Assembly (NCBI GenBank): GCA_029263175.1
Contig: JAJCXZ010000077.1
Coordinates: 1-64,000, forward strand
Length of the DNA stretch: 64,000 bases
Reading direction: 5' to 3'
DNA from: Acidimicrobiales bacterium
GTDB taxonomy: Bacteria; Actinomycetota; Acidimicrobiia; Acidimicrobiales; Aldehydirespiratoraceae
Part shown: positions 1 to 64,000 of the stretch, piece after piece
How the letters are laid out: each line of letters opens with the position of its first letter
How positions within the stretch are numbered: the stretch's first letter is position 1
Program-made: the position numbers and the translations under genes
The notes under the pieces: generated by a model
What the model was told of the DNA's origin: nothing
Databases searched by the model: none
What the model saw: only the letters and a program-made list of their open reading frames with translations

Positions 1-966
1 GATCAGGTACTCCGGGTTGAACGCAACCGTAAGATCCGTGCCGACATATTCCGCACTGACCGACTCGTGAGCCTGGCCGACGTCTTGGGTGACCGCGACG
101 AGCTCGAGCCCTTCGTCGCTCATCGCCATGCGAACTGGCGTGGATTCCTGCGCGAGGAGGCGCACGCGACGCACTGCGTCGAGCAGTGTCTCCCGATCGA
201 CGGTGAGCCGATTCGGGTGGTTCTGGGGAATGAGACCGCGGTAGTTCGGGAACTCACCCTCGATCAGGCGGGTGGTGATCGAGACCCGACCGACTTCAAA
301 GCCGGCGTCGCGTTCACCGAGCCGGAGCGTCAGTTCTTCGGCATCGCCGATCATCCGTGAAAGCTCCTTGAGCGCTCGAGACGGCACCAGGACCTTCTGG
401 TCTTCACCGAGAATCGAGGTGCCGGAAAGGTCTCGCACCGACAGGCGGTAGGAGTCGGTCGAGACGAGCCGGAGCCCATCACCTTCAGCAGCCATGAGCA
501 CACCGGTCAGGATGGGTCGAGCGTCATCGCTCGACGCGGCCTTCTCGACCTGGTCGATGGCTGCGCGGAACTCCACGGCATCGAGCGTCACGGCTTCCCC
601 ATCAGCCTTTGACAGCTCCGGGAATTCGTCGGCCGGAATCACCCGAATCGAGAACTCCGAGGGCGCTGCCACGATACGCGCGTCGTCTTCCTCGATCGCC
701 AAGTCGACCGCACCAGGACGCAGTGAACGAACGACATCAGAGACGAGCTTCGAGGGAATGACAGCGACGCCGTCCTCCCCTCCCGCCACTTCGATGCGGA
801 CGGTGATCGTCAGATCGAGATCGCTACCGGTCACGGTGAGTTGATCGCCGGCGAGCTCGAGACGAACACCAGCGAGGACAGGCAGCGCGCCACCTCGGGT
901 GGTGACGGCGCGGCCGGCGGCGGTGAGTGCTTCAACGAGAATGTCTCGTTCGCATCGGAACTTCAT
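1..966 (-). CDS. dnaN: DNA polymerase III beta sliding clamp (3' end outside window)
   Basis: The reverse strand reads MKFRCERDILVEALTAAGRAV and continues through recognisable clamp sequence (LPVLAGVRLE, then FSIRVIPADEFPEL, then LIPQNHPNRL). The clamp is a ring-shaped dimer that tethers DNA polymerase III to DNA. About 322 codons are present. The third domain is cut off by the left edge of the window. An in-frame ATG two codons upstream (position 972) gives an alternative start MGMKF. The gene is leftward, downstream of dnaA and separated from it by 238 bp, as in other actinobacteria. Identification is by sequence and gene order and is very secure. Confidence 0.96.
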   Translation of the reverse strand, partial: MKFRCERDILVEALTAAGRAVTTRGGALPVLAGVRLELAGDQLTVTGSDLDLTITVRIEVAGGEDGVAVIPSKLVSDVVRSLRPGAVDLAIEEDDARIVAAPSEFSIRVIPADEFPELSKADGEAVTLDAVEFRAAIDQVEKAASSDDARPILTGVLMAAEGDGLRLVSTDSYRLSVRDLSGTSILGEDQKVLVPSRALKELSRMIGDAEELTLRLGERDAGFEVGRVSITTRLIEGEFPNYRGLIPQNHPNRLTVDRETLLDAVRRVRLLAQESTPVRMAMSDEGLELVAVTQDVGQAHESVSAEYVGTDLTVAFNPEYLI

Positions 967-1204
967 GCCCATGATGCTGTTACTTCTCCCGGTTGTATGG
1001 AATCCAGATAATAGAAGTCCATAGGGGCTGTGGATTGTGGATGGCGGTGAGTCTGCCGTGAAATGACGCGGATCGCGTGTACACATGATGTCGCGCCGCG
1101 CGCACAGGCACGGTGGGTCACGCGTCGGAGTCGGTGGATGACGGGGTAGTTGTCCCTGTGCCGTCCACCAGTTGCCAGCATGTGATCCCCAGGCCTGTCC
1201 ACCG
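967..1204. promoter_or_regulatory. dnaA-dnaN intergenic region, possible oriC part
   Basis: This 238-bp gap is where actinobacteria usually carry oriC. On the reverse strand it has two overlapping DnaA-box-like sequences, CAATCCACA (1029-1037) and CCATCCACA (1036-1044). On the forward strand there are TTGTCCCTG (1150-1158), CGTCCACC near 1162 and CTGTCCACC near 1194. None is a perfect TTGTCCACA, so the box assignment is by resemblance. It must also hold any separate dnaN promoter. No gene is seen in it. Confidence 0.45.
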
Positions 1205-2626
1205 TCAGGCGGGCTTGTTGAGGCGGTTGGTGAGCTCGGTGACCTTGTCGAAGATCTGCTGACGCTCACCCATTCGGCCCTCGACCTTGCGACACGCGTG
1301 CATCACGGTGGTGTGGTCGCGGTTGCCGAAGGCCTTGCCGATATCGGGGAATGAGAGCTCGGTCATGTTGCGGGTCACATACATCGCGACCTGTCGTGCA
1401 TCGACGAGAGGCCGGCGGCGGCTCCCGCCCGTGAGAGCCTCGATGTCGAAACCGAAGAGTTCTGAGGTGAGCATGATGATGCGTTCGGCGGTGACCGGGG
1501 GTTTCTCTGACTTGGCGATGAGATCGCTGAGCACGAACCTTGCCAGCTCCACATCGAGGGCCTGCTGGGTGAGGTTGGCGTAGGCGGTGACCTTGATGAG
1601 TGCACCTTCGAGCTCACGGATCGACTCGCTGATGTTCTCGGCGATGAAAGCGAATACATCGTCGGGTAGCGACATTGTCTTCGATTCGGCCTTCTTGCGA
1701 AGGATCGCCAGCCGGGTCTCGAGGTCGGGGCGCTGAATGTCGGTGATGAGGCCCCACTTGAACCGACTGCGAAGCCGGTCCTCGAGGGTCGGCATGGCGT
1801 CAGGCGTGCGATCAGAGGTGAGAACGATCTGCTTGTCGTTCTGGTGGAGCTCGTTGAAAGTGTGGAAGAACTCCTCCTGAAGGCCGTCCTTGCCTTCCAT
1901 GAACTGAATGTCATCGATGAGCAGCACGTCGTTGTTGCGGTATCGGCGCTTGAACTCAGGCAGCGCGTTGGTGCGGATGGCTTCGACGAACTCGTTGAGG
2001 AAGGTCTCGGTGGAGACGTAGCGAACCCGGTAGGTCGGATAGTGGTGAGCGACATAGTGGGCAATGCCACGCAGAAGGTGGGTCTTGCCCAGCCCGGAGT
2101 CACCATGGATGAACAAGGGGTTGTAGCTCGACGCCGGCGCTTCGGCGACCGAGAGCGCCGCGGCATGAGCAAAACGGTTGGATGGACCGATGACGAAGTG
2201 TTCGAAGGTGAACTTCTCGTCGAAGCCGGTGAGGCTCAGGCCGGCGATCGGTGTCGGGGTGATGACCTCGGGGGCTCCATTGCCACCCAGGTCAGCGGCA
2301 GGAACGTCGAACGCCACCTCCTCCCAATCGGTGTCGATTTCGACGCGGACCGAGACATCGTCGGTGGTTTCCTCGATCGCGTCCTGGACGAGGCCGAGGT
2401 AACGGCCTTCTATCCGTTCTTTCTGCAAGCCATTGGGGACAACTATGACGAGTTCACCCTCGTCAAACGCCACCGCTTTTGCCCCGCTGAAGGTTGTTCG
2501 CCAGACGGCATCACTGACCTGGGCGCGGATGCTGGCGGCGCATGTGGTCCATAGGCCGTCAGCGTCTCCAGCCTCATCATCGTTGGTGAAACCAGAGTCG
2601 TGACTGTCCAAACCAGAGTTGTCCAA
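1205..2626 (-). CDS. dnaA: Chromosomal replication initiator DnaA
   Basis: This 473-residue initiator binds DnaA boxes and melts the origin. Visible parts are an N-terminal domain I (LWTTCAASIRAQV), the AAA+ Walker A GDSGLGKTHLL, Walker B VLLIDDIQF, a sensor region around LTSDRTPDAM, and the C-terminal DNA-binding signature GNRDHTTVMHACRK. The start is TTG at 2626. It is preceded on its strand by GGAGAG nine bases upstream, and there is no in-frame ATG before the conserved domain, which favours TTG. The start lies inside the inverted-repeat/DnaA-box region, so autoregulation by DnaA is plausible. Confidence 0.97.
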   Translation of the reverse strand: MDNSGLDSHDSGFTNDDEAGDADGLWTTCAASIRAQVSDAVWRTTFSGAKAVAFDEGELVIVVPNGLQKERIEGRYLGLVQDAIEETTDDVSVRVEIDTDWEEVAFDVPAADLGGNGAPEVITPTPIAGLSLTGFDEKFTFEHFVIGPSNRFAHAAALSVAEAPASSYNPLFIHGDSGLGKTHLLRGIAHYVAHHYPTYRVRYVSTETFLNEFVEAIRTNALPEFKRRYRNNDVLLIDDIQFMEGKDGLQEEFFHTFNELHQNDKQIVLTSDRTPDAMPTLEDRLRSRFKWGLITDIQRPDLETRLAILRKKAESKTMSLPDDVFAFIAENISESIRELEGALIKVTAYANLTQQALDVELARFVLSDLIAKSEKPPVTAERIIMLTSELFGFDIEALTGGSRRRPLVDARQVAMYVTRNMTELSFPDIGKAFGNRDHTTVMHACRKVEGRMGERQQIFDKVTELTNRLNKPA

Positions 2627-2800
2627 TTGAGTTGTCTCTCCACAGGTGCGTCCACAGGTGTGGACGACGGGTTACGTTCAAGAATTATTGGACAATCTGG
2701 GGAAGGTCGCGAAAAGACCCACTTCCGGCCCGCAGCCCGTCCGGTAGGTCGGCGAACCTACCAACATCCTCCACAGCCGCAAGTTGGACTTGCGGAAGAA
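2605..2800. other. Origin-like cluster of DnaA-box dyads and hairpins
   Basis: The stretch upstream of dnaA is packed with symmetric sequence. TTGTCCAAT (2619-2627) has an exact inverted partner ATTGGACAA (2687-2695); TGTCCAA also occurs at 2605-2611. Between them is a perfect dyad CGTCCACAGGTGTGGACG (2649-2666), two divergent DnaA-box-like halves. Further on are a 7-bp inverted repeat (GGTAGGT/ACCTACC, 2743-2762) and an 8-bp hairpin with a 3-nt loop (CCGCAAGT/ACTTGCGG, 2777-2795). A small AT-rich patch lies at 2676-2695. The gene strand switches here, with dnaA/dnaN leftward and rpmH onward rightward, as expected near a bidirectional origin. Which intergenic region is the working origin cannot be decided by eye. 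Confidence 0.6.
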
Positions 2801-3060
2801 GGTATATCCCCTGGTCATACCGTGTTTTCCAAGAATGAATTACACGGTTGGAAGATCAAATGACATGAGTGCCATTCCTACTCCTTGTGGGCCTGGCGGT
2901 GAATCGGTCGGATTTGCCGGCGTCGCGCGATATCCACGACTGGTTGTCGCGCGGTCTCCTCGACCGTACCGTTGTGCGCTGACGTCACGCGGCTTCCCTT
3001 CTCCGAAGCCGCTATTCCTGCGCCGCCCGACTCCGCGACGCAGCCTCTGGGAGGAACACA
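2801..3060. promoter_or_regulatory. rpmH upstream region, no gene seen
   Basis: Together with the dyad cluster before it, this forms the 434-bp dnaA-rpmH gap. It should contain the rpmH promoter, but I cannot place -35/-10 boxes with confidence. A TATCCACGA near 2930 resembles a DnaA box. A strong ribosome binding site, GGGAGGAACACA, ends directly before the rpmH ATG. Confidence 0.4.
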
Positions 3061-3195
3061 ATGAAGCGTCCATATCAGCCCAACGTTCGCAAGCGTGCCA
3101 AGAAGCACGGCTTCCGCTCTCGGATGAGCACCCGCGGCGGCCGCGCCGTTCTTCGTTCTCGCCGTCACAAGGGCCGCGCCCGCTTGTCGGCGTGA
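3061..3195 (+). CDS. rpmH: 50S ribosomal protein L34
   Basis: This 44-residue basic protein starts [18 protein letters not shown] and ends with [11 protein letters not shown], a full-length L34. The ATG follows GGGAGG at the usual spacing. L34 sits in the large ribosomal subunit. Its stop TGA overlaps the GTG start of rnpA, so the two are translationally coupled, as in most bacteria. The gene is too short for most automatic length cut-offs. Confidence 0.97.
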
Positions 3196-3563
3196 TCGAG
3201 CGGCTCTCGAGCCGCCGTGCGTTCGCTCAGCTCCATGCTGACGGGGCACGGAGTGGTCGAGGGCCCGTTCGGTTGGTGAAACGGTCGGATCCGGCCTCTC
3301 CACCACGATTCGCGTTCGCAATCCCACGCTCTGTGGGGAACGCGGTGGAGCGAAACCGAATCCGCCGGCGAATCCGTGCCATTCTCGCCGATCTGGCGGC
3401 ATCGAACCCTCCCAAGCTGGAGGGTGGCGATCACCTGATCCGAGTAACGGCATCGATCGATCACTGGTCACACGACACGTTGCGTTCTGTCATGGCTGAG
3501 TTGCTCGCCCCGATCACCGCCTCGCAAGAGGATGATGTGACTGCCTCGGAGGAGGCTGAATGA
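3192..3563 (+). CDS. rnpA: Ribonuclease P protein component
   Basis: A 123-residue basic protein that assists the RNase P RNA in maturing tRNA 5' ends. The family signature is seen as [21 protein letters not shown], the RNxxxRRxR stretch that contacts RNA. The start is the GTG at 3192 overlapping the rpmH stop. An earlier in-frame start would run back through rpmH and is rejected. The acidic C-terminus ([11 protein letters not shown]) is an extension beyond the fold. The stop overlaps the yidD ATG (ATGA). Confidence 0.94.
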
Positions 3564-3865
3564 CTCCGGCGGCGCGCGCCCTCGCTTGGTTCGTCAGGCT
3601 GTACCAGAAGCTCGCGTCCGGCCGGCCTTCGCCGTGTCGGTACCTTCCGTCCTGTTCCAACTATGCCCTCGAGGCAGTAGAGGCCCATGGTGCCGTTCGA
3701 GGCGGCTGGCTGGCCACAAAGCGCTTGTGTCGCTGTCACCCGTGGGGGTCCCACGGCCTTGACCCTGTCCCGGAACCCCGTACCTCTGATACCCGTACCT
3801 CTGATACCCGTACTTCTGATACCCGTACTTCTGGAAACAAGGTGAAGCGCCCATGTTCGATCTGA
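3560..3865 (+). CDS. yidD: Membrane protein insertion efficiency factor YidD
   Basis: The first ~70 residues ([22 protein letters not shown] core, then [12 protein letters not shown] and [13 protein letters not shown]) are typical of the YidD/DUF37 family, with its conserved cysteines. YidD helps YidC insert inner-membrane proteins. The ATG overlaps the rnpA stop, and the 3' end overlaps the yidC start by 13 nt. The C-terminal ~30 residues consist of a repeated RTSDT unit made by a 15-bp tandem DNA repeat and are not part of the family fold. Confidence 0.92.
3779..3835 (+). repeat. 15-bp tandem repeat (3.8 copies) in yidD 3' end
   Basis: The unit CGTACCTCTGATACC occurs at 3779-3793 and 3794-3808 exactly, at 3809-3823 with one change, and as a partial copy at 3824-3835. 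It encodes repeated RTSDT in frame. The same 15-mer with one mismatch is found at 6818-6832 inside the parA N-terminus. Confidence 0.9.
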
Positions 3866-5013
3866 TCGCCTCCGTTCTGGCATGGTTCTACTCCGTCGTC
3901 CCGTCGTACGGGTTCGCGGTGGGAATGCTCACGATCACCGTGATGGTGGTTGTGACTCCGCTGACACTCAAGAGCACGCGGTCGATGCTGCAGATGCAGC
4001 GCCTCCAGCCTGAGCTCAAGGCGATCCAGACGGAATACAAAGACGATCGCCAGAAGATGAACGAGCACCTGATGGCGTTCTATCAAGAGAACGGCATCAA
4101 CCCGCTTGGCGGCTGTTTGCCGATCCTGGTGCAGCTTCCTGTCTTCTTGGTGCTATTCCGCGTCGTTCAGGGTATTACCCAGCGGGTCACTGTCTTTGGT
4201 GACCAGGCCGGCTGGTCTGTCGGCCGGATCGGTGCCGGCGGACTGAGCGAACTCAGTCCGCTTGCTTCGAACGAACGTCCGTTCGATCCGCAGAACCTGC
4301 CGACCGATAGCGAGATGTACATGGATCTGGTCGGCGAGGGATTGGCATTCGCCGATCGCCCGACCGAAATGCTCTCACTTGGTCTTGATCTCTCCCGTTC
4401 GGCCCAGAGCGAACTCGGTGACGGCATCATCAATGCGCTCCCCTACCTGGGGCTGATCGTGATCGTGCTGATCTCGTCGCTGTATCAGCAGCGTCAGATT
4501 CGCGGCCGCAACACGGGCGCGCCGGTGAACCCGCAGCAAGAGATGATCATGAAGATCTTGCCGTTCATGTTGCCGGTCTTCAGCTTCACCATGCCGACAG
4601 CTCTCGTGATCTACTTCGTGATCTCGAACTTGTACCGCATAGGCCAGCAGGGTTACATCACTCGCTCGCTCTACCACGGCGAGGACAGCCTCGGCGCCCA
4701 GGCCCGACAGTCACGCGAAGCCGCCAGCGGCGGGACCAAGGGTGGCAGTGGGAAGGGCGCGAGCGGTAAGGGCGCTGGTGCCAAGGGTGGTCGTGTCACC
4801 CCCAAGAAGGGTGACCCGACTCCCAAGCGTGGCGCGGCGGCGGCCAAGGGTGCCAAGGGTGCGAAGAGCTCCAAGAGCTCCAAGCCGAGCAACAAGAATC
4901 GTTCATCGGGGTCTGGGGCCGGGCGCACTGGAAAGGCGCCCAGCCGACACCATGGTTCGAGTGGACGCACCACCGAGCCGGGTAGCCCCCAACACAAGAA
5001 GCGCAAGCGCTAG
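3853..5013 (+). CDS. yidC: Membrane protein insertase YidC
   Basis: A 386-residue Oxa1/YidC insertase of the short type without the large periplasmic domain. Segments include an N-terminal hydrophobic stretch ([15 protein letters not shown]), [15 protein letters not shown], the conserved loop region with [16 protein letters not shown], a hydrophobic segment [17 protein letters not shown], and a final pair near [18 protein letters not shown]. The last ~110 residues are a Gly/Ser/Lys-rich cytoplasmic tail, which in the family helps ribosome contact. It starts within yidD, suggesting coupling. Confidence 0.95.
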
Positions 5014-5081
5014 CGATCTGCTGGCGAATCTGCGCCCGAGACGGCACCACGGTGACGTGTGTGCCAAGTGAGGAGCCCTTC

Positions 5082-6035
5082 ATGGAATGGGTAGTTACGA
5101 CAGGTAAGACGATCGAGGACGCAAAAGAAGTCGCGCTCGATCGTCTGGGAGTTCACGGAGACGACGCCGAGTTCGAGGTATTGTCCGAAGCAAAGACCGG
5201 CTTGTTCGGTCGAGTGAAGGAAGATGCTCGGGTTCGCGCCCGCGTGCGTCCGAGTACCCCTCGGGCCAAGGACGAGCGTCGGCGTCGGGGCCGAAACGGC
5301 AAGGGCAACGATCGTAAGCGGTCTGGCAAGAGCCAGGGCGGGCAAAGTGGGCAAGGCGGGCAAAGTGGGCAACGTGGCCAGTCCCGGGGCGGAAGGCCGC
5401 AGGGTCAGGGTGGCCGGTCCCGCGGCGGGTCCCAGTCCGCAGAGAAGAAGAACGGACGTGACGAGAACACCCAGAAGCGTCAAGATGATGCGGGTCGTCC
5501 CGCAAGACAGTCGAATGAGAAGAAAGCCAAGGAGAAGCCAATGAGTGACGAGCCGATGATGCCACTCCCCCAGCAAGCTGACATCGCCGAGGAATTTGTG
5601 TCCGGTTTGGCGGAGCGTTTCGGCGTTGCCGTCGAAATGTCTCGCGAAGACGTGGCCGATGATGAGATTCGTATCACGGTGACCGGCGATGACATGGGTC
5701 GTATGATCGGACGCCGAGGCTCTACAGCCATGGCGATCGACGATCTTGTGCGCACCGTGCTCCAGCGCCAGGCCGGCAGCAGCCGCGATGGCCGTGTTCG
5801 GGTCGATGTCGGCGGTGTACGCACCCGTCGCGCCGAGGCACTGGCGAACTTCTGTCGCCAACAGGCGGCGGGTGTTCGTGAATCCGGTGTCGCCCGTTCA
5901 CTCGAGCCCATGGGTGGCGCCGATCGCAAGGTCGTCCACGACACGATCGCCGAGGAGGATGGCGTCGACACCATTTCTGAAGGTGAAGACCCCAATCGTC
6001 GTGTGGTTATTGTTCCGGCCGGAGATGCGGCCTGA
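5082..6035 (+). CDS. jag: Jag family RNA-binding protein (Jag_N-KH-R3H)
   Basis: A 317-residue protein with an N-terminal Jag domain (MEWVVTTGKTIEDAK...FEVLSEAKTGLFG), a long low-complexity linker of G/Q/S/R repeats (residues ~65-150), a KH domain (VTGDDMGRMIGRRGSTAMAID) and an R3H domain with NFCRQQAAGVRESG. Jag/KhpB-type proteins bind RNA and influence envelope growth. The ATG at 5082 follows GAGGAG. Residues upstream in the same frame do not look coding. It sits between yidC and rsmG, as usual. Confidence 0.92.
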   Translation: MEWVVTTGKTIEDAKEVALDRLGVHGDDAEFEVLSEAKTGLFGRVKEDARVRARVRPSTPRAKDERRRRGRNGKGNDRKRSGKSQGGQSGQGGQSGQRGQSRGGRPQGQGGRSRGGSQSAEKKNGRDENTQKRQDDAGRPARQSNEKKAKEKPMSDEPMMPLPQQADIAEEFVSGLAERFGVAVEMSREDVADDEIRITVTGDDMGRMIGRRGSTAMAIDDLVRTVLQRQAGSSRDGRVRVDVGGVRTRRAEALANFCRQQAAGVRESGVARSLEPMGGADRKVVHDTIAEEDGVDTISEGEDPNRRVVIVPAGDAA

Positions 6036-6663
6036 TTTTCCCAACGCTGCGCTTGAGCGGGCCTGGCGCCCGGCTCGAGCGGCAGGCGTCGTAGGTTCGG
6101 CGTCCATCGACGAGATTCGAGAACACACGGCCGGGTTCGTGTCGGCCGTGTGTTCCGTTTTCCACCAGAACACCCCGCTTCAGGCGCTGGATGTCGGCTC
6201 AGGCGCGGGAATCCCGGGTTTGCTGATTGCCTGGGAACTGCCCGAAAGCTCATGGACCCTGCTCGATGCTTCGTGGCGGCGATGCGAGCTTGCGGCTGAC
6301 GCGGTGCTGGCGGTGGACCTGCGGGCCCGCGTCGCGGTCATGCACGGCCGCGCCGACGAGCGGCCACCGGCTGTTCCATGGGGAACAATGGATGTGGTGA
6401 CCGCTCGGCTCCTCGGAAGTCCATCGGAGACTCTGGAGCTCTGCGCCCCGTATTGCAGGCCCGGCGGCTTACTGGTCGTCTCGATAGCGGAACGCGACCG
6501 GGCCCTCTGGGCGCTCGCCGTGACTGTGGCGGGTGTCGACGCCGTCAACTTCTCCCACCACGAAGGCAATACCTACGCGGCGTTGACCGTTGGACACGGT
6601 CTCGACGAGCGGCTCCCCCGGCGGGCCAAGGCTCGTACACGGCAGCCGCTGCTGTCGGCCTAG
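6025..6663 (+). CDS. rsmG: 16S rRNA (guanine527-N7)-methyltransferase RsmG
   Basis: 212 residues. The AdoMet-binding motif LDVGSGAGIPGLLIAWEL is the GidB/RsmG signature, and CRPGGLLVV matches the later Rossmann strand. The enzyme methylates G527 of 16S rRNA. The ATG at 6025 overlaps the jag stop by 11 nt and is preceded by GGCCGGAG. Earlier in-frame starts lie deep in jag. The sequence is more divergent than its neighbours in the C-terminal third, but synteny is unambiguous. Confidence 0.9.
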   Translation: MRPDFPNAALERAWRPARAAGVVGSASIDEIREHTAGFVSAVCSVFHQNTPLQALDVGSGAGIPGLLIAWELPESSWTLLDASWRRCELAADAVLAVDLRARVAVMHGRADERPPAVPWGTMDVVTARLLGSPSETLELCAPYCRPGGLLVVSIAERDRALWALAVTVAGVDAVNFSHHEGNTYAALTVGHGLDERLPRRAKARTRQPLLSA

Positions 6664-6700
6664 CTCTCCGCCACAGCCGGCTTCTGGCCGGACTGCGACG

Positions 6701-6716
6701 CGTTCCACGTGAAACT
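6701..6716. promoter_or_regulatory. parS-like centromere site 1
   Basis: CGTTCCACGTGAAACT differs from the general parS consensus TGTTTCACGTGAAACA at three positions. The inner 14-mer has one mismatch. It lies between rsmG and parA, next to the genes whose product ParB binds it. Confidence 0.75.
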
Positions 6717-6790
6717 GATCCCAGGGGTGCTTGACCCGGGTATCTCACTCAGCGAGTATGTGGTCCGCTCAAACGAATGGAGAGCACCCC

Positions 6791-7588
6791 GTGGTAGCGC
6801 CCGACGAGGATGCGACACGCACCTCTGATACCCGGATCTTTGCCGTCGCCAATCAGAAGGGCGGCGTCGGCAAGACGACCACCACAGTCAATCTCGGTGC
6901 ATGTTTTGCCGAGCTGGGCCAACGTGTGCTGATTGTCGACCTCGATCCTCAAGCCAATGCCAGCACCGGGTTGGGCCTCAACCCCCGCCAGCTGGAGCAC
7001 TCGCTCTACGACGTCCTTCTTCACGACGTGCCGATGGAGGACGTCATCGAACCCGCGTCGGTGAAGAATCTCTTCGTCGCTCCGGCAAGTCTCGATCTTG
7101 CCGGCGCGGAGATCGAGCTGGTGCCGGCGTTCAGTCGGGAGCGGAAGCTGAAGGAGGCGATCGCCTCCGTCATCGATGATTATGACATGGTCCTGATCGA
7201 CTGCCCGCCGTCGCTGGGTCTGCTCACGATCAACGGACTGACGGCAGCGACCGAGGTGCTGGTCCCGATCCAAACCGAATACTACGCGCTCGAGGGTCTC
7301 GGTCAGTTGATCCGCAACGTCGATCTCGTGACCCGCAACCTGAACCCGACGTTGGAGCTCAGCACGATCGTTTTGGTGATGTTCGATGCCCGGACCAAAC
7401 TCTCAGGTCAGGTGGCCGACGAGGTGAGGGAACACTTCGGCGACAAGGTCTGTCGACAGGTGATCCCGCGTACCGTGCGGCTGAGCGAGGCGCCGAGCTT
7501 TGGCCAGCCCATCACCGCGTTCGATCCTGTTTCACGTGGAGCAGTCGCATACACGAACCTGGCAAAGGAGATCCTCGGTGTCGAATAG
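6791..7588 (+). CDS. parA: Chromosome partitioning ATPase ParA
   Basis: A Walker-type ATPase of the ParA/Soj family that moves ParB-parS complexes. Seen are the deviant Walker A KGGVGKTTTTVNLGA, MVLIDCPPSLG (Walker B region) and TEYYALEGLGQL. I place the start at GTG 6791, which has GGAGAG seven bases before it. TTG 6731 and ATG 6758 are in-frame alternatives with no visible ribosome site. The N-terminal TRTSDTR is encoded by a copy of the 15-mer repeated in yidD. It overlaps parB by 11 nt. Confidence 0.94.
   Translation: MVAPDEDATRTSDTRIFAVANQKGGVGKTTTTVNLGACFAELGQRVLIVDLDPQANASTGLGLNPRQLEHSLYDVLLHDVPMEDVIEPASVKNLFVAPASLDLAGAEIELVPAFSRERKLKEAIASVIDDYDMVLIDCPPSLGLLTINGLTAATEVLVPIQTEYYALEGLGQLIRNVDLVTRNLNPTLELSTIVLVMFDARTKLSGQVADEVREHFGDKVCRQVIPRTVRLSEAPSFGQPITAFDPVSRGAVAYTNLAKEILGVE
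7528..7543. promoter_or_regulatory. parS-like centromere site 2 (inside parA)
   Basis: TGTTTCACGTGGAGCA matches the parS consensus at 14 of 16 positions; the left half-site is perfect. It lies within the parA reading frame (codons for DPVSRGAVA), so it is constrained by both coding and binding. Confidence 0.75.
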
Positions 7589-8498
7589 ACGCAGCGGTCT
7601 GGGCAAGGGGCTGAGCTCGCTCATCCCGGCCGACGTTGATAGCGGTGGTGCCACCTATCGAGAGATCGGCATCAACGATGTCACCCCGAACCGGTACCAA
7701 CCGCGAAGCCACTTCGAGGAAGAGACGCTGGCAGCGCTGAGCGCGTCGATCGCCGAGGTTGGAGTCATTCAACCGATTGTTGTGCGTGCCTTGGATGACG
7801 GCGGCTATGAACTCATCGCGGGGGAGAGGCGTTGGCGTGCTGCCAAGCGAGCTGGTCTGCCCTCGATTCCTGCGTTGGTTCGTGAGCACGACGATCGTGG
7901 GAGTCTCGAGACCGCAGTTGTCGAGAATCTGCATCGCCAGGATCTCAATGCGTTGGAGGAGGCGGGCGCGTATCAGCAACTGATCGAAGACTTCGAGCTG
8001 ACCCAGGAGGAGGTCGCCAAGCGTGTCGGACGCTCCCGCTCGGCGGTCGCCAACACGATCCGTCTGCTTCAGCTGCCTCCGGTTGTGCAACGGATGGTTG
8101 TCGAGGGACAGATCAGCGCCGGTCATGCCCGTGCTCTGCTCAGCTCGCCTGATCGAGCTGCCCAGGAGGCAATCGCCCAACAGATCGTTGACGAGCAGTT
8201 GACGGTTCGCGATGTCGAAGCGTTGATGCGTGGCGATGACGCAGAGTCAGCCGAGGATGCAGCGGCCGACGACATCGAGCTCGAGACGACGGAGAGTGGT
8301 CGGGGAGCGGGGTCCCGCAGCAGGGTGGTCGCCGAGCCAGGGGTCCTCGAGTTGGAGGAACTCTTGGCCGCTCGCCTTGACACCCGAGTGAGTGTGCGGC
8401 TGGGGAAAGGTCCGGGGAAACTTGTCGTGGAATTCGCTGATCTTGATGATCTCGAGCGGATCTATCATGTGATCACACCGCCGGGCACGCTGAACTAG
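7578..8498 (+). CDS. parB: Chromosome partitioning protein ParB
   Basis: 306 residues. The N-terminal ParB/Srx CTPase domain shows PNRYQPRSHFEEE, then YELIAGERRWRAAKRAG and VENLHRQDLNALEEA. A helix-turn-helix region follows (TQEEVAKRVGRSRSAVANTIRLL). The C-terminal dimerisation segment includes GKLVVEFADLDDLERI. ParB loads at parS and spreads. The start is GTG 7578 with AAAGGAG seven bases upstream, overlapping the parA stop. Confidence 0.95.
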   Translation: MSNRRSGLGKGLSSLIPADVDSGGATYREIGINDVTPNRYQPRSHFEEETLAALSASIAEVGVIQPIVVRALDDGGYELIAGERRWRAAKRAGLPSIPALVREHDDRGSLETAVVENLHRQDLNALEEAGAYQQLIEDFELTQEEVAKRVGRSRSAVANTIRLLQLPPVVQRMVVEGQISAGHARALLSSPDRAAQEAIAQQIVDEQLTVRDVEALMRGDDAESAEDAAADDIELETTESGRGAGSRSRVVAEPGVLELEELLAARLDTRVSVRLGKGPGKLVVEFADLDDLERIYHVITPPGTLN

Positions 8499-8614
8499 GC
8501 CTGTCGTTGCAAGGGAAACAGGGATCATTTCGACTGATGCGACATCTGGTAGCGTAAATGGCCTGCCGTTGTGAAGTCTTCCCCGTTGGGCTGTGGAGAA
8601 GCTGTGGGTAGCTC

Positions 8615-9601
8615 TCAGCCGTCGGCTTCGTCGAAGGGTTGTCCACACCAGAGCGTCACCGCGTGCTGGAGCGCCTCCGCCACGCGGGGTGCTGTTTCGA
8701 CAACCCGCGGCGGCGGCCCGATTCGACACCACACTGCCGGCATTCGAGTCTCCCGCAGGATCGGAATCCGCATTCCGGTCGCGGGCACCGAGATCCCGAG
8801 TAACGATGAGAGTTCGAGCTCACATCGTGAGGCAAGGCTTTGGCCCCCCGCTGACACAAAGCCTTCAGTGGAGAAGTATGCGACCGAACAGTCCTCGGTG
8901 GCGAGGGTCAGCCCGACATAGAGCGACCCGTTCCATTCGTTGGCGGTTCGAGCCTGTGCGGAAAGGTCGGGGTGGTGCAATGTGAGCACCTCGGCACCGT
9001 CGAGCCGCAGCCGCCTGGCGAGCGTCTCCACGATCGCGGGGAGCCCACCGGCCTCACCGATGACCAGGCGGCGTCCGGCCACGCCCGGAGAGGCAGTGCG
9101 AAGCCGTTCGGTCTCTCGCACCTCCGCAACGGTCTTCACGCCGGATCGACGGCCTGCCAGGCGGCCCAGAGCCAGCACCGTGTCGGGGCCGACCACACCA
9201 TCGGCTGTGACCCCCTGGTTGTGTTGGAAACTGCGCAGCGCCGACTCTGTGTCGGGGCCGAAGATGCCGTCGACAAACCCGGCGTCGAACCCCAGGCTGC
9301 CGAGACGCTGCTGGAGGTCGGTGACGTCATCGCCGCGGGTCATGGGGGAGCGGAGGTACAGCATCCGGTCGCCGAGGCGATGGTCCGCCTCGATCAGTGC
9401 GGCCCAGGTCTGGCGGGCGCAGACGCCGTCCTCGACGAGGCGGCGCGAGGCTTGGAATCCCTTGATGGCCTGTTCGGTTTCGTGGTCGAAGATCTCGACC
9501 TCGCCGACGTCCACGAATCCGGCCGCTACGAGGCGACGATGCAGGTCTCGGATTGCCGACCCTTCATCGCCACGGCGCAGTGGCAGTCCCGGTGTGGTCA
9601 T
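8615..9601 (-). CDS. cwlM: CwlM-like protein: two peptidoglycan-binding domains plus degenerate amidase_3
   Basis: About 328 residues. Two PG_binding_1 repeats (PLRRGDEGSAIRDLHRRL and TRGDDVTDLQQRLGSLGFD...GIFGPDTESALRSFQ) precede an N-acetylmuramoyl-L-alanine amidase fold. Expected zinc and catalytic residues are missing. Where active members have DPGHGG the protein reads IGEAGG, the SxHxN strand reads YVGLTLATED, and the Glu-containing C-terminal strand reads MPAVWCRIGPP. No signal peptide is visible. The position beside trxA/trxB/sigM matches mycobacterial cwlM, whose product is a cytoplasmic regulator of MurA. The start is placed at ATG 9601; two earlier in-frame starts exist and no clear ribosome site decides. 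Confidence 0.8.
   Translation of the reverse strand: MTTPGLPLRRGDEGSAIRDLHRRLVAAGFVDVGEVEIFDHETEQAIKGFQASRRLVEDGVCARQTWAALIEADHRLGDRMLYLRSPMTRGDDVTDLQQRLGSLGFDAGFVDGIFGPDTESALRSFQHNQGVTADGVVGPDTVLALGRLAGRRSGVKTVAEVRETERLRTASPGVAGRRLVIGEAGGLPAIVETLARRLRLDGAEVLTLHHPDLSAQARTANEWNGSLYVGLTLATEDCSVAYFSTEGFVSAGGQSLASRCELELSSLLGISVPATGMRIPILRETRMPAVWCRIGPPPRVVETAPRVAEALQHAVTLWCGQPFDEADG
8639..8647 (+). promoter_or_regulatory. Perfect DnaA box within the cwlM 3' end
   Basis: TTGTCCACA matches the actinobacterial DnaA-box consensus exactly. It lies about 6 kb from the origin-like dyads. Whether it is bound is unknown. Confidence 0.4.
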
Positions 9602-9668
9602 CCAGGCGAGCGTATCGGGGCAGTCGCCCCGGGTCATGACGGCCCGCCGGGTGTCCCCGCCAAAAGCA

Positions 9669-9697
9669 AAGCGGCCGGCCACGGGGGCCGGCCGCTT
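9669..9697 (-). terminator. Intrinsic terminator after trxA
   Basis: Perfect 12-bp arms (AAGCGGCCGGCC and its complement) enclose a 5-nt loop. On the reverse strand the stem is followed by TGCTTTTGG, a weak U tract. It lies directly downstream of the leftward trxA and before cwlM. Confidence 0.75.
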
Positions 9698-9735
9698 GTT
9701 CCCTTGGGGGAGGGGGGACTCAGAAGAACACTGAA

Positions 9736-10062
9736 CTAGATGAATTCGGCGAGGTCGTCGAGAAGTGCCTGCTTGGGCTTGGCGCCCACGATGCGTTTCA
9801 CCGGTTCGCCGTCCTTGAACAGAATCAGCGTGGGGATGCTCATGACCTCGAAGCGGCGGGCCACAGCGCTGGCCTCGTCGACATTGAGCTTGGCGATCTT
9901 CAGCGCGTCACCCTGTTCTTCGGCGATCTCTTCGAGCATGGGGGCGATCATCTTGCAGGGACCACACCACTCAGCCCAGAAGTCGACGAGGACGGGGGCG
10001 CTCGAGCCCGCGATCTCCTCGTCGAAGGTGGCGTCGGACAGCGTGTTGACAGCTCCAGCCAT
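9736..10062 (-). CDS. trxA: Thioredoxin
   Basis: 108 residues with the canonical active site [13 protein letters not shown] and the cis-proline loop [13 protein letters not shown]. It reduces protein disulfides and is itself reduced by the adjacent thioredoxin reductase. The start at ATG 10062 ([13 protein letters not shown]) follows AAAGGA. Longer in-frame starts do not extend the fold. A terminator follows. Confidence 0.96.
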
Positions 10063-10169
10063 GGGGCGTCCTTTCATGTGTGCACCGAGCCGATTCGGGC
10101 GCGGTGACGAACGGTTGAACCCGTTCGATTGCAGGTCTATTCCCGGTCCGGGAGCAACCTCGGCCGACT

Positions 10170-11132
10170 CTAGTCGTGTTGAGCCTCGAGCCAGCGCTCT
10201 GCATCGAGGGCTCCCTGACACCCGGAACCAGCGGCCGTGACGGCCTGTCGATAGAGGTCGTCCTGCACGTCGCCGACGGCGAACACGCCGTCGACATCGG
10301 TGTGGGTCGAGCCCGGCTCGGTGACGAGGTACCCGTTTTCCTTCATCGCCACCTGACCCTTGAAGATGTCGGTGTTGGGCTGATGACCGATGGCAATGAA
10401 GAGGCCGGTCACGGGGAGTTCGGCTATCTCGTCGGTCTTGAGGTTCTGGACCTTCACCCCCGCCAACCTGTGCTCACCCAGGTACTCGACGACCGTCGAA
10501 TCCCAGAGGAATTCGATCTTCGGGTTGTTCCTGGCCCGGTCCTGCATGATCTTCGATGCGCGCAGTTCGTCGCGGCGGTGGATGATCGTGACCTTGCTGG
10601 CGAAACGAGACAGGAAGTGCGCCTCTTCGAGAGCTGAGTCGCCGCCGCCGACCACGGCGATTTCGTGGTCGCGGAAGAAAAAGCCGTCGCAGGTGGCACA
10701 GGTCGAAAGGCCGTGGCCGACGAGATCGTTTTCGCGGTCGAGGCCGAGCATCAGCGACTGCGCGCCGGTGGCAATGATGATGGCGTGGGCCTGGTGGGTG
10801 GGTTCAGCTGCGTCGGGATCGCCGACCCACACGCTGTAGGGCTTGGCCGACAGGTCGACCTTCGACGCCTTCACCGTCTGGATCTCGGCGCCGAAACGGG
10901 CCGCCTGGGTGCGGAAGTTCATCATGAGCTCGGGGCCCATGATCCCCTCGGGGAAGCCGGGGAAGTTCTCGACGTCGGTGGTGAGCATCAGCTGCCCGCC
11001 AGGCTGGTCGCTGGTGCTGCTGGGCTCGCCCTCGAGCACCAGTGGGGAGAGATTGGCACGGGCGGTGTAGACCGCGGCGGTGAGGCCGGCAGGGCCGGAG
11101 CCGATGATGATGACGTCGCGTACGTCGGACAC
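10170..11132 (-). CDS. trxB: Thioredoxin-disulfide reductase
   Basis: 320 residues. FAD-binding [16 protein letters not shown], redox centre [14 protein letters not shown]-binding [12 protein letters not shown], and C-terminal FAD contact [11 protein letters not shown] are all present. It transfers electrons from NADPH to thioredoxin. The 107-bp gap to trxA contains a 7-bp inverted repeat (CGAACGG/CCGTTCG). Confidence 0.96.
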
Positions 11133-11173
11133 GAGAAACCTCGATTGCTACAGGGATGTACTAGCTACAAGAA

Positions 11174-11605
11174 CTAGTTGAACGCTTGGATGATTCCATA
11201 AACGACGATGGCGACAATTGCCAGGCCGTCGACGACTGCGGCCACGATGAGTGGCTTGGGAGCTCCCTCGCCGCGACGCGACATCCACGCGCCAAGGCCC
11301 AGCACGGTGAGCAGTCCGCCGACGAACGCGTGGGCCGCCCACACGGCGTCGCCGACGCCGGATCCGATCGGGAGATAGGCGTCGGCCATCCGGATCAGCA
11401 CGGTGACCAGGATGATCACCGAGGCCAAGGCGAGGACTGAGATCACCAGCCCGTACACGAGTGCACGAGCGATGATGACCACATTGTCGGTGGTGCGGCT
11501 CTTGACCGTATCGATCAGGTCGACCAGTTGACCGGCCTTCTCGTCAGACCAGTCAGGGGTCTCGTCGGCTGAGTTGTCGACCTCTGCACTCTTGCTCGTC
11601 GCCAT
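11174..11605 (-). CDS. Small membrane protein of unknown function
   Basis: 143 residues: a soluble acidic N-terminus (~45 residues) followed by three hydrophobic segments (ARALVYGLVISVLALASVII, then AAHAFVGGLLTVLGLGA, then LIVAAVVDGLAIVAIVVYGI). I recognise no family. It lies between the anti-sigma factor and trxB in one leftward run, so co-transcription with the sigM block is likely. A role cannot be read from sequence. Confidence 0.75.
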   Translation of the reverse strand: MATSKSAEVDNSADETPDWSDEKAGQLVDLIDTVKSRTTDNVVIIARALVYGLVISVLALASVIILVTVLIRMADAYLPIGSGVGDAVWAAHAFVGGLLTVLGLGAWMSRRGEGAPKPLIVAAVVDGLAIVAIVVYGIIQAFN

Positions 11606-11640
11606 GGCGACGGAGCCTATCGGACCTGTGCGCCCGGACT

Positions 11641-12618
11641 CTAGGGGGCGACGAACAGCTCTGCGGCGGGGCTGCAGGTTGCGCTCGGCGCCAATCGTCC
11701 CACGAGTGCACCGGTGTCGAGGTGGCGGCCCACCACGATGGTGTAGAGCGTGGCGTCGATCATGGCTTCGGCGGTGTCGACGTCGAGTGCTTCGTCGCCC
11801 GCCAGGGCGACGGCGAGGGTTTCCTCGCAGGTGCTGAACGGCAGGAATTCCTCGGGGGCAAAGTCCGATTCCTCGTCGACGATCATCTCGATCACCAACG
11901 ATTCGACCGCCGCGGCGAGCTCCTCCACCGAGGCGTGGTCACCGACGTCGTCGGGAAGAGGGTCGAACGACAGGCTCATCTGGAGACGGGTCACAGGAGC
12001 GGCATCTTCGGGAACACTGTCGTCGGCGGCACTGTCGTCGGAGTCACTGTCGTCGGAGTCACTGCCGTCGGCCGCGGTGGACTCGTCGGCCATGTCGGCT
12101 GTCGCCCCCATGTCGGCTTCGGCCACCTCGGCCATCTCCACCTCGGTGTCGTCGTTGGTCGAAGTGCTCATCGCGTCGAGGCCGGAGTCGGCCGCGCCGC
12201 TGTCGTCGGACGAGGCATCATCGGCGGTGGTGTCAGCGGAATCGCCAGCGGTGTCGTCATCACTGCCTCCGCCGAGCGTGCTGATCCCGCCGATGAGTCC
12301 GCCGAACAGCACGACTGCCGCCGCGACAGCAAGGATTCGGTTGCGCCGCTCGAGGCGGTTGGCCCGAGCGGCGGCCATATCGACGACCGGTGCTGTCACA
12401 GTCGGACTGAACGCGGCAACCGCGGTCGCTCGGATGCGGTCGAGATCGGCTTGCGGAAGCGGCGGGGGAGTGGCCACCAACGAAATCGCGGCGCGCATCT
12501 CCTCGACCCTGGCCATCAGGCGAGGATCGCCCTCGACCCGTGCGACCTCTGCAGGGGTCGCCTCGTGATCGAGGTAGGACGAGACGAGCTCGTCGTCGGA
12601 AGGAGTTTCGTCGGTCAT
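11641..12618 (-). CDS. Membrane-anchored anti-sigma factor-like protein (RsmA position)
   Basis: 325 residues. The N-terminal ~95 residues resemble an anti-sigma domain (DELVSSYLDHEATPAEVARVEGDP). A single transmembrane segment follows near residues 97-118 (ILAVAAAVVLFGGLIGGI), then an acidic Ser/Asp linker with SDSDDS repeats (~120-210) and an extracytoplasmic domain. It starts beside the sigma gene stop, and in Mycobacterium the same place holds RsmA, the SigM anti-sigma factor. The long acidic linker and extra C-terminal domain are unlike mycobacterial RsmA. The partner assignment is by context. Confidence 0.7.
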   Translation of the reverse strand: MTDETPSDDELVSSYLDHEATPAEVARVEGDPRLMARVEEMRAAISLVATPPPLPQADLDRIRATAVAAFSPTVTAPVVDMAAARANRLERRNRILAVAAAVVLFGGLIGGISTLGGGSDDDTAGDSADTTADDASSDDSGAADSGLDAMSTSTNDDTEVEMAEVAEADMGATADMADESTAADGSDSDDSDSDDSAADDSVPEDAAPVTRLQMSLSFDPLPDDVGDHASVEELAAAVESLVIEMIVDEESDFAPEEFLPFSTCEETLAVALAGDEALDVDTAEAMIDATLYTIVVGRHLDTGALVGRLAPSATCSPAAELFVAP

Positions 12619-13203
12619 CTAAGGGCTTTGACGTTCGTCGGGGTCGGTTTGGTTCCCGGCCAATGCGTCGGCGAGGCGGCCACGGCCGCGAGCGATGCGG
12701 GACCGGACCGTGCCGGGGGCCAGATCGAGAAGCTCGGCGATGTCGGCGTAGTCGAGGCCGGCGATGTCGCGAAGAACCACAGGCGCACGGAATTCGTCGG
12801 GCAGTGCAGCGAGACCGGCATCGACCACGATCTGGGCGGACACGGTTTCGGCGGGATCACGGGGGGTGCTGCCACCGACATAGGCGTCGTCGGCGTGCTC
12901 ATACTCGGGCAGGCCCGGGTCCGGGCGGCGACCGCGACGGCGCAGCTCGTCAAGGCAGGCGTTGGTTGCAACACGGTATGACCAGGTCGTGAAGGCAGCT
13001 CTGCCATCGAAGCGTTCAAGTCCGCGCACGATGGCGAGCATGGCCTCCTGGGTCGCGTCAAGGGCATCGGCATCGTTGCCGGCCAACCGCCGACAGATTG
13101 CGTAGATCCGCGCCTGGTGCTTCTTCAGCAGTGAATCGAGGGCGCGAGCGTCGCCATTTTGTGCCGCGGTGATGAGCCGCTGATCTTCGGGATCTGGCGC
13201 GAT
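12619..13203 (-). CDS. sigM: ECF sigma factor, SigM-type; no standard start codon
   Basis: Region 2 (IYAICRRLAGNDADALDATQ and FTTWSYRVATNACLDELRR) and region 4 (LPDEFRAPVVLRDIAGLDYADIAELL, then GTVRSRIARGR) are clear. The first ATG/GTG/TTG in frame is TTG 13086, which would drop helix 2.1. Homologous sequence (DQRLITAAQNGDARALDSLL) extends further up to position 13203, where the codon is ATC. Between this and the degV stop there are only CGT CTA GCC, and the degV TAA is in the same frame. Initiation at AUC, a sequencing error for ATG, or stop read-through are the options. With the ATC the protein is 194 residues, the normal ECF length. Confidence 0.8.
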   Translation of the reverse strand: MAPDPEDQRLITAAQNGDARALDSLLKKHQARIYAICRRLAGNDADALDATQEAMLAIVRGLERFDGRAAFTTWSYRVATNACLDELRRRGRRPDPGLPEYEHADDAYVGGSTPRDPAETVSAQIVVDAGLAALPDEFRAPVVLRDIAGLDYADIAELLDLAPGTVRSRIARGRGRLADALAGNQTDPDERQSP

Positions 13204-13212
13204 GGCTAGACG

Positions 13213-14046
13213 TTACTCGGGGACTTGGAAGGCGTAGCCCACCACTCGGGGTCCGCCGTGGGTGCCGACAACGGGCCCGATCTTCTCGATGCGAGCGTTC
13301 GAGACGTCGGTGACCTCACCGAGCAGCGCCACGAACTGATCAATGTCGGGAGCTTCACCGTGCATGATCGCCAGGTTCTCGATGGGACCGAACTCACTGA
13401 GCTTGTTGCGTAGCCAGCCGAGCGACTTCTTGCGGGTGCGCTGTTTGCCGGCCTCTTCGACCGAACCGGACGAGATGTCGATGATCGGCTTGATGGAGAG
13501 CATTGAGCCCAGGAGAGCCTGGGCATTGCCGATCCGTCCGCCTTTTTGAAGGTTCTCGAGGGTGTCGAGGGCGCCGAACACATGAGTGCGTTCGCTCATC
13601 GACTCAGCGGCGGTCACCACATCGTCGGCCGATGCACCCGCGGCCGCAAGTCGGGCGGCACCGAGAACGATCGACCCTTGTCCTGCGGTGATGGACTTGG
13701 AATCGACGACGCGGATATCGGCGTCGATCTCGCCTGCCGCGGTTATCGCTGACTGCATCGTGGCAGAGATTGCGGCGCTCAGATTGATGCAGACGATAGC
13801 GGTTGCGCCGGCGTCGAGGTGCCGCTGGAACGCCTCCGCGAAGCGCCCGGGCGAGGGCGCCGCGGTCTCTGGGAGAGTGTCGGAATCAGCGAGCAGTCGG
13901 TAGAACTCGGTCACGCCGAGCTCCTCGCGGTCGGTGTACTCGTCGTCGCCGAAGCGGATCGACAATGGCACCACCTCGATGTTGAGCTCATCGACCTCGT
14001 CGCCGCGCAGATCACAGGCGCTGTCAGTCACAATTCGAACGGTCAC
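13213..14046 (-). CDS. DegV family fatty-acid-binding protein
   Basis: 277 residues, full length for DegV. It opens MTVRIVTDSACDL with the family's early TDS motif, and has VVPLSIRFGD, VVDSKSITAGQG and the lipid-pocket region ALDTLENLQKGGRIG. DegV/FakB proteins bind fatty acids; FakB partners deliver them to a kinase, but no FakA is visible here. It overlaps the DUF6049 gene stop by 4 nt (GTGA). In Mycobacterium the slot next to sigM is occupied by MurJ, so DegV is a lineage-specific neighbour. Confidence 0.9.
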   Translation of the reverse strand: MTVRIVTDSACDLRGDEVDELNIEVVPLSIRFGDDEYTDREELGVTEFYRLLADSDTLPETAAPSPGRFAEAFQRHLDAGATAIVCINLSAAISATMQSAITAAGEIDADIRVVDSKSITAGQGSIVLGAARLAAAGASADDVVTAAESMSERTHVFGALDTLENLQKGGRIGNAQALLGSMLSIKPIIDISSGSVEEAGKQRTRKKSLGWLRNKLSEFGPIENLAIMHGEAPDIDQFVALLGEVTDVSNARIEKIGPVVGTHGGPRVVGYAFQVPE

Positions 14047-15986
14047 GGTTGTCCCCCGGATTCGGACTCGTCTTCGGACTCAGCGACGCTAGCAGCGCGA
14101 CGCTGGCGCCGAACACGCAAGATCGTTCGGGCCCACCACATACCAAGGATCACGAACGCGATGATCGAGATGACGAGGCCGAGGCCGGACACTGAGGTGG
14201 AGCGTATGTCGACGGCGCCTTTCGTGAGGTCGAGCCGTCCGTCGGGCGAGGTCAGCGTGACCGTGATGCGAGCGTCGCCCGACGATGCCGTCTCCACCGG
14301 AATGATCAGCTCTCGTAGTCCTGGTTCGAGCACGATCTGTTGCTGTTCACCGCCTGGGAATCGCAGCTTGTCGCTGCTGACCCGGACGTTGACGGTGATG
14401 GGAAGTGGCTGAGTGTTTCGGATCGAGATGGGTACGTCGGCACGGCGCGATGCGAGCGTGATCCGACTCGTGTCCAGCACCTCGAACCCGGAGATCCCTT
14501 CCGCAATGGTGTCGAACACCCGCGATGTGTAGCGGGCTCGGCCCTCGGCATCGAGCTCGCTGGCCGCCGCGGCGAGCAGCAGTGCACGCAGCGGGGTGAC
14601 CGGCGCTTCGGCGGGCGCCACCATCGTTGCGTAGGAGTCGACCACCGCCTCGGTGAGACGGAGATCACTGGCGCCCGTGATGGCGATGCTCGGCTCTGCC
14701 ACCAACTCGCTCTGGATGATGGTTCCGCCAGACATGCGGGCTGTCGGTCGCGACAGCAGCTCGGTGATCGTGGTGAATCCGTAGGTGGTGTCGAGCGCCA
14801 TCTCCCCGAGGAGCGCGTCCAGAGCCGAGAGGTTGACCGTGTCGAGGTCGAGGACGTAAGCGCGAGGCTGGTCGATGATCGTGCTCTCGAGTGCGAACTC
14901 GGCCATCAGCTGGGTGGTGGAGAGAACGAGGTCGTCGGACTCGAGGCGTTGGTGCAGCCACTCGGCCGGGGCGACGATCGGCATCGGCACGCCGTTGTCA
15001 TCGAGGATCTGGATCGGTTGGCTGGCGGCCAGCGTGACATCTTCTCGGGCGAGACGCTCGATGCCGGTTACCGCACCGGCCACCCCGGCGGTACGCAACA
15101 GGCTGAGAGTGCGGGCGTCGGCGTTGGGGTCGAGCCGGGCGATCGTGGTGGCCTGTCGGCCGAGGTGGGTTTCGAGTTGGCGTTGCCCGAGGGCGTAGTA
15201 GTCGAGAACCAGTCGGCTTTCGTTGGCGGCGCGCCAGGCCTCCTCGTCGAGGTCGACCCAGGGCGCCGCGAACAGGTCGTGTGGTTCGAGAGCCGCCACG
15301 ATCCGTTGGATGGCTTCCTCGCCGGCGATCTGAGGATTGGCCATCGCGTCGAGGGTCTCGGGGGTGAACGTCAACGTCGTGCTGTGAGGGACGTCGGCCA
15401 GAGCATCCTCGATGGTGCCGGCGATCTTGTCCGGGTCGATCGAGATCGACTCGTCATCGAGATGGGCGAGGGGGAACTGCAGATCGGCGATGAACGCGAT
15501 GTCGATGGACTGTCGTCGCGCGGTGGGATCTGCGACGAGCAAGGCGGTGACGATTGTGTCGACGACCTCGCCGTCCTCGGTGAGCTCGATCACGACAGGG
15601 AGCGCGCCTGGCGCGCGACGGATCACTTCGCCGATCTCCTCGTCGGGCAGGGGGATCGAGACGATCGAGCCCGCACCGATCGTGAGCTCTTCGAGGTTGG
15701 TGATCGAGAATTGGCTGATGATGCCCTCGGTGGGCGGATTGGCGAACGCCTGTCGTAGCGCGGCCGGGGTGATGACCGGGGCGTGGATCCGGACTTCGAT
15801 CCGACGATCGGCGGCTGCGCTTCGCACCCGAAGGTCGATGACGGCCGGCTCGGCGCCGATCCAGCGTGTTTGGGCGATGAGTTCGATCTGACCATCGACC
15901 TGCGCCGCGGCCGGGCTGATCGCAACCGCTGCCAGCGGGGCGATCAGCAGAGCGGTGAGCGTCAGGTTTGCGATTGCGCGCTTCAT
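14043..15986 (-). CDS. DUF6049-type secreted/membrane protein (Rv3909-like)
   Basis: About 647 residues from ATG 15986. A signal peptide is evident (KRAIANLTLTALLIAPLAAVAISPAAAQ), then a long extracytoplasmic region, then a C-terminal membrane helix (LGLVISIIAFVILGMWWARTI) and an acidic tail. Size, topology and position beside sigM match mycobacterial Rv3909, whose function is unknown. A longer start at 16091 would place a basic stretch before the signal peptide and is less likely. The start is adjacent to the stop of the upstream acetyltransferase gene (TGATG). Confidence 0.75.
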   Translation of the reverse strand: MKRAIANLTLTALLIAPLAAVAISPAAAQVDGQIELIAQTRWIGAEPAVIDLRVRSAAADRRIEVRIHAPVITPAALRQAFANPPTEGIISQFSITNLEELTIGAGSIVSIPLPDEEIGEVIRRAPGALPVVIELTEDGEVVDTIVTALLVADPTARRQSIDIAFIADLQFPLAHLDDESISIDPDKIAGTIEDALADVPHSTTLTFTPETLDAMANPQIAGEEAIQRIVAALEPHDLFAAPWVDLDEEAWRAANESRLVLDYYALGQRQLETHLGRQATTIARLDPNADARTLSLLRTAGVAGAVTGIERLAREDVTLAASQPIQILDDNGVPMPIVAPAEWLHQRLESDDLVLSTTQLMAEFALESTIIDQPRAYVLDLDTVNLSALDALLGEMALDTTYGFTTITELLSRPTARMSGGTIIQSELVAEPSIAITGASDLRLTEAVVDSYATMVAPAEAPVTPLRALLLAAAASELDAEGRARYTSRVFDTIAEGISGFEVLDTSRITLASRRADVPISIRNTQPLPITVNVRVSSDKLRFPGGEQQQIVLEPGLRELIIPVETASSGDARITVTLTSPDGRLDLTKGAVDIRSTSVSGLGLVISIIAFVILGMWWARTILRVRRQRRAASVAESEDESESGGQP

Positions 15987-16696
15987 CACAGGTACCGGTG
16001 CAAGACGGTCAGCTGATGGGCGGCTGGTTCGAAGCCGAGACGCTCGTACAACCGCAGCGCTGCCGCGTTGGCTTCCTGGGTGTTCACCCACGCCACGCCG
16101 GCACCGCGGCGGCGAAGCCAGTGGAGCGTGTCGGTCACGAGCGCGGCACCGAGCCCCGCCCCTTGTGCTGGTGGCGAGACTGCCAGCCTCTGCAGGTAGC
16201 CGTGTTCACCGGCACGACCGGATACGGAGTAGCCGATGATCGCGGAGTTGTCGTCGCGGATGACCCGCAGGCGGCTGATCGGGGTGGCGTCGATCGCTTC
16301 ACGCAGGCCGTCATGATCGAGCTGCCAGAATTCGTCGAATGTCGCGTGGTCAACCGCGAGGATTGCCGCGTGGTCGCGGCGGGTGCCCCGCCGGATTCGC
16401 GAGGCCTCGGAGGACGACGCCGGCATGTTGTTTCTCAGGTCGTGGCGAAGCAGATGAAGTTGTTCGCGGTCGGTGAACCCGTCGGCGGTGAACATGTCAC
16501 GCTCACTGGGCCCGACTGCAGCGGTGACGACCTCGCTGAACCCATGGCGCTGAAGCTGATCACGGATATCCGCAAGCGTGGCGGTGGTCAATGTTGGGGC
16601 TCCGGTGAGCGGCACGAGGTACGCCAGGTCGTCGCGGCCCCGCCAACTTCCGGCCCGCACGCGGGCGCGACCGACGGAGAGTGGAATCAGAGCCAT
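15986..16696 (-). CDS. GNAT family N-acetyltransferase
   Basis: 236 residues; the C-terminal ~150 form a GNAT domain with IIGYSVSGRAGEHGYLQRLAV (motif D/A) and acetyl-CoA loop QGAGLGAALV, followed by NAAALRLYERLGF. The N-terminal ~85 residues may be a second, degenerate GNAT lobe. The substrate is unknown. It is divergently arranged with an HDAC-like deacetylase 47 bp away. Confidence 0.85.
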   Translation of the reverse strand: MALIPLSVGRARVRAGSWRGRDDLAYLVPLTGAPTLTTATLADIRDQLQRHGFSEVVTAAVGPSERDMFTADGFTDREQLHLLRHDLRNNMPASSSEASRIRRGTRRDHAAILAVDHATFDEFWQLDHDGLREAIDATPISRLRVIRDDNSAIIGYSVSGRAGEHGYLQRLAVSPPAQGAGLGAALVTDTLHWLRRRGAGVAWVNTQEANAAALRLYERLGFEPAAHQLTVLHRYL

Positions 16697-16743
16697 CAAG
16701 AAGTCACGATACGCCCTCTACGTGGAGGGGTACGCTCCGGCTT

Positions 16744-17751
16744 GTGCTCCTTGTGGTGACTGACGAACGTTGTATTGGACATGAGGCGGGGACAAACCAT
16801 CCCGAACGCCCGGATCGCCTCGTGGCGGCCACCGCCGGATTGGCCGAAGCGGGGGTGTCTGACGCGCTGGTTCATGCGATCCCGCGGCTGGTCACCGACG
16901 CCGAGTTGCTGCGAGTCCACGAGGCGACGATGGTCGATCACATCGTGACGGTGGGTGAGGCGGGAGGCGGTCGCATCGACGCCGACACCGTCATGAATGC
17001 GGCGTCGTTGGAGGCTGCTCGCCTTGCCGCGGGAAGTGTGGTCACCGCCGTCGACCGGCTCATCGAGGACCCGGGATCCTTTGCGGCCGCGTATTGCGTC
17101 GTGCGGCCACCGGGCCATCACGCCACACCGTCGCAGTCGATGGGTTTCTGCCTCTTCAACTCCGTGGCGGTGGCGGCGGCCGCCTTGGCCGAAGCGGGCG
17201 AGCGCGTCGCCATCGTGGACATCGATGCTCATCATGGCAACGGCACCCAGGACATCTTCTTCTCCGATCCGCGGGTGTTGTTCACGTCGATCCATCAGTC
17301 GCCGCTGTATCCCGGCACCGGCGCGCTCCATGAGGTGGGCGCGGGACCGGGCGTCGGCACCACCATCAATGTTCCTGTGCCTCCCGGGGCCACGGGGGAT
17401 GTGGCCCGCGCGGCCGTCGATCGGGTGATCGGTCCGGCGATCGAGCGCTTCGACGCCACGTGGGTCCTGATCTCCGCCGGCTACGACGGCCATCGGGATG
17501 ATCCGATCACCGATCTCGGCTACTCGTCCGCTGACATCGCCGATCTGGTTGGTGCAATCGCCTCGTTGGTCGGCCGCGGCAGGGTGGTCGCCGTGCTCGA
17601 GGGTGGTTATGACCTCGACGCGATCCGGCACTCATCTGCCGCAGTCACCGCCCAGCTCGTCGGCGAGACCTGGCGCCCCGAGTCCGCAACCAGCGGTGGA
17701 CCGGGAATGGACATCGTCGATGCGGCCGCCCAGATTCACGGGTCTCCATGA
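16744..17751 (+). CDS. Histone-deacetylase-superfamily hydrolase
   Basis: About 335 residues with the arginase/deacetylase zinc site: VRPPGHHATPSQSMGFC, VDIDAHHGNGTQ, SAGYDGHRDDP and VLEGGYD. Bacterial members remove acetyl or acyl groups from lysines, polyamines or small molecules. GTG 16744 is chosen because the conserved fold begins VTDERCIGHEAG. Further GTG codons follow within four residues. ATG 16681 would overlap the divergent gene. The stop lies next to a short duplicated CTCCATGAATAC just before cca. Confidence 0.88.
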   Translation: MLLVVTDERCIGHEAGTNHPERPDRLVAATAGLAEAGVSDALVHAIPRLVTDAELLRVHEATMVDHIVTVGEAGGGRIDADTVMNAASLEAARLAAGSVVTAVDRLIEDPGSFAAAYCVVRPPGHHATPSQSMGFCLFNSVAVAAAALAEAGERVAIVDIDAHHGNGTQDIFFSDPRVLFTSIHQSPLYPGTGALHEVGAGPGVGTTINVPVPPGATGDVARAAVDRVIGPAIERFDATWVLISAGYDGHRDDPITDLGYSSADIADLVGAIASLVGRGRVVAVLEGGYDLDAIRHSSAAVTAQLVGETWRPESATSGGPGMDIVDAAAQIHGSP

Positions 17752-17772
17752 ATACCGATCCTCCATGAATAC
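17746..17772 (+). repeat. Short direct repeat CTCCATGAATAC at cca start
   Basis: CTCCATGAATAC occurs at 17746-17757 and again at 17761-17772, a 15-bp spacing. The first copy contains the HDAC stop and a decoy ATG that would make only a 6-residue peptide. The second carries the cca start codon. Confidence 0.7.
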
Positions 17773-19018
17773 AGAGCTCACAGCGCCGTTGCTGCGCATC
17801 ATCGAGGACATGGCGCCGTTGACGGAGCGGTTCGCGGCAGGCGGGCACCGGTTGTATCTGGTCGGTGGTGCCGTTCGAGATCATCTGCTCGGCGTCGAGC
17901 GACATGACAGCGACCTCGATGCCACTACCGACGCCCGCCCGGCGGAGATCAAGGCGCTCGTCTCGGATCTCGCTGACGCGGTGTGGGCACAGGGTGAGCG
18001 ATTCGGAACGATCGGCGCGCAGATCAACGGCAAGCCCTACGAGATCACCACTCACCGAGCCGACGTCTACGCGGATTCGTCCCGCAAGCCGACCGTCGAG
18101 TTCGGTACCGACATTCGCGCCGACCTCGAACGTCGTGATTTCACCGTGAACGCGATGGCGGTTGATCTGCACGACCAGGTGCTCGTCGATCCGTTCGGGG
18201 GGCGTGACGACTTGACCGCCCATGTGTTGCGTACGCCGATGGCTCCCGATGTGTCGTTCTCCGATGACCCCTTGCGAATGCTGCGAGCGGCCCGCTTTCA
18301 CGCCGGCTACGACCTGACCCCCGATCCGGCGATGCTGGCGGCCATCGAGTCGATGGGGGACCGCATGGAGATCGTGTCCGCCGAACGGATTCGGGACGAG
18401 CTGCAGAAGCTCCTGCTCCTGACAAGTGCGGCGGCGGGTTTTCGTCTCCTCACCGAGACCCGCCTGTTGGCGCATGTTGTCCCGGCGCTCGCACAACTCG
18501 GTCCACCGCTGATTCAGCTCGCCGGTGCGCGGGTCGAGTCAGTCGAAGCGATCGCCGCTCATCGCTGGGCTGCACTCTTGCTGGATGTCGATGACGTCGA
18601 CGGCGCAATCGGAAGGCTCAGGCCCTCGGGGGCGCTGGCCAATGATGTTGGTTGGTTGGCCGACGCTGCTGTGATTCGCCGCCGAGATCCCTGGTCGGAC
18701 GAAGACCTCCGCCGTGCTGCGGCGGGTACGCCCGGCGATCATCGGGTCGAGGAACTGCTCCGGTTCGCGGCTGCCGTGGCAGTCGTCGAGGATCGGTCAC
18801 CCGCCGTCGCCCAGGACGCGCTGGTGCGAGTGTCGGGTCTTCGAGATGCAGAGCCGGATCTCGATGATCCGGTACCGCCGCTGCGCGGCGACGACGTGGC
18901 TGAGCTGCTCGGTCTCCAACCCGGGCCGGCTATCGGAGCGGCGATGCGCACCATTGCCGAGCACCGGTTCGCAAATGGTCCGCTGACCGCGGAAGAGGCG
19001 CGCGCACTCCTGGCGTGA
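17765..19018 (+). CDS. cca: CCA-adding tRNA nucleotidyltransferase
   Basis: 417 residues. The class II nucleotidyltransferase head is clear: LYLVGGAVRDHLLG, DSDLDATTDARP, ITTHRADVYADSSRKP and RRDFTVNAMAVD, then DPLRMLRAARF. It adds or repairs the 3' CCA of tRNAs. In mycobacterial PcnA the C-terminal part is an HD domain. Here the corresponding HRWAALLLDVDDVDG lacks the HD pair (LLHD becomes LLLD), so any phosphohydrolase activity is probably lost. The ATG is in the second copy of a short direct repeat. Confidence 0.9.
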   Translation: MNTELTAPLLRIIEDMAPLTERFAAGGHRLYLVGGAVRDHLLGVERHDSDLDATTDARPAEIKALVSDLADAVWAQGERFGTIGAQINGKPYEITTHRADVYADSSRKPTVEFGTDIRADLERRDFTVNAMAVDLHDQVLVDPFGGRDDLTAHVLRTPMAPDVSFSDDPLRMLRAARFHAGYDLTPDPAMLAAIESMGDRMEIVSAERIRDELQKLLLLTSAAAGFRLLTETRLLAHVVPALAQLGPPLIQLAGARVESVEAIAAHRWAALLLDVDDVDGAIGRLRPSGALANDVGWLADAAVIRRRDPWSDEDLRRAAAGTPGDHRVEELLRFAAAVAVVEDRSPAVAQDALVRVSGLRDAEPDLDDPVPPLRGDDVAELLGLQPGPAIGAAMRTIAEHRFANGPLTAEEARALLA

Positions 19019-19027
19019 GTGGTCGGT

Positions 19028-19666
19028 CTAGATCCCGAGCTTGCGGGCCCGAACCACCAGTGAGGCGGGCATCGGGCCGCCGGCGTGACGTTCGAGCAAC
19101 ATGTCGACCGCGAAGTTCGTGCGGCTCAGGGCAGTGACAACGTCTTCAGCGGTGTGGACGTAGCGCTCTCCTATGGGGTCACTGGTGCGCCAGCTCGTGA
19201 CAGTGCGCGATGGGTCGACGGGATCGGCGCAGAGGGTGGCCGGGTGCGGGAGTGAAAGCACGAGGTGACCTCCGGCGCGCAGGACTCGGTGTACCTGGCG
19301 CAGCACTCTGTCGAGATCGTCGCTCAGCGAGAGGGACCAGACGCTCACGACGAGGTCGATCTGATCGGCGCGGATGAACGCGAGTTCGGCCGGGTTGGCC
19401 TCGTGGAACTCGACTCGGATGTCGTTGTTGGTGGCGAGCGCCCGCGCGGCAAAGAGTTGTCCGGGATCGGGATCGGTGGCAACCACTCGCGCCCCGCGCA
19501 TGGCGAGGCCGACGCCGGTGTGTCCGCCGCCGCAGCCGAGATCAAGCACTCGTTTACCCCGAACGTCGCCGATCAGCCGTCGATCGAGCTCATCACCCAG
19601 ACCGGGTCCGAACTCGACGTGGCTGAGGGGGCGCTGTGTTGGTGTGCGCGGGTCGTACGTCGACAT
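19028..19666 (-). CDS. Class I SAM-dependent methyltransferase
   Basis: 212 residues. Motif I VLDLGCGGGHTGVGLA, acidic loop VVATDPDPGQL, and motif IV/post-I sequences (LVVSVWSLSLSDDLDRVLRQVHRVLRAGGHLVLSLPHP) define a Rossmann methyltransferase of the type that acts on small molecules. The substrate is not evident. It is convergent with cca (10-bp gap) and divergent from the DUF5318 gene. Confidence 0.85.
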   Translation of the reverse strand: MSTYDPRTPTQRPLSHVEFGPGLGDELDRRLIGDVRGKRVLDLGCGGGHTGVGLAMRGARVVATDPDPGQLFAARALATNNDIRVEFHEANPAELAFIRADQIDLVVSVWSLSLSDDLDRVLRQVHRVLRAGGHLVLSLPHPATLCADPVDPSRTVTSWRTSDPIGERYVHTAEDVVTALSRTNFAVDMLLERHAGGPMPASLVVRARKLGI

Positions 19667-19723
19667 GCGGGCCAGTCTGGCCGCGAGGACTCAACAGGGT
19701 GGGGAGGGCTACGGTTGGCGCCT

Positions 19724-20107
19724 GTGAAACTCGGACTCAATGCCGCAGTGATCGGCTCATCAGCGGGGGTCGACTATCGACTTGCACGCGAAGCGACGCT
19801 GCAAGCGTGGCGTGCCGGTGAGCTGAGCCGTGAACAGATCTGTGATGCACAGCGCGAACTGCAGCGCAACGCCGAGTTCTGCGGTTCCGAGACCAGCCGC
19901 CTCTGCCCGGTCTGTGAAGAAGCCGACCTGGTCGAGGTCACGTATGTATTCGGCCCCTGGCTACCGAAGCACGGTCGGTGCGTCACCAGCGACAAGGAGA
20001 TGGTTCGCCTTGCCGCCCGCAAGTCCGCCAGCCAGGGCTATGTGGTCGAGGTGTGCAAAGAGTGCCGGTGGAATCACCTCACCCGGTCACGCTCCATCGG
20101 CGGCTGA
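19724..20107 (+). CDS. DUF5318 zinc-ribbon protein
   Basis: 127 residues. VDYRLAREATLQAWRAGEL, a first cysteine pair CPVCEEADLVEVTYVFG, and VVEVCKECRWNHLTRS match the actinobacterial DUF5318 family, which carries a four-cysteine zinc ribbon. Its function is unknown, and it is largely restricted to Actinobacteria. The start is GTG 19724; the ribosome site is weak. It is convergent with the next gene, the stops being immediately adjacent. Confidence 0.85.
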   Translation: MKLGLNAAVIGSSAGVDYRLAREATLQAWRAGELSREQICDAQRELQRNAEFCGSETSRLCPVCEEADLVEVTYVFGPWLPKHGRCVTSDKEMVRLAARKSASQGYVVEVCKECRWNHLTRSRSIGG

Positions 20108-20491
20108 CTAGGTCAGGAGCCAGATACTGAAGGCGAGCCCTGCGCCCCCGCTCACGATCATTGTGATGAGCGCACCGCGGCTCATGCCGCCGTTGTCGTT
20201 CGTCGGAATCTTGGCGCGGACATAGTGGAGTAGGCGGTCGGCCCACGCGACATCTCGGGCGAGAATGGCAAGACCAAACGCCACGATCGGAAGACCGGGG
20301 CCGGGGAGGGGCATCATGGCGAGCCCGGCCAGGGTCAGAAGTGAACCCACGGTCATACGGGCAACGCGGATGGCGACGTGGGTCTTCGCGGCTTGCTCGG
20401 TGGCTTCACGTTTGCCGGTTTCGTACTCAGCCTTGAGCGCCGCTTCGCGGAGGGTCTCGTGGTGGGGTTGATCAGGCGTGGCGGGGTCCAT
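20108..20491 (-). CDS. PGPGW-type transmembrane protein
   Basis: About 127 residues. The core VGSLLTLAGLAMMPLPGPGLPIVAFGLAILARDVAWADRLL matches the putative membrane family named for its PGPG(W) motif. A second hydrophobic segment follows (ALITMIVSGGAGLAFSIWLL). Function is unknown. The start at ATG 20491 is chosen because sequence before it lacks conservation features. In-frame starts at 20575 and 20566 are possible. Confidence 0.78.
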   Translation of the reverse strand: MDPATPDQPHHETLREAALKAEYETGKREATEQAAKTHVAIRVARMTVGSLLTLAGLAMMPLPGPGLPIVAFGLAILARDVAWADRLLHYVRAKIPTNDNGGMSRGALITMIVSGGAGLAFSIWLLT

Positions 20492-20616
20492 TTCGGGACC
20501 ATCTGTAGCACACGGAATCACTTGTGAAATCCCGGTGTTGTCCTGTCTCATCGGGTCAATTACCATGGTGGTCACCGCCGGCAGCCCCAGTGCGCTGGAC
20601 GGGGAAGGAGTCAGTC

Positions 20617-21465
20617 ATGGGTCTGTCAGCCCCGGCTATCGGTGCCCGCAAGGTGCGCAACGGCCACGACCCTCTGGTGATGGTCACGGCTTATGACGCG
20701 CCCGGTGCGCGCGTTGCGAGTGACGCCGGCGCCGATCTCATCCTGGTCGGCGATTCCGTCGCCATGGTTGTGCTCGGTTACGACGACACGCTTCAGGTCA
20801 CGGTCGACGACATGGTGCACCACACCGCTGCCGTCGCTCGTGCCGAGCCCGACTGTCACATCGTCGGTGACCTGCCCTGGATGAGCTATCACGTGTCTGC
20901 CGAGGAGACCGTGCGGAACGCGGCGCGGCTGATGCGCGCCGGGGCCCACTCTGTCAAGCTCGAGGGTGGCCGCAAGCGCCTCCCCATGGTCGAGCGCATC
21001 ATCGCCGCCGAGATCCCGGTGATGGGTCATATCGGCCTCACTCCTCAGTCCGTGCACGCCATGGGTGGCTTCAAGGTGCAGGGCAAGCAGGCCGAGCAGG
21101 CCCGCAAGCTCATCCAAGCGGCCAAGTCGTTGGCTCACGCCGGCTGCTACGCGATCGTGCTCGAGGGTGTGCCCGTGCGGGTGGCCGAAGCGGTCACCGA
21201 AGCGGTCGAGATCCCCACCATCGGCATCGGTGCCGGCATGCATTGTGATGGCCAGGTGCTCGTGTACCACGACCTCCTCGGCATCGAGGACCGGTTCACG
21301 CCGAAGTTCGTCCGTCGCTACGCCGACCTCAAGACTGCATCAACCGACGCGGTGAGGGCCTACGCCGCCGACGTGCGCTCGGGAGCATTCCCGTCCCACG
21401 ACGAGGCGTATCACATGGTGGACGCCGAGGCTGACGAGCTGCTCGGCCTCTACGGCTCGGACTAA
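20617..21465 (+). CDS. panB: 3-methyl-2-oxobutanoate hydroxymethyltransferase
   Basis: 282 residues, full length. Family motifs are MVTAYDAPGARVASDAGADLILVGDSVAMVVLGYDDT, VKLEGG, MGHIGLTPQSVHAMGGFKVQGK and VLEGVPVRVAEAVTE, plus PTIGIGAG. It makes ketopantoate for pantothenate/CoA synthesis using methylene-THF. The ATG at 20617 follows GGAAGGAG. Longer in-frame extensions upstream are not conserved. The stop is fused to a hairpin repeat. Confidence 0.95.
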   Translation: MGLSAPAIGARKVRNGHDPLVMVTAYDAPGARVASDAGADLILVGDSVAMVVLGYDDTLQVTVDDMVHHTAAVARAEPDCHIVGDLPWMSYHVSAEETVRNAARLMRAGAHSVKLEGGRKRLPMVERIIAAEIPVMGHIGLTPQSVHAMGGFKVQGKQAEQARKLIQAAKSLAHAGCYAIVLEGVPVRVAEAVTEAVEIPTIGIGAGMHCDGQVLVYHDLLGIEDRFTPKFVRRYADLKTASTDAVRAYAADVRSGAFPSHDEAYHMVDAEADELLGLYGSD

Positions 21466-21495
21466 GTCACACTCGGGACAGACCCCGTGTGACTT
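21464..21495. repeat. Inverted hairpin repeat, left end of cassette
   Basis: AAGTCACAC and GTGTGACTT form a perfect 9-bp stem around CGGGACAGACCCC. It begins within the panB stop codon. Its reverse complement recurs at 21918-21948 with 27 of 30 bases matching. It could act as a panB terminator. Confidence 0.8.
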
Positions 21496-21518
21496 GCTCA
21501 GGCTGCCGATTGGACTGG

Positions 21519-21902
21519 CTACTCGGTCATCCAGGTTTCCTGGGCGCGATGCCAGAGCAGGCCGTTTGGTGCGTCGGGGTCGGGCACGAAGACCACGGTG
21601 GTGAGCCGATGGTTTGAGGTGTCGGCCAGTTCGTGGTGCTCCACATAGGTCGCCACGATTGCGTCGGGTGACTCGAGCAGCAACTGGTGGTCGGTCGTGG
21701 TGATCTTCAGCTGCTCGGCGTGTGCGTGCCCATCGGCCAGCATCTGGATGACGGAGGCCCGGTTGCGGGTTTCGGCGTTGGGGCCGACAAACGTGAACTT
21801 CGGTCCGAACGCGGCCTCGGCTCGGGCCAGCGATGCGATTCGGCCGAGGAAGTACTCCTCGAAGAAGTCGTGGAGCTCGACGATCTCTGCCTGCCAGTGC
21901 AT
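21519..21902 (-). CDS. NTF2/SnoaL-like protein of unknown function
   Basis: 127 residues from ATG 21902 (MHWQAEIVELHDFFEEYF), with sequence typical of a cone-shaped NTF2/DUF4440-like fold: FTFVGPNAETRNRASVIQMLADGH, then IVATYVEHHELA and LWHRAQETWM. Such proteins bind or turn over small molecules; no catalytic residues can be assigned. A GTG at 21923 would start inside the flanking hairpin. The gene sits alone between two inverted copies of the hairpin repeat, in reverse orientation to panB. Confidence 0.75.
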   Translation of the reverse strand: MHWQAEIVELHDFFEEYFLGRIASLARAEAAFGPKFTFVGPNAETRNRASVIQMLADGHAHAEQLKITTTDHQLLLESPDAIVATYVEHHELADTSNHRLTTVVFVPDPDAPNGLLWHRAQETWMTE

Positions 21903-21917
21903 GAACTGACAGTACTC

Positions 21918-21948
21918 AGTCACGCGGGGTCTGTCCCCAGTGTGACCT
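21918..21948. repeat. Inverted hairpin repeat, right end of cassette
   Basis: GTCACGC and GTGTGAC enclose GGGGTCTGTCCCC, itself a 4-bp stem. It is the reverse complement of the 21464-21495 element with three differences. It abuts the pntB stop codon and covers the upstream region of the NTF2-like gene. Confidence 0.8.
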
Positions 21949-23329
21949 AGTCGCCGAGAGCTTTGGTGATGTCGGTGATCGCCTTCTTGCCGTCACCGAA
22001 CAGCATCACGGCGTTGTCGGCGGCGAAGAGCGGGTTGGGGATTCCCGCGAAGCCGGGGCTGAGCGATCGCTTGATGACCACCACGGTCTGGGCCTGATCC
22101 ACATCCAGGATCGGCATACCGGCGATGGGGGAGTCCGGGTCGGTCTTGGCGAGCGGGTTCACGACGTCGTTGGCACCGAGCACGATGGCGACGTCGGTCT
22201 GGGCGAACGTGGGGTTCACCTCGTCCATCTCGATGAGCTGTTCGTAGTCGATCTCCGCCTCGGCGAGCAGCACGTTCATGTGGCCCGGCATACGGCCGGC
22301 CACCGGGTGAATGGCGAAGACGACTTCGGTGCCGTTCGCCTCCAGCACCTTTGTGAGCTCACGCACCGCATGTTGGGCCTGAGCCACCGCCAGGCCGTAG
22401 CCGGGCACGATGACGACTCTCCCGGCGGTGTCGAGAATCATCGCCACCTCATCGGCCGAGGTGCTGGTGACCTTGCCGGCGTAGACGTCGTCGGCATCGA
22501 TCGAGCCGGCCGAAGCGGCAGGGGAGGCGGAGAAGATCACGTCGACGGCGCGGCGGTTCATGGCGACACACATGATCTGGGTGAGGATCAGACCGCTGGC
22601 TCCCACCAACGAGCCGGCGATGATCAGCAGCGTGTTGTCGAGCACGAAGCCCGTGGCCGATGCGGCGAGCCCGGACAGTGAGTTGAGCAGGGCGATCACG
22701 ACCGGCATGTCGGCGCCGCCGATCGGCACCACGACCAGGACGCCGAGAAGCGCGCCCACCGCAACAAGGGCCCACAACCAGGTGGTGTTCATGGGGTCGG
22801 TGACAACCAGGATCGAGAAGACGATTGCGGAGATGGCGAGGGCGGCGTTGACGGTGCGGATCCCGTTGAACCCGGACCATTTCAACGACTCCTTCAGCTT
22901 GAAGAAGGCGATGACCGAACCGGTGAGCGTGACCGCACCGATGACACCGGTTGCGGACGCGGCGACGGAGACCTGATCGTCGACGACACCGAGGTCGGTG
23001 ACTTCAATGAACGATGCCGTGGCGACCAACACCGAGGCGGCACCACCGAAGCCGTTGAACAAGGCGACCAGTTCGGGCATCGATGTCATCTGCACGCGAA
23101 CGGCGAGCACACCACCGATCGCGGCCCCGGCGGCGAGGCCGGCCAGCAAGACCCAGTAGGAGACGATGGCCTGGTCGAGCAGGGTGACCAGCACGGCAAG
23201 GAGCATGCCGCTGGCGCCGAGAAGGTTGCCGCGCCGCGCGGTGCGAGGTTTGCCGAGGCCTTTCAGCCCGACGATGAAGAAGACGGCCGCTACGAGGTAG
23301 CCGACATCGATCAAGTCACCGCGGCTCAT
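21947..23329 (-). CDS. pntB: NAD(P) transhydrogenase subunit beta
   Basis: 460 residues. The first ~260 hold about eight to nine membrane helices (DVGYLVAAVFFIVGLKGLGKP and onward). The C-terminal NADP domain has VVIVPGYGLAVAQAQHAV, HPVAGRMPGHMNVLLAEA, LGANDVVNPLAKTDP and GDGKKAI. Together with the alpha subunits it couples proton flow to hydride transfer from NADH to NADP. The start overlaps the pntAB stop (ATGA). Confidence 0.96.
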   Translation of the reverse strand: MSRGDLIDVGYLVAAVFFIVGLKGLGKPRTARRGNLLGASGMLLAVLVTLLDQAIVSYWVLLAGLAAGAAIGGVLAVRVQMTSMPELVALFNGFGGAASVLVATASFIEVTDLGVVDDQVSVAASATGVIGAVTLTGSVIAFFKLKESLKWSGFNGIRTVNAALAISAIVFSILVVTDPMNTTWLWALVAVGALLGVLVVVPIGGADMPVVIALLNSLSGLAASATGFVLDNTLLIIAGSLVGASGLILTQIMCVAMNRRAVDVIFSASPAASAGSIDADDVYAGKVTSTSADEVAMILDTAGRVVIVPGYGLAVAQAQHAVRELTKVLEANGTEVVFAIHPVAGRMPGHMNVLLAEAEIDYEQLIEMDEVNPTFAQTDVAIVLGANDVVNPLAKTDPDSPIAGMPILDVDQAQTVVVIKRSLSPGFAGIPNPLFAADNAVMLFGDGKKAITDITKALGD

Positions 23330-23631
23330 GTTTCATCACCCGTCTTCTCGACGGGGCGGCGGGTGGCGAACATCGACAGCATGCGGTTCGTGACCAGGAA
23401 TCCGCCCACCACATTGATCGTGGCGAGGGTGACGGCGCCGAACGCAAGCAGCGTCGTGAGCGTCGAGTGATCCGACCCTGCGGAGACGAGCGCGCCGATC
23501 AGGGTGATTCCGGAGATGGCGTTACTGCCTGACATCAGCGGTGTGTGCAGGGTGGGTGGCACCTTGCTGATGAGCTCGACGCCGAGAAACACGGCGAGCA
23601 CGAAGAGGGTGAAGGCCAGGATGAGTGTCAC
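23326..23631 (-). CDS. pntAB: NAD(P) transhydrogenase alpha subunit, membrane part
   Basis: 101 residues with three hydrophobic segments (LILAFTLFVLAVFLGVELI, then GITLIGALVSAG, then ATINVVGGFLVTNRML) and the conserved VPPTLHTPLMSGSNAISG. This is the split-off membrane portion of the alpha subunit. It starts at GTG with AGGAG upstream, 13 nt after pntAA. Confidence 0.94.
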   Translation of the reverse strand: MTLILAFTLFVLAVFLGVELISKVPPTLHTPLMSGSNAISGITLIGALVSAGSDHSTLTTLLAFGAVTLATINVVGGFLVTNRMLSMFATRRPVEKTGDET

Positions 23632-23644
23632 GAGAGGACTCCTG

Positions 23645-24778
23645 TCATGAAAGCGCTTCTTTCACTCGAGGATGGACGACTTCGCCGCCGCGGGTCACGA
23701 GCATGGCCGAGGTGATTTCGTCGTCGGGATCGATCGTGAGGTTGAGCTCGGTGTCGGTGAGGTGACGGATGAGCGTCACGAGGTTGTTGGCGAACATCTG
23801 GCTGGCCGACCGCGCCGATCCCGACTCGAGCTGGGTCGGACCGAGGATGGTGACACCGGCATGGTCGACGGCCTCGTCGGCGACCGTGAGAGCACAGTTG
23901 CCGCCTCGCTCGGCTGCCAGATCGACGATGAACGAGCCTGCCCGCATCGAGTCGACCATCGCCTCGGTCACCAGCAGCGGGCTGCGAGCACCGGGGATCG
24001 CGGCCGTTGTGATGACCACGTCAGCGGCCGCGATGAACGGTGTGAGAGCAGCTTGCTGTCGCGCCTGGGCATCGCCGCCTTGCGCTTTGGCATAACCGCC
24101 GGAGTCTTCGGAGTCTTCGGTGCCGAGTCGGAGGTCGATCGACTTCGCGCCGAGCGACTGAATTTGTTCGGCGGCGGCCGGGCGCACGTCGTAGGCCTCC
24201 ACAATCGCGCCCAGCCGGCGAGCCGTGGCGATGGCCTGCAGTCCGGCGACACCGGCGCCGAGCACGACAACTCGCGCCGCTGGAACCGTGCCGGCGGCAG
24301 TCATCAACAGCGGGAACATCCGGGGTAGCCGCTGCGCCGCAGTGAGAACGGCTTGGTAGCCGGCAACTGTCGCCATTGACGACAACACGTCCATTGATTG
24401 GGCCCGGGTGATGCGGGGCACGAGTTCGAGAGACAGGGCGGTTGCGCCGGTGGCGGCGAGTTCCGTCATCGGCTCGGGTCGCCAGAGCGGATCGAGCAGG
24501 GCGACCACGGTGTGGCGGTCGCTCAGTCCAGGAAGATCATCGACGTGTTGGTGATTGATCGATGCGACAAGATCGGCGGCAGCAATTGCTCCCGCTCGAT
24601 TGTCGGCAATGAACGCTCCGGCGTCGCGGTAGTCGTCATCGGACGCGCCGATGGAGTCGCCGGCTCCGGTTTCGATGGTGACGGTGTGGCCGTCGTCGAC
24701 CAGCTTCCTGGCGGCGTCAGGGGTCAGCGCGACCCGGTGTTCACCTTCTCGGGATTCGACAATGGCTGCGATTCGCAC
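23645..24778 (-). CDS. pntAA: NAD(P) transhydrogenase alpha subunit, NAD-binding part
   Basis: About 377 residues. ESREGEHRVALTPDAARKL and a Rossmann motif VVLGAGVAGLQAIATARRLGA are typical of PntAA/alanine-dehydrogenase-like proteins, as is AIPGARSPLLVTEAMVDSM. It binds NAD(H) on the cytoplasmic side. GTG 24778 is chosen because the conserved N-terminus begins RIAAIVESREGE. ATG 24805 is possible. pntAA, pntAB and pntB form one leftward operon. Confidence 0.93.
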   Translation of the reverse strand: MRIAAIVESREGEHRVALTPDAARKLVDDGHTVTIETGAGDSIGASDDDYRDAGAFIADNRAGAIAAADLVASINHQHVDDLPGLSDRHTVVALLDPLWRPEPMTELAATGATALSLELVPRITRAQSMDVLSSMATVAGYQAVLTAAQRLPRMFPLLMTAAGTVPAARVVVLGAGVAGLQAIATARRLGAIVEAYDVRPAAAEQIQSLGAKSIDLRLGTEDSEDSGGYAKAQGGDAQARQQAALTPFIAAADVVITTAAIPGARSPLLVTEAMVDSMRAGSFIVDLAAERGGNCALTVADEAVDHAGVTILGPTQLESGSARSASQMFANNLVTLIRHLTDTELNLTIDPDDEITSAMLVTRGGEVVHPRVKEALS

Positions 24779-24819
24779 GAGGGCGGAGCCTACTGCGCGC
24801 CTCATGCCAGACTGCGCAC

Positions 24820-25722
24820 ATGCCGTTGATCGTTGATGTCACCCGAGGAACCGAAGTGGAGAGCCGCCACGAAGTGGATGTGGTCGTCGTCGATTCGACC
24901 GGGGTCCGTCAGTCCTGGGGTGATCCGAACCGCGGTGTGCTTGCTCGGTCCTCGCTCAAGCCGATCCAGGCGGTGCCGCTGATCGAATCGGGGGCAGCCG
25001 AAGCGTTCGGGCTGACCGAGACACAGATCGCGTTGTCGTCGGCGAGCCACAACGGCGAACAGGGCCATGTTGCGGCGGTCGAAGCGTGGCTTCAGCAGCT
25101 CGGACTCACCGGCGATGCGCTCGAATGTGGAACCGAGACCGATACACCTGACGCTCGTCACAACAACTGCTCCGGCAAACACTGCGGTTTTCTCACGGTG
25201 TGTCGCCATCTCGGATTCGATCACCGGGGCTACATCCATCCCGATCATCGGCTGCAACACGACGTGGTCACACCGATGGTCGAGGAACTCTGTGGCTTGT
25301 CGACCGCCGATCAAACGCCGTCGATCGACGGCTGCGGGATTCCGGTTTGGTCGATTCCGTTGTCGGGGCTCGCAATGGGATGGCTCGGCCTGACTCAGCG
25401 CGATGCCGGCCAACGGATCCTTGCGGCCATGGCCGCCCACCCGTGGTATGTCGCAGGCACCGGCCGAGTTTGCACTCGGGTGATGGAGTCAGGTGGCGGC
25501 CGAGTGACGGTCAAGACCGGGGCCGAGGGCGTGTTCGCGGGGGTTGCTCCGGCGGAAGGCATGGCGTGGGCGATCAAGGCCCGCGACGGAGCCCGGCGCG
25601 CCAGCGAGGCAGCGTTGCTTTGGCTGGTCGATGAGCTGGGCCTCGACATCGGCATTCAGCCGGACCCACTGACGAACTGGGCGGGCACCGAGGTCGGGGA
25701 GCTCCAGGTACGAACCGATTAG
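24820..25722 (+). CDS. Asparaginase (type II, Rhizobial AnsA-like)
   Basis: 300 residues of the PF06089-type asparaginase family, unrelated to the E. coli enzyme. It shows ARSSLKPIQAVPLIESGAAE with the conserved SxK, SSASHNGEQGHV, HNNCSGKHCGFL and DGCGIPVWSIPL. It hydrolyses L-asparagine to aspartate and ammonia. It is divergent from pntAA with a 41-bp gap. It ends 158 bp before the rpsF ribosome site. Confidence 0.88.
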   Translation: MPLIVDVTRGTEVESRHEVDVVVVDSTGVRQSWGDPNRGVLARSSLKPIQAVPLIESGAAEAFGLTETQIALSSASHNGEQGHVAAVEAWLQQLGLTGDALECGTETDTPDARHNNCSGKHCGFLTVCRHLGFDHRGYIHPDHRLQHDVVTPMVEELCGLSTADQTPSIDGCGIPVWSIPLSGLAMGWLGLTQRDAGQRILAAMAAHPWYVAGTGRVCTRVMESGGGRVTVKTGAEGVFAGVAPAEGMAWAIKARDGARRASEAALLWLVDELGLDIGIQPDPLTNWAGTEVGELQVRTD

Positions 25723-25852
25723 GGGACGAGTGTCGGCGTGTGGCTGTCACACCCCCTGAGCATGCTGGTGGTCATGATCTGCTGGCCCGGTAGTCTTGTT
25801 CGGTCCCTCACGGGACGACTGACAATCCAGAACCCCTGCCCCGGGAAGGGGC

Positions 25853-25866
25853 CCCGAGCGATCGGG
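25853..25866 (+). promoter_or_regulatory. GNRA hairpin in the rpsF leader
   Basis: CCCGA-GCGA-TCGGG forms a 5-bp stem with a GCGA tetraloop, six bases before the AGGAGG of rpsF. A further hairpin (CCCCT...AGGGG) lies just upstream. Many bacteria regulate rpsF through an S6:S18-binding leader; this could be one, but I cannot match its consensus. Confidence 0.35.
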
Positions 25867-25889
25867 TCCATAGGAGGTGAGTGCTCGTG

Positions 25890-26231
25890 ATGCGAGCCTA
25901 TGAATTGATGATCATCATTGACAGTGACGTGGCCGAGGTCGATGTCGCTGCGGTGATCACTCGTACTGAGGGTCTTATCACCACCGAAGGTGGTGCGATT
26001 TCTTCGACCGACAACTGGGGTCGTCGCAAGTTCGCCTATGAGATCGATCACAAGAACGAAGGCACCTATGTCGTGTGGGAGATCGTGACCGAGAACCCCG
26101 GTCTTCCCAACACCGAGCGCCAGCTGCGTCTTGCGGACGACATTGTCCGCCACAAGCTGTTCCGTCTGCCCGAGAAGGAAGCCACCCGACGTGGTCTTCT
26201 GGGCGACGTTGAGCCGGCAGTCGCCGGCTGA
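25890..26231 (+). CDS. rpsF: 30S ribosomal protein S6
   Basis: 113 residues, starting MRAYELMIIIDSD and containing DNWGRRKFAYEIDHKNEGTYVV and RQLRLADDIVRHKLFR, typical S6. AGGAGG lies 12 nt before the ATG. GTG 25887 or 25881 are alternatives. S6 forms a heterodimer with S18 on the 30S platform. It is first in the rpsF-ssb-rpsR-rplI operon. Confidence 0.95.
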   Translation: MRAYELMIIIDSDVAEVDVAAVITRTEGLITTEGGAISSTDNWGRRKFAYEIDHKNEGTYVVWEIVTENPGLPNTERQLRLADDIVRHKLFRLPEKEATRRGLLGDVEPAVAG

Positions 26232-26245
26232 TCGGAGAAACCATC

Positions 26246-26719
26246 ATGGGTATCGACAACAACGTCAGCGTCACGGGAAACGTCACCCGCGACCCCGAGC
26301 TGCGTTTCACACAAGGCGGCATGGCCGTTGCCAGCTTCGGGCTGGCGTGGAACAAGCGCAAGCAGGACGGCGAGGACGAAGTTTCATTCTTCGACGTCAC
26401 CTGTTTCCGCTCGCTCGCTGAGAACGTCGCGGAGTCCATTCCCAAAGGAGCGCGGGTTGTAGTGCAAGGCACTCTCTCGCAGCGCAGCTGGGAAAACCAG
26501 GAAGGCGAGCGTCGTTCGAAGGTCGAGATCGTGGCCGACGAAGTCGCTCCCAGCCTGCGTTGGGCATCGGCGGAGATCACCCGCAACGAATTCAAGGGAG
26601 ATGGTGGCGGCGCACCGCGCGGCGGCCAGAACAGTGGTGGCCAGGGTGGCGGCGGTGGCACTCGCCCGGCTGCCAACCCGGCCCCTCCCGCATACGACAT
26701 GGACGAAGAGCCCTTCTAG
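26246..26719 (+). CDS. ssb: Single-stranded DNA-binding protein
   Basis: 157 residues. An OB fold runs from NNVSVTGNVTRDPELRFTQGGMAVASFGLAW to the KVEIVADEV strand. A Gly-rich linker follows, then the acidic tip DMDEEPF that recruits partner proteins. It coats single-stranded DNA during replication and repair. It lies 14 nt after rpsF. Confidence 0.96.
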   Translation: MGIDNNVSVTGNVTRDPELRFTQGGMAVASFGLAWNKRKQDGEDEVSFFDVTCFRSLAENVAESIPKGARVVVQGTLSQRSWENQEGERRSKVEIVADEVAPSLRWASAEITRNEFKGDGGGAPRGGQNSGGQGGGGGTRPAANPAPPAYDMDEEPF

Positions 26720-26749
26720 GGCCAAAGAACGAGAGAACGAGAGAACACA

Positions 26750-27232
26750 ATGCCGAAGGCAAAGCCGCAGCGCGGCAAGAGCAGCAAGAATGACAACCGC
26801 AAGGGCGGAAAGAAGAAGGTCAGTATTCTGACCACGGAGAAGCTCGACTACGTCGACTGGAAGGACGCGAACCTTCTTCGTCGGTTCGTTTCCGAACGTT
26901 CCAAGATCCGTTCCCGTCGTGTGTCGGGCAACAGCCAGCAACAGCAGAAGTTGTGTGCCGACGCCGTCAAGGTCGCTCGTGAAATGGCGCTGGTTCCCTA
27001 CGCCACCCGCGTCACGAGCCAGCGCAGCAACCGCGGCGATCGTGACCGTGGTCGTGCCGCCGGTCCCGCCCCGCGTCCGAGCGGTCCGCCGCCGGCGGGC
27101 GAAGAGGGTGAAGAGACTGTTGATACCGCCGTCCAGGACCCGAACTCCCAGGACCCGAACTTCCAAGATAATGCTGAAGCCGTTTCCGAGGTCGAGGGTG
27201 TCGAGTTCAACGTTGAAAGTTCGGAGGACTGA
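26750..27232 (+). CDS. rpsR: 30S ribosomal protein S18 with long C-terminal extension
   Basis: 160 residues. The S18 domain is about residues 20-85 ([40 protein letters not shown]). After the usual end near residue 88, a disordered tail of ~70 residues follows. It is first basic, then Pro/Gly-rich, then strongly acidic, with a [11 protein letters not shown] duplication. Typical bacterial S18 is 75-90 residues. The frame is intact through to the stop just 2 nt before rplI, so the tail is probably translated. Confidence 0.93.
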
Positions 27233-27234
27233 CG

Positions 27235-27681
27235 ATGAAGGTCATCTTGCGAAGCGACGTGAGCGGCCTCGGTCGCAAGGGCGAAATGCTCGACGTTGCC
27301 GATGGATATTTCCGCAACTACCTCAACCCCAAGGGGCTGGCTCTCAAGGCCACTGCCGGGGCTGCCGGCCAGGCGCAGGCCATGCGCCGCACGGCGGCGC
27401 TGCGTGACGCGGCTTCCAAGGCTGATGCCGAGGAAGTCGCCACGAAGCTCGTTCCGATGCGCATCACCATCTCGGCCAAGGCCGGCGATGGTGGCCGTCT
27501 GTTCGGTTCGGTCGGCGTTGTCGACATCGTCGAAGCAGTTGAGGCGCAAGCGGGTGTGGTCCTCGATCGTCGCACCCTCGATCTCGAGCACCCCTTGAAG
27601 GAGGTCGGAGAGGCCATCGTCATGTGCAAGCTGCACAGCGCGGTCGAGTTCCCGATCACCGTCGAGGTCAGCGAAGCGTGA
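27235..27681 (+). CDS. rplI: 50S ribosomal protein L9
   Basis: 148 residues: [37 protein letters not shown] is the N-terminal L9 domain. A connecting helix and the C-terminal domain ([26 protein letters not shown]) follow. L9 binds 23S rRNA. It is the last gene of the operon, followed by a strong hairpin. Confidence 0.96.
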
Positions 27682-27685
27682 GTTG

Positions 27686-27712
27686 GGTGTCGGCTCCGCT
27701 GGAGCCGACACC
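27686..27712 (+). terminator. Hairpin after rplI
   Basis: A perfect 12-bp stem (GGTGTCGGCTCC with its complement) with the 3-nt loop GCT begins five bases after the rplI stop. No U tract follows, so it may be a Rho-assisted or pause-type terminator. Confidence 0.75.
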
Positions 27713-27776
27713 ACAACGACATCCAAGCGTTACGCCTTCTTCACGCGCTTCCGCGCGCCTGGGGACAAGTAACGAC

Positions 27777-27785
27777 TTTTCCACA
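27777..27785 (+). promoter_or_regulatory. DnaA-box-like site upstream of dnaB
   Basis: TTTTCCACA differs by one base from the TTATCCACA box. It lies 102 bp before the dnaB start in the 205-bp rplI-dnaB gap, where no gene is seen. Confidence 0.3.
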
Positions 27786-27886
27786 GAGATATCCCCGCAA
27801 ATGAGGCGGGATCCCCAACTCGTCCACTGGCACCGCACAGGCTGGCCCCGGCAGGATGCTGTGAGCGCCGGGAGGGTCAGTCAGAC

Positions 27887-29245
27887 ATGGTGATGAGCGA
27901 CATCGAGACGACCCGGCACCCTCGCGTGCCCCCGCACAACCTCGAAGCCGAGGAGTCTCTCCTCGGCGCGATGTTGTTGTCACGCGATGCGATCGCTGAC
28001 GCGGTTGAGCTCACGCAGACCCGACACTTCTATCGTCCGGCGCACGCCCACGTGTTCGATGCGATCTCCACGCTCTATGCCGCGGGCGACCCGGCCGACC
28101 CCGTCACCGTTGCCGAAGAGCTTGATCGTGCCGGTGTGCTCACAACGATCGGCGGCCTCGACGGGCTGCTTAATCTGCAGGTCAACACTCCCGCCACCTC
28201 CAATGCCGCCAAGTACGCCCAGATCATCTCGGAGCGATACACGCTGCGCCGACTGATCGAGGTCTCGGGTGAGATCGCCGAGATCGGGTTCTCCATGCCC
28301 GACGACGTGACCAGGGCGGTTGACGAGGCCGAGAACATGATGTTCCAGGTCGCGCAAGGGCGGGTGGCCGACACGATGGGAGAGATTCGCGATCTCCTCG
28401 ACTCGACCCTCGATCGGCTCGAACATCTCTACGAACTCGGCGACGCGATAACCGGTACTGCCACCGGATTCATCGATCTCGACGACCTGTTGTCCGGCCT
28501 CCAGCCGAACGCGTTCATCGTGGTCGGTGCTCGTCCGGCAATGGGCAAGACCGCCTTCGCTCTGAACATTGCCGCGCATGCGGCCGTGCGCGACAAGAAA
28601 CCAACGTTGATCTTCTCGTTGGAGATGGGCCATCTCGAGCTCACTCAGCGAATGCTGTGTTCAGAAGCCAGTGTGGATGCAAAGAACATGCGAGACGGCA
28701 AGCTCACCGAGGACGACTGGACCCGCATCTCCAACGGCATCGGTCGTCTTGCCGAGGCGCCGATGTGGATCGACGACAACCCGAACCTCACGATCATGGA
28801 GATTCGGGCCAAGGCCCGCCGGCTCAAAAGCCGCAATGGCAGCCTCGGGCTCATCGTGGTCGACTATCTCCAGCTGATGACGGGTCGGGCGTCGGCCGAG
28901 AATCGCCAGGTCGAGGTCGCCGAGATTTCTCGTGGTCTCAAGATTCTCGCTCGTGAGCTCGAATGCCCCGTGGTCGGGTTGTCGCAGCTCTCCCGAAACC
29001 TCGAGATGCGGCAGGACAAGCGGCCCATGCTGGCCGACCTTCGTGAGTCCGGCTCGATCGAGCAGGATGCCGACGTCGTGATGTTTCTCTATCGCGACGA
29101 GGTGTACAACCCGGGCAGCGATAGCGAAGGTATGGCCGAGGTCATCGTCGCCAAGCATCGAAACGGCCCGACGGGCACCGTCCAGCTCGGGTTCGTGCCC
29201 CGATTCACGGCGTTCAAGAACCTCACCCGTCGCGACACTGTCTAG
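27887..29245 (+). CDS. dnaB: Replicative DNA helicase DnaB
   Basis: 452 residues. N-terminal domain: PHNLEAEESLLGAMLLSRDAI. RecA-like motor: VVGARPAMGKTAFALNIAAHAA (Walker A), LIFSLEMGHLELTQRM, LIVVDYLQLM (Walker B), QLSRNLEMRQDKRPMLADLRESGSIEQDADVV. No intein interrupts the usual insertion sites. It unwinds DNA ahead of the fork. The stop codon lies in the first copy of a 15-bp tandem repeat. Confidence 0.96.
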   Translation: MVMSDIETTRHPRVPPHNLEAEESLLGAMLLSRDAIADAVELTQTRHFYRPAHAHVFDAISTLYAAGDPADPVTVAEELDRAGVLTTIGGLDGLLNLQVNTPATSNAAKYAQIISERYTLRRLIEVSGEIAEIGFSMPDDVTRAVDEAENMMFQVAQGRVADTMGEIRDLLDSTLDRLEHLYELGDAITGTATGFIDLDDLLSGLQPNAFIVVGARPAMGKTAFALNIAAHAAVRDKKPTLIFSLEMGHLELTQRMLCSEASVDAKNMRDGKLTEDDWTRISNGIGRLAEAPMWIDDNPNLTIMEIRAKARRLKSRNGSLGLIVVDYLQLMTGRASAENRQVEVAEISRGLKILARELECPVVGLSQLSRNLEMRQDKRPMLADLRESGSIEQDADVVMFLYRDEVYNPGSDSEGMAEVIVAKHRNGPTGTVQLGFVPRFTAFKNLTRRDTV

Positions 29246-29305
29246 GCAAGCACTGTCTAGGCAAGCACTGTCTAGGCAGGCACTGTCTAGGCAGGCACTG
29301 TCTGG
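29236..29305 (+). repeat. 15-bp tandem repeat (4.7 copies) at dnaB stop
   Basis: CACTGTCTAGGCAAG occurs at 29236 and 29251; CACTGTCTAGGCAGG at 29266 and 29281; a partial CACTGTCTGG follows at 29296. The dnaB TAG is in the first copy, and since 15 is a multiple of three, each full copy adds another in-frame stop. Confidence 0.92.
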
Positions 29306-30073
29306 CTATACCAGCGGCTCAGGGCGAGCGAAGAGCTGGCCCTGCGCCCAAGCGATGTTGCAGGAGATCACGGCCGCCAGCTGGGCTGGTCGTTCGATGG
29401 TCTCGGCCACCACCTGGTAGCCGTCAGCGTGGAGGTCGTCGGCACTGAGCTCGAGCAGGTCGCGGCCGACAGGGTCGTCGCACACCGATGTCAGGGCACT
29501 GTCGAGCTTGACGAATGATCCGGTGGGCAACCAGTCGGTGAGAGTTCGATTCTTCGATGCCGGTCCGCGGTGGTCATCGAGTGCAACCTGGCTGCCGCTG
29601 TCGAGGAGCGGTCCGAGTGTGTCGACCGCGGCGCGGCAGCCATCCGGTCCGATTCGGTCGGGGATCTCGAAGATCAGTTCGCTCGGATGGATCTGCAGGC
29701 CCAACATGATCAACTCGATGTCGGTGACGAGGCTGGCGTGTTCGAGCTGGGTGGGGTACAGGTTGAGTGAGAGGCGCCCGCCGCGGGATCGACGCCCCGA
29801 TGTTGCCCAGGCGTGGAGCGAGAGTTCGGTTGCCCGGGTGGTGCACTCATGGATGGTGCCGGTCTCTTCGGCGATGGGGAGCGCCATTGCGGCGGCCCAG
29901 ACCTCTCCGGGGGACCGCCGCCAGCGCATCAGTGCCTCGGTCGCAAAGATGGTGCCGTCGGTTGTGGAGTGAATGTCGTGGGCGTGGATCTCGAGTTGAT
30001 CCCAGCTTGTCCTGAACGCGTCGTGGAGTTCGCTGGTGGTGGTCTCTTCGAGATCTCGCCGCATCATTCGCAT
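29306..30073 (-). CDS. EAL domain protein (c-di-GMP phosphodiesterase family, divergent)
   Basis: 255 residues, a stand-alone EAL domain without sensor or GGDEF. Counterparts of the catalytic set can be read: TEALMRWR (EAL), LSLNLYP (Asn), LIFEIPD (Glu), VALDDHRG (DD), FVKLDSAL (Lys), VAETIER (Glu) and AQGQLFARPEPL (Gln). The DDFGxG loop is altered to DDHRGP, so activity is uncertain. It would hydrolyse or bind cyclic di-GMP in the cytoplasm. It is convergent with dnaB, ending on the tandem repeat. Confidence 0.82.
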   Translation of the reverse strand: MRMMRRDLEETTTSELHDAFRTSWDQLEIHAHDIHSTTDGTIFATEALMRWRRSPGEVWAAAMALPIAEETGTIHECTTRATELSLHAWATSGRRSRGGRLSLNLYPTQLEHASLVTDIELIMLGLQIHPSELIFEIPDRIGPDGCRAAVDTLGPLLDSGSQVALDDHRGPASKNRTLTDWLPTGSFVKLDSALTSVCDDPVGRDLLELSADDLHADGYQVVAETIERPAQLAAVISCNIAWAQGQLFARPEPLV

Positions 30074-30174
30074 GAAGGAGAGTTCGGAGCGTGATCACGG
30101 CGGTCTGAGCGAAGACTGGCGCGTATGGGCCATGCGGCCCATGTATTGGTGACGGAGGTATAGCGTCGGGCGGG

Positions 30175-30843
30175 ATGGAGCGGGGATTGTATGTTGCTTT
30201 GGGCCTGGTGGTCGGTGTGGTGGCCGTGCTTGGGTTCTATGCATGGCGCCTCGACGACGGCTCGATCCCCGAGGCACCCACCACCAACTTTCCGGCGATT
30301 GCCCACGAGACCAGCGCAGCTACGGCGCTGATCGCTGATTGGGAGCGGTGGCGAACCGCGACGTTTGTGTCGGAAGGTACATGGACCCGCACATTGGACG
30401 ACGTGGAGGTCCCGCTGTCCGGTTCGCTCTACACGGCGCAGCAACCACCTCGTCGCTTGGTCCTCCGCTTGGGGACGACGATCGAGCAGATCGACGATCA
30501 GAGAGCGACGTGCGATTCGTCCAACGACGATGTGATCGCGCCGGCGTGTGTTGCAGGGTCCGGCCTGTCCTACGACGAACGAGTCGTGGCGGAGATGGAA
30601 TTGGTCCGGGAGTATGTCACGGCCGAGACGCGGTTGTACGACGTGCGGCTCGACGACAAGGGGTGCTACCAGCTCGAGATCCGGGTGTCACGGCTTGCGT
30701 CTCCATGGGGGCGGTGGGCCGAGTTCTGCTTCGATGCCGAGTCGGGGGCCCTACGACGAGCGACGGTTCGTCGACAGACAGCGACTGACGTAGAGGTGGT
30801 CATCTCGATTCGCACCGAGGTGACCGACGCCGACTTCGGCTGA
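30175..30843 (+). CDS. Membrane-anchored protein of unknown function
   Basis: 222 residues: an N-terminal membrane anchor (GLYVALGLVVGVVAVLGFYAW) and a ~195-residue extracytoplasmic domain. The domain has four cysteines (TCDSSNDD, APACVAG, GCYQLEI, FCFDAESG) that could form two disulfides. No family is recognised. The beta-rich pattern resembles lipoprotein-like sensor domains, but this is only an impression. It is followed at once by the first structured repeat. Confidence 0.7.
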   Translation: MERGLYVALGLVVGVVAVLGFYAWRLDDGSIPEAPTTNFPAIAHETSAATALIADWERWRTATFVSEGTWTRTLDDVEVPLSGSLYTAQQPPRRLVLRLGTTIEQIDDQRATCDSSNDDVIAPACVAGSGLSYDERVVAEMELVREYVTAETRLYDVRLDDKGCYQLEIRVSRLASPWGRWAEFCFDAESGALRRATVRRQTATDVEVVISIRTEVTDADFG

Positions 30844-30855
30844 AGCGACGAGGTT

Positions 30856-30974
30856 GAGAGGGGCGGGAGCAGAACCAGTGCGCCAGCACCCTGGAAAGCG
30901 CTGGTGGCGATGCGTTGGAGGGAGTGTTCTCCTCCCGCCGTCCTCTCGGAGTGAGCGGCGGCGAAACCGCTCAC
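30856..30974. repeat. Structured repeat, copy 1
   Basis: An outer stem is made by GAGAG-GGCGGGAG-c-AGAAC (30856-30875) pairing with GTTCT-c-CTCCCGCC-CCTCTC (30926-30947). It encloses a 50-nt core (30876-30925) shared with two further copies; the core's A run is three long. A second hairpin follows: 8-bp arms GTGAGCGG/CCGCTCAC (30951-30974) with loop CGGCGAAA. Orientation of any transcript is unknown. Confidence 0.85.
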
Positions 30975-31067
30975 GGGGGAGCCATCGGCGGTGATGGAGA
31001 GTCCTGGATCAATGGTCGTGCAAACGGGTCATACGGCCCGGTTGGGCCGGGCAGATGGTCCGCGGCG

Positions 31068-31289
31068 ATGATGGAGGCCGTGTTTCTCGGTGAAGATCTT
31101 CTTGCATGGCTCGTGCTCGCGATCGGCGCGGCGATGGCGTTCGGCAATGCGTTGGCGTTGGTGCGTCCGCCGGAACAGCAGCGTCACGACGATGACCTGA
31201 CGGCAGCGCCCAAGGGCCGCAGCATCGTTTTCATCGTCGTGGGCTCGATCGCAAGCGTGTGGGCCCTGGCGAGCCTGCTGTCGGGCTGA
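31068..31289 (+). CDS. Small two-helix membrane protein
   Basis: 73 residues from ATG 31068: a first membrane segment LLAWLVLAIGAAMAFGNALAL, a charged loop RPPEQQRHDDDLTAAPKGR, and a second segment SIVFIVVGSIASVWALASLL. A second ATG follows immediately (31071). No family is recognised. It lies between copies 1 and 2 of the structured repeat. Coding status is supported by topology and codon pattern only. Confidence 0.65.
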   Translation: MMEAVFLGEDLLAWLVLAIGAAMAFGNALALVRPPEQQRHDDDLTAAPKGRSIVFIVVGSIASVWALASLLSG

Positions 31290-31307
31290 GCTGGGTAAAG
31301 AGCGGAC

Positions 31308-31420
31308 GAGAGTCGAACGAGTGCGCCAGCACCCTGGAAAAGCGCTGGTGGCGATGCGTTGGAAGGAGTGTTCGACTCCCGCCGCCCTTTGTGGCCGGTG
31401 GGGGCGAATCCGCCGGCCAC
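31308..31420. repeat. Structured repeat, copy 2
   Basis: Outer stem GAGTCGAAC (31310-31318) with GTTCGACTC (31370-31378), a perfect 9 bp. The core is 31319-31369 with an A run of four. The second hairpin is GTGGCCGG...CCGGCCAC (31391-31420), which extends to 11 pairs including one T-G pair, with loop GGGCGAAT. Confidence 0.85.
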
Positions 31421-31454
31421 TACATCTATCGGCGTGTGGGGCCCCGGCTTGAGC

Positions 31455-31584
31455 GAGAGAGTGAGAGTGGGTAGGAGTCGAACGAGTGCGCCAGCACCCT
31501 GGAAAAAGCGCTGGTGGCGATGCGTTGGAGGGAGTGTTCAACCCCCACCCTTGCTCTCTTGACCGGCGGGGGCGAATCCGCCGG
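31455..31584. repeat. Structured repeat, copy 3
   Basis: The outer stem is GGAGTCGAAC (31474-31483) with GTTCAACCCC (31536-31545), two mismatches. It is extended outward by GGGT/ACCC and GAGAG/CTCTC. The core is 31484-31535 with an A run of five. The second hairpin is CCGGCGG/CCGCCGG (31563-31584) with loop GGGCGAAT. Copies 2 and 3 fill most of the 394-bp gap before the next gene (31290-31683); the remainder (31585-31683) shows nothing recognisable. Confidence 0.85.
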
Positions 31585-31683
31585 CTGAATGTTGTATCGA
31601 CCACGGCCGTACGACCTTTACCAAAGGGCCCGATTCAGGTCGTTCGGCGGGACCGAACCGAGAAATAGGTCCCTGCGGCCCGG

Positions 31684-32514
31684 TCAGTGGCCGGTCCAGC
31701 GCGGGGCACGCTTGTCGACGAGTGCGGCGGTGCCTTCGCGGTAGTCGGCCTCGGTTGACATCTGGTCGATCCGAGCCTGGGCGTCGCGGATCGAACGGCT
31801 GGCATCGTTGTGTGTCATGTCGAGCGAGAGTTGGCGTTTGGTGGCTCGCAGCGAGTGGGGGCTGATGGTGTCGACGAGGGTGTGGGCGTAGTGGTGAGCC
31901 GTGGCGAGTACGTCGGCGCGCGGGACGCTGCGGTTCGCGAGCCCGATGTCGGCGGCTTCACTGCCGAGGATCGGGCGACTGGTGAGCAGCAGGTCGGTGG
32001 CGCGGCTGAGTCCGATGAGGCGGGGGAGGAGCCACGTGAGGCCGTATTCGGCGGGGAAGTTGAGCTTGCCGTGGGCGGTGGTGAGCTTGGCATCATCAGC
32101 GATGATTCGGATATCGCACCAGCAGGCGATGACAAGCCCCACGCCGGCGGCGGCGCCGTTGACCGCGGCGATGGTGATGGTTTCAAAGCCAAGGAAGTAG
32201 GCGAAGTCGGCGTCGAATGTGGGGTCGACCCCGTAGCCGGGGTTGGCGATGTCTTCGGGTGTTCCGGGGTCGTAGCCGCCGCGTTCCCCATGGGTTTCGA
32301 GGGCTTGGCTGTCGGCCCCGGGGCAGAAGGTCTCACCCTCGGGATCTCCGGTGATGACGACGACGCGGATCGCGGCGTCATCCTCGGCCGCTTGCAGGAG
32401 ATGGCGAAGTTCGGTGTGCATACGCCCGGTCCACGAGTTGTGTCGACGCGGGCGCGAAAGCGTGATGGTGCCGACCCCGTCGACGACGTCCCAGTGCGTG
32501 GTCTTGAGTTCCAT
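31684..32514 (-). CDS. Enoyl-CoA hydratase/isomerase family protein
   Basis: 276 residues of the crotonase fold: GVGTITLSRPRRHNSWT, oxyanion-hole region EGETFCPGADSQAL, and the second signature IAAVNGAAAGVGLVIACWCDIRI, then AEYGLTWLLPRLIG. It acts on acyl-CoA thioesters; the exact substrate is not clear. I use ATG 32514 (MELKTTHWDVVDG). The longer start at 32616 adds a Pro/Ser-rich stretch overlapping the next gene. It lies 10 bp downstream of the lyase gene, probably in one operon. Confidence 0.88.
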   Translation of the reverse strand: MELKTTHWDVVDGVGTITLSRPRRHNSWTGRMHTELRHLLQAAEDDAAIRVVVITGDPEGETFCPGADSQALETHGERGGYDPGTPEDIANPGYGVDPTFDADFAYFLGFETITIAAVNGAAAGVGLVIACWCDIRIIADDAKLTTAHGKLNFPAEYGLTWLLPRLIGLSRATDLLLTSRPILGSEAADIGLANRSVPRADVLATAHHYAHTLVDTISPHSLRATKRQLSLDMTHNDASRSIRDAQARIDQMSTEADYREGTAALVDKRAPRWTGH

Positions 32515-32524
32515 CTTGGGAGAC

Positions 32525-33775
32525 CTACTCGAGGGTGCTGTACTGGGTGGAACGATCGTCGGTGCGTTGGCCGTGGGTATCGGTGACGGACGCGGCGAGG
32601 TCGGTGAGAAAGTCATCGGCGACGGGGGCGTTTCCGGCGCTCACCGTGGCGTGCAGCGAATCGGGACGGTGCTGGCGGTCGAGGTACCAGCCTCGAGAGG
32701 CGAGGGCATCGCCGACGGCGAAGATGTCGAGTCGCTCGGTCCAGTCGTCGTCGACGGTGATGGCGAGCAGCTGCGCTTCGGGGTCTCCGACCACGTCGAG
32801 TCCCTCGATGGCGCGTACACCGGCAACGAGTTTGCGGGCAGTGTCGATGGTGAGGCGGGTGAGCCGTTCGTAGCCCTCGACACCGAGACGCTGCATCACA
32901 GCCCAAGCGGCGGCCATCGGCGCTCCCGAGCGTGTGCCCTGCATGTTAGGCGAGGCGTAGAACCCGCCGAGCCAGTCGTCGAAGAAATAGGTCTGGTACC
33001 GACGAAGCTGTTTGGTGCGGTGCAGAATGATGGAGGCACCCTTGGGTGCGTAGCCGAGCTTGTGAACATCGAGGCTGATCGTGGTGACGCCCGGGATGCG
33101 GAAGTCCCAGAGCGGGACCGGTTCACCGAGCCGCTCCATGAATGGCAGCACGAAGCCGCCCATGCATGCGTCGACATGGAAGTTGGCATCGGCTGCGGCC
33201 GCCAGCGGCGCAAGCTCGGCTATCGGGTCGATGACGCCGTGGGGATACTGCGGAGCCGAACCCACGACGAGCACCGTGCGGTCGGTGATGGCATCGGCCA
33301 TGGCGTCGACATCGGCACGAAAGTCCGGCCCGACGTCGACCTTGATCACGTCGAGCCCGAAGTAGTGGCCGGCTTTGTGGAACGCGGCATGGGCGGACGT
33401 GGGCACGACGATCTCGCCGTGCTCGATATCGCGCTCGGCCCGGCCTCGTTCGCGGGCGGCCTTGACCGCCATCAGGATCGATTCGGTGCCACCGGACGTC
33501 ATGAAGCCGGCTGCGTCCTCGCCATGGAGTAGCTCGGCCATACTGCCGACGACCTCGCGCTGGATCTGGGCCAGCGAGGGCATGGCGATCGTGTTGAGTG
33601 CATTCTCGTGGAGGTACATACGCGCCGCTTCTTCAGCGATGGCGTGAACCTCGGCGCCGCCGTCGTAGACGAGGCCGAAGGTGCGTCCGTCTTGCCAGCG
33701 AGCATCGTGGCGCCGCCGGTCGTGGAGTGAGGAGACGATCTCGTCGTGAGAGCGTCCGGTTTCAGGCATCGACAT
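32525..33775 (-). CDS. PLP-dependent lyase, sphingosine-1-phosphate-lyase-like
   Basis: 416 residues of the group II decarboxylase fold. FMTSGGTESILMAVKAARE, HAAFHKAGHYFGLDVIKVDV, HVDACMGGFVLPFMERLG and the lysine motif SLDVHKLGYAPKGASIILH closely follow sphingosine-1-phosphate lyase rather than glutamate decarboxylase. There is no N-terminal membrane helix, unlike eukaryotic enzymes. Such lyases cleave phosphorylated long-chain bases to an aldehyde and phosphoethanolamine; bacterial substrates are often unknown. The downstream crotonase-family gene may handle the product. Confidence 0.85.
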   Translation of the reverse strand: MSMPETGRSHDEIVSSLHDRRRHDARWQDGRTFGLVYDGGAEVHAIAEEAARMYLHENALNTIAMPSLAQIQREVVGSMAELLHGEDAAGFMTSGGTESILMAVKAARERGRAERDIEHGEIVVPTSAHAAFHKAGHYFGLDVIKVDVGPDFRADVDAMADAITDRTVLVVGSAPQYPHGVIDPIAELAPLAAAADANFHVDACMGGFVLPFMERLGEPVPLWDFRIPGVTTISLDVHKLGYAPKGASIILHRTKQLRRYQTYFFDDWLGGFYASPNMQGTRSGAPMAAAWAVMQRLGVEGYERLTRLTIDTARKLVAGVRAIEGLDVVGDPEAQLLAITVDDDWTERLDIFAVGDALASRGWYLDRQHRPDSLHATVSAGNAPVADDFLTDLAASVTDTHGQRTDDRSTQYSTLE

Positions 33776-33833
33776 CCCTGCAACCTAGAACACGCAGCTT
33801 CGGGGAGCCGAAGGCCAGGTAGCGTTCACCGTC

Positions 33834-35669
33834 GTGCCCGCCCTCGTCACCCGCTCCGTACTCGCCAGATTGGCAGTGGTCGCGGCCCTGCTTGGGGCAT
33901 TGCTTTGCGGACCTGTGGCGGCTCAGGTCTCGCTGCCGGACCAGTCGACCGAGCTGGCTACCACCGTGGCCTCGGTCGTGGTCGTCGATCCGGTTGAATT
34001 CGCGATGACGACGACTCACGACTATGTCTTCACCAATGAGTCCGAGGACCGGGATTTCGCCGGGTTCACCGAAACGATCCCCGGCGATGCCACGGTGGTG
34101 ACCGCTCAGACGGGTCGGGTCACCCTCGAAACCGGCCTTGGTCTGCGTGGCGGGAATGTGACGCAGCTCTTCGTCTCGTTTCCCGAACCTTTGGCTCCGG
34201 GCGAGTCGGCGGAGGTCCACCTCGTCTTGTTGCAGGAAGGTGTCGTCGGGATGCCCGCTGATCTCGACCACGTGTCTCCGTCGCTCGTTGCGATCGATCC
34301 GTTCGCGGTCGGGAGTCCAACGGGTGCGGTCTCGCTTCATGTGGAGATCCCTCGCGGCTTCAGTCTCGACGTGATCGAGGGGTGGGACGTCGTGCCCGGC
34401 GATGAGAGCACGACCTTCGTACGAACCTCGCCCGTTCCCTATGAGCCGGCGCCGTTGGTGGCGTCCAACCCGGACGCGTTGCAGCGACAGGAGGTGGCCG
34501 GGCTCGCCTATCCCGTCAGCCTCGCCACGCTGTTCGGCCCGGAATCCGACCTGAGTGGATTCGTCGCCGAAGTCGCATCCGGACTCGGTGAATGGCTACC
34601 GGTCACACCGACCCTCCCAGTCGAGATCCGAATCGGTTGGACTGGTGATGACGACGTGCGTTGGGTCGGCGATGGCGCCGCAACGGTTGCCGTGGTCGGG
34701 ATCAACCCCTCGGAAGCATCGATCGCCCGCGTGATGGCACACGTGTTGTCCGCCGAGTTCCCATGGGCCGACGAGTCGCTGGCAGCTGAGATGGCCGACG
34801 CAATCACGTTTGCCTGGCTCGAGACCCGCGAGTTCGGTGGGGGAGCCGCAATTGATCGTTCGGCGGGCTGGACCGGCCCGCTCTCCAGCGCGTTCCGGCA
34901 AGCCGGAGCGAAGGCGACAGCAGCGGTCGTCGATGCAGTGATCGCCGGCACGAATACGTACGCCGGTCCGACGGAAGCCGTCGCTGACATTGCGGTCGAC
35001 TGGCGAGCGTTGTTGGATGCGATCGAGAACATGACAGAAATCGACGTTTCGGCTCAGTTCCGAGCTGTGGCATCTCCTGACGACACCAGCGCCATCGACG
35101 CTCGGGATGCCGCCCGTCGTGAATACACCGCCCTGGAGACGTTGGGCGATGGCTGGGCGATGCCCCCGATGCTTCGGGTGCCGATGGCGGAATGGGACTT
35201 TGTCACCTTTGAGCAGCAGCGGGTGCTGGTTGCCGAGCTCATCGAGGCCCACAACGAGTTCGTCATTCAGGCCAACGATGAAGACCTTGCCGTTGGCCCC
35301 TACGTCCGCGACTTGTTCGAAGCGTCGGACTCAACTCTTGATGGTGCCTGGGCCCAGCTGGCTGCCGAGGAGGCGGCGATCGAACCGGTCGGCGAGGCGT
35401 TCCACCTCGTCACCACCGAACGGGGTGCGTTTGCCCGCCTGGGTATGGCCGACATCAATGTCGGCCATGAACTCGACCTGATCATCGAGGCGTGGGAGGC
35501 CGGTGAAGCCGAAGAGGCCGCCCACCGCGCCGAAGAGCTGATCGAGACGTACGAGGGAGCCGTTGGTCGCGGCACGATCCGCTTGGTCATTCCGTTGGCG
35601 TTGCTGGCGGGCCTGGTCTGGCTCGCACAACTGATCCGACGGCGCTTTCAGCCTTCGCCGGCCGAGTAG
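33834..35669 (+). CDS. Large secreted, C-terminally anchored protein of unknown function
   Basis: 611 residues. Signal peptide ARLAVVAALLGALLCGPVAAQ, then a long extracytoplasmic region, then a C-terminal membrane helix (LVIPLALLAGLVWLAQLI) and short basic tail. The N-terminal part has a repeated beta-sandwich-like pattern. The middle (VMAHVLSAEFPWADESLAAEMADAITFAWLE) resembles metallopeptidase or TPR-like helices but has no HExxH. No family is recognised. The 3' end overlaps the convergent acyl-CoA synthetase by 22 nt. The start is GTG 33834. Confidence 0.75.
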   Translation: MPALVTRSVLARLAVVAALLGALLCGPVAAQVSLPDQSTELATTVASVVVVDPVEFAMTTTHDYVFTNESEDRDFAGFTETIPGDATVVTAQTGRVTLETGLGLRGGNVTQLFVSFPEPLAPGESAEVHLVLLQEGVVGMPADLDHVSPSLVAIDPFAVGSPTGAVSLHVEIPRGFSLDVIEGWDVVPGDESTTFVRTSPVPYEPAPLVASNPDALQRQEVAGLAYPVSLATLFGPESDLSGFVAEVASGLGEWLPVTPTLPVEIRIGWTGDDDVRWVGDGAATVAVVGINPSEASIARVMAHVLSAEFPWADESLAAEMADAITFAWLETREFGGGAAIDRSAGWTGPLSSAFRQAGAKATAAVVDAVIAGTNTYAGPTEAVADIAVDWRALLDAIENMTEIDVSAQFRAVASPDDTSAIDARDAARREYTALETLGDGWAMPPMLRVPMAEWDFVTFEQQRVLVAELIEAHNEFVIQANDEDLAVGPYVRDLFEASDSTLDGAWAQLAAEEAAIEPVGEAFHLVTTERGAFARLGMADINVGHELDLIIEAWEAGEAEEAAHRAEELIETYEGAVGRGTIRLVIPLALLAGLVWLAQLIRRRFQPSPAE

Positions 35670-37150
35670 AGCTCCCGCAGCTCCTTCTTTTGCACCTTGC
35701 CCATGCTGTTGCGGGGGAGGGCATCGACACGGATGATCCGTTTCGGATGTTTGAACCGGGCGAGGCTGGAGCGCAGGGCTCGTGCGAGGGCGTCATCGGT
35801 GGCCGGTGTATCGGCGTCGACGATCACTGCAGTCACCGCTTCGCCGAAGTCCGCATGGGGCACACCGACCACGGCTGACTCGACCACACCCTCGACGGCG
35901 TCGAGCACGAGTTCGATCTCCTTCGGATAGACGTTCTCGCCGCCGGAGATGATCATGTCGCTGGCTCGGCCTTCGAGGCTGAGGCGCCCCTCGCCGTCGA
36001 GCGAGCCGATGTCGCCGGTGATGAACCAGCCGTCGGCGCGACGGGCCTCGGCGGTGGCATCGGGACGGCGCCAGTATTCGCGAAGGATCTGATCGCCGCG
36101 AACCTCAACGACACCGACCTCACCGGGCTCGAGGGTGCGGCCATCGGCGGTGGCGACTCTGAGCTCGACCCCCTCGACAGGGAAACCGACCGTGCCGGCG
36201 CGCCGCTCGCCCGTGTAGGGATTCGTTGTGGTGATCATGGTCTCGCTCATGCCGTAGCGCTCGCAGATCAGATGGCCGGTTCGGTCGGCGAACTCATCGA
36301 AGTGGGCTTCGGTCAGTGGTGCTGACCCTGCGGTGAACAGCCGCATGTTGGCGCACGCCGCGCGGTTGAGGGCGGGGCTTGCGAGCATGCGCGCGTAGTG
36401 GGTGGGAACGCCCATGAACACGGTCGCATGCGGAAGCGCTGACACCACGAGATCGGCGTCGAACCTCGGCAGGAAGGTCACCGGGATGGCCGCGAGCATG
36501 GCGCAATGCAGGGCCACGAACAGGCCGTGAACATGGAAGAGCGGCAGACTGTGTATCAGATGATCGTTGGCTTGGAACGCCCACGCGTCGTGCAGAGCGT
36601 GGGCGTTGAGCCGCAAATTCCGGTGCGAGAGGGCGGCGCCCTTTGGCCGACCGGTTGTGCCCGACGTGTACAGAATGGATCCGAGATCCATCTCGTCGCG
36701 AGCGACGACCGGCAGTGGATTGGCGCCGCCGGCCAGGCCGAGGACGGTGCCGCCGTCGTCGCCCCCGAGGGTCAGCACGGCTGCACCCGACGCATCGAAG
36801 TGGTCGAGTCGGGATGGCTCGACAATGATCGCCGAAGGATCGGCGTCACCGATGAAGTAGGCGAGTTCGTCGTCGGTGAACGCCGTGTTCAGCGGCACGT
36901 GTACGCCACCGGCGTGCAGCGTGGCGACGTAGAGGGCTACGGAGTCGATCGACTTGTCGACCTGCATGATCACTCGGTCGCCGGGGTGCACGCCGGCCTC
37001 CGCGAGCACTCGAGCCATTCTGGCAGCGCGGACGTAGAGGTCGCCGTAGCTGAGAATCTCACCACCCGGCTGCAACAGGAACGGAGCGTCGTTGCGTGGT
37101 GCCGCAGCCTCGTGGAGCTCATGAACAAAGTTGCCGACGGTGGGTTTCAT
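35648..37150 (-). CDS. AMP-forming acyl-CoA synthetase
   Basis: 500 residues. P-loop SGTTGRPKGAALSHRNL, ERYGMSETMITTTNPY, ADGWFITGDIGSLDGEGRL and the catalytic lysine region PRNSMGKVQKKELRELY identify the ANL superfamily. Proportions resemble malonyl-CoA synthetase (MatB) and short/medium acyl-CoA ligases. It activates a carboxylate with ATP and CoA. The start MKPTVGNFVHEL at 37150 is preferred, as upstream sequence is non-conserved. It is last in an ACAD-MaoC-ligase run. Confidence 0.9.
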   Translation of the reverse strand: MKPTVGNFVHELHEAAAPRNDAPFLLQPGGEILSYGDLYVRAARMARVLAEAGVHPGDRVIMQVDKSIDSVALYVATLHAGGVHVPLNTAFTDDELAYFIGDADPSAIIVEPSRLDHFDASGAAVLTLGGDDGGTVLGLAGGANPLPVVARDEMDLGSILYTSGTTGRPKGAALSHRNLRLNAHALHDAWAFQANDHLIHSLPLFHVHGLFVALHCAMLAAIPVTFLPRFDADLVVSALPHATVFMGVPTHYARMLASPALNRAACANMRLFTAGSAPLTEAHFDEFADRTGHLICERYGMSETMITTTNPYTGERRAGTVGFPVEGVELRVATADGRTLEPGEVGVVEVRGDQILREYWRRPDATAEARRADGWFITGDIGSLDGEGRLSLEGRASDMIISGGENVYPKEIELVLDAVEGVVESAVVGVPHADFGEAVTAVIVDADTPATDDALARALRSSLARFKHPKRIIRVDALPRNSMGKVQKKELRELYSAGEG

Positions 37151-37152
37151 GG

Positions 37153-37614
37153 TCAGGCCTGGAAGAGGATCTTGGAGGTGTAGGTGAGCGACGTCTTGCG
37201 GTTGTCCTTCACATGGATCGACGATTCGAACGTCACGAGTGTGCCCGCGAGGATCTTCTCGGCCCCGACCAGGCGCGACTTCGCGTGGATCGTCGCGCCG
37301 GCGGGCACCGGCCGGCGGAACTGAAGTCCGCCCGACCCAAAGTTCACGATGTTTCTGGCCCCGCTGAGCTCGACCGGCATTTCGATGAGCTGCGGTATGA
37401 GACTCAGGGTGAGAAAGCCGTGGGCGATCGGGCCCCCGAACGGACTCTCCTTCTCGCACCGCTCGATGTCGACATGGATCCATTGGTGGTCACCTGTGAG
37501 ATCGGCGAACCCATTGATCATCTCTTGGGAGACTTCGACCTCGGTGCCGAAGTTCCCCCACTCGCCGGTTACCTCCGCATTGATCGCGTCGATGTCCTGG
37601 AACGGAATACCCAT
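37153..37614 (-). CDS. MaoC-like (R)-hydratase, hot-dog fold
   Basis: 153 residues. The hydratase-2 motif is seen as FADLTGDHQWIHVDIERCEKE, with catalytic Asp/His, followed by GGPIAHGFLTLSLIPQL. It adds water to enoyl-CoAs or acts on related thioesters. The start is ATG 37614 (MGIPFQDI). It is two bases from the acyl-CoA synthetase start and 34 bp downstream of the acyl-CoA dehydrogenase, so the three form one operon. Confidence 0.9.
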   Translation of the reverse strand: MGIPFQDIDAINAEVTGEWGNFGTEVEVSQEMINGFADLTGDHQWIHVDIERCEKESPFGGPIAHGFLTLSLIPQLIEMPVELSGARNIVNFGSGGLQFRRPVPAGATIHAKSRLVGAEKILAGTLVTFESSIHVKDNRKTSLTYTSKILFQA

Positions 37615-37648
37615 CGCAGCATGATGCCAGAAACTGGGGGACCGCTCG

Positions 37649-38851
37649 CTAGCCGCGGGGGACGTCGATCCAGGGAATCTCTTTGTCGACGCGGGGTTCG
37701 CCGGGCAGGCCGAGGACCTGCTCACCGAGGATGTTCTTCATGACCTCGGTGGTACCGCCCTCGATGGTGTTGGCGCGGGCTCGCAGGAATGCGTAGCCCT
37801 CACCGCCGGCGGTGCCCTGGAGATCCACGGCCCCGGGGCGACGGAACGTGTAGTCGAAATCGATCTGACCGGCCATGCCTTGAAGGTCGATCGCCTTTTC
37901 GTAGATGTCCTGGTTGAGGATTGCCATCATCGACTTGCCCACCGAACCCTCAGGGCCCGGATTGCCCGACTTGGCCAGGTGGCCAGCGCGCATGTTGGTG
38001 AGGCGTAGGACCTCGGCACGGATCCACAGCTGGGCGACATCGTCGCGGCTGGCGGCCGTCTTCTGGTGTGCTGCGGCGTCGTTCCACAGCTTCACGAGCT
38101 GACCGATCGAGCCGCCGCCCTTCCGGGGACCGCCGCCACCGCCGCCGCCGATGGCGTTGCGCTCGTTCATGAGCGTGGTCAGTGCCGCGCGCCAGCCCTC
38201 GCCCTCGGCGCCGATGCGATAGTCGTCGGACACGCGCACCTCGGTCATGTAGACCTCGTTGAATTCGGCCTCGCCGGTAATCTGGCGCAGAGGCCGCACC
38301 TCAACGCCGGGGGCCCTCATGTCGAGGGCGAAGTAGGTCATGCCTCGGTGCTTCGGAACGTTGGGATCGGTGCGGGTGACGAGCATGCCGAAGTCGGCCA
38401 CGTGAGCCAGCGTGTTCCACACCTTCTGACCGTTGATGGTCCACTCATCGCCGTCACGCACGGCCTTGGTTCCGAGACCGGCGAAGTCAGAGCCGGCGCC
38501 GGGCTCGGAGAAGAGCTGGCACCACACCTCCTCGCCGGTGAACATTGGTCGGAGGAAGCGCTTCTTCACTGCTTCGGAGCCGTGGGTCACGATGGTGGGA
38601 CCGGCCAGGGCGATGAAGAATGTGGCGGGGTTCATCGGCGGGGCACCGGCATCGCTCAGCCGCTGATTGGCGACCTTCTGCAGCTGGGGTGCGACCCCGA
38701 GCCCGCCGTGACCCGCGGGGTACATGACCCAGGCGAGTCCGGCATCGAACTGGTGGCCGCGGAACTCCGCGTAGCTCTCTGAGGTGGGATCGTGGTCCGC
38801 GAGGAGGGTGTCGAGGGCAGCCTCGACCTTCTGAAGATCAGCGTCACTCAT
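37649..38851 (-). CDS. Acyl-CoA dehydrogenase
   Basis: 400 residues: WVMYPAGHGGLG, QLFSEPGAGSDFAGLGTKAVRDGDEWTINGQKVWNTLAHVADFG (FAD/substrate signature) and the C-terminal ARANTIEGGTTEVMKNILGEQVLGLP. It oxidises acyl-CoA to enoyl-CoA. It contains an unusual glycine run (GGGGGGGPRKGGGS) in the helical loop after NERNAIG. The start MSDADLQK at 38851 is used. A 17-bp dyad lies immediately upstream. Confidence 0.92.
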   Translation of the reverse strand: MSDADLQKVEAALDTLLADHDPTSESYAEFRGHQFDAGLAWVMYPAGHGGLGVAPQLQKVANQRLSDAGAPPMNPATFFIALAGPTIVTHGSEAVKKRFLRPMFTGEEVWCQLFSEPGAGSDFAGLGTKAVRDGDEWTINGQKVWNTLAHVADFGMLVTRTDPNVPKHRGMTYFALDMRAPGVEVRPLRQITGEAEFNEVYMTEVRVSDDYRIGAEGEGWRAALTTLMNERNAIGGGGGGGPRKGGGSIGQLVKLWNDAAAHQKTAASRDDVAQLWIRAEVLRLTNMRAGHLAKSGNPGPEGSVGKSMMAILNQDIYEKAIDLQGMAGQIDFDYTFRRPGAVDLQGTAGGEGYAFLRARANTIEGGTTEVMKNILGEQVLGLPGEPRVDKEIPWIDVPRG

Positions 38852-38853
38852 AG

Positions 38854-38870
38854 TGTCAGTCTGCCTGACA
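38854..38870. promoter_or_regulatory. Palindromic operator upstream of acyl-CoA dehydrogenase
   Basis: TGTCAG-TCTGC-CTGACA is a perfect 6-bp dyad with a 5-bp spacer, 3 bp before the acyl-CoA dehydrogenase ATG. The spacing is typical of TetR-type operators of lipid catabolism genes. No regulator is adjacent. Confidence 0.5.
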
Positions 38871-38888
38871 GAAGTTTGGTGTCCAAAC

Positions 38889-41087
38889 TCAGACCGGGGG
38901 TGGCGCAAGGGCGCGGATGACTCGCCCGAGGAAGGCCGCCATCTGTTCTCGCGTGACGAGATCGTCAGGGGAGTAGGTGGTGGTCGAGGTGCCCGTCGTG
39001 ATCCCCAACGTGTAGATCAGGGCGACGTGAGGTTCGGCGTAGTCCCCGAGCTCGATGTCGGTGAACGGATGCTCACCGCCGGGTTCGGTGTCGGGGTGCA
39101 GGAGCAGCCAGAGTCTGCACAGGAATGCTGCCATCTGGCGGCGAGTCACCAATCCGTCCGGGTCGTAGGTATCCGGCGCCGTGCCGGTGGTGATGCCGAG
39201 CTCCCAGATCAGGTTGATGTCTGCGGCGGCGAAACTCTCCGGGTCGACATCGATGAATGGGTGATCCCCGGTGGGTTCCGCCTCGGGGTGGACGAGGCGC
39301 CATACGCGAGCGAGGAAGGCCGCCATCTGTTCTCGGGTGACGACATCGCTTGGTGAGTAGGTCGTCGGCGAGGTGCCGGTCGTGATGCCGAGGTCGAACA
39401 GCAGGCTGACATCGGCGGTGGCGTAGGAGCCGAGTCGCATGTCCTGGAACGGCGCTGGGGCCAAGTGGGCGTCGCAGGGTTCGTTGACCACGGTCGCGCT
39501 GAAGTAGTCGACCGCCGCGGCGAACTGGTCGTGGTGGACGGCATCGATGGTTCCCGGCGGTTCGTCGATCAACGTCTGGAGAGTGGCGTAGGCGGCCGGG
39601 TCGTGACCAGCGGCGCCGGCAAGCATCAGCAGCGTGGCGGTATCGGCGAGAAGACCGCTGTCGGGGTCGGCAATGGCGATGGTGGGCAGGGTGTCAGTCG
39701 ATACGAGGTCGCTCACCACGGCGACGGCCTCATCGAGCTGGGTACGGAGCTTGGCCTCGTCCACGACCGCCGGTGTGTCGCCGAGTGTGGCGATGCACGG
39801 CCCGACGATGTCGGAGAAGGCGACTGAGGGGAACGGGCCGGTGCTGAGCACGGTCGCCGTGGGACGGGCCAATGCGCTGCCGCTGAGCTGGTGCAGCACC
39901 AGGGCCCGGCTGGTGAGTGGGTCGCCGAGCGTCGGCCATGATGAGTGCGCCGTCAGCGAGACCGTCGTGTCGGGCCGGAGTCCGAGCGTTGCGTTGGCGC
40001 CCGCCACGCCGTAGTCGAGTGCGGCGACGACGTCCGTGCGTGCCGCGTCCTGGTATGCGGTCAACCAGTCCCGGACAGCACCGCCTTCGGCGTCGTGGTC
40101 GTCCCAAAAGGCGAAGAGAATGGTGCGTCTCGGCGCGACCTCAGCGTTGGCGAGCTCGGTGGCGATCTCCAAGACCAGAGCCGTGCTTGCTGCGTGTGCG
40201 GTGGCGCCGGGGCAGGGGATCGGCGCCTCCTCTGTGCCGCAGTTCGCGGTTGACGTGTACGACGTCGACACCATCACGGTTTCCGCCGCGAGGTCAGTGC
40301 CCGGGATCCGAGCAAACACGTTGGTGCCGTCGGCAGTCACGTCGAGGTAGGACGCCGCAGCACTGGTGCCGTCGAGCGCCTCGGTCGTTTGGGCAAGCGT
40401 GGCGGTCAGATGGCCGAGCGCTGTCGCGGGGGCACTGAGCGCCTGCACGTGGGCGACAGGATCAGTCTCAGCCGGGCGGTCCACACAGTTGGTCGACACG
40501 AAGACCTCCTGGGGATCGATGACGTTGCCATCGAACGTGATCTCGGTCTGCGGGTAGCCGGCGTTCCGCAGCCGCCACCCCTCGGCGACCTCCATCTCGC
40601 GGCTGTCCCAGTACTCGAGGTGAAGATGGGCATGGCCAGTGGCGTTACCGGTATCGCCGATCAACCCGATCAGGTCGCCTTGTTCCACGACGTCGCCGCG
40701 CTGATCGACGCCCGCGGGAATCGAGTCGTGGACGAGATGCACGTAGCGGACGGTGTAGTCGCCGTAGTCGATGTCCAGATAGGTGCCCGCGCTGACGTGG
40801 AGACCGACATAGGCGACGACGCCATCGCCCTGGGCGAGTAACGGCTGGCCCAAGTCGTGCTGCCGGTCCGGCCACACCAGCGACGTGCGGTTGATGTCGA
40901 GATTCCAGTCGTTCTGCCCGTGTCCCGAGCGAGTGCCACCGACCCATTCGGTATCGCATTCGAACGGGGCAGGCAGGAGTTGAAAGTCGGCTTCGGTGTG
41001 AGCGGAGGCGGCCCCCGGCACCAATGCGAGTCCGCCGGAAAGGAGGGCGAACGAGGCGAGGGCCGTGAGAAGTCGTCGAAGGATCAT
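38889..41087 (-). CDS. Secreted multidomain protein: M23-like, M28-like and three SLH-like repeats
   Basis: 732 residues. Signal peptide (LLTALASFALLSGGLALVPGAASA). LytM/M23-like domain (~35-200) with GHGQNDWNLDIN and HAHLHLE supplying His-Asp and HxH zinc ligands. A middle M28-aminopeptidase-like region (~215-470) with ETVMVSTSYTS and ILFAFWDDHDAEGG, lacking some metal ligands. Three C-terminal repeats of ~60 residues (F-D, S-YA-ADI, LGITTGTSPTTYSP, VTREQMAAFLARVWRL) resembling S-layer homology domains. It is presumably bound to the cell surface. Confidence 0.82.
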   Translation of the reverse strand: MILRRLLTALASFALLSGGLALVPGAASAHTEADFQLLPAPFECDTEWVGGTRSGHGQNDWNLDINRTSLVWPDRQHDLGQPLLAQGDGVVAYVGLHVSAGTYLDIDYGDYTVRYVHLVHDSIPAGVDQRGDVVEQGDLIGLIGDTGNATGHAHLHLEYWDSREMEVAEGWRLRNAGYPQTEITFDGNVIDPQEVFVSTNCVDRPAETDPVAHVQALSAPATALGHLTATLAQTTEALDGTSAAASYLDVTADGTNVFARIPGTDLAAETVMVSTSYTSTANCGTEEAPIPCPGATAHAASTALVLEIATELANAEVAPRRTILFAFWDDHDAEGGAVRDWLTAYQDAARTDVVAALDYGVAGANATLGLRPDTTVSLTAHSSWPTLGDPLTSRALVLHQLSGSALARPTATVLSTGPFPSVAFSDIVGPCIATLGDTPAVVDEAKLRTQLDEAVAVVSDLVSTDTLPTIAIADPDSGLLADTATLLMLAGAAGHDPAAYATLQTLIDEPPGTIDAVHHDQFAAAVDYFSATVVNEPCDAHLAPAPFQDMRLGSYATADVSLLFDLGITTGTSPTTYSPSDVVTREQMAAFLARVWRLVHPEAEPTGDHPFIDVDPESFAAADINLIWELGITTGTAPDTYDPDGLVTRRQMAAFLCRLWLLLHPDTEPGGEHPFTDIELGDYAEPHVALIYTLGITTGTSTTTYSPDDLVTREQMAAFLGRVIRALAPPPV

Positions 41088-41167
41088 GCAGTCTCCGGCC
41101 CGCTGCGGTGGTAAGGGTACGCCTTCTATTCGTCACGCGCATGTCGCGCGGTTTAGCGTTTCCTGCC

Positions 41168-41956
41168 ATGAGCACTTCACTCGCCGATTACCGGGCCGCC
41201 TACGAGATCGCATTCAACGAGATCACCGGCCTCACCGCCCACCTCAGCGACGAACAGTGGCGGGTGCAGTCGCTGTGCCCAGCATGGACGGTCCGTGAGT
41301 GTGCCGCCCATGTCATCGGCGTGGAAACCGTGCTCGCGGGATGGGCTCCCTCGCTCGAAACCCCGCCTCCGTTCGAAATCATGAGTCCGTGGATGGAGCA
41401 GGCCGCCGGAATGAGCGGGGTCGACTTCAACACGGCGATCGCTGACATCATGGCGGCCCGCGTGGTCGAGCTGGCGGCCTTGGCTGACGGTGTGGTTGCT
41501 GCCCCCTGCATCACGCCGGTCGGTCCGCAGACCTACGGCGACTTCCTTCGCATCCGTGTCTTCGACATGTGGGTGCACGCCCGCGACATCGGTCTGCCGC
41601 TCGGGGTCCAGCTCCCTGATGGTGGCCCCACCGCCACGATGGCCCTCGACGAGGTCCACCGCTCGATGGGCTACATCATGGGCAAGTTGGTCGGGCTCGA
41701 GGACGGGATGAGCGCAACCGTGCACGTCACCGGAGGGGTCGAGCGTGACATCCACGTCGCGGTCGCCGGGCGTGCCGCGCTGGTCGATTCAGTCGACAAC
41801 CCGACAGTGGAGCTCACCGCCGACGTCGAGACGTTTGTCATGCTCGCTTGCGGGCGCGTGGATCCTCAGGAGCGCATCGACGCCGGTCGCATCACCTGGG
41901 CCGGAGCCGATGACTGGGGCGACAGAGCCGCTCGCAGCCTCCGTTTCACGATGTAG
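41168..41956 (+). CDS. Mycothiol-dependent maleylpyruvate-isomerase-family protein
   Basis: 262 residues of the DinB-like TIGR03083 family. The four-helix core begins YRAAYEIAFNEITGLTAHLSDEQWRVQSLCPAWTVRECAAHVIGVE, with the metal-ligand His in AAHVIG and a later FDMWVHARDIG. Actinobacterial members use mycothiol as cofactor, but the substrate is unknown. The start ATG 41168 matches the family N-terminus. It is convergent with the M20 peptidase gene (9-bp gap). Confidence 0.86.
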   Translation: MSTSLADYRAAYEIAFNEITGLTAHLSDEQWRVQSLCPAWTVRECAAHVIGVETVLAGWAPSLETPPPFEIMSPWMEQAAGMSGVDFNTAIADIMAARVVELAALADGVVAAPCITPVGPQTYGDFLRIRVFDMWVHARDIGLPLGVQLPDGGPTATMALDEVHRSMGYIMGKLVGLEDGMSATVHVTGGVERDIHVAVAGRAALVDSVDNPTVELTADVETFVMLACGRVDPQERIDAGRITWAGADDWGDRAARSLRFTM

Positions 41957-41965
41957 CGCTGACGC

Positions 41966-43153
41966 TCAGCCCGCCGCCATTGCCATCGCGGCGTAGATGG
42001 CGACACCGTTCTTGAGTGCGTCCTCGTTGGCGCGCATCAGGTTCGAGTGGTTCGGCGCCGCCGTCGTGTGGTGTTCGTCTTCGGGACACACGCCGAGGAA
42101 GGCCATCGCTCCGGGCACATGCTGGAGCACGTAGCTGAAGTCCTCGGCGCCCATGATCGGATCCGCCATCAGCGCGAAGGACTCCTCGCCGAGCACTGCG
42201 TGGGTGACGTTGCCGACCAACTCTGCCTGGTCGTCGTTGTTGACAGTCACCGGATAGCCGGACTCGATGTGGGCTTTGCACGAGCACCCGTGTGCGGCTG
42301 CCGTGCCTTCGGCCACCCGTACGACATTGCGTTTCAGTGTGTCGCGGGTGGCTTCGTCGTGCGATCGAATCGTGCCCTCCATCCACGCCACCGGCGGGAT
42401 GATGTTGTTCGTGGTCCCGGCCCGGACATGGGCGACGGTGACGAGTCCGGACTTGGCGGCATCGAGCGATCGTCCGACCATCGTGTGCAGGCCGGTGACG
42501 GTGGCGGCCAGTGCGGGGATGGGATCGGTGCAGTTGTGCGGCGCTGATGCGTGGCCGCCGGCACCGTGGATCGTGATCTCGAACTTGTCAGCGGATGCCA
42601 GCAGGGCACCGGCCCGCGTGGCGATCTTGCCGGCCGGGCTATTGGCTGTGACGTGGATGGCAAAGGCTCGATCGACACCGTCGAGCACACCTTCATCGAT
42701 CATGTACTTCGCGCCATGAAACCCTTCTTCGCCGGGCTGGAACATGAAGCGCACCTTGCCGGTGAAGCTGTCCTTGTTGTCCGCCAGCAGTCGGGCAGCG
42801 CTGGCCAGCATGGCGACGTGCGTGTCATGGCCGCACGCGTGCATCTTGCCGTCGTTCTGGGACTTGAAGTCAAGCGGGAAGTCTTCTTGGAGGGGAAGCG
42901 CGTCCATGTCGCCGCGCAGCAGCACGGTCGGCCCCGGCTTTCCGGAGTCGAGGTCGGCCACGACCGATGTGGTCGACGTGCCGAGGGTGATGTCGAGGCC
43001 GAGCCCGGTCAACGCGTCGGTGATCCGTTTCTGGGTACGCGGCAGGTCGAGGCCCAGCTCGGGGTCTTGATGGATGGCGCGGCGCAGTTCGATGGTGTGG
43101 TTGTCAATGGCGGCGGCGGCAGTGGCGAGGTCGGGTCCGAGGTGGGTCGTCAT
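41966..43153 (-). CDS. M20 family amidohydrolase (N-acyl amino acid hydrolase type)
   Basis: 395 residues. IDNHTIELRRAIHQDPELGLDLPRTQKRI, GDMDALPLQEDFPLDFKSQNDGKMHACGHDTHVAMLASAARLL and FMFQPGEEGFHGAKYMIDEGVL give the metal ligands (His, Asp, Glu) and the CGHD cysteine of the IAA-Leu-hydrolase/hippuricase group. GAEDFSYVLQHVPGAMAFLG holds the last ligand. It cleaves N-acyl or peptide amides in the cytoplasm. Confidence 0.92.
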   Translation of the reverse strand: MTTHLGPDLATAAAAIDNHTIELRRAIHQDPELGLDLPRTQKRITDALTGLGLDITLGTSTTSVVADLDSGKPGPTVLLRGDMDALPLQEDFPLDFKSQNDGKMHACGHDTHVAMLASAARLLADNKDSFTGKVRFMFQPGEEGFHGAKYMIDEGVLDGVDRAFAIHVTANSPAGKIATRAGALLASADKFEITIHGAGGHASAPHNCTDPIPALAATVTGLHTMVGRSLDAAKSGLVTVAHVRAGTTNNIIPPVAWMEGTIRSHDEATRDTLKRNVVRVAEGTAAAHGCSCKAHIESGYPVTVNNDDQAELVGNVTHAVLGEESFALMADPIMGAEDFSYVLQHVPGAMAFLGVCPEDEHHTTAAPNHSNLMRANEDALKNGVAIYAAMAMAAG

Positions 43154-43251
43154 GCCCCGAGATTGCCGCGTGAAGTCGCTGATGGCAATCTGCTGCCGTC
43201 GGTTTCTTCGCTGATGTGGTGGCCAAATGGGGAGCGACGTATCGTCGGGTC

Positions 43252-44292
43252 ATGAAGCTTTCGATGATGCTCAACTACTCCGGCGACCCACGCCTCGCCG
43301 CCGCCGAGGCCCGTGACCTCGAGTTGGCCGGTATTGATCTGGGTTGGGTGGCCGAGCTCTACAGCTTCGACTCGGTTTCGATCCTCGGCTATCTCGCGGC
43401 GATGACCGAGACGATGGAGCTCGGTTCCGGCATCTTCAACACCTACTCACGCACGCCGACCACGATCGCCTCGACCGCGGCCGGCCTCGATGCGGTGTCG
43501 GGTGGGAGGTTCATTCTGGGGCTGGGAGCCTCGGGGCCCCAGGTGATCGAAGGCTGGCATGGCCTCCCCTACGACAAGCCGCTGGCGCGTCAGCGCGAGA
43601 TCATGGACATCTGTCGCAAGGTCTGGCGTCGTGAGGTGGTCACCAATGACGGTCCGATCTACAAGCTCCCTCTTCCTGAGGAGGAGGGTACGGGTCTGGG
43701 CAAACCCCTCAAGCTCATCAACCACCCGGTGCGCAGCAACATCCCGATCTATCTCGCCTCCCTCGGCCCGAAGAACGTCGAGTTGACTGCCGAGGTGGCC
43801 AACGGCTGGCTTCCCGTCTTCTACTACCCGGAGAAGGCCGCCGATGTGTGGGGCGACGACATCGCTCGGGGCGCGGCCAACCGTGACCCCGAGCTCGGCG
43901 AACTCCAGGTCTCGGCCGGGGGCATGCTCGCCATCACCGACGACAAGGAACAAGCCGGCAAGATCCGCGATATGGGCCGGTTCATGACTGCGCTCTACGT
44001 CGGGGGCATGGGGGCGAAGGGCAAGAACTTCTACAACAACATCTTCCGCAAGTACGGCTACGAAGATGAAGCCGAGCAGATCCAGGATCTGTACCTCTCC
44101 GGCAAGAAGGACGAGGCGATGGCGTTGATCCCGCAGGAGTATCTCGATGCCACTGCGCTCGTCGGGGACGAAGGCTGGGTACGCGAACGAGTCGAGACCT
44201 ACCGCGCTTCTGGTGTCACCCATCTCCAGATCACACCGATGGGCGAGAACCCGCTCAGCGACATCGAAAAGGTCAAGGCCTGGGCGAGCTGA
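43252..44292 (+). CDS. F420-dependent LLM-class oxidoreductase
   Basis: 346 residues of the luciferase-like fold: MKLSMMLNYSGDP, ELAGIDLGWVAELYSFD, ELGSGIFNTYSRTPTTIASTAAGLDAVSGGRFILGLGASGPQVIEGWHG. The last stretch is typical of coenzyme F420 users in actinobacteria. The substrate is unknown. The ATG at 43252 is preferred over 43216. The 3' end overlaps the convergent SRPBCC gene by 20 nt. Confidence 0.88.
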   Translation: MKLSMMLNYSGDPRLAAAEARDLELAGIDLGWVAELYSFDSVSILGYLAAMTETMELGSGIFNTYSRTPTTIASTAAGLDAVSGGRFILGLGASGPQVIEGWHGLPYDKPLARQREIMDICRKVWRREVVTNDGPIYKLPLPEEEGTGLGKPLKLINHPVRSNIPIYLASLGPKNVELTAEVANGWLPVFYYPEKAADVWGDDIARGAANRDPELGELQVSAGGMLAITDDKEQAGKIRDMGRFMTALYVGGMGAKGKNFYNNIFRKYGYEDEAEQIQDLYLSGKKDEAMALIPQEYLDATALVGDEGWVRERVETYRASGVTHLQITPMGENPLSDIEKVKAWAS

Positions 44293-44776
44293 GCTCCTCC
44301 AGGTGACGGTCGAGTCCGGAGAGGGTGTTCCGTAGCGTCTTGGTTACGCTCTTTCGCAGCGCCTTGTCGAACATCCAGGTCGAACCGCGCCGGGGTCCGA
44401 GGGCCATGAGATAGGTGACGCGGCAGCGATCAGGGCTGAGCTGCTGGATTGATACGCGTTCGTTCAGCGATTCGAGAAGTGGTGGCGCACCTCGGATGTC
44501 GAGTGCGGTGAAGCTCCATTCCTTGCCTGGCTCCCAGACGATGAACTTCTCATCGACCACGACCCGCCCGAGGCTGACGCGGCGAGTCGATCCGAGGCCG
44601 TCGTCGAGTTCTCCGTAACGCTCGACGTTGGTCATTCTGGGGAACCATGTCGGCCAGGACTCGTGATCGGCGAGCGCGGTGAAGATCTCGTCTGGCGAGG
44701 CGACGATCTCACGTGAGGCGCTGATCTTGACCGGTGCGCGATCGGTCCACTCAGGGGACTTTGCGGTCATGGCCAT
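44273..44776 (-). CDS. SRPBCC/polyketide-cyclase-type lipid-binding protein
   Basis: 167 residues. KISASREIVASPDEIFTALADHESWPTWFPRM is the classic START-like opening, followed by alternating strands and a long C-terminal helix (SVTKTLRNTLSGLDRHLEEL). Proteins of this fold bind hydrophobic ligands. ATG 44776 or 44770 are the starts. It lies 22 bp downstream of soxR on the same strand. Confidence 0.82.
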   Translation of the reverse strand: MAMTAKSPEWTDRAPVKISASREIVASPDEIFTALADHESWPTWFPRMTNVERYGELDDGLGSTRRVSLGRVVVDEKFIVWEPGKEWSFTALDIRGAPPLLESLNERVSIQQLSPDRCRVTYLMALGPRRGSTWMFDKALRKSVTKTLRNTLSGLDRHLEELSSPRP

Positions 44777-44798
44777 GGCGACATCATGGCCGACTCGG

Positions 44799-45254
44799 CT
44801 ACTCAGCGTCGATGACGTCGCTCGCCGTATCTCCGAGCAGGTAGCGAGGACCGTTCCCCAACTGGGCGGCGACATCGCTCGGGTTGTACATCGCGCAGCG
44901 GTCGAGGGAGAGACAGCCGCACCCGATGCACGCGTCGAGTTGATCGCGCAGCGCCTCGAGGCGGGCAATCTGTTGGTCGAGCCGGGGCCGCCATGTGGTT
45001 GCCACGCGGTTCCAGTCATCATGTGTTGGTGTGCGCCGGGCCGGGAGGGTCTCGAGGGCCTCGGTGATCTCGGCCAGGCTGCGGCCGACGGCCTGAGCTG
45101 CAGTGATGAACGCGATCCGCCGAATGGTGTCGCGCTCGAATCGGCGCTGGCCGCCGTCGGTTCGAGTCGAGCGAATCAGCCCGCGGTCGTCGTAGTAGCG
45201 GACCGCCGAGGCGGCGATCCCGCACCGTTCCGCCACTTGTCCTACGGTCATCAT
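44799..45254 (-). CDS. soxR: Redox-sensitive MerR regulator SoxR
   Basis: 151 residues: MerR helix-turn-helix (TVGQVAERCGIAASAVRYYDDRGLI), a dimerisation helix, and the [2Fe-2S] motif CIGCGCLSLDRC (CX2CXCX5C) diagnostic of SoxR. Oxidation of the cluster by superoxide or redox-cycling compounds activates target promoters. It is divergent from the Rieske fusion gene across a 50-bp gap holding a promoter with MerR-type spacing. Confidence 0.94.
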   Translation of the reverse strand: MMTVGQVAERCGIAASAVRYYDDRGLIRSTRTDGGQRRFERDTIRRIAFITAAQAVGRSLAEITEALETLPARRTPTHDDWNRVATTWRPRLDQQIARLEALRDQLDACIGCGCLSLDRCAMYNPSDVAAQLGNGPRYLLGDTASDVIDAE

Positions 45255-45266
45255 CTCAGAATCCCC

Positions 45267-45297
45267 TTGACTTCAAGCACACTTTAACTTCTACCAT
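45267..45297 (+). promoter_or_regulatory. MerR/SoxR-type promoter (19-bp spacer)
   Basis: TTGACT (45267-45272) and TACCAT (45292-45297) are separated by exactly 19 bp, the over-long spacer of MerR-family promoters. An imperfect dyad, ACTTCAAG-CACA-CTTTAACT (six of eight pairs), lies in the spacer. The -10 box ends seven bases before the ATG at 45305, implying a leaderless transcript. Confidence 0.6.
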
Positions 45298-45304
45298 CTG
45301 ATAC

Positions 45305-46999
45305 ATGACAGTTCAGGATCATCCAGTGGCCAGTGAAACGAGCACCCGTACAAGCACGGCCCATGTGGCCGATCTCGATGACCTCGCCGTCGGCGACATG
45401 AAGATGGCCAGGGTCGGGCAGCGTCGGGTCGTGGTGATCCGCACCGCCAGTGGGGTGCATGCCCTCGACAACGCCTGCCCCCACCAGGGCTTCGGACTCG
45501 TGACCGGCGCCCTCGACGGAGAACTCGTCACCTGCCAATGGCATAACTGGAAGTTCCGCGCCGACACCGGCGAGTGCGTCATGGGCGAGGAGAACGTTGC
45601 CTGTCACCAGGTTGAAATCTGTGACGGTCGCGTTGAGGTCACTGTCACCGAACCGACCCCGGAGGAGGAGCGTGAGCGCCTCTGGCCGAGCCTGCTCAGC
45701 GGCATCGAATCGAACTACATGGGGCAGGTCGCCCGCGACACTGCCCGCCTGCTGGCCAACGACGCCGACCCCCACGACATTGCCTGGGTTGGCCTCCAAC
45801 ATTCCTTCCCCCGCGAGGAGTGGGGTCCCGGTCACGCCATGGCGACCGCCGTCGACTGCATTGCCTGGGCCGACGACCGTGCCGGCGATGACCGGACCCT
45901 GCCCCTCGTGCAAGGCCTCGCCGCGCTGTCCGAACCGACTCGCGGACGGCAGCCCCGACCGACACCTGACCCGGCGGCCGGTGATCTGCTCACGTTGATC
46001 GAAGCCGAGGACGCAGATGCGGCGATGGCGGCGGCGCGCCACCTCGCGGCAACCAGCACGATCGACGAAACCAGGCGGTTGTTCATCGAGGCTGCGTCGA
46101 TGCATCACCTGAGCTACGGGCACGGGATCATCTACACCCAGAAAGCGTTTGAGCTTCTCGAGCGGACGGGGTGGGAGCATGCCGACGTCGTCCTGGCCCA
46201 GCTCGCCCTTGCCACCACTTGGGGCACCCGAGAAGACACGCTCCCGTACATGCGAGATGCCGTGGCGACGGTCCGCGATGCCGATCTCGCCGCGCTTGCC
46301 GCGGTGCCCGTCGACCCGGCCTGGAGCGACGTGGATCTCGTCGATGACTTGCTCGAAGCCACAGATCCACCGATCGCGAGGGCCATTGCCGTGCTCGAGG
46401 TCGGTGCCGGTGTGGAGCGTCTGCTCGACGCGGTCACTTTGTCGGTGAGCCGGAGGTTGCTGCGCTACGACCTCGACATCGAACTCGACCTCGAAGACAA
46501 CTTCGGCTGGCTCGACATCACCCACGGCCTGACGACATCGCGAGCTGCCCGTTGGGCATATCTCGCCAACCCCGGCCCCGACACCGTGCGACAGGCACTG
46601 TGGGCGGTTTGGCTCGCATATGACACGGGTCGCGCCGAGCGGCGAACGAGCGTGGCCGCCGAGCCGACGATCGAAGCCGAAGCCGGCGACATCGTTCGAT
46701 TGATTCGCCTGGGCGATGTGGATGGCACCCTGGCCGCCATTCGAGCGGCCGGCCCTGTCGACGCGGGGGCGGCGTTGATCGACGCCGCGCTGGGCGACGG
46801 TTCAGGCGCATTCATCGTCGTGGCTCATCTGATCAAGATGGCCAAGGCGTCGATCGAAGAGGCCGAGGCCATCGGGTCCGATCTGCCGCTACTGGCGACT
46901 GGCCGCTTCCTTGCCGCCCCTCGTCTCGAACGGTTCGTGACCCGCAACGTCGGCGAAGCGATCGACTTCGTTCACACCGGCCGTCCGCCCCAGCGCTAA
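45305..46999 (+). CDS. Rieske [2Fe-2S] protein fused to a long helical domain
   Basis: 564 residues. Residues ~20-115 are a Rieske ferredoxin domain with CPHQG and CQWHNWKF as cluster ligands. Residues ~120-564 are almost entirely alpha-helical, with histidine-rich spots (QHSFPREEWGPGHAM, MHHLSYGHGII, AHLIKMAK). I cannot assign this part to a family. The histidines could bind a metal or redox substrate. The divergent SoxR and the convergent SOD suggest a role in redox stress. The start is ATG 45305. The 3' end overlaps the SOD stop by 4 nt. Confidence 0.85.
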   Translation: MTVQDHPVASETSTRTSTAHVADLDDLAVGDMKMARVGQRRVVVIRTASGVHALDNACPHQGFGLVTGALDGELVTCQWHNWKFRADTGECVMGEENVACHQVEICDGRVEVTVTEPTPEEERERLWPSLLSGIESNYMGQVARDTARLLANDADPHDIAWVGLQHSFPREEWGPGHAMATAVDCIAWADDRAGDDRTLPLVQGLAALSEPTRGRQPRPTPDPAAGDLLTLIEAEDADAAMAAARHLAATSTIDETRRLFIEAASMHHLSYGHGIIYTQKAFELLERTGWEHADVVLAQLALATTWGTREDTLPYMRDAVATVRDADLAALAAVPVDPAWSDVDLVDDLLEATDPPIARAIAVLEVGAGVERLLDAVTLSVSRRLLRYDLDIELDLEDNFGWLDITHGLTTSRAARWAYLANPGPDTVRQALWAVWLAYDTGRAERRTSVAAEPTIEAEAGDIVRLIRLGDVDGTLAAIRAAGPVDAGAALIDAALGDGSGAFIVVAHLIKMAKASIEEAEAIGSDLPLLATGRFLAAPRLERFVTRNVGEAIDFVHTGRPPQR

Positions 47000-47595
47000 C
47001 GGGCGAAGTTGGCTGCGGCGAACTCCCAGTTCATGAGCTTCTCGATGAACGTCTCGACATACGCGGGACGAGCGTTCTGGTAGTCGAGGTAGTAGGCGTG
47101 CTCCCACACGTCGATCGTCAGCAGCGGTGTTTGGCCGTGCTTGATCGGCGTATCGGCGTCGTCGGTCTTGACGATGGCCAGGCCGTCGTCCTCGCGCACG
47201 AGCCAGGTCCAACCCGAACCGAAGTTGCCGACAGAATCAGCCGCGAACTGCTGCTTGAAAGCATCCACGGAACCGAAGCTGGCATCGATGGCCGCGGCGA
47301 GGGGCCCGGAGGGGTCGCCACCGCCGCTGGGGCGCATCGAGTTCCAATAGAACGTGTGGTTCCAGACCTGAGCAGCATTGTTGAATAGGGCAGGGTTGGA
47401 GGCACCGCCGGGCTCGGCCGCGGCGATGATCTCCTCGAGTGATGCGTCGGCGAGGTCGGTGCCCTCGATCAGCCCGTTGAGATTGTTGACGTAGGCGGCG
47501 TGGTGCTTGCCGTAGTGGAAGCTGATCGTACGATCCGAGATGTGCGGGTCGAGTGCGTTGTCAGCGTAGGGAAGCGGGGGGAGAGAGATAGCCAT
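46996..47595 (-). CDS. Superoxide dismutase (Fe/Mn family)
   Basis: 199 residues: LPPLPYADNALDPHIS, SFHYGKHHAAYVNNLN, AQVWNHTFYWNSM, NFGSGWTWLV and DVWEHAYYLDYQNARPAYVE provide the three His and one Asp metal ligands. It converts superoxide to oxygen and peroxide. Choosing Fe or Mn from sequence is unsafe. The upstream DNA has a dyad resembling a DtxR/IdeR iron box. It is convergent with the Rieske fusion gene. Confidence 0.95.
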   Translation of the reverse strand: MAISLPPLPYADNALDPHISDRTISFHYGKHHAAYVNNLNGLIEGTDLADASLEEIIAAAEPGGASNPALFNNAAQVWNHTFYWNSMRPSGGGDPSGPLAAAIDASFGSVDAFKQQFAADSVGNFGSGWTWLVREDDGLAIVKTDDADTPIKHGQTPLLTIDVWEHAYYLDYQNARPAYVETFIEKLMNWEFAAANFAR

Positions 47596-47599
47596 AAAG

Positions 47600-47618
47600 C
47601 AAGGTTAGCACTGGCTAA
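47600..47618. promoter_or_regulatory. DtxR/IdeR-like dyad before SOD gene
   Basis: On the reverse strand TTAGC-CAGT-GCTAACCTTG resembles the iron-box consensus (TTAGGTTAGSCTAACCTAA). The right half matches well, the left poorly. It lies 5 to 23 bases before the SOD start. Confidence 0.35.
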
Positions 47619-47635
47619 AAGCTTCCGGCGCGATC

Positions 47636-48517
47636 TCAGTGCAACCGACCCACGAATGTTGCGAGCGGGACCGGATCGCTACCGGACGTCACCCACAAGA
47701 GCACGAGATGATCGGTGGCGTGGCGTACCCAGAGTGCGTCGGTCCCGTCATCGGCGATCAGGGAGAGGTGGATTCCTGGTCCCGGGCTGTAGCTGTCGAG
47801 GGGTTCGTCGTCTGACCACTTGGCCTTGGCCGCGAGAAGGTACGCATCGCTCGCGTCATCGCCTCCTGCCATGATCCACACATCGGCGAACGCGATTCCG
47901 GTGTCACCGACGGAGCGGGCGGCGAAGGGTTGGTTGGTCTCCGCGGCCGCCAGTTCGATTGTCCCGAATGTTGCAGTCGTCGGGGCGCCGAGTTCGAAGG
48001 GCAGGTTCACCGAGGCCAGGAGCGCGGCAACTCGCTCGATTCCCACGTCGTACTCGACCAGGTCGAGCAGGTCGCCGGTCAGAATGCTGATCGGTGGCGC
48101 CTCGTCCCATGGCGATGAGATCGAGCCGACATCGCGTGCTGCGCCCTCCTCCGCCCCGGTGACCTCCACAGGGGCAACCGTGGACAGCGGGATGTCTTCG
48201 GGTCGTTCGGTGATGGGCGCATCGGACTCGGCTCGAATGATGGTGTCGGTCGGCGCAGGGAGCGCGGCCGGTGCCGGTTGTACCGGCTGGCGGTTCATGT
48301 ACAGCCATGCCCCGAGGGCGCCGACGATGACGACGAGCACAACGGTCACCAGGATGCCGAACTGGCTGCGATCGAGATCCGTGGCCCAGCGCGACGGGGC
48401 CGGCGGAAGTGCGACCACCTCGACGGGATCGCGCTCGCTCTTGCCGCAGATATTGCAGATCGATCCCTGCAACAACGCCTGGCAATGCGGGCAGCTGGGC
48501 ATGCCCTTTACAGTCAT
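47636..48517 (-). CDS. Zinc-ribbon membrane protein of unknown function
   Basis: 293 residues: an N-terminal zinc ribbon (CPHCQALLQGSICNICG), a short linker, one membrane helix (FGILVTVVLVVIVGALGAWLYM) and a ~200-residue extracytoplasmic domain. The domain has no recognised family. Such topology is common for envelope-associated actinobacterial proteins. It is divergent from the alcohol dehydrogenase. Confidence 0.72.
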   Translation of the reverse strand: MTVKGMPSCPHCQALLQGSICNICGKSERDPVEVVALPPAPSRWATDLDRSQFGILVTVVLVVIVGALGAWLYMNRQPVQPAPAALPAPTDTIIRAESDAPITERPEDIPLSTVAPVEVTGAEEGAARDVGSISSPWDEAPPISILTGDLLDLVEYDVGIERVAALLASVNLPFELGAPTTATFGTIELAAAETNQPFAARSVGDTGIAFADVWIMAGGDDASDAYLLAAKAKWSDDEPLDSYSPGPGIHLSLIADDGTDALWVRHATDHLVLLWVTSGSDPVPLATFVGRLH

Positions 48518-48588
48518 GCCTTCATATCGGCGCGCTCAGCGACGATCTGAGCGCCGCGTATCGAACCGCGAGGACTACTCTGCGGCCG

Positions 48589-49674
48589 ATGGTGAAGGCT
48601 GCAGTCTGTCGAGAGTTCGGTGCCCCGCTCGTGGTGGAGGACGTGGAGGTGGCCCCGCCGGGCTTCAGCGAGGTCCGCGTGGCGGTGAAAGCCTGCGCCA
48701 TCTGCCATTCCGACATCATGTTGGCCGAAGGTTCTTGGGGCGGCACGCTGCCCGCCGTCTACGGACACGAGGCGGCCGGGGAAGTCGAATCAGTCGGCGC
48801 GGGGGTCGACAGCGTCGCCGTCGGTGACCGAGTTGTGATCTCGCTCATTCGATCGTGCGGTCATTGCCACGCTTGCGTGGCCGGCATTCACACCAGTTGC
48901 AGCGGCGAGTTCGGCATCGATTCATCAGCCCCCCTCTCGGGATCCGACGGAGAGGCAATCGTTCATGGACTCGGCACCGGCACCTTCGCTGAACTCGCCG
49001 TTGTCGATGCATCCCAGGTGGTCGCCCTGCCTGACGATATTTCGTGGGCGAGCGCCTCCCTACTCGGCTGTGGTGTCATCACCGGATTCGGGGCGGTCGT
49101 GAACACGGCCAAGATCGAGGCCGGAAGCCATGTTGCCGTGATCGGTTGTGGCGGTGTCGGTATCAACTCGCTGCAGGCCGCGGCGCTCGCCGGCGCCCAC
49201 ACGGTGATCGCCATCGACCTGGACGCTGACAAACGCGACGGAGCGTTTGAGTTCGGCGCGACCCATGCGGTCGACCCCACCGCTCCCGACGCCGTGGACC
49301 TTGTGAAGGCGCTGACGGACGGCCGCGGCCTCGACTATGTGTTTGTCACCGTGGGGGCGAAGCCGGCCATCGAGTCCGCCCAGTGGTTCTTGGCCCCCGG
49401 CGGCGCCGTGGTGATCGTCGGTATGACCGCCACCGGCGTGAAGCCCGAGATCGACACCACCATGATCGCCGACTCGTCGCAGCGCATCCTCGGTTCCAAG
49501 ATGGGATCAGGGCGCCTCGCCATCGACATCCCCAACCTGGTCGACCTGTATACCCAGGGCCGCCTGAAGCTCGACGAGCTCGTGAGCGAGACGTACTCAC
49601 TCGACGAGATCAACGATGCGATCGCATCGACCAAGGCGGGTTCAGCCCGCCGCAACGTGATCACCTTCCCGTAG
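48589..49674 (+). CDS. Zinc-dependent alcohol dehydrogenase (MDR superfamily)
   Basis: 361 residues. Catalytic zinc ligands CAICHSD and GHEAAGEVESVGAGV, structural zinc cysteines SCGHCHACVAGIHTSC, and NAD-binding VIGCGGVGINSLQAAAL are intact. It oxidises an alcohol with NAD(P). The start MVKAAVCREFGAP at 48589 is the family N-terminus. It lies 8 nt before the enolase-superfamily gene, and the three rightward genes here form an operon. Confidence 0.92.
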   Translation: MVKAAVCREFGAPLVVEDVEVAPPGFSEVRVAVKACAICHSDIMLAEGSWGGTLPAVYGHEAAGEVESVGAGVDSVAVGDRVVISLIRSCGHCHACVAGIHTSCSGEFGIDSSAPLSGSDGEAIVHGLGTGTFAELAVVDASQVVALPDDISWASASLLGCGVITGFGAVVNTAKIEAGSHVAVIGCGGVGINSLQAAALAGAHTVIAIDLDADKRDGAFEFGATHAVDPTAPDAVDLVKALTDGRGLDYVFVTVGAKPAIESAQWFLAPGGAVVIVGMTATGVKPEIDTTMIADSSQRILGSKMGSGRLAIDIPNLVDLYTQGRLKLDELVSETYSLDEINDAIASTKAGSARRNVITFP

Positions 49675-49682
49675 GAGCTGCC

Positions 49683-50891
49683 ATGAAGATCGCTGAGTTC
49701 GAGACCTTTGTCGTCGGCAATCCGCCACCCCACTTCGGCGGCCGCTACTTCATCTTCGTCAAGCTGGTGACCGACGACGGGATCGTCGGCTACGGCGAGA
49801 TCTACACGGCAACGTTTTCACCCGACGTTGTCGCCCACATGGCCGAGGATGTGATCCAGCGTTGGTTCGTGGGCTCCGACCCGTTCCACATCGAGCGCAT
49901 GTGGCGCAACACCTACGGCTCGGGCTACACGCTTCGTCCCGATGTGTCGCTCGGCTCGGTGCTGTCGGGTATCGAGATGGCGTGCTGGGACATCTGCGGC
50001 AAGGCCGTCGGCAAGCCCGTCTACGAACTACTCGGCGGTCGGGTGCACGACAAGCTCCGCAGCTACACCTACCTCTACCCGCCCGTCGGCGACGACGTCC
50101 ACGCCACCCCGTTCTACGAGGATCCGGTCGCGTCGGCCGAGGTGGCTGCTCGAGAGGTCGAGCGTGGCTTCACCGCCGTGAAGTTCGATCCGGCCGGTGC
50201 GTACACGGTCTACGACGGGCACATGCCGCCGCTCGAGGCGCTCCGTCGTTCAGAAGAGTTCTGCAAGCACATTCGTGACGCAGTCGGCGACCGAGCGGAC
50301 CTCCTCTTTGGAACCCACGGGCAGTTCACGGCCGCGGGCGCGCTTCGCCTCGCCAAACGGCTCGAGCCCTACGACCCCCTCTGGTTCGAGGAGCCGACAC
50401 CTCCCGACAATGTCGACGAGATGGCACGAGTCGCCCGCGGCACGTCGATCCCGGTGGCCACCGGCGAACGGCTGACCACGAAGTACGAGTTCCACCGAGT
50501 GCTCGAAGCCGGAGCGGCCGCCATTCTCCAGCCCGCGCTCGGCCGTAGCGGCGGAATCCTCGAGACCAAGAAGATCGCCGCCATCGCCGAGGTCTACTAC
50601 GCCCAGATTGCGCCTCACCTCTACTGCGGACCGATCGAGGCGCTCGCCAACATCCAGCTCTCAACCTGCATCCCCAACTTCTTGATCCTGGAATCGATCC
50701 AGACCTTTGGCGGGTTCCACGCCGAGCTGCTCACTCGGCCGATCGAGTGGGACAACGGCTACGTGATCCCGTCAACCGAGCCCGGGTTGGGCAGTGACCT
50801 CGACGAGGCGGTCGCCCGGGCCAACCCGTGGACCGGCTCGGAGCTCCACCTCACGATGAAGTCGACCCCCAACCTCCCCGACGGCAGCTGA
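49683..50891 (+). CDS. Mandelate racemase/galactonate dehydratase-like enolase-superfamily protein
   Basis: 402 residues. VLSGIEMACWDICGKAVGKPVYELLGG, LWFEEPTPPDN, VATGERLTTKYEF, QPALGRSGGI and APHLYCGPIEA follow the galactonate/mannonate dehydratase subgroup. Where that group has LDFHGR, supplying the first metal-ligand Asp, this protein reads FGTHGQ, so the ligand is Gly. It probably dehydrates or epimerises a sugar acid, but function is uncertain. GGAGC precedes the ATG. Confidence 0.82.
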   Translation: MKIAEFETFVVGNPPPHFGGRYFIFVKLVTDDGIVGYGEIYTATFSPDVVAHMAEDVIQRWFVGSDPFHIERMWRNTYGSGYTLRPDVSLGSVLSGIEMACWDICGKAVGKPVYELLGGRVHDKLRSYTYLYPPVGDDVHATPFYEDPVASAEVAAREVERGFTAVKFDPAGAYTVYDGHMPPLEALRRSEEFCKHIRDAVGDRADLLFGTHGQFTAAGALRLAKRLEPYDPLWFEEPTPPDNVDEMARVARGTSIPVATGERLTTKYEFHRVLEAGAAAILQPALGRSGGILETKKIAAIAEVYYAQIAPHLYCGPIEALANIQLSTCIPNFLILESIQTFGGFHAELLTRPIEWDNGYVIPSTEPGLGSDLDEAVARANPWTGSELHLTMKSTPNLPDGS

Positions 50892-50893
50892 CC

Positions 50894-51880
50894 ATGGCCG
50901 CACCGGGCGCGATTCCCCACACCTCGTTGGCCCACTTGCCGACACCGCTCGAACCGCTCAAACGTCTCTCCGCCGCGCTGGGCGGTCCCCGGATCTGGGT
51001 GAAGCGCGACGACGCCACCGGGCTGGCGATGGGTGGCAACAAGGTCCGCAAGCTCGAATACCTGATGGCTGACGCGGCCGCTCAGGGTGCTGACGTGGTC
51101 ATCACCACCGGCGCCACACAGAGCAATCACTGTCGCCAGACGGCCGCCGCGGCCGCGCGACTCGGTGTCGAGTGTGAACTGCTGGTCGAGCATCGTTTCC
51201 CCGACTGGCCCGAGGCCTACAACGAAGGCGGCAACCTCCAGCTGGATCGTCTGTTGGGCGCCACCGTGATCGATCTCGAGCTCGGGGCCGGCCGCACGCA
51301 AGCCATGGAGGGTCGCGCCGCTGAACTCCGCGCCGAGGGCCGCACGCCCTACGTCATCCCGCTCGGCGGATCCTCGGTGATCGGCGCTATGGGGTATCGC
51401 ACCGCGGCCGTGGAGCTCCTGCGCCAAGCCGACGACATGGGCGTCGAGCTCCGCGAGGTCGTCCACGCAACGGCCAGCGGCGGTACCCAGGCCGGTCTCA
51501 TTGCCGGATTGGCGATCCGTCGTTCCGACGTCCCCGTCCTCGGTATCTCGGCCGGCGCGCCGACGAGCTATCTCGCGCCGGTTGTCCGTGAGCTCGCCGA
51601 GGGGGTCATCGCCCGCATCGGCATCGACCGCGAGATCGGCGTCGACACTGTTGTGGTCGACGACGACTATGTCGGCGAGGAGTACGGCATTCCCACCGCG
51701 GAGATGCACGAGGCCGTCACCATGTGTGCTCGCCTCGAAGGCCTGCTCCTCGACCCGGTCTACAGCGGCAAGGCCATGGCGGGCTTGATCGGTCACATCC
51801 GCGCCGGCCGCTACGTCGCTGACGACAACGTCGTGTTTGTCCACACCGGCGGAACCCCCGCCCTTTTCGCCTATCGCTAA
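50894..51880 (+). CDS. PLP-dependent D-cysteine desulfhydrase / ACC deaminase family enzyme
   Basis: 328 residues, tryptophan synthase beta-type fold. WVKRDDATGLAMGGNKVRKLEYLM holds the catalytic Lys. TGATQSNHCRQTAAAAARLG binds the substrate carboxylate, and GGSSVIGAMGY and ATASGGTQAGLIAG bind PLP phosphate. Family members deaminate D-cysteine, cysteate or ACC; the substrate cannot be fixed. It follows the enolase-type gene by 2 nt. Its end overlaps the convergent MFS gene by 4 nt. Confidence 0.88.
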   Translation: MAAPGAIPHTSLAHLPTPLEPLKRLSAALGGPRIWVKRDDATGLAMGGNKVRKLEYLMADAAAQGADVVITTGATQSNHCRQTAAAAARLGVECELLVEHRFPDWPEAYNEGGNLQLDRLLGATVIDLELGAGRTQAMEGRAAELRAEGRTPYVIPLGGSSVIGAMGYRTAAVELLRQADDMGVELREVVHATASGGTQAGLIAGLAIRRSDVPVLGISAGAPTSYLAPVVRELAEGVIARIGIDREIGVDTVVVDDDYVGEEYGIPTAEMHEAVTMCARLEGLLLDPVYSGKAMAGLIGHIRAGRYVADDNVVFVHTGGTPALFAYR

Positions 51881-53142
51881 CGCACCGGGCTGACGGTTGC
51901 GGGGGTGGGACGCCAGGTGCCGCTCAGGGCGAAGGCGATGCCGCCGCAAGCGCTGATGCAGGCGCCGACGATGTAACTGGTCTGGTAGCTGGCTGCATCT
52001 CGGAGGTAGCCGAGGAGAAATGGCCCGCCGGCGATGCCGCTCGTGACGATCAGCTGCATGAATGCAAAGATCCGGGGATAGCTGGTGACTCCGAACGCGG
52101 CGGCCACGATCAACGGTTGCAGCATGAGCAGGTTGCCGATGGTGGCGCCGAAGAGCACGGCGCTCAAGACGAGCATGAGCGCCGAGTCGGCGAAGGCGAG
52201 CAACACCAGCGCCACTCCCTGGAGCAGTGCCAGCGCGGTGGTGAACTTCATGATCGGCATCTTCTCGACCACCACACCACCGATGAGCCGAGCGACCACG
52301 CTCGTGCCCGCCAGCGCGGACAGCGCCAGGGCACCGGTGGGGCGGTCGATCCGTTCCGTTCCGAGCTTCGCGATCTGTGACAAGCCACCGACCTGCGATC
52401 CCATCGAGAGCACGAAACCGATCACGATGACCACAAAGAACCGCGTGCGGATCGCCGTGTCATAGGCGACGCTGGCGGTGACCTCGGTAGCGGTCTCCGA
52501 GTCAGGTGCGTGGATGACGCCATCGGGCACGGTGCCGCGACTCTCGGGATTCGGCCACATCGTCGGCAGGGTGATGGCCACAAGTGCAAGGAAGATGATG
52601 GCCAGAATCGGTGCCGCGTCGGCGAGACCCCGGGTATCGATGAGCGATGAGGCGATCTTCGTCAGCGTGAGCCCGCCGACGGAAAGACCCGTCGAAGCGA
52701 CCGAAAGCGCCACTGATCGACGGGTGTGGAACCAACGGGTGATCAGCGTGGTGCCGGGTACGAGCCCGCAGAGAGCGAAGCCGATCGCGAACACGGCGTA
52801 CACGCCATAGAGCTTGGGAATGGTGTCGATCGAGCCGAGAGCGAGCAGCGATCCCGAACTGATCAGACCCCCCGCTCCGATGACCCAACGGATGTCCCGC
52901 GTCTCGATGAGCGGGGCGATCAGTCGACCGGTGATGCCGGAAACCACAAAGAACATCGACGTCGCCAGAGAGACACTGGTGGTCGAGAAACCCTGTTCAT
53001 CGGTCAGCGCATCGAGGTAAACGGCGAGGCCATAGAATGAGAGTCCGGCGCTGGCGACAAAGAGCACGAAGACCGAGGCGACGACCCACCAGCCCGCAAA
53101 TCGCTTCGTGCTCTCGACGGGTGTCGTGGTGGGGGTGGTCAC
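51877..53142 (-). CDS. Major facilitator superfamily transporter
   Basis: 421 residues with about 12 hydrophobic segments (VASVFVLFVASAGLSFYGLAVYL, then VVSGITGRLIAPLIE and onward) in two halves, with a central cytoplasmic loop at NPESRGTVPDG. It resembles oxalate/formate- and monocarboxylate-type MFS permeases. The substrate may be linked to the adjacent sugar-acid/PLP genes. The GTG start overlaps the HAD gene stop (GTGA). Confidence 0.85.
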   Translation of the reverse strand: MTTPTTTPVESTKRFAGWWVVASVFVLFVASAGLSFYGLAVYLDALTDEQGFSTTSVSLATSMFFVVSGITGRLIAPLIETRDIRWVIGAGGLISSGSLLALGSIDTIPKLYGVYAVFAIGFALCGLVPGTTLITRWFHTRRSVALSVASTGLSVGGLTLTKIASSLIDTRGLADAAPILAIIFLALVAITLPTMWPNPESRGTVPDGVIHAPDSETATEVTASVAYDTAIRTRFFVVIVIGFVLSMGSQVGGLSQIAKLGTERIDRPTGALALSALAGTSVVARLIGGVVVEKMPIMKFTTALALLQGVALVLLAFADSALMLVLSAVLFGATIGNLLMLQPLIVAAAFGVTSYPRIFAFMQLIVTSGIAGGPFLLGYLRDAASYQTSYIVGACISACGGIAFALSGTWRPTPATVSPVR

Positions 53143-53939
53143 GCCGCCAATAGTGACTCAATCACCTGGGCAACACCGAACTCAGCATTGGTCGATGTGA
53201 GCTCGTCCGCCACGTCCTTGGCCTGATCGACTGCGTTCGCCATGGCGACGGAGCGTCCGGCCCATTCGAGCATGGTGAGATCGTTGTTGTTGTCGCCGAA
53301 CGCAATCACCTCATGGGCGGCGATGCCGATCTCGGCGCACAGCCGGGCGAGGGAGGCCCCCTTGTCCGCGCCGGGCGGCGTGATCTCGACGAAGTCGGTT
53401 CCCGACGACGCGACGTTGTGCTCCGGGTGGGCGTGATCGGCGACGTGAGCGATCAGGTCGGTCGACGCAATCTCGGGATGGATCACGAATATCTTGCCGA
53501 TGCCGTCGAGGCTGGTGTGGTCGCCGACCTGCGCGGTGCGGGCCTTGCCGTCCATCGTGAAGCGACTGAGCTTGAGAAAGTTCTCATCGAAGACCAGGCG
53601 GTCCTCGAGCTCCCAGCCGAAACCGGCGTCTTCGAATTGTGAGAGCACTCTCGAACGAAGGTCGTGCACAGGGTCGGCGTCGAACACCAACCGTTCTTCG
53701 AGCACGCCGGTGTGCATGTTGAGTCTGTGGCCGCCGTTCGACCCGATGAACCAGTCGAACGTAGCGCCCGTGCACGTCGCCATCGCCGCGCCACCGAAGT
53801 GGCTGCGACCGGTTGCCGCGGCGACGATGATGCCTGCCTCTCGAGCAGCGTTCACTGCAGCCGCAGTGCGAGGTGCCGGCCTGTGGTCGGGTCCGAAGAG
53901 CGTGCCGTCGAGATCGGTCGCGATCAGGCGAATCGACAC
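53139..53939 (-). CDS. Cof-type HAD-family phosphatase
   Basis: 266 residues. HAD motif I IATDLDGTLFGPD, a cap domain, motif III Lys in PPGADKGASLARLC, and motif IV VIAFGDNNNDLTMLEWAG. It hydrolyses small phosphorylated metabolites. It is co-transcribed with the MFS gene downstream. Confidence 0.9.
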   Translation of the reverse strand: MSIRLIATDLDGTLFGPDHRPAPRTAAAVNAAREAGIIVAAATGRSHFGGAAMATCTGATFDWFIGSNGGHRLNMHTGVLEERLVFDADPVHDLRSRVLSQFEDAGFGWELEDRLVFDENFLKLSRFTMDGKARTAQVGDHTSLDGIGKIFVIHPEIASTDLIAHVADHAHPEHNVASSGTDFVEITPPGADKGASLARLCAEIGIAAHEVIAFGDNNNDLTMLEWAGRSVAMANAVDQAKDVADELTSTNAEFGVAQVIESLLAA

Positions 53940-53971
53940 TGGATCAGATTCCGCCGCCTAAACCCTGCCGC

Positions 53972-54763
53972 CTAGACCATGCCACCGTCTTCACGAATGA
54001 AGACCGGCTGATCACTCTTCGAGCGTTCGGCGTCGTAGCGGTAGCCCATACCGGTGAACTCTCTGAGGGCGCGGACGGAGCTGACCCGTTCGCGGATGAT
54101 CCATCCGGCCATCGCGCCGCGGGCTCGTTTGGCGAAGAAGGACACGATCCTGTGGTCACCGCCGTCTTTCGAATCGAGGAAGACCGGCGCCACCACCCGA
54201 GCATCGATGTCGCGGGCCTTCACGGAACCGAAGTACTCGTTCGACGCGAGGTTGATGAGGGCGTTTGCGCCCGGGCTGGCGGCCAGGTCCTCGTTGAGCA
54301 CGTCGGTGATCTCGTTGCCCCAGAAGCCGTAGAGATCCCTGCCCTTCGGCGTCTCGAGTGACGTACCCATCTCCAGCCGATATGGCTGCATCAGATCGAG
54401 GGGTCGAAGAACGCCGTAGAGACCCGACAGGATCCGCAACGTCTTCTGCGCATGCGTGTAGTCGCGTTCACCAAAGGTGCCCGCTGGATCCATACCCATG
54501 TAGACGTCGCCGGTAAAGGCGAGAAGCGCGGGCCGGGCGTTCTTGGTGGTGAACGGTCGCTCCCAGTCCTGGAAGCGCTCATGGTTGAGTTCGCCCAGCG
54601 CAGCCGACACATGCATGAGCTTCGAAATGTCGCTCGGCGACTTCTCGGCCATGACCGAGACGAGCTCTTCGGAGCGATCGAGCATGCGGGGCTCGGAGTG
54701 CTTCCTGGTGGGCAGCTTCGACTCGTAGTCGAGCGATTTGGCGGGTGAAACGACGATCAGCAC
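53972..54763 (-). CDS. yaaA: Peroxide stress protein YaaA family
   Basis: 263 residues. It opens LIVVSPAKSLDYES and has AFTGDVYMGMD, LRILSGLYGVLRPLDLMQPYRLEMGT, INLASNEYFGSV and FFAKRARGAMAGWII, all YaaA/DUF328 hallmarks. In E. coli YaaA limits damage from iron and hydrogen peroxide. The start is GTG 54763. Confidence 0.93.
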   Translation of the reverse strand: MLIVVSPAKSLDYESKLPTRKHSEPRMLDRSEELVSVMAEKSPSDISKLMHVSAALGELNHERFQDWERPFTTKNARPALLAFTGDVYMGMDPAGTFGERDYTHAQKTLRILSGLYGVLRPLDLMQPYRLEMGTSLETPKGRDLYGFWGNEITDVLNEDLAASPGANALINLASNEYFGSVKARDIDARVVAPVFLDSKDGGDHRIVSFFAKRARGAMAGWIIRERVSSVRALREFTGMGYRYDAERSKSDQPVFIREDGGMV

Positions 54764-54868
54764 ACCTCTGGTCTACCCGGTGAAAGAAATGATTGCCCAC
54801 TGGGACGATGCCGACGACGGAATGTGGACCGGCGTGCGGGAGCGCCCGGCTCCCGGCTGACGTGGTCG

Positions 54869-55231
54869 TCAATCATCGGGTCGCGTCGCAGCCCACGCGC
54901 GAAATCCGCCCGCGAGGTCAGTGGCTCGAGGAACTCCGAGCAGTTGCAGCGTGACGGCGGCGATGCTGCTGGAGAAGCCGTCGTTGCACACGACGACGAT
55001 CACCTCTTCCGTGTCGACCCGGGGGTCTTTCAGCTCCGCCGAAGGGGCCACCCTCCACTCGAGCAAGTTGCGCGGAATCACGATTGCTCCCGGGAGCTCG
55101 CCCTCGGCCAACCGGTCGATGGTGTCGCGCGTATCGACGACGAGTGCGCCCCTCTCCATCGTTGCCTCGAGATCAGCGGGCTGAATGCGGGTGAGATGCG
55201 TGCGGGCTTCGGCCAGCCAGGCGTCGATCAT
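54869..55231 (-). CDS. Rhodanese-domain protein
   Basis: 120 residues: a single rhodanese domain with GALVVDTRDTIDRLAEGELPGAIVIPRNLLEW and active-site loop VVVCNDGFSSSIAA, cysteine present. It is likely to transfer sulfur from persulfide donors. It starts 6 bp after the methyltransferase gene. Confidence 0.88.
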   Translation of the reverse strand: MIDAWLAEARTHLTRIQPADLEATMERGALVVDTRDTIDRLAEGELPGAIVIPRNLLEWRVAPSAELKDPRVDTEEVIVVVCNDGFSSSIAAVTLQLLGVPRATDLAGGFRAWAATRPDD

Positions 55232-55237
55232 GTTCGA

Positions 55238-55873
55238 CTATGGCTTGGCGGCCAGCACCAACATGCCGGGACGGTCGAGCTCGGCCATGTAGTTCGAGCG
55301 AGTCTGGGAAATGATCCGCCAGTGACCGGCGGTCTCCAGGGCGGCGAACCGGTCGGCAAACCCGTCGCCTTCGTACGCCATGCCATTCATGTAGAACGCG
55401 GCCACGCCGCCCGACACGATCGTGCGCATCAACTCGGGGAGATGTTCGGGTGCGAGGTGGCCGCCCCCCATGGCTCCCACGCACATGAGTGCGTCATAGG
55501 TGCCGTCCTCGATCGGAATGTCAGCAGTGAGATCGATGGTGAGTAACTCCCGGTAGACGGGCCGGCCATCGACCGACTTGGCAGCGGCGAGCTCGAGCAT
55601 TCCCTGGGAGAAGTCGGCACCGTCGATCGTGGTGAAACCCCGCCGGGCGAGTTCGACGGCGGCCAGACCGGTGCCACACGCGTAGTCGATCACGGTGGCA
55701 GTCGCCCCGACGTGGTCGACCAGCGCATCGGCGACGAGCCCGGGCGAGAGGTAGCCGTACTCCGTGAGATCAGCCTCGTAGTCCTTGGCCCACTGGTTGT
55801 ACACCCCGTCGGACCGGTCGCCGTACCCCATGGTGGAGACCCGTTTCAGCGGTCCCTCTCCGTAATCTGCCAT
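55238..55873 (-). CDS. SAM-dependent methyltransferase
   Basis: 211 residues. YNQWAKDYEADLTEYGYLSPGLVADALVDHV precedes motif I VIDYACGTGLAAVELARRG, then GADFSQGMLELA and MCVGAMGGGHLAPEHL. It is a small-molecule methyltransferase of the Williams-Beuren/ubiE-like type. The substrate is unknown. Next to a DmdA-like gene, a sulfur or one-carbon role is conceivable but not shown. Confidence 0.83.
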   Translation of the reverse strand: MADYGEGPLKRVSTMGYGDRSDGVYNQWAKDYEADLTEYGYLSPGLVADALVDHVGATATVIDYACGTGLAAVELARRGFTTIDGADFSQGMLELAAAKSVDGRPVYRELLTIDLTADIPIEDGTYDALMCVGAMGGGHLAPEHLPELMRTIVSGGVAAFYMNGMAYEGDGFADRFAALETAGHWRIISQTRSNYMAELDRPGMLVLAAKP

Positions 55874-55892
55874 GAGCGAAATCTAGGGCTTG

Positions 55893-57008
55893 TCACAGGC
55901 TGGTGCCGAAGCGTGTGTCCATCACGGTGGCGGTGAGCGTGGCGCCATCGGCATCCACGGCGAAAGTGGTACCCGCCTCGGCACAGGCGACGGGTACCAG
56001 CGCCAAACCGACATTTCTGCCGAGCTTGGGCGAATGGGTGGCGGTGCGGACCTGACCGACGAAGACGCCACCGGAGTGCGCCTCCCACGGATGTTCAGGC
56101 CTCGGCATCTCGCCATCGAGGGTGACGTTGACCAGGCGCCGTCGTGTCGACGGGTCTGCGTGCCGAGCGATCAGCGCCTGCTTGCCGACGAAGTCGAAGT
56201 CGTCGTCGAGGTTGACGTAGGCGCCCAGACCGGCCTCGATCGGGTCAGTGTCGGGGTCGGTGTCGCTGGCGTAGGACAGCAGGCCGCTCTCGATTCGTTC
56301 CATCTGATGGGGCGCGCCGGCGGCAATCCCGAAGGGCGCACCCGCTTCCATGACGCGATCCCAGAGCGTTTGCCCTTTGGTGCTGTCGGTGAGGAAGAGC
56401 TCGACGCCGCCCTGGCGGCTCCATCCCGAACGGCAGATCACCATCGGGATTCCGTCGAGATCGACCGGTCGGTGATGGAAGAAGCCGAGGGATTCGACGA
56501 GCTCATTGCCGAAGAGCGCGCGTATGACCTCGTCAGCCTTCGGACCCTGGATGGCGAGCGGTGACACGTCGGGTTCGAACCCGTGAGCGTCAAATCCTCC
56601 GGCCCCGGCGATCCCCTTGACCCAGTGGACCATGTCGCTGTCGGCAATCGAAAACCACCAGCGGTTCTCTTCGAGGCGCAAGGCGATCGGATCATTGATC
56701 AGGCAACCGTCGTAGTCGCACATCGGTGCGTAGCGGGCCCGCCCGACTCTGAGATCGGTCAGGCGTCGAGCAGACACCAGCTGGGCCACCGCGGTGGCGT
56801 CGGGTCCGACGATCTCCACCTGGCGTTCGGCAGCGACGTCCCACAGCGATACCCCGGTCTTGACCCGCTCGTACTCACCGATCGGGTCGCCGTAGGACGT
56901 CGGCATGAACATGTGGTTGTAGATGGTGAATGACGTGGCCCCAGCGGTGACGGTGGCATCGAAGAACGGCGATTTCCGCACCCTGGGGCCGAAGACGAGA
57001 CCTGTCAT
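55893..57008 (-). CDS. DmdA-like aminomethyltransferase (possible DMSP demethylase)
   Basis: 371 residues of the GcvT fold. Several stretches follow the marine DMSP demethylase DmdA more than glycine-cleavage T protein: SFTIYNHMFMPTSYGDP, YAPMCDYDGCLINDPIALRLEENRWWFSIADSD, EPDVSPLAIQGPKADEVI and RSGWSRQGGVELFL. DmdA moves a methyl group from dimethylsulfoniopropionate to tetrahydrofolate. Related clades act on other methylated compounds, so the substrate is open. A TTAGCC-GAA-GGCTAA hairpin (57030-57044) lies upstream. Confidence 0.72.
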   Translation of the reverse strand: MTGLVFGPRVRKSPFFDATVTAGATSFTIYNHMFMPTSYGDPIGEYERVKTGVSLWDVAAERQVEIVGPDATAVAQLVSARRLTDLRVGRARYAPMCDYDGCLINDPIALRLEENRWWFSIADSDMVHWVKGIAGAGGFDAHGFEPDVSPLAIQGPKADEVIRALFGNELVESLGFFHHRPVDLDGIPMVICRSGWSRQGGVELFLTDSTKGQTLWDRVMEAGAPFGIAAGAPHQMERIESGLLSYASDTDPDTDPIEAGLGAYVNLDDDFDFVGKQALIARHADPSTRRRLVNVTLDGEMPRPEHPWEAHSGGVFVGQVRTATHSPKLGRNVGLALVPVACAEAGTTFAVDADGATLTATVMDTRFGTSL

Positions 57009-57048
57009 CAGGCCACGATAGCAAGGTGATTAGCCGAAGGCTAAAAGA

Positions 57049-58476
57049 TCATTGAAAGTGAGCGAGGATCCGCCGGGTGGTCGCCGGGAGGTCGGTGGTG
57101 ACGGCGGAGACGTAACGATCGGGCCGCACCACCACTACGGCGCCGTCGTCCAGCATTCCCGGGAAGAGAGCAGGGTCGGCGGTTACCGCCTTCGCGCCCA
57201 GGTCCGCCCATGGTCCGAGGTCGGGAGCTGTCGCCCCCACGACCGCCCAGCCGTCGCCGAGATGTTCGTCGAACAGCACGCCGTCAACGCTCGGCTGGGG
57301 AAGTGGGTGGCCCACGCGCGGGTGTGATCCGTCCACGACCCCGGCCTCGAGATGGGGGAATGATCGCCCTCCGCCGTAGCCGGCCTCGTACGACTCGGCG
57401 CCGCCCTCGGCGATCGCGTTGATGAGTCGTCCGGCATCGGCGGCGTGTTCGACCTGCCCGGCTGCGTGGGGTCGGCGCTCGAGGTCGTAGGTGTCGAGCA
57501 GGGCCTCGCCGGCGAGCCCGTGTGCCACCTGGGCGAGCTTCCACGTCAGGTTCTCCGCGTCGCGCAACCCACTGCACATGCCTTGACCGTTGAACGGTGG
57601 CATCTGATGGGCCGAATCTCCGACCAGGAACACGCTGCCCCGCCGAAACGACTCGGCCACCGTTGCGTGGAACCGATAGACGGCGGCTCGATCAACCAGT
57701 AGCTGGGCGGGGCTCCCCCACGGAGCGAGGAGTTCGGCGATGCGGTCTGGGTGGAGCATCTCGTCTCGCGTCTCGTGTTCGCCGAGTTGAAACTCCCAGC
57801 GCCGACGGGTGCCATGGCCGGGAACGACGGTGACGACCCGCTCGGGGTTGCAGTGCTGTTGGGCGAGTGTGCCCAGGTCGAGTTCGGCGTCCAGCTTCGT
57901 CGTATCGACCACCAGCCACGGTTCGTCGAAGCCCTGATCGTCGAGCACGACACCGATCAGGCGACGAACCGTGCTGGACGCTCCGTCGGCCCCGATGATC
58001 CAGCGAGCACGCAGGGTTGTGCCGTCGCGGAGCGTGACCGTGGCGTCGGTGTCCGGCTGGTCGCCGGTGACAGCCGTTACCTCCGCCCCGAGCCGCATCT
58101 CGACCCCGGTCTCGACTGCTGCGGCACGCAGGAAACGTTCGACCGACGGCTGATCAAACGACACGATCGGGTAGTGACCCGACGGTCCGCGGTGGTCGGG
58201 TGGGAGCTCCATGCCGATGACTCGGTTGCCATCGGCATCGAGGAACTCGGCGCCACCCATCGGGGTCGAGCAGTCACTGAGCTGGTCGCTCTGCCCCGCG
58301 TTCTGGAACAGCCGCTGGATCTCGTCGTCCATCCCGATGGCGCGGGGCAGCGGATAGATCTCGAGATCACGGTCGACAGCGACGACTGACAGGCCTCTCT
58401 GGGCGGCGCGCAGGCTCGCCATCACGCCGACCGGTCCACAGCCGACCACGATCACGTCGGCATCGTGGGCGCTCAC
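57049..58476 (-). CDS. FAD-dependent aromatic monooxygenase (MhpA-like)
   Basis: 475 residues. FAD motifs DVIVVGCGPVGVMASLRAAQRG, ARWIIGADGASSTVRRLIG (DG motif) and VFLVGDSAHQMPPFNGQGMCSGLRDAENLTWKLA (GD motif) define the group A hydroxylases. MhpA-type proteins hydroxylate 3-(3-hydroxyphenyl)propionate or similar. The start is GTG 58476, overlapping the VOC stop. With VOC and FAH genes nearby it forms a ring-hydroxylation/ring-cleavage pathway. Confidence 0.88.
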   Translation of the reverse strand: MSAHDADVIVVGCGPVGVMASLRAAQRGLSVVAVDRDLEIYPLPRAIGMDDEIQRLFQNAGQSDQLSDCSTPMGGAEFLDADGNRVIGMELPPDHRGPSGHYPIVSFDQPSVERFLRAAAVETGVEMRLGAEVTAVTGDQPDTDATVTLRDGTTLRARWIIGADGASSTVRRLIGVVLDDQGFDEPWLVVDTTKLDAELDLGTLAQQHCNPERVVTVVPGHGTRRRWEFQLGEHETRDEMLHPDRIAELLAPWGSPAQLLVDRAAVYRFHATVAESFRRGSVFLVGDSAHQMPPFNGQGMCSGLRDAENLTWKLAQVAHGLAGEALLDTYDLERRPHAAGQVEHAADAGRLINAIAEGGAESYEAGYGGGRSFPHLEAGVVDGSHPRVGHPLPQPSVDGVLFDEHLGDGWAVVGATAPDLGPWADLGAKAVTADPALFPGMLDDGAVVVVRPDRYVSAVTTDLPATTRRILAHFQ

Positions 58477-59006
58477 GCCGGCACGTAGTTCGTCAACGAT
58501 TCGATCGACTCACCCGCGGCTCGACGAGTCACGAGATCATCGGGGTCGAACGACACACCGATCGGGTTCGCGGCGAACACGTCGCTCGCCATGAACACCG
58601 CGGCCTCGTCGACTCCCATCGTGTCCACCTGGAGCTCGCACTGTGTGCCGTCGGGATCGGCGAAGTACATCGACAAGGTCATGCCGTGATTGATCGGTGC
58701 GATCGGCCTGATCCCCAATGCCTTGAGTCGTTCGTAGGTGGCGAGCAGGTCGTCGAGCGTGGCGTAGGTGAAGGCCACGTGTTCGAGGCCCGAGGTGTTG
58801 CGCTCGTTCTCGCCGACGTTCGGGTTCTTCAGGATGGCAAGGCGGTGGTGCTCGTCGTCGTAGGTGAGGAACGTGAGAAACGAGTTCTCGTGGCGGGGCT
58901 CGGCGCCGAGCACGGTGGACCACCACGCCACGACCTCTTCGTAGCGGGCGGTGCGCAGCACGATGTGGGCGAGCTTGGTGGGCCGGATCACGGTCTGTTC
59001 GCTCAT
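58473..59006 (-). CDS. VOC-fold protein, extradiol-dioxygenase-like
   Basis: 177 residues. TKLAHIVLRTARYEEVVAWWSTVLGAEP, then HHRLAIL, LEHVAFTYATLDDLLATYERL and YFADPDGTQCELQVD show two beta-alpha-beta-beta-beta modules. His (AHIV), His (EHVAF) and Glu (CELQ) could ligate iron. At this length it is a one-domain type. It may cleave the catechol made by the monooxygenase it overlaps. ATG 59006. Confidence 0.83.
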   Translation of the reverse strand: MSEQTVIRPTKLAHIVLRTARYEEVVAWWSTVLGAEPRHENSFLTFLTYDDEHHRLAILKNPNVGENERNTSGLEHVAFTYATLDDLLATYERLKALGIRPIAPINHGMTLSMYFADPDGTQCELQVDTMGVDEAAVFMASDVFAANPIGVSFDPDDLVTRRAAGESIESLTNYVPA

Positions 59007-59010
59007 GCAG

Positions 59011-59056
59011 AAGTTCTATCAGGTGTTGTAAGTTTGATCAATTGATACTAGAACTT
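59011..59056. promoter_or_regulatory. Divergent operator region with nested dyads
   Basis: AAGTTCTA (59011-59018) and TAGAACTT (59049-59056) are perfect inverted 8-mers. A 10-bp palindrome ATCAATTGAT (59037-59046) lies between them. This is the 48-66-bp gap between the VOC gene and the TetR regulator, so autoregulation plus control of both directions is likely. Confidence 0.65.
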
Positions 59057-59072
59057 GTTTGTGACAGACCTC

Positions 59073-59711
59073 ATGGCCACCCCATCCGCCGGGCGCTCTC
59101 GGGTGAATCGCGGATCCGAACAGGTACGCGAGCGCCTGATCGAGTCGGCTATTGCTGAGTTTGCCGCCCATGGCTTCGAAGGCTCATCGGGTCGCCGCAT
59201 CGCCGCCGAGGCCGGCGCCCACCAGTCCCAGATCAACTACCACTTCTCATCGAAGAACGACCTGTGGAAGGCGAGCCTCGAACGGCTCCTGGCCGAGCTC
59301 GACTCTGCGTTGGCCAGCAATCTCGCCGCGGTCGACGAGTCCGATGCCCGAGCGCGCTTCTCGGCCTCCGTTCAAGGGTTGGTCCAGTTCGCCGCCCGCC
59401 GCCCCGAGCTCAACCGGATCATGATGCACGAGGGCGCGGCACCGGGAGATCGGCTCCGCTGGCTGGTCGACAACCACATGCGTGGCCGTCACGCCGACCT
59501 CATGTCGGCCTGGGATGCGCTCACCGCCTCCGACGATGCCGCGGCCGTTGATCGCGATGTCGTCTATCACTCACTCGTCGGTGCTGCGTCCCTCCTGTAT
59601 GCCAACGCACCCGAGGCGGTGTTGCTCGGCATAGGGCCGGCAGGGCGCGACCTGGTCGATCGACACGCGGCCTCGGTGGTCGCCATGTTCTTGAAGCCCT
59701 TGAATCACTAG
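59073..59711 (+). CDS. TetR family transcriptional regulator
   Basis: About 212 residues. The helix-turn-helix reads VRERLIESAIAEFAAHGFEGSSGRRIAAEAGAHQSQINYHFSSKNDLW. A TetR C-terminal ligand domain of the CecR/YbiH type follows. Start codons TTG 59055, GTG 59061 and ATG 59073 are in frame; ATG is used. It probably controls the divergent MhpA/VOC genes and the downstream FAH gene. Confidence 0.88.
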   Translation: MATPSAGRSRVNRGSEQVRERLIESAIAEFAAHGFEGSSGRRIAAEAGAHQSQINYHFSSKNDLWKASLERLLAELDSALASNLAAVDESDARARFSASVQGLVQFAARRPELNRIMMHEGAAPGDRLRWLVDNHMRGRHADLMSAWDALTASDDAAAVDRDVVYHSLVGAASLLYANAPEAVLLGIGPAGRDLVDRHAASVVAMFLKPLNH

Positions 59712-59720
59712 GAGACCCTG

Positions 59721-60557
59721 ATGGGATTTCGGCTCGCAACCATCGACGATCGAGCTGTGCTGATCGACGGCGATCACTGGCACGATCTGGCCGCCGCTTC
59801 ACGTGGCCAACTGAGCGGTGACCCGATGGAAGCCATTCGTCGGCACGTCGAGCTCCATGAGTTCGCGGCAGAGTTGGGCGGCCGTCAGCCCGCCGGTTCG
59901 GTTGCCGATGCCTCGTTCGGGCCGCCCGTGCCTCGGCCGAAGAACTCCTTCGGCATCGGCCTGAACTACCAGGCCCACGCCGATGAAGCGGACATGGAGC
60001 TTCCGAAAAACCCGCTCGTCTTCACGAAGTTCCCGAGCTGCATCGTTGGTCCCACTGCCGACGTCGAGCTCCGCACGGAGACGGGCGACTACGAGGCCGA
60101 ACTCGTCGTCGTCATCGGCGACGGAGGTCGCGACATCCGGGCGGAATCGGCTTGGGACCACGTCGTTGGTTTGACCATCGGTCAGGACATCTCCGATCGT
60201 CGCCTGCAATTCGCGGCCAAACCGCCGCACTTCGATCTCGGCAAGTCGCGCGACACCTACGGGCCGATCGGACCAGCGCTGGTGTCCACGGATCTGATCG
60301 ACGACACGACGGACCTCACCGTCACGTGTTCGATCAACGGCGAGGAACGTCAGAACGGCAACACCTCCCAGCTGATCTTCGACGTACCCGCACTCATCGC
60401 GTATATCTCCGCGATCCTCACCCTCGAACCTGGCGATGTGATCTTCACCGGCACGCCAGAAGGCGTTGGCGCGATGCAGGGCAAGTACCTGGCGCCCGGT
60501 GACGAGATCGTCACCACCATCACCGGCCTGGGGTCAATGACGAACCGCTGCGTGTAG
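59721..60557 (+). CDS. Fumarylacetoacetate hydrolase family protein
   Basis: 278 residues. FGIGLNYQAHADEADMELPKNPLVFTKFPSCIVGP, YEAELVVVIGDGGRDI, GLTIGQDISDRRLQFA and GDVIFTGTPEGVGAM give the metal-binding Glu/Asp set of the FAH family. It hydrolyses acylpyruvates or related ring-cleavage products. AGGAG precedes the ATG. The stop codon lies in the loop of a 9-bp hairpin. Confidence 0.9.
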   Translation: MGFRLATIDDRAVLIDGDHWHDLAAASRGQLSGDPMEAIRRHVELHEFAAELGGRQPAGSVADASFGPPVPRPKNSFGIGLNYQAHADEADMELPKNPLVFTKFPSCIVGPTADVELRTETGDYEAELVVVIGDGGRDIRAESAWDHVVGLTIGQDISDRRLQFAAKPPHFDLGKSRDTYGPIGPALVSTDLIDDTTDLTVTCSINGEERQNGNTSQLIFDVPALIAYISAILTLEPGDVIFTGTPEGVGAMQGKYLAPGDEIVTTITGLGSMTNRCV

Positions 60558-60636
60558 CGGTTCGACGCGTCCGCGGACGCGTGGCAGGCACGGCTGAGAT
60601 CTCGACTGTCAGACCCCCTTCGTACACTCAGTCGAG
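60541..60636. repeat. Array of palindromes after FAH gene
   Basis: Three nested symmetric units. CGAACCGCT/AGCGGTTCG with a 6-nt loop (60541-60564, over the FAH stop). The perfect 18-bp palindrome ACGCGTCCGCGGACGCGT (60565-60582). CTCGACTG/CAGTCGAG (60601-60636) around TCAGACCCCCTTCGTACACT. The rest of the 248-bp gap to 60805 holds a CCAAAC/GTTTGG dyad and two direct copies of AGTGGGTAGTG, and no gene. Confidence 0.8.
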
Positions 60637-60805
60637 CGGAGCTCGACCAGGCCGCTTTGCCTCCCACCCCAGTGAGAGAACACTTGGGCGGTCCAAACCA
60701 GGTAGTCGTGTTTGGAGAGTGTCGTGGGTGTTGCCTGTGCCATCGGAAGCGACATTCGGCCGAGGCCAGTGGGTAGTGGGAAGTGGGTAGTGCCAGACTG
60801 CGCCC

Positions 60806-61324
60806 ATGAACATTCTCACTGCTCTGCGAACCAAGCGAGACACCCGTGCGTACACCGACGCGCCGGTTGATGACGAGGTGCTCGGTCGGGTGCTCGATGC
60901 GGCGCGGATGGCTGGTTCGGCGAAGAACAAGCAACCCGTACGGCTCGTGGTGGTCACCGATCACGACGACAAGGTTGCGCTGAGCGCCACGGGCGATTTC
61001 GCCCAATGGATTCATGGGGCGCCGATCGTGATCGTGGCGTGTCACGAGAGCGGCGGAAGCGTGCGGTTGCAGTTCGACGTTGGGCGCCATCTCCAGAACC
61101 TGATGGTTGCAGCCCATGGCGAGGGCCTCGCCACCTGCCCCGTCACCATTCATCGCGCTGATGATGTCGCCGCAATTCTCGGTGTGCCAAAGGGATTCGA
61201 GGCGTCGATGTTCGTCACCCTCGGTTGGCCGGCCCCGGGCGGCGAAGCCCCGGCGGCCATTGCCGGCCCCCGTCTCGACATGGATGACTACGCCATGCGT
61301 GGTCGCTGGACGGCAGCCGAGTAG
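60806..61324 (+). CDS. Nitroreductase family protein
   Basis: 172 residues, FMN-binding. ALRTKRDTRAYTDAPVDDEVLGRVLDAARMAGSAKNKQPVRLVVV is the typical opening, followed by DVGRHLQNLMVAAHGEGLATCPVTIH and FVTLGWPAP. It reduces nitro, quinone or flavin substrates with NAD(P)H. It lies 3 nt before the dehalogenase-like gene, so the two are surely co-expressed; it may supply electrons. Confidence 0.88.
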   Translation: MNILTALRTKRDTRAYTDAPVDDEVLGRVLDAARMAGSAKNKQPVRLVVVTDHDDKVALSATGDFAQWIHGAPIVIVACHESGGSVRLQFDVGRHLQNLMVAAHGEGLATCPVTIHRADDVAAILGVPKGFEASMFVTLGWPAPGGEAPAAIAGPRLDMDDYAMRGRWTAAE

Positions 61325-61327
61325 CTG

Positions 61328-62545
61328 ATGCACACCGGTCGAGGCGACGCCGCGAAACGAGCGAGGACACGAGCACTGATCCCGGTGTCAGCTGATTCGT
61401 CCGACGCGGGATGCGGGTTCTGCGTCGGTGATGACTTCGAGCGGTTCAGCCAGGTCGACGATGTGTTCAGCCGATCACGCTTCGATCCCGAGATTCACAG
61501 CGACAAAGCCGACCGCTTCTACTCGACCTATCGCCGCCCACTCGCCGATTGGCGGGCAGCCAAGGGGTTCCAGCAGAACGACTACGCCTTCCGCAACGCC
61601 ACCTGGCACGTGGCCGATGTGTTTGCCGAGATGTATGAGGACGATGATCGTCGAGATGGTTTCCTCGACCCCCTGTCGATGTTGCGCGAGGGCGCCACTG
61701 AGCGCCACGAGATGGGGACGCCTGAGCGTGCCGCCCAACTCTTGAAGCACGCGGCCGCCGCCGCGGGCGCTGACCTCGTCGGGGTCACGGCCTACGACCA
61801 TCGATGGACCTACACCGAACGGTTCTCGGTTCAGACCGGTGGCGCCAAGCCCAACGATCTGCCTGAAGATCTCGACAACGTGATCGTGATCGGCCAGGCC
61901 ATGGACTCGACGCTGATCGACACGGCCCCGTCGGCCTTGTCCGGGGCCGCGACCGGCATGGGTTACAGCCACGATGCGGTCGTGCTCCTGACCTTGGCGC
62001 AGTACATCCGCAACCTCGGCTACCAGGCGATCCCGAGTATGAACGACACCGCTCTCGCCATTCCCTACGCCATCAAGGCAGGTCTCGGTGAGTACGGCAA
62101 ACACGGGCTCGTGATCACCCCGGAGTTCGGCACGAGCGTGCGCTTCGGCAAGATCTTCACCGATCTGCCACTCGTCCATGACCATCCGATTCGCTTTGGC
62201 GTGAAGGAGATGTGCGAGATCTGCAACGCCTGCTCGAAGGGGTGCCCGTCCAAGGCCATCCCTGACGCGGCGCCGTCGACCGATCGCCACAACAAGTCGA
62301 ATCTGGTCGGTGTGAAGAAGTGGTCGATCGACGGCGAGAAGTGCTTCAACTATTGGTCGAAGATCAACAGCGACTGCTCGGTGTGTGTGCGGGTCTGCCC
62401 GTATACGAGGGACTACACGCGGCGTCGCAATCGTGCCTGGCAGAGACTGGCGGCGTCACCGCTGCGGCGGTTGGCACTCTGGATCGACCGAAGGCAGGGC
62501 GGAGGTGAGCGTCACCAGACCGAGGACTGGTGGCCGGCCGGGTAG
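61328..62545 (+). CDS. Reductive-dehalogenase-like Fe-S/corrinoid protein
   Basis: 405 residues. GYSHDAVVLLTLAQYIRNLGYQ, SMNDTALAIPYAIKAGLGEYGKHGLVITPEFGTSVRFGKIFTDLPL matches the RdhA catalytic domain. CEICNACSKGCP and CFNYWSKINSDCSVCVRVCPY are its two [4Fe-4S] motifs. There is no Tat signal and no RdhB anchor gene nearby, and no reductase domain at the C-terminus, so it is not a classical respiratory RdhA nor the fused aerobic type. QueG is a relative but lacks this N-terminal half. The electron donor and substrate are unknown. Confidence 0.85.
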   Translation: MHTGRGDAAKRARTRALIPVSADSSDAGCGFCVGDDFERFSQVDDVFSRSRFDPEIHSDKADRFYSTYRRPLADWRAAKGFQQNDYAFRNATWHVADVFAEMYEDDDRRDGFLDPLSMLREGATERHEMGTPERAAQLLKHAAAAAGADLVGVTAYDHRWTYTERFSVQTGGAKPNDLPEDLDNVIVIGQAMDSTLIDTAPSALSGAATGMGYSHDAVVLLTLAQYIRNLGYQAIPSMNDTALAIPYAIKAGLGEYGKHGLVITPEFGTSVRFGKIFTDLPLVHDHPIRFGVKEMCEICNACSKGCPSKAIPDAAPSTDRHNKSNLVGVKKWSIDGEKCFNYWSKINSDCSVCVRVCPYTRDYTRRRNRAWQRLAASPLRRLALWIDRRQGGGERHQTEDWWPAG

Positions 62546-62561
62546 GCGTTGGGTCAGGTCG

Positions 62562-63125
62562 CTAGAACCTGATCGTTGCCATCGTCACCGGCTCGGCGAC
62601 GCCGGGCCAGGTGCCCGCCAAGTGTGGCGAGGCGGGCTGGGGGCCGGGTTCGAGCACGTAGTGGAGTTCGACGTCGGTGGCGTCGGATGCGCCGCCGCTG
62701 CCTTTCACGTGGACGGTGTTTTTGCGCTCGATGGTGCCGTCAGGTGTGAGGATCTCGAGCTTGACCTGGGAATCGCCCTCGATGATGGTGCGGATCAGTT
62801 CGGCCCGATAGACCGGGTCGCCGAAGCCGTTGTAGACCCATCGGGTCCCGAGTGCCGAGTGCTCCAGCGTGGCCACGAACCAGTCGTCGGCTCCTTCGAG
62901 AGGAGCGGCGCGGTAGGTGAGTGGGATCTGCAGCGTGCGGCCATCACTCGCGGTGATGATGTGGGTCTCGATGCCGACATCCCCAGCCGGGTCGTCGAAG
63001 CGGTAGGCCCCGAGTAGTGCCAATTCGGTGTCGGGCGACAGGTCGAGCTCCGCAAGGGTCGGGATGTACGCCTGCAAGAGCTCGAGCTTGCTCGGGCGGA
63101 GAGTGGCCTGGTGGAGGATCGCCAT
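62562..63125 (-). CDS. Maltokinase N-terminal cap-like protein
   Basis: 187 residues. ATLRPSKLELLQAYIPTL, LLGAYRFDDPAGDVGIETHII and LTYRAAPLEGADDWFVATLEHSALGTRWVYNGFGDPVY match the N-cap domain of actinobacterial maltokinase, here as a stand-alone protein without the kinase lobe. Function is unknown. It is convergent with the dehalogenase-like gene and divergent from the next gene. Confidence 0.82.
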   Translation of the reverse strand: MAILHQATLRPSKLELLQAYIPTLAELDLSPDTELALLGAYRFDDPAGDVGIETHIITASDGRTLQIPLTYRAAPLEGADDWFVATLEHSALGTRWVYNGFGDPVYRAELIRTIIEGDSQVKLEILTPDGTIERKNTVHVKGSGGASDATDVELHYVLEPGPQPASPHLAGTWPGVAEPVTMATIRF

Positions 63126-63158
63126 GCTCGGACCCTAACGGAGGCGAGACTGTCGGGG

Positions 63159-63785
63159 ATGAGTGATCAAACAGCCATTCGAACCGAGGATGATCTCGAA
63201 CGGATCATCGGTGCCCCGAGCGAGTTCGTGCGAACGAAGGTCATCGATGCGCTTGATGACGTCATGCGGGAGTTCGTTGCCCGCTCGCCGCTTGTCTTCG
63301 CGTCAACCATCGATGAGGACGGCCGTGTGGACGTATCACCGAAGGGCGACCCGCCGGGCTTCGTCGAGGTCGAGGACAACGGCGATCTGCTGATCCCGGA
63401 GCGGCCCGGAAACAAGCTCGCCTTCGGGTTCCGCAACATCCTGCGCAACCAGCAGATCGGACTGATCTTCCTCGTACCGCAACAACGTGAGACCCTTCGG
63501 GTCAAGGGGATCGCCACCCTGCATCACGATGCCGAGGTGCTCGACCGCATGCAGGTCAGCGGCAAGTCGGCGCTGCTCTACACGCGGGTGCAGATCGAGG
63601 AGTGCTTTTACCACTGTGGGAAGGCGCTCATTCGGTCGAAGCTGTGGCAGTCGGCGGGGTCCGGTGAGGCAGCGGAGTCTCTGGGTGCCCGAAGCCTCGC
63701 TGCTCTTGGCGGCGAGCCGACTGCCGAATCAGTGGTGGCGATGGAAGACCTTCTTGAGCAGGGCTACGCCGACCACCTGTACTGA
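63159..63785 (+). CDS. Pyridoxamine 5'-phosphate oxidase family flavoprotein (MSMEG_1061 type)
   Basis: 208 residues. FVARSPLVFASTIDEDGRVDVSPKGDPPGFVEV, LLIPERPGNKLAFGFRNILRNQQIGLIFLVP and LRVKGIATLHHD are split-barrel FMN/F420-binding motifs of this family. EECFYHCGKALIRSKLW is its C-terminal signature. The redox substrate is unknown. ATG 63159 is used. Confidence 0.86.
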   Translation: MSDQTAIRTEDDLERIIGAPSEFVRTKVIDALDDVMREFVARSPLVFASTIDEDGRVDVSPKGDPPGFVEVEDNGDLLIPERPGNKLAFGFRNILRNQQIGLIFLVPQQRETLRVKGIATLHHDAEVLDRMQVSGKSALLYTRVQIEECFYHCGKALIRSKLWQSAGSGEAAESLGARSLAALGGEPTAESVVAMEDLLEQGYADHLY

Positions 63786-63842
63786 TGCAGCTCTGACTGG
63801 AGCCGGTGTTGGACCAGAGGCCCGAACCCCTATGGTGTCCCG

Positions 63843-64000
63843 ATGGCTACCTACGAATGTCCCTCATGCGGAATGTCTGTCAACGCCACCTGTGGTCACT
63901 GCGACGCGCCGCTGGTCAACGACACCTTGGTGAAGGACGACGGTTCTTCGGTCGGGATCTCCGTGTGTCCCAACGGTCACGGCAAGATCAAGTCGCCGCT
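63843..64000 (+). CDS. Zinc-ribbon protein, cut by window end
   Basis: The first ~52 codons of a rightward gene: MATYECPSCGMSVNATCGHCDAP, then a CPNGHGKIKSP motif, with two CxxC pairs and a later Cys/His. It looks like a small zinc-binding protein. The end lies outside the window and no family is assigned. Confidence 0.7.
   Translation, partial: MATYECPSCGMSVNATCGHCDAPLVNDTLVKDDGSSVGISVCPNGHGKIKSP

Follow-up and report, generated by a model that had tools for sequence, protein, structure and literature searches.

An uncatalogued structured small RNA of the Acidimicrobiales with a putative WhiG/sigma-28-type promoter and an anti-Shine-Dalgarno-like strip

On comparative sequence evidence, three repeats on the minus strand of the window (the whole 64-kb stretch of DNA analysed here) are genes of an uncatalogued structured small RNA, which is known in one order, the Acidimicrobiales. 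We consider it reasonably probable that this is a family of free-standing sRNAs belonging to a WhiG surface and type IV pilus regulon, and that an anti-Shine-Dalgarno-like strip in the RNA represses translation.

The original prediction described three copies with complementary flanks around a shared core of about 50 nt, in which an A run measures 3, 4 and 5 bases, each followed by a second hairpin whose loop is (C/G)GGCGAA(A/T); on the plus strand, to which these descriptions refer, we saw all of these elements in the three units (Table 1). The window's own genome contains exactly three copies, all clustered at 30852-31589. On the minus strand, one fold is common to all three copies, with the z-scores given in Table 1, whereas the plus strand gave z-scores of -2.5, -3.8 and +0.04 for copies 1 to 3, so that the plus strand of copy 3 folds no better than its shuffles. 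When 32 homologues were read on the minus strand, their helix cells contained 194 G-U combinations versus only 13 A-C combinations. Since A-C cells are what G-U pairs would look like were the other strand the RNA, the wobble counts settle the strand, and by this count the functional molecule is the minus-strand RNA; an RNA from the plus strand is ruled out by both the fold z-scores and the G-U and A-C counts. Seen from the minus strand, what was described as a second hairpin lies at the 5' end of this one RNA, and the run of A bases corresponds to a run of U at the apical hairpin. The proposal that RNA or single-stranded DNA structure is under selection is upheld by covariation across the order and narrows to RNA on the minus strand.

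Table 1. Features of the RNA locus in the window. The three copies are training sequences of the covariance model R1, and their own R1 scores are thus scores on training data.
Feature	Position	Strand	Basis
RNA gene copy 1	30852..30978, 5' end 30978	-	model R1 118.5 bits, E 1.5e-22; fold z -4.0
RNA gene copy 2	31295..31421, 5' end 31421	-	model R1 128.4 bits, E 1.1e-24; fold z -5.7
RNA gene copy 3	31460..31589, 5' end 31589	-	model R1 126.4 bits, E 2.8e-24; fold z -4.0
Putative sigma-28/WhiG-type promoter, copy 1, ATCCAG-N14-GCCGATG, 10/13	30983..31009	-	motif score
Putative sigma-28/WhiG-type promoter, copy 2, CTCAAG-N14-GCCGATA, 13/13	31427..31453	-	motif score
Putative sigma-28/WhiG-type promoter, copy 3, GTAAAG-N14-GTCGATA, 10/13	31595..31621	-	motif score
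P1 5' hairpin, copy 1, loop with UUCGCC	30951..30974	-	fold and covariation
P1 5' hairpin, copy 2	31391..31420	-	fold and covariation
P1 5' hairpin, copy 3	31562..31585	-	fold and covariation
Strip ACUCCCUCCAACGCAUCGCC, copy 1, internal loop; proposed base-pairing region, anti-Shine-Dalgarno-like	30906..30925	-	nearly invariant, unpaired positions
Strip ACUCCUUCCAACGCAUCGCC, copy 2, one change	31350..31369	-	alignment
Strip, copy 3	31516..31535	-	alignment
Two-helix membrane protein gene, ~69-73 aa	31080..31289	+	alternative in-frame starts 31068/31071

The RNA begins with a 5' hairpin (P1, 9 pairs), followed by a long stem (P2, 15 pairs) that leads through an asymmetric internal loop to an apical hairpin (P3, 9 pairs), with helix sizes taken from a structure-blind MAFFT alignment of 32 units. 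The internal loop holds CUCCCUCCA(N)ACGCAUCGCCA, and copy 1 comprises the P1 hairpin, the P2 stem, the internal loop with this conserved strip and the P3 hairpin. In the structure-blind alignment, 94.7% of helix cells were paired and 79 cells carried double changes versus 21 in shuffles (0/500), a count that is also far above every slid control. When 63 units from 50 loci were aligned to R1, a fitted alignment that hence leans towards the structure of the model, 94.6% of stem cells were paired, double-change cells numbered 266 versus 72 in shuffles (0/500), and both-side changes were found in 30 of 33 pairs, including all 9 pairs of P1 and now also pairs of P3. RNAalifold recovered essentially the same three helices from the 63-unit alignment. 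Together, the structure, strand and gene conservation of the RNA are well supported by these alignments.

A coding sequence was ruled out, as loop length varies among the copies by single bases and their stems covary, and a tRNA-like element was ruled out with ARAGORN, which found no tRNA in the window. Units that stand in tandem, are nearly identical and contain inverted repeats could also be a mobile or palindromic DNA repeat (REP/MITE-like) that is selected as DNA. Such repeats are dispersed through a genome, but here the only three copies in the window's genome are clustered at one locus, which is conserved across families, the G-U pairing is strand-specific and a promoter stands at fixed spacing, and we find this explanation extremely improbable.

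The search for homologues in related genomes that was suggested at the outset yielded many, with stems that covary. Of 61 related genomes, 32 gave a BLAST match to the unit at E <= 0.1, 22 of them at E < 1e-5, and two or three copies often stand in tandem; the unit is therefore no chance repeat. Across the class, 14 of 296 genomes sampled were RNA-positive, all within the Acidimicrobiales, and none of the RNA was found outside this order among 149 genomes sampled across the phylum, in a search whose first-look filter limits sensitivity. A pattern search of named genomes returned 64 stretches, 28 of which were confirmed by the model, while the others look like chance; the 28 confirmed contigs are mostly labelled Acidimicrobiales, Microthrixaceae or Actinobacteria, and one is a Candidatus Microthrix MAG. 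MAGs labelled Acidobacteria or Actinomyces (L148, L175 and L151) also bear the RNA and are probably mislabelled Acidimicrobiales. In a genome of the same genus, a degenerate third unit (L003:2060-2295) keeps the promoter and the P1 hairpin and has lost the core, which suggests that copies decay. The original prediction could name no known RNA family, and no Rfam family matched in gathering or permissive mode; we also found no paper that describes it.

On the RNA strand, a motif of the form CTCAAG-N14/15-GCCGATA precedes the units, and its -10 element ends 3-7 nt before the 5' end of the RNA. The promoter score was at least 9/13 at fixed spacing in 58 of 62 units, and at least 10 in 30 of 35 units versus about 1% of shuffles. 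Promoters of the flagellar/WhiG class, which serve the RsiG-(c-di-GMP)-WhiG regulon of Streptomyces and Rubrobacter, have the consensus -35 TAAA and -10 GCCGATAA with about 15 nt between them (PMC8325347). The RNA promoter consensus is of this same class except that it has TCAA for TAAA, with TCAA-N15/16-GCCGATA in most units, and the RNA genes are probably switched on by WhiG/sigma-28-type sigma factors. Strong terminator-like hairpins, some of them followed by T runs, lie just downstream of 12-16 of 62 units; an intrinsic terminator scan downstream of the window's own three copies found none. Since no conserved gene in the same orientation follows the RNA, we take the RNA to be a free-standing gene, and a cis element for a downstream gene was ruled out on this ground.

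The RNA locus is usually found downstream of rpsF-ssb-rpsR-rplI-dnaB, beside a gene for a small membrane protein, and in one family (f20) this gene stands beside the RNA though the replication genes are not adjacent. The copies had been said to frame a two-helix membrane protein. This protein, for which no Pfam or NCBIfam family matched, is a conserved neighbour, with its gene in 15 of 16 extended RNA loci and often divergently transcribed, but homologues are present in 52 of 61 relatives, including most RNA-less genomes, and it is no proven partner; we read the gene as a stable neighbour of the RNA. The RNA might instead be a cis element or an antisense antitoxin (type I toxin-antitoxin-like) for this gene, an idea that suits their proximity and the ability of the window's strip to pair with GGCGATGATGGAGG at the start of the gene and with GGCAATGCGTTGG inside it. 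However, we found no conserved complementarity to the adjacent membrane-protein mRNA, as neither site is conserved even in the same genus; most RNA-less genomes have the gene, and copies 2 and 3 lie downstream of it with their own promoters. This role is therefore very unlikely, and the membrane-protein mRNA was ruled out as a base-pairing target because its complementarity to the RNA is not conserved.

Two other genes of the region were recorded in the window. A 222-aa protein encoded at 30175-30843 (+) has an N-terminal membrane-anchor-like segment, is conserved in this place, downstream of dnaB, in much of the order and belongs to no Pfam or NCBIfam family. An EAL-domain (c-di-GMP phosphodiesterase-type) gene at 29306-30073 (-), beside dnaB and the RNA locus, is of interest because WhiG is under c-di-GMP control in other actinobacteria.

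Two FliA/WhiG paralogues are common among the relatives. One is WhiG, which scores 377 bits against a cut-off of 343 in the NCBIfam WhiG equivalog and has 6pfj/6pfv as its best solved relatives; its gene lies near dprA and rpsB-tsf, the same arrangement as in Streptomyces. The second paralogue, encoded close to gyrBA, has a score of 200 bits in the general family; one example, at L062:9791-10741 (+), is about 316 aa long with N- and C-terminal extensions. Among the 61 relatives, when the RNA was called by BLAST and the model, it was found in 27 of 41 genomes with intact WhiG or the second paralogue versus 0 of 20 without, as raw counts that ignore phylogeny. The second paralogue shows the tightest co-occurrence with the RNA in the window's family; in family f1, it is present in 16/16 RNA-positive and 2/21 RNA-negative genomes, again as raw counts with phylogeny ignored. 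Both sigma genes are present in G014 and G034, where the RNA is absent from the locus, and in 12 other sigma-positive genomes no RNA was detected, with limited power of detection at distance. Since three RNA-positive genomes (G009, G025 and G036) have no WhiG and one (G059) has no second paralogue, no single sigma factor is implicated. In G027, which is counted among the 20 genomes without an intact sigma gene, both FliA/WhiG-type sigma matches are interrupted by TAG (C2:140181-140852 and C5:114985-115413), and the RNA and the membrane-protein gene were both undetected; this is a possible case of natural co-loss.

The promoter motif is also found before other genes. It scores 10-11/13 at a distance of about 65-77 nt before the estimated start of pilM in the window's genome (G000) and in four members of its family, G010, G011, G012 and G018, and G051 has a 13/13 match just before pilM. 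Exact matches in relatives precede genes for HD-domain phosphodiesterase-like, exopolysaccharide-type sugar transferase, S-layer-homology (SLH) and secreted proteins. In Rubrobacter, the WhiG regulon contains type IV pilus and c-di-GMP genes (PMC8325347), and the predicted promoter bearers here, with type IV pilus and c-di-GMP enzyme genes among them, mirror that regulon. Unlike in the RsiG-WhiG regulon, for which the literature we searched gave no sRNA member, the most conserved promoter bearer here is the RNA gene. A flagellar regulon was ruled out, as the window's genome and nearly all RNA-positive genomes have no flagellin. Altogether, the putative sigma-28-type promoter, the conserved locus, the sigma co-occurrence and the motif before pilM and other surface genes are well supported by these genome comparisons.

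Outside the stems, two stretches alone are nearly invariant in the 63-unit alignment: UCGCC in the P1 loop, and CUCCCUCCA(N)ACGCAUCGCCA on the 5' side of the internal loop; some distant units were found by a pattern containing the strip, and its conservation is to be judged on BLAST- and model-found members. RNAalifold on this alignment gave CUCCCUCCA a mean unpaired probability of 0.93, and the ACGCAUCGCC half of the strip was moderately unpaired (0.61). In the most diverged of the BLAST- and model-found members (61, 30 and 15.6 bits), which came to light next to this same gene for the membrane protein, the remaining strip drifts, but CCCUCC, the promoter and the architecture are kept. A near-invariant strip of about 20 nt together with an invariant UCGCC loop exceeds the usual need of a short seed, and multiple copies would suit a sponge, so that the strip and the P1 loop might bind a protein or a small ligand, as sponge or scaffold, with no base-pairing to mRNA. 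The most persistent part, CCCUCC, is however the classic complement of ribosome-binding sites, and no candidate protein was found; we regard such binding as unlikely.

Returning to translational repression by a free-standing sRNA, we infer transcription, the choice between the two sigma paralogues, the base-pairing mechanism and the targets as parts of the following model. The three tandem noncoding sRNA genes of the minus strand, which each measure about 130 nt when counted from the promoter-defined 5' end, would be transcribed individually by RNA polymerase with a WhiG/sigma-28-type sigma factor. Through its fold, the RNA would present CUCCCUCCA(N)ACGCAUCGCC as a fixed strip within the internal loop and act in trans, with CCCUCC pairing with GGAGGG-type Shine-Dalgarno sequences and the remaining strip and the C-rich P1 loop helping this pairing. 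Translation of target mRNAs would then be blocked during the WhiG surface/type IV pilus/c-di-GMP programme. The mycobacterial sRNA 6C/B11, likewise an actinobacterial sRNA with C-rich single-stranded loops, pairs with ribosome-binding sites via those loops (PMC10470900). Unlike 6C, which has cytosine runs in two loops, the RNA described here has a UUCGCC loop and an internal-loop strip, CUCCCUCC...GCAUCGCC; it also comes from different taxa, has a sigma-28/WhiG-type promoter and lacks an Rfam match, 6C at gathering score included. A search of the window's own genome for near-complete strip complements (<=3 mismatches) gave 6 versus 3 in the control, barely above it, and identified no target, and the places outside the RNA that match TGGAGGGAGT exactly bear no resemblance to translation starts. 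A comparison of strip pairing energy between translation starts and gene bodies was discarded as circular because the starts had been chosen by Shine-Dalgarno match.

The lack of an mRNA target in that strip-complement search would also suit a 6S-like RNA, in which stem and bubble imitate an open promoter and bind RNA polymerase, or its core as in the case of Ms1, so that the enzyme would be damped or kept in store during WhiG activity. Such polymerase-binding RNAs, scr3559 and Ms1, occur in Actinobacteria (PMC8539372), and the long closing stem, internal bubble and apical hairpin are broadly similar in outline to the closing stem, large central bubble and terminal stem-loop of 6S. However, no Rfam family matched, 6S included, the RNA is shorter (about 130 nt versus 192 nt for scr3559) and restricted to a single order, its bubble is asymmetric and conserved on one strand only, as a C-rich strip, and it has an extra conserved 5' hairpin. 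We judge a 6S-like function to be distinctly unlikely. A broader and equally doubtful speculation is that the RNA would be a WhiG-dependent RNA arm of the c-di-GMP/WhiG switch, acting as a global anti-Shine-Dalgarno decoy or as an RNA polymerase-binding RNA; if true, it would reshape translation or transcription on a global scale while surface or pilus development is under way.

With these findings, an order for which we found no published sRNA gains a structured RNA family that is uncatalogued and shows strong covariation. If the favoured reading, an sRNA of the WhiG surface and type IV pilus regulon that represses translation, is confirmed, this would be the first small RNA known to us in a c-di-GMP/WhiG regulon. 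The family offers an entry point to the role of WhiG in bacteria that mostly have no flagellin, where pilM and genes for c-di-GMP turnover and the cell surface are marked by this class of promoter.
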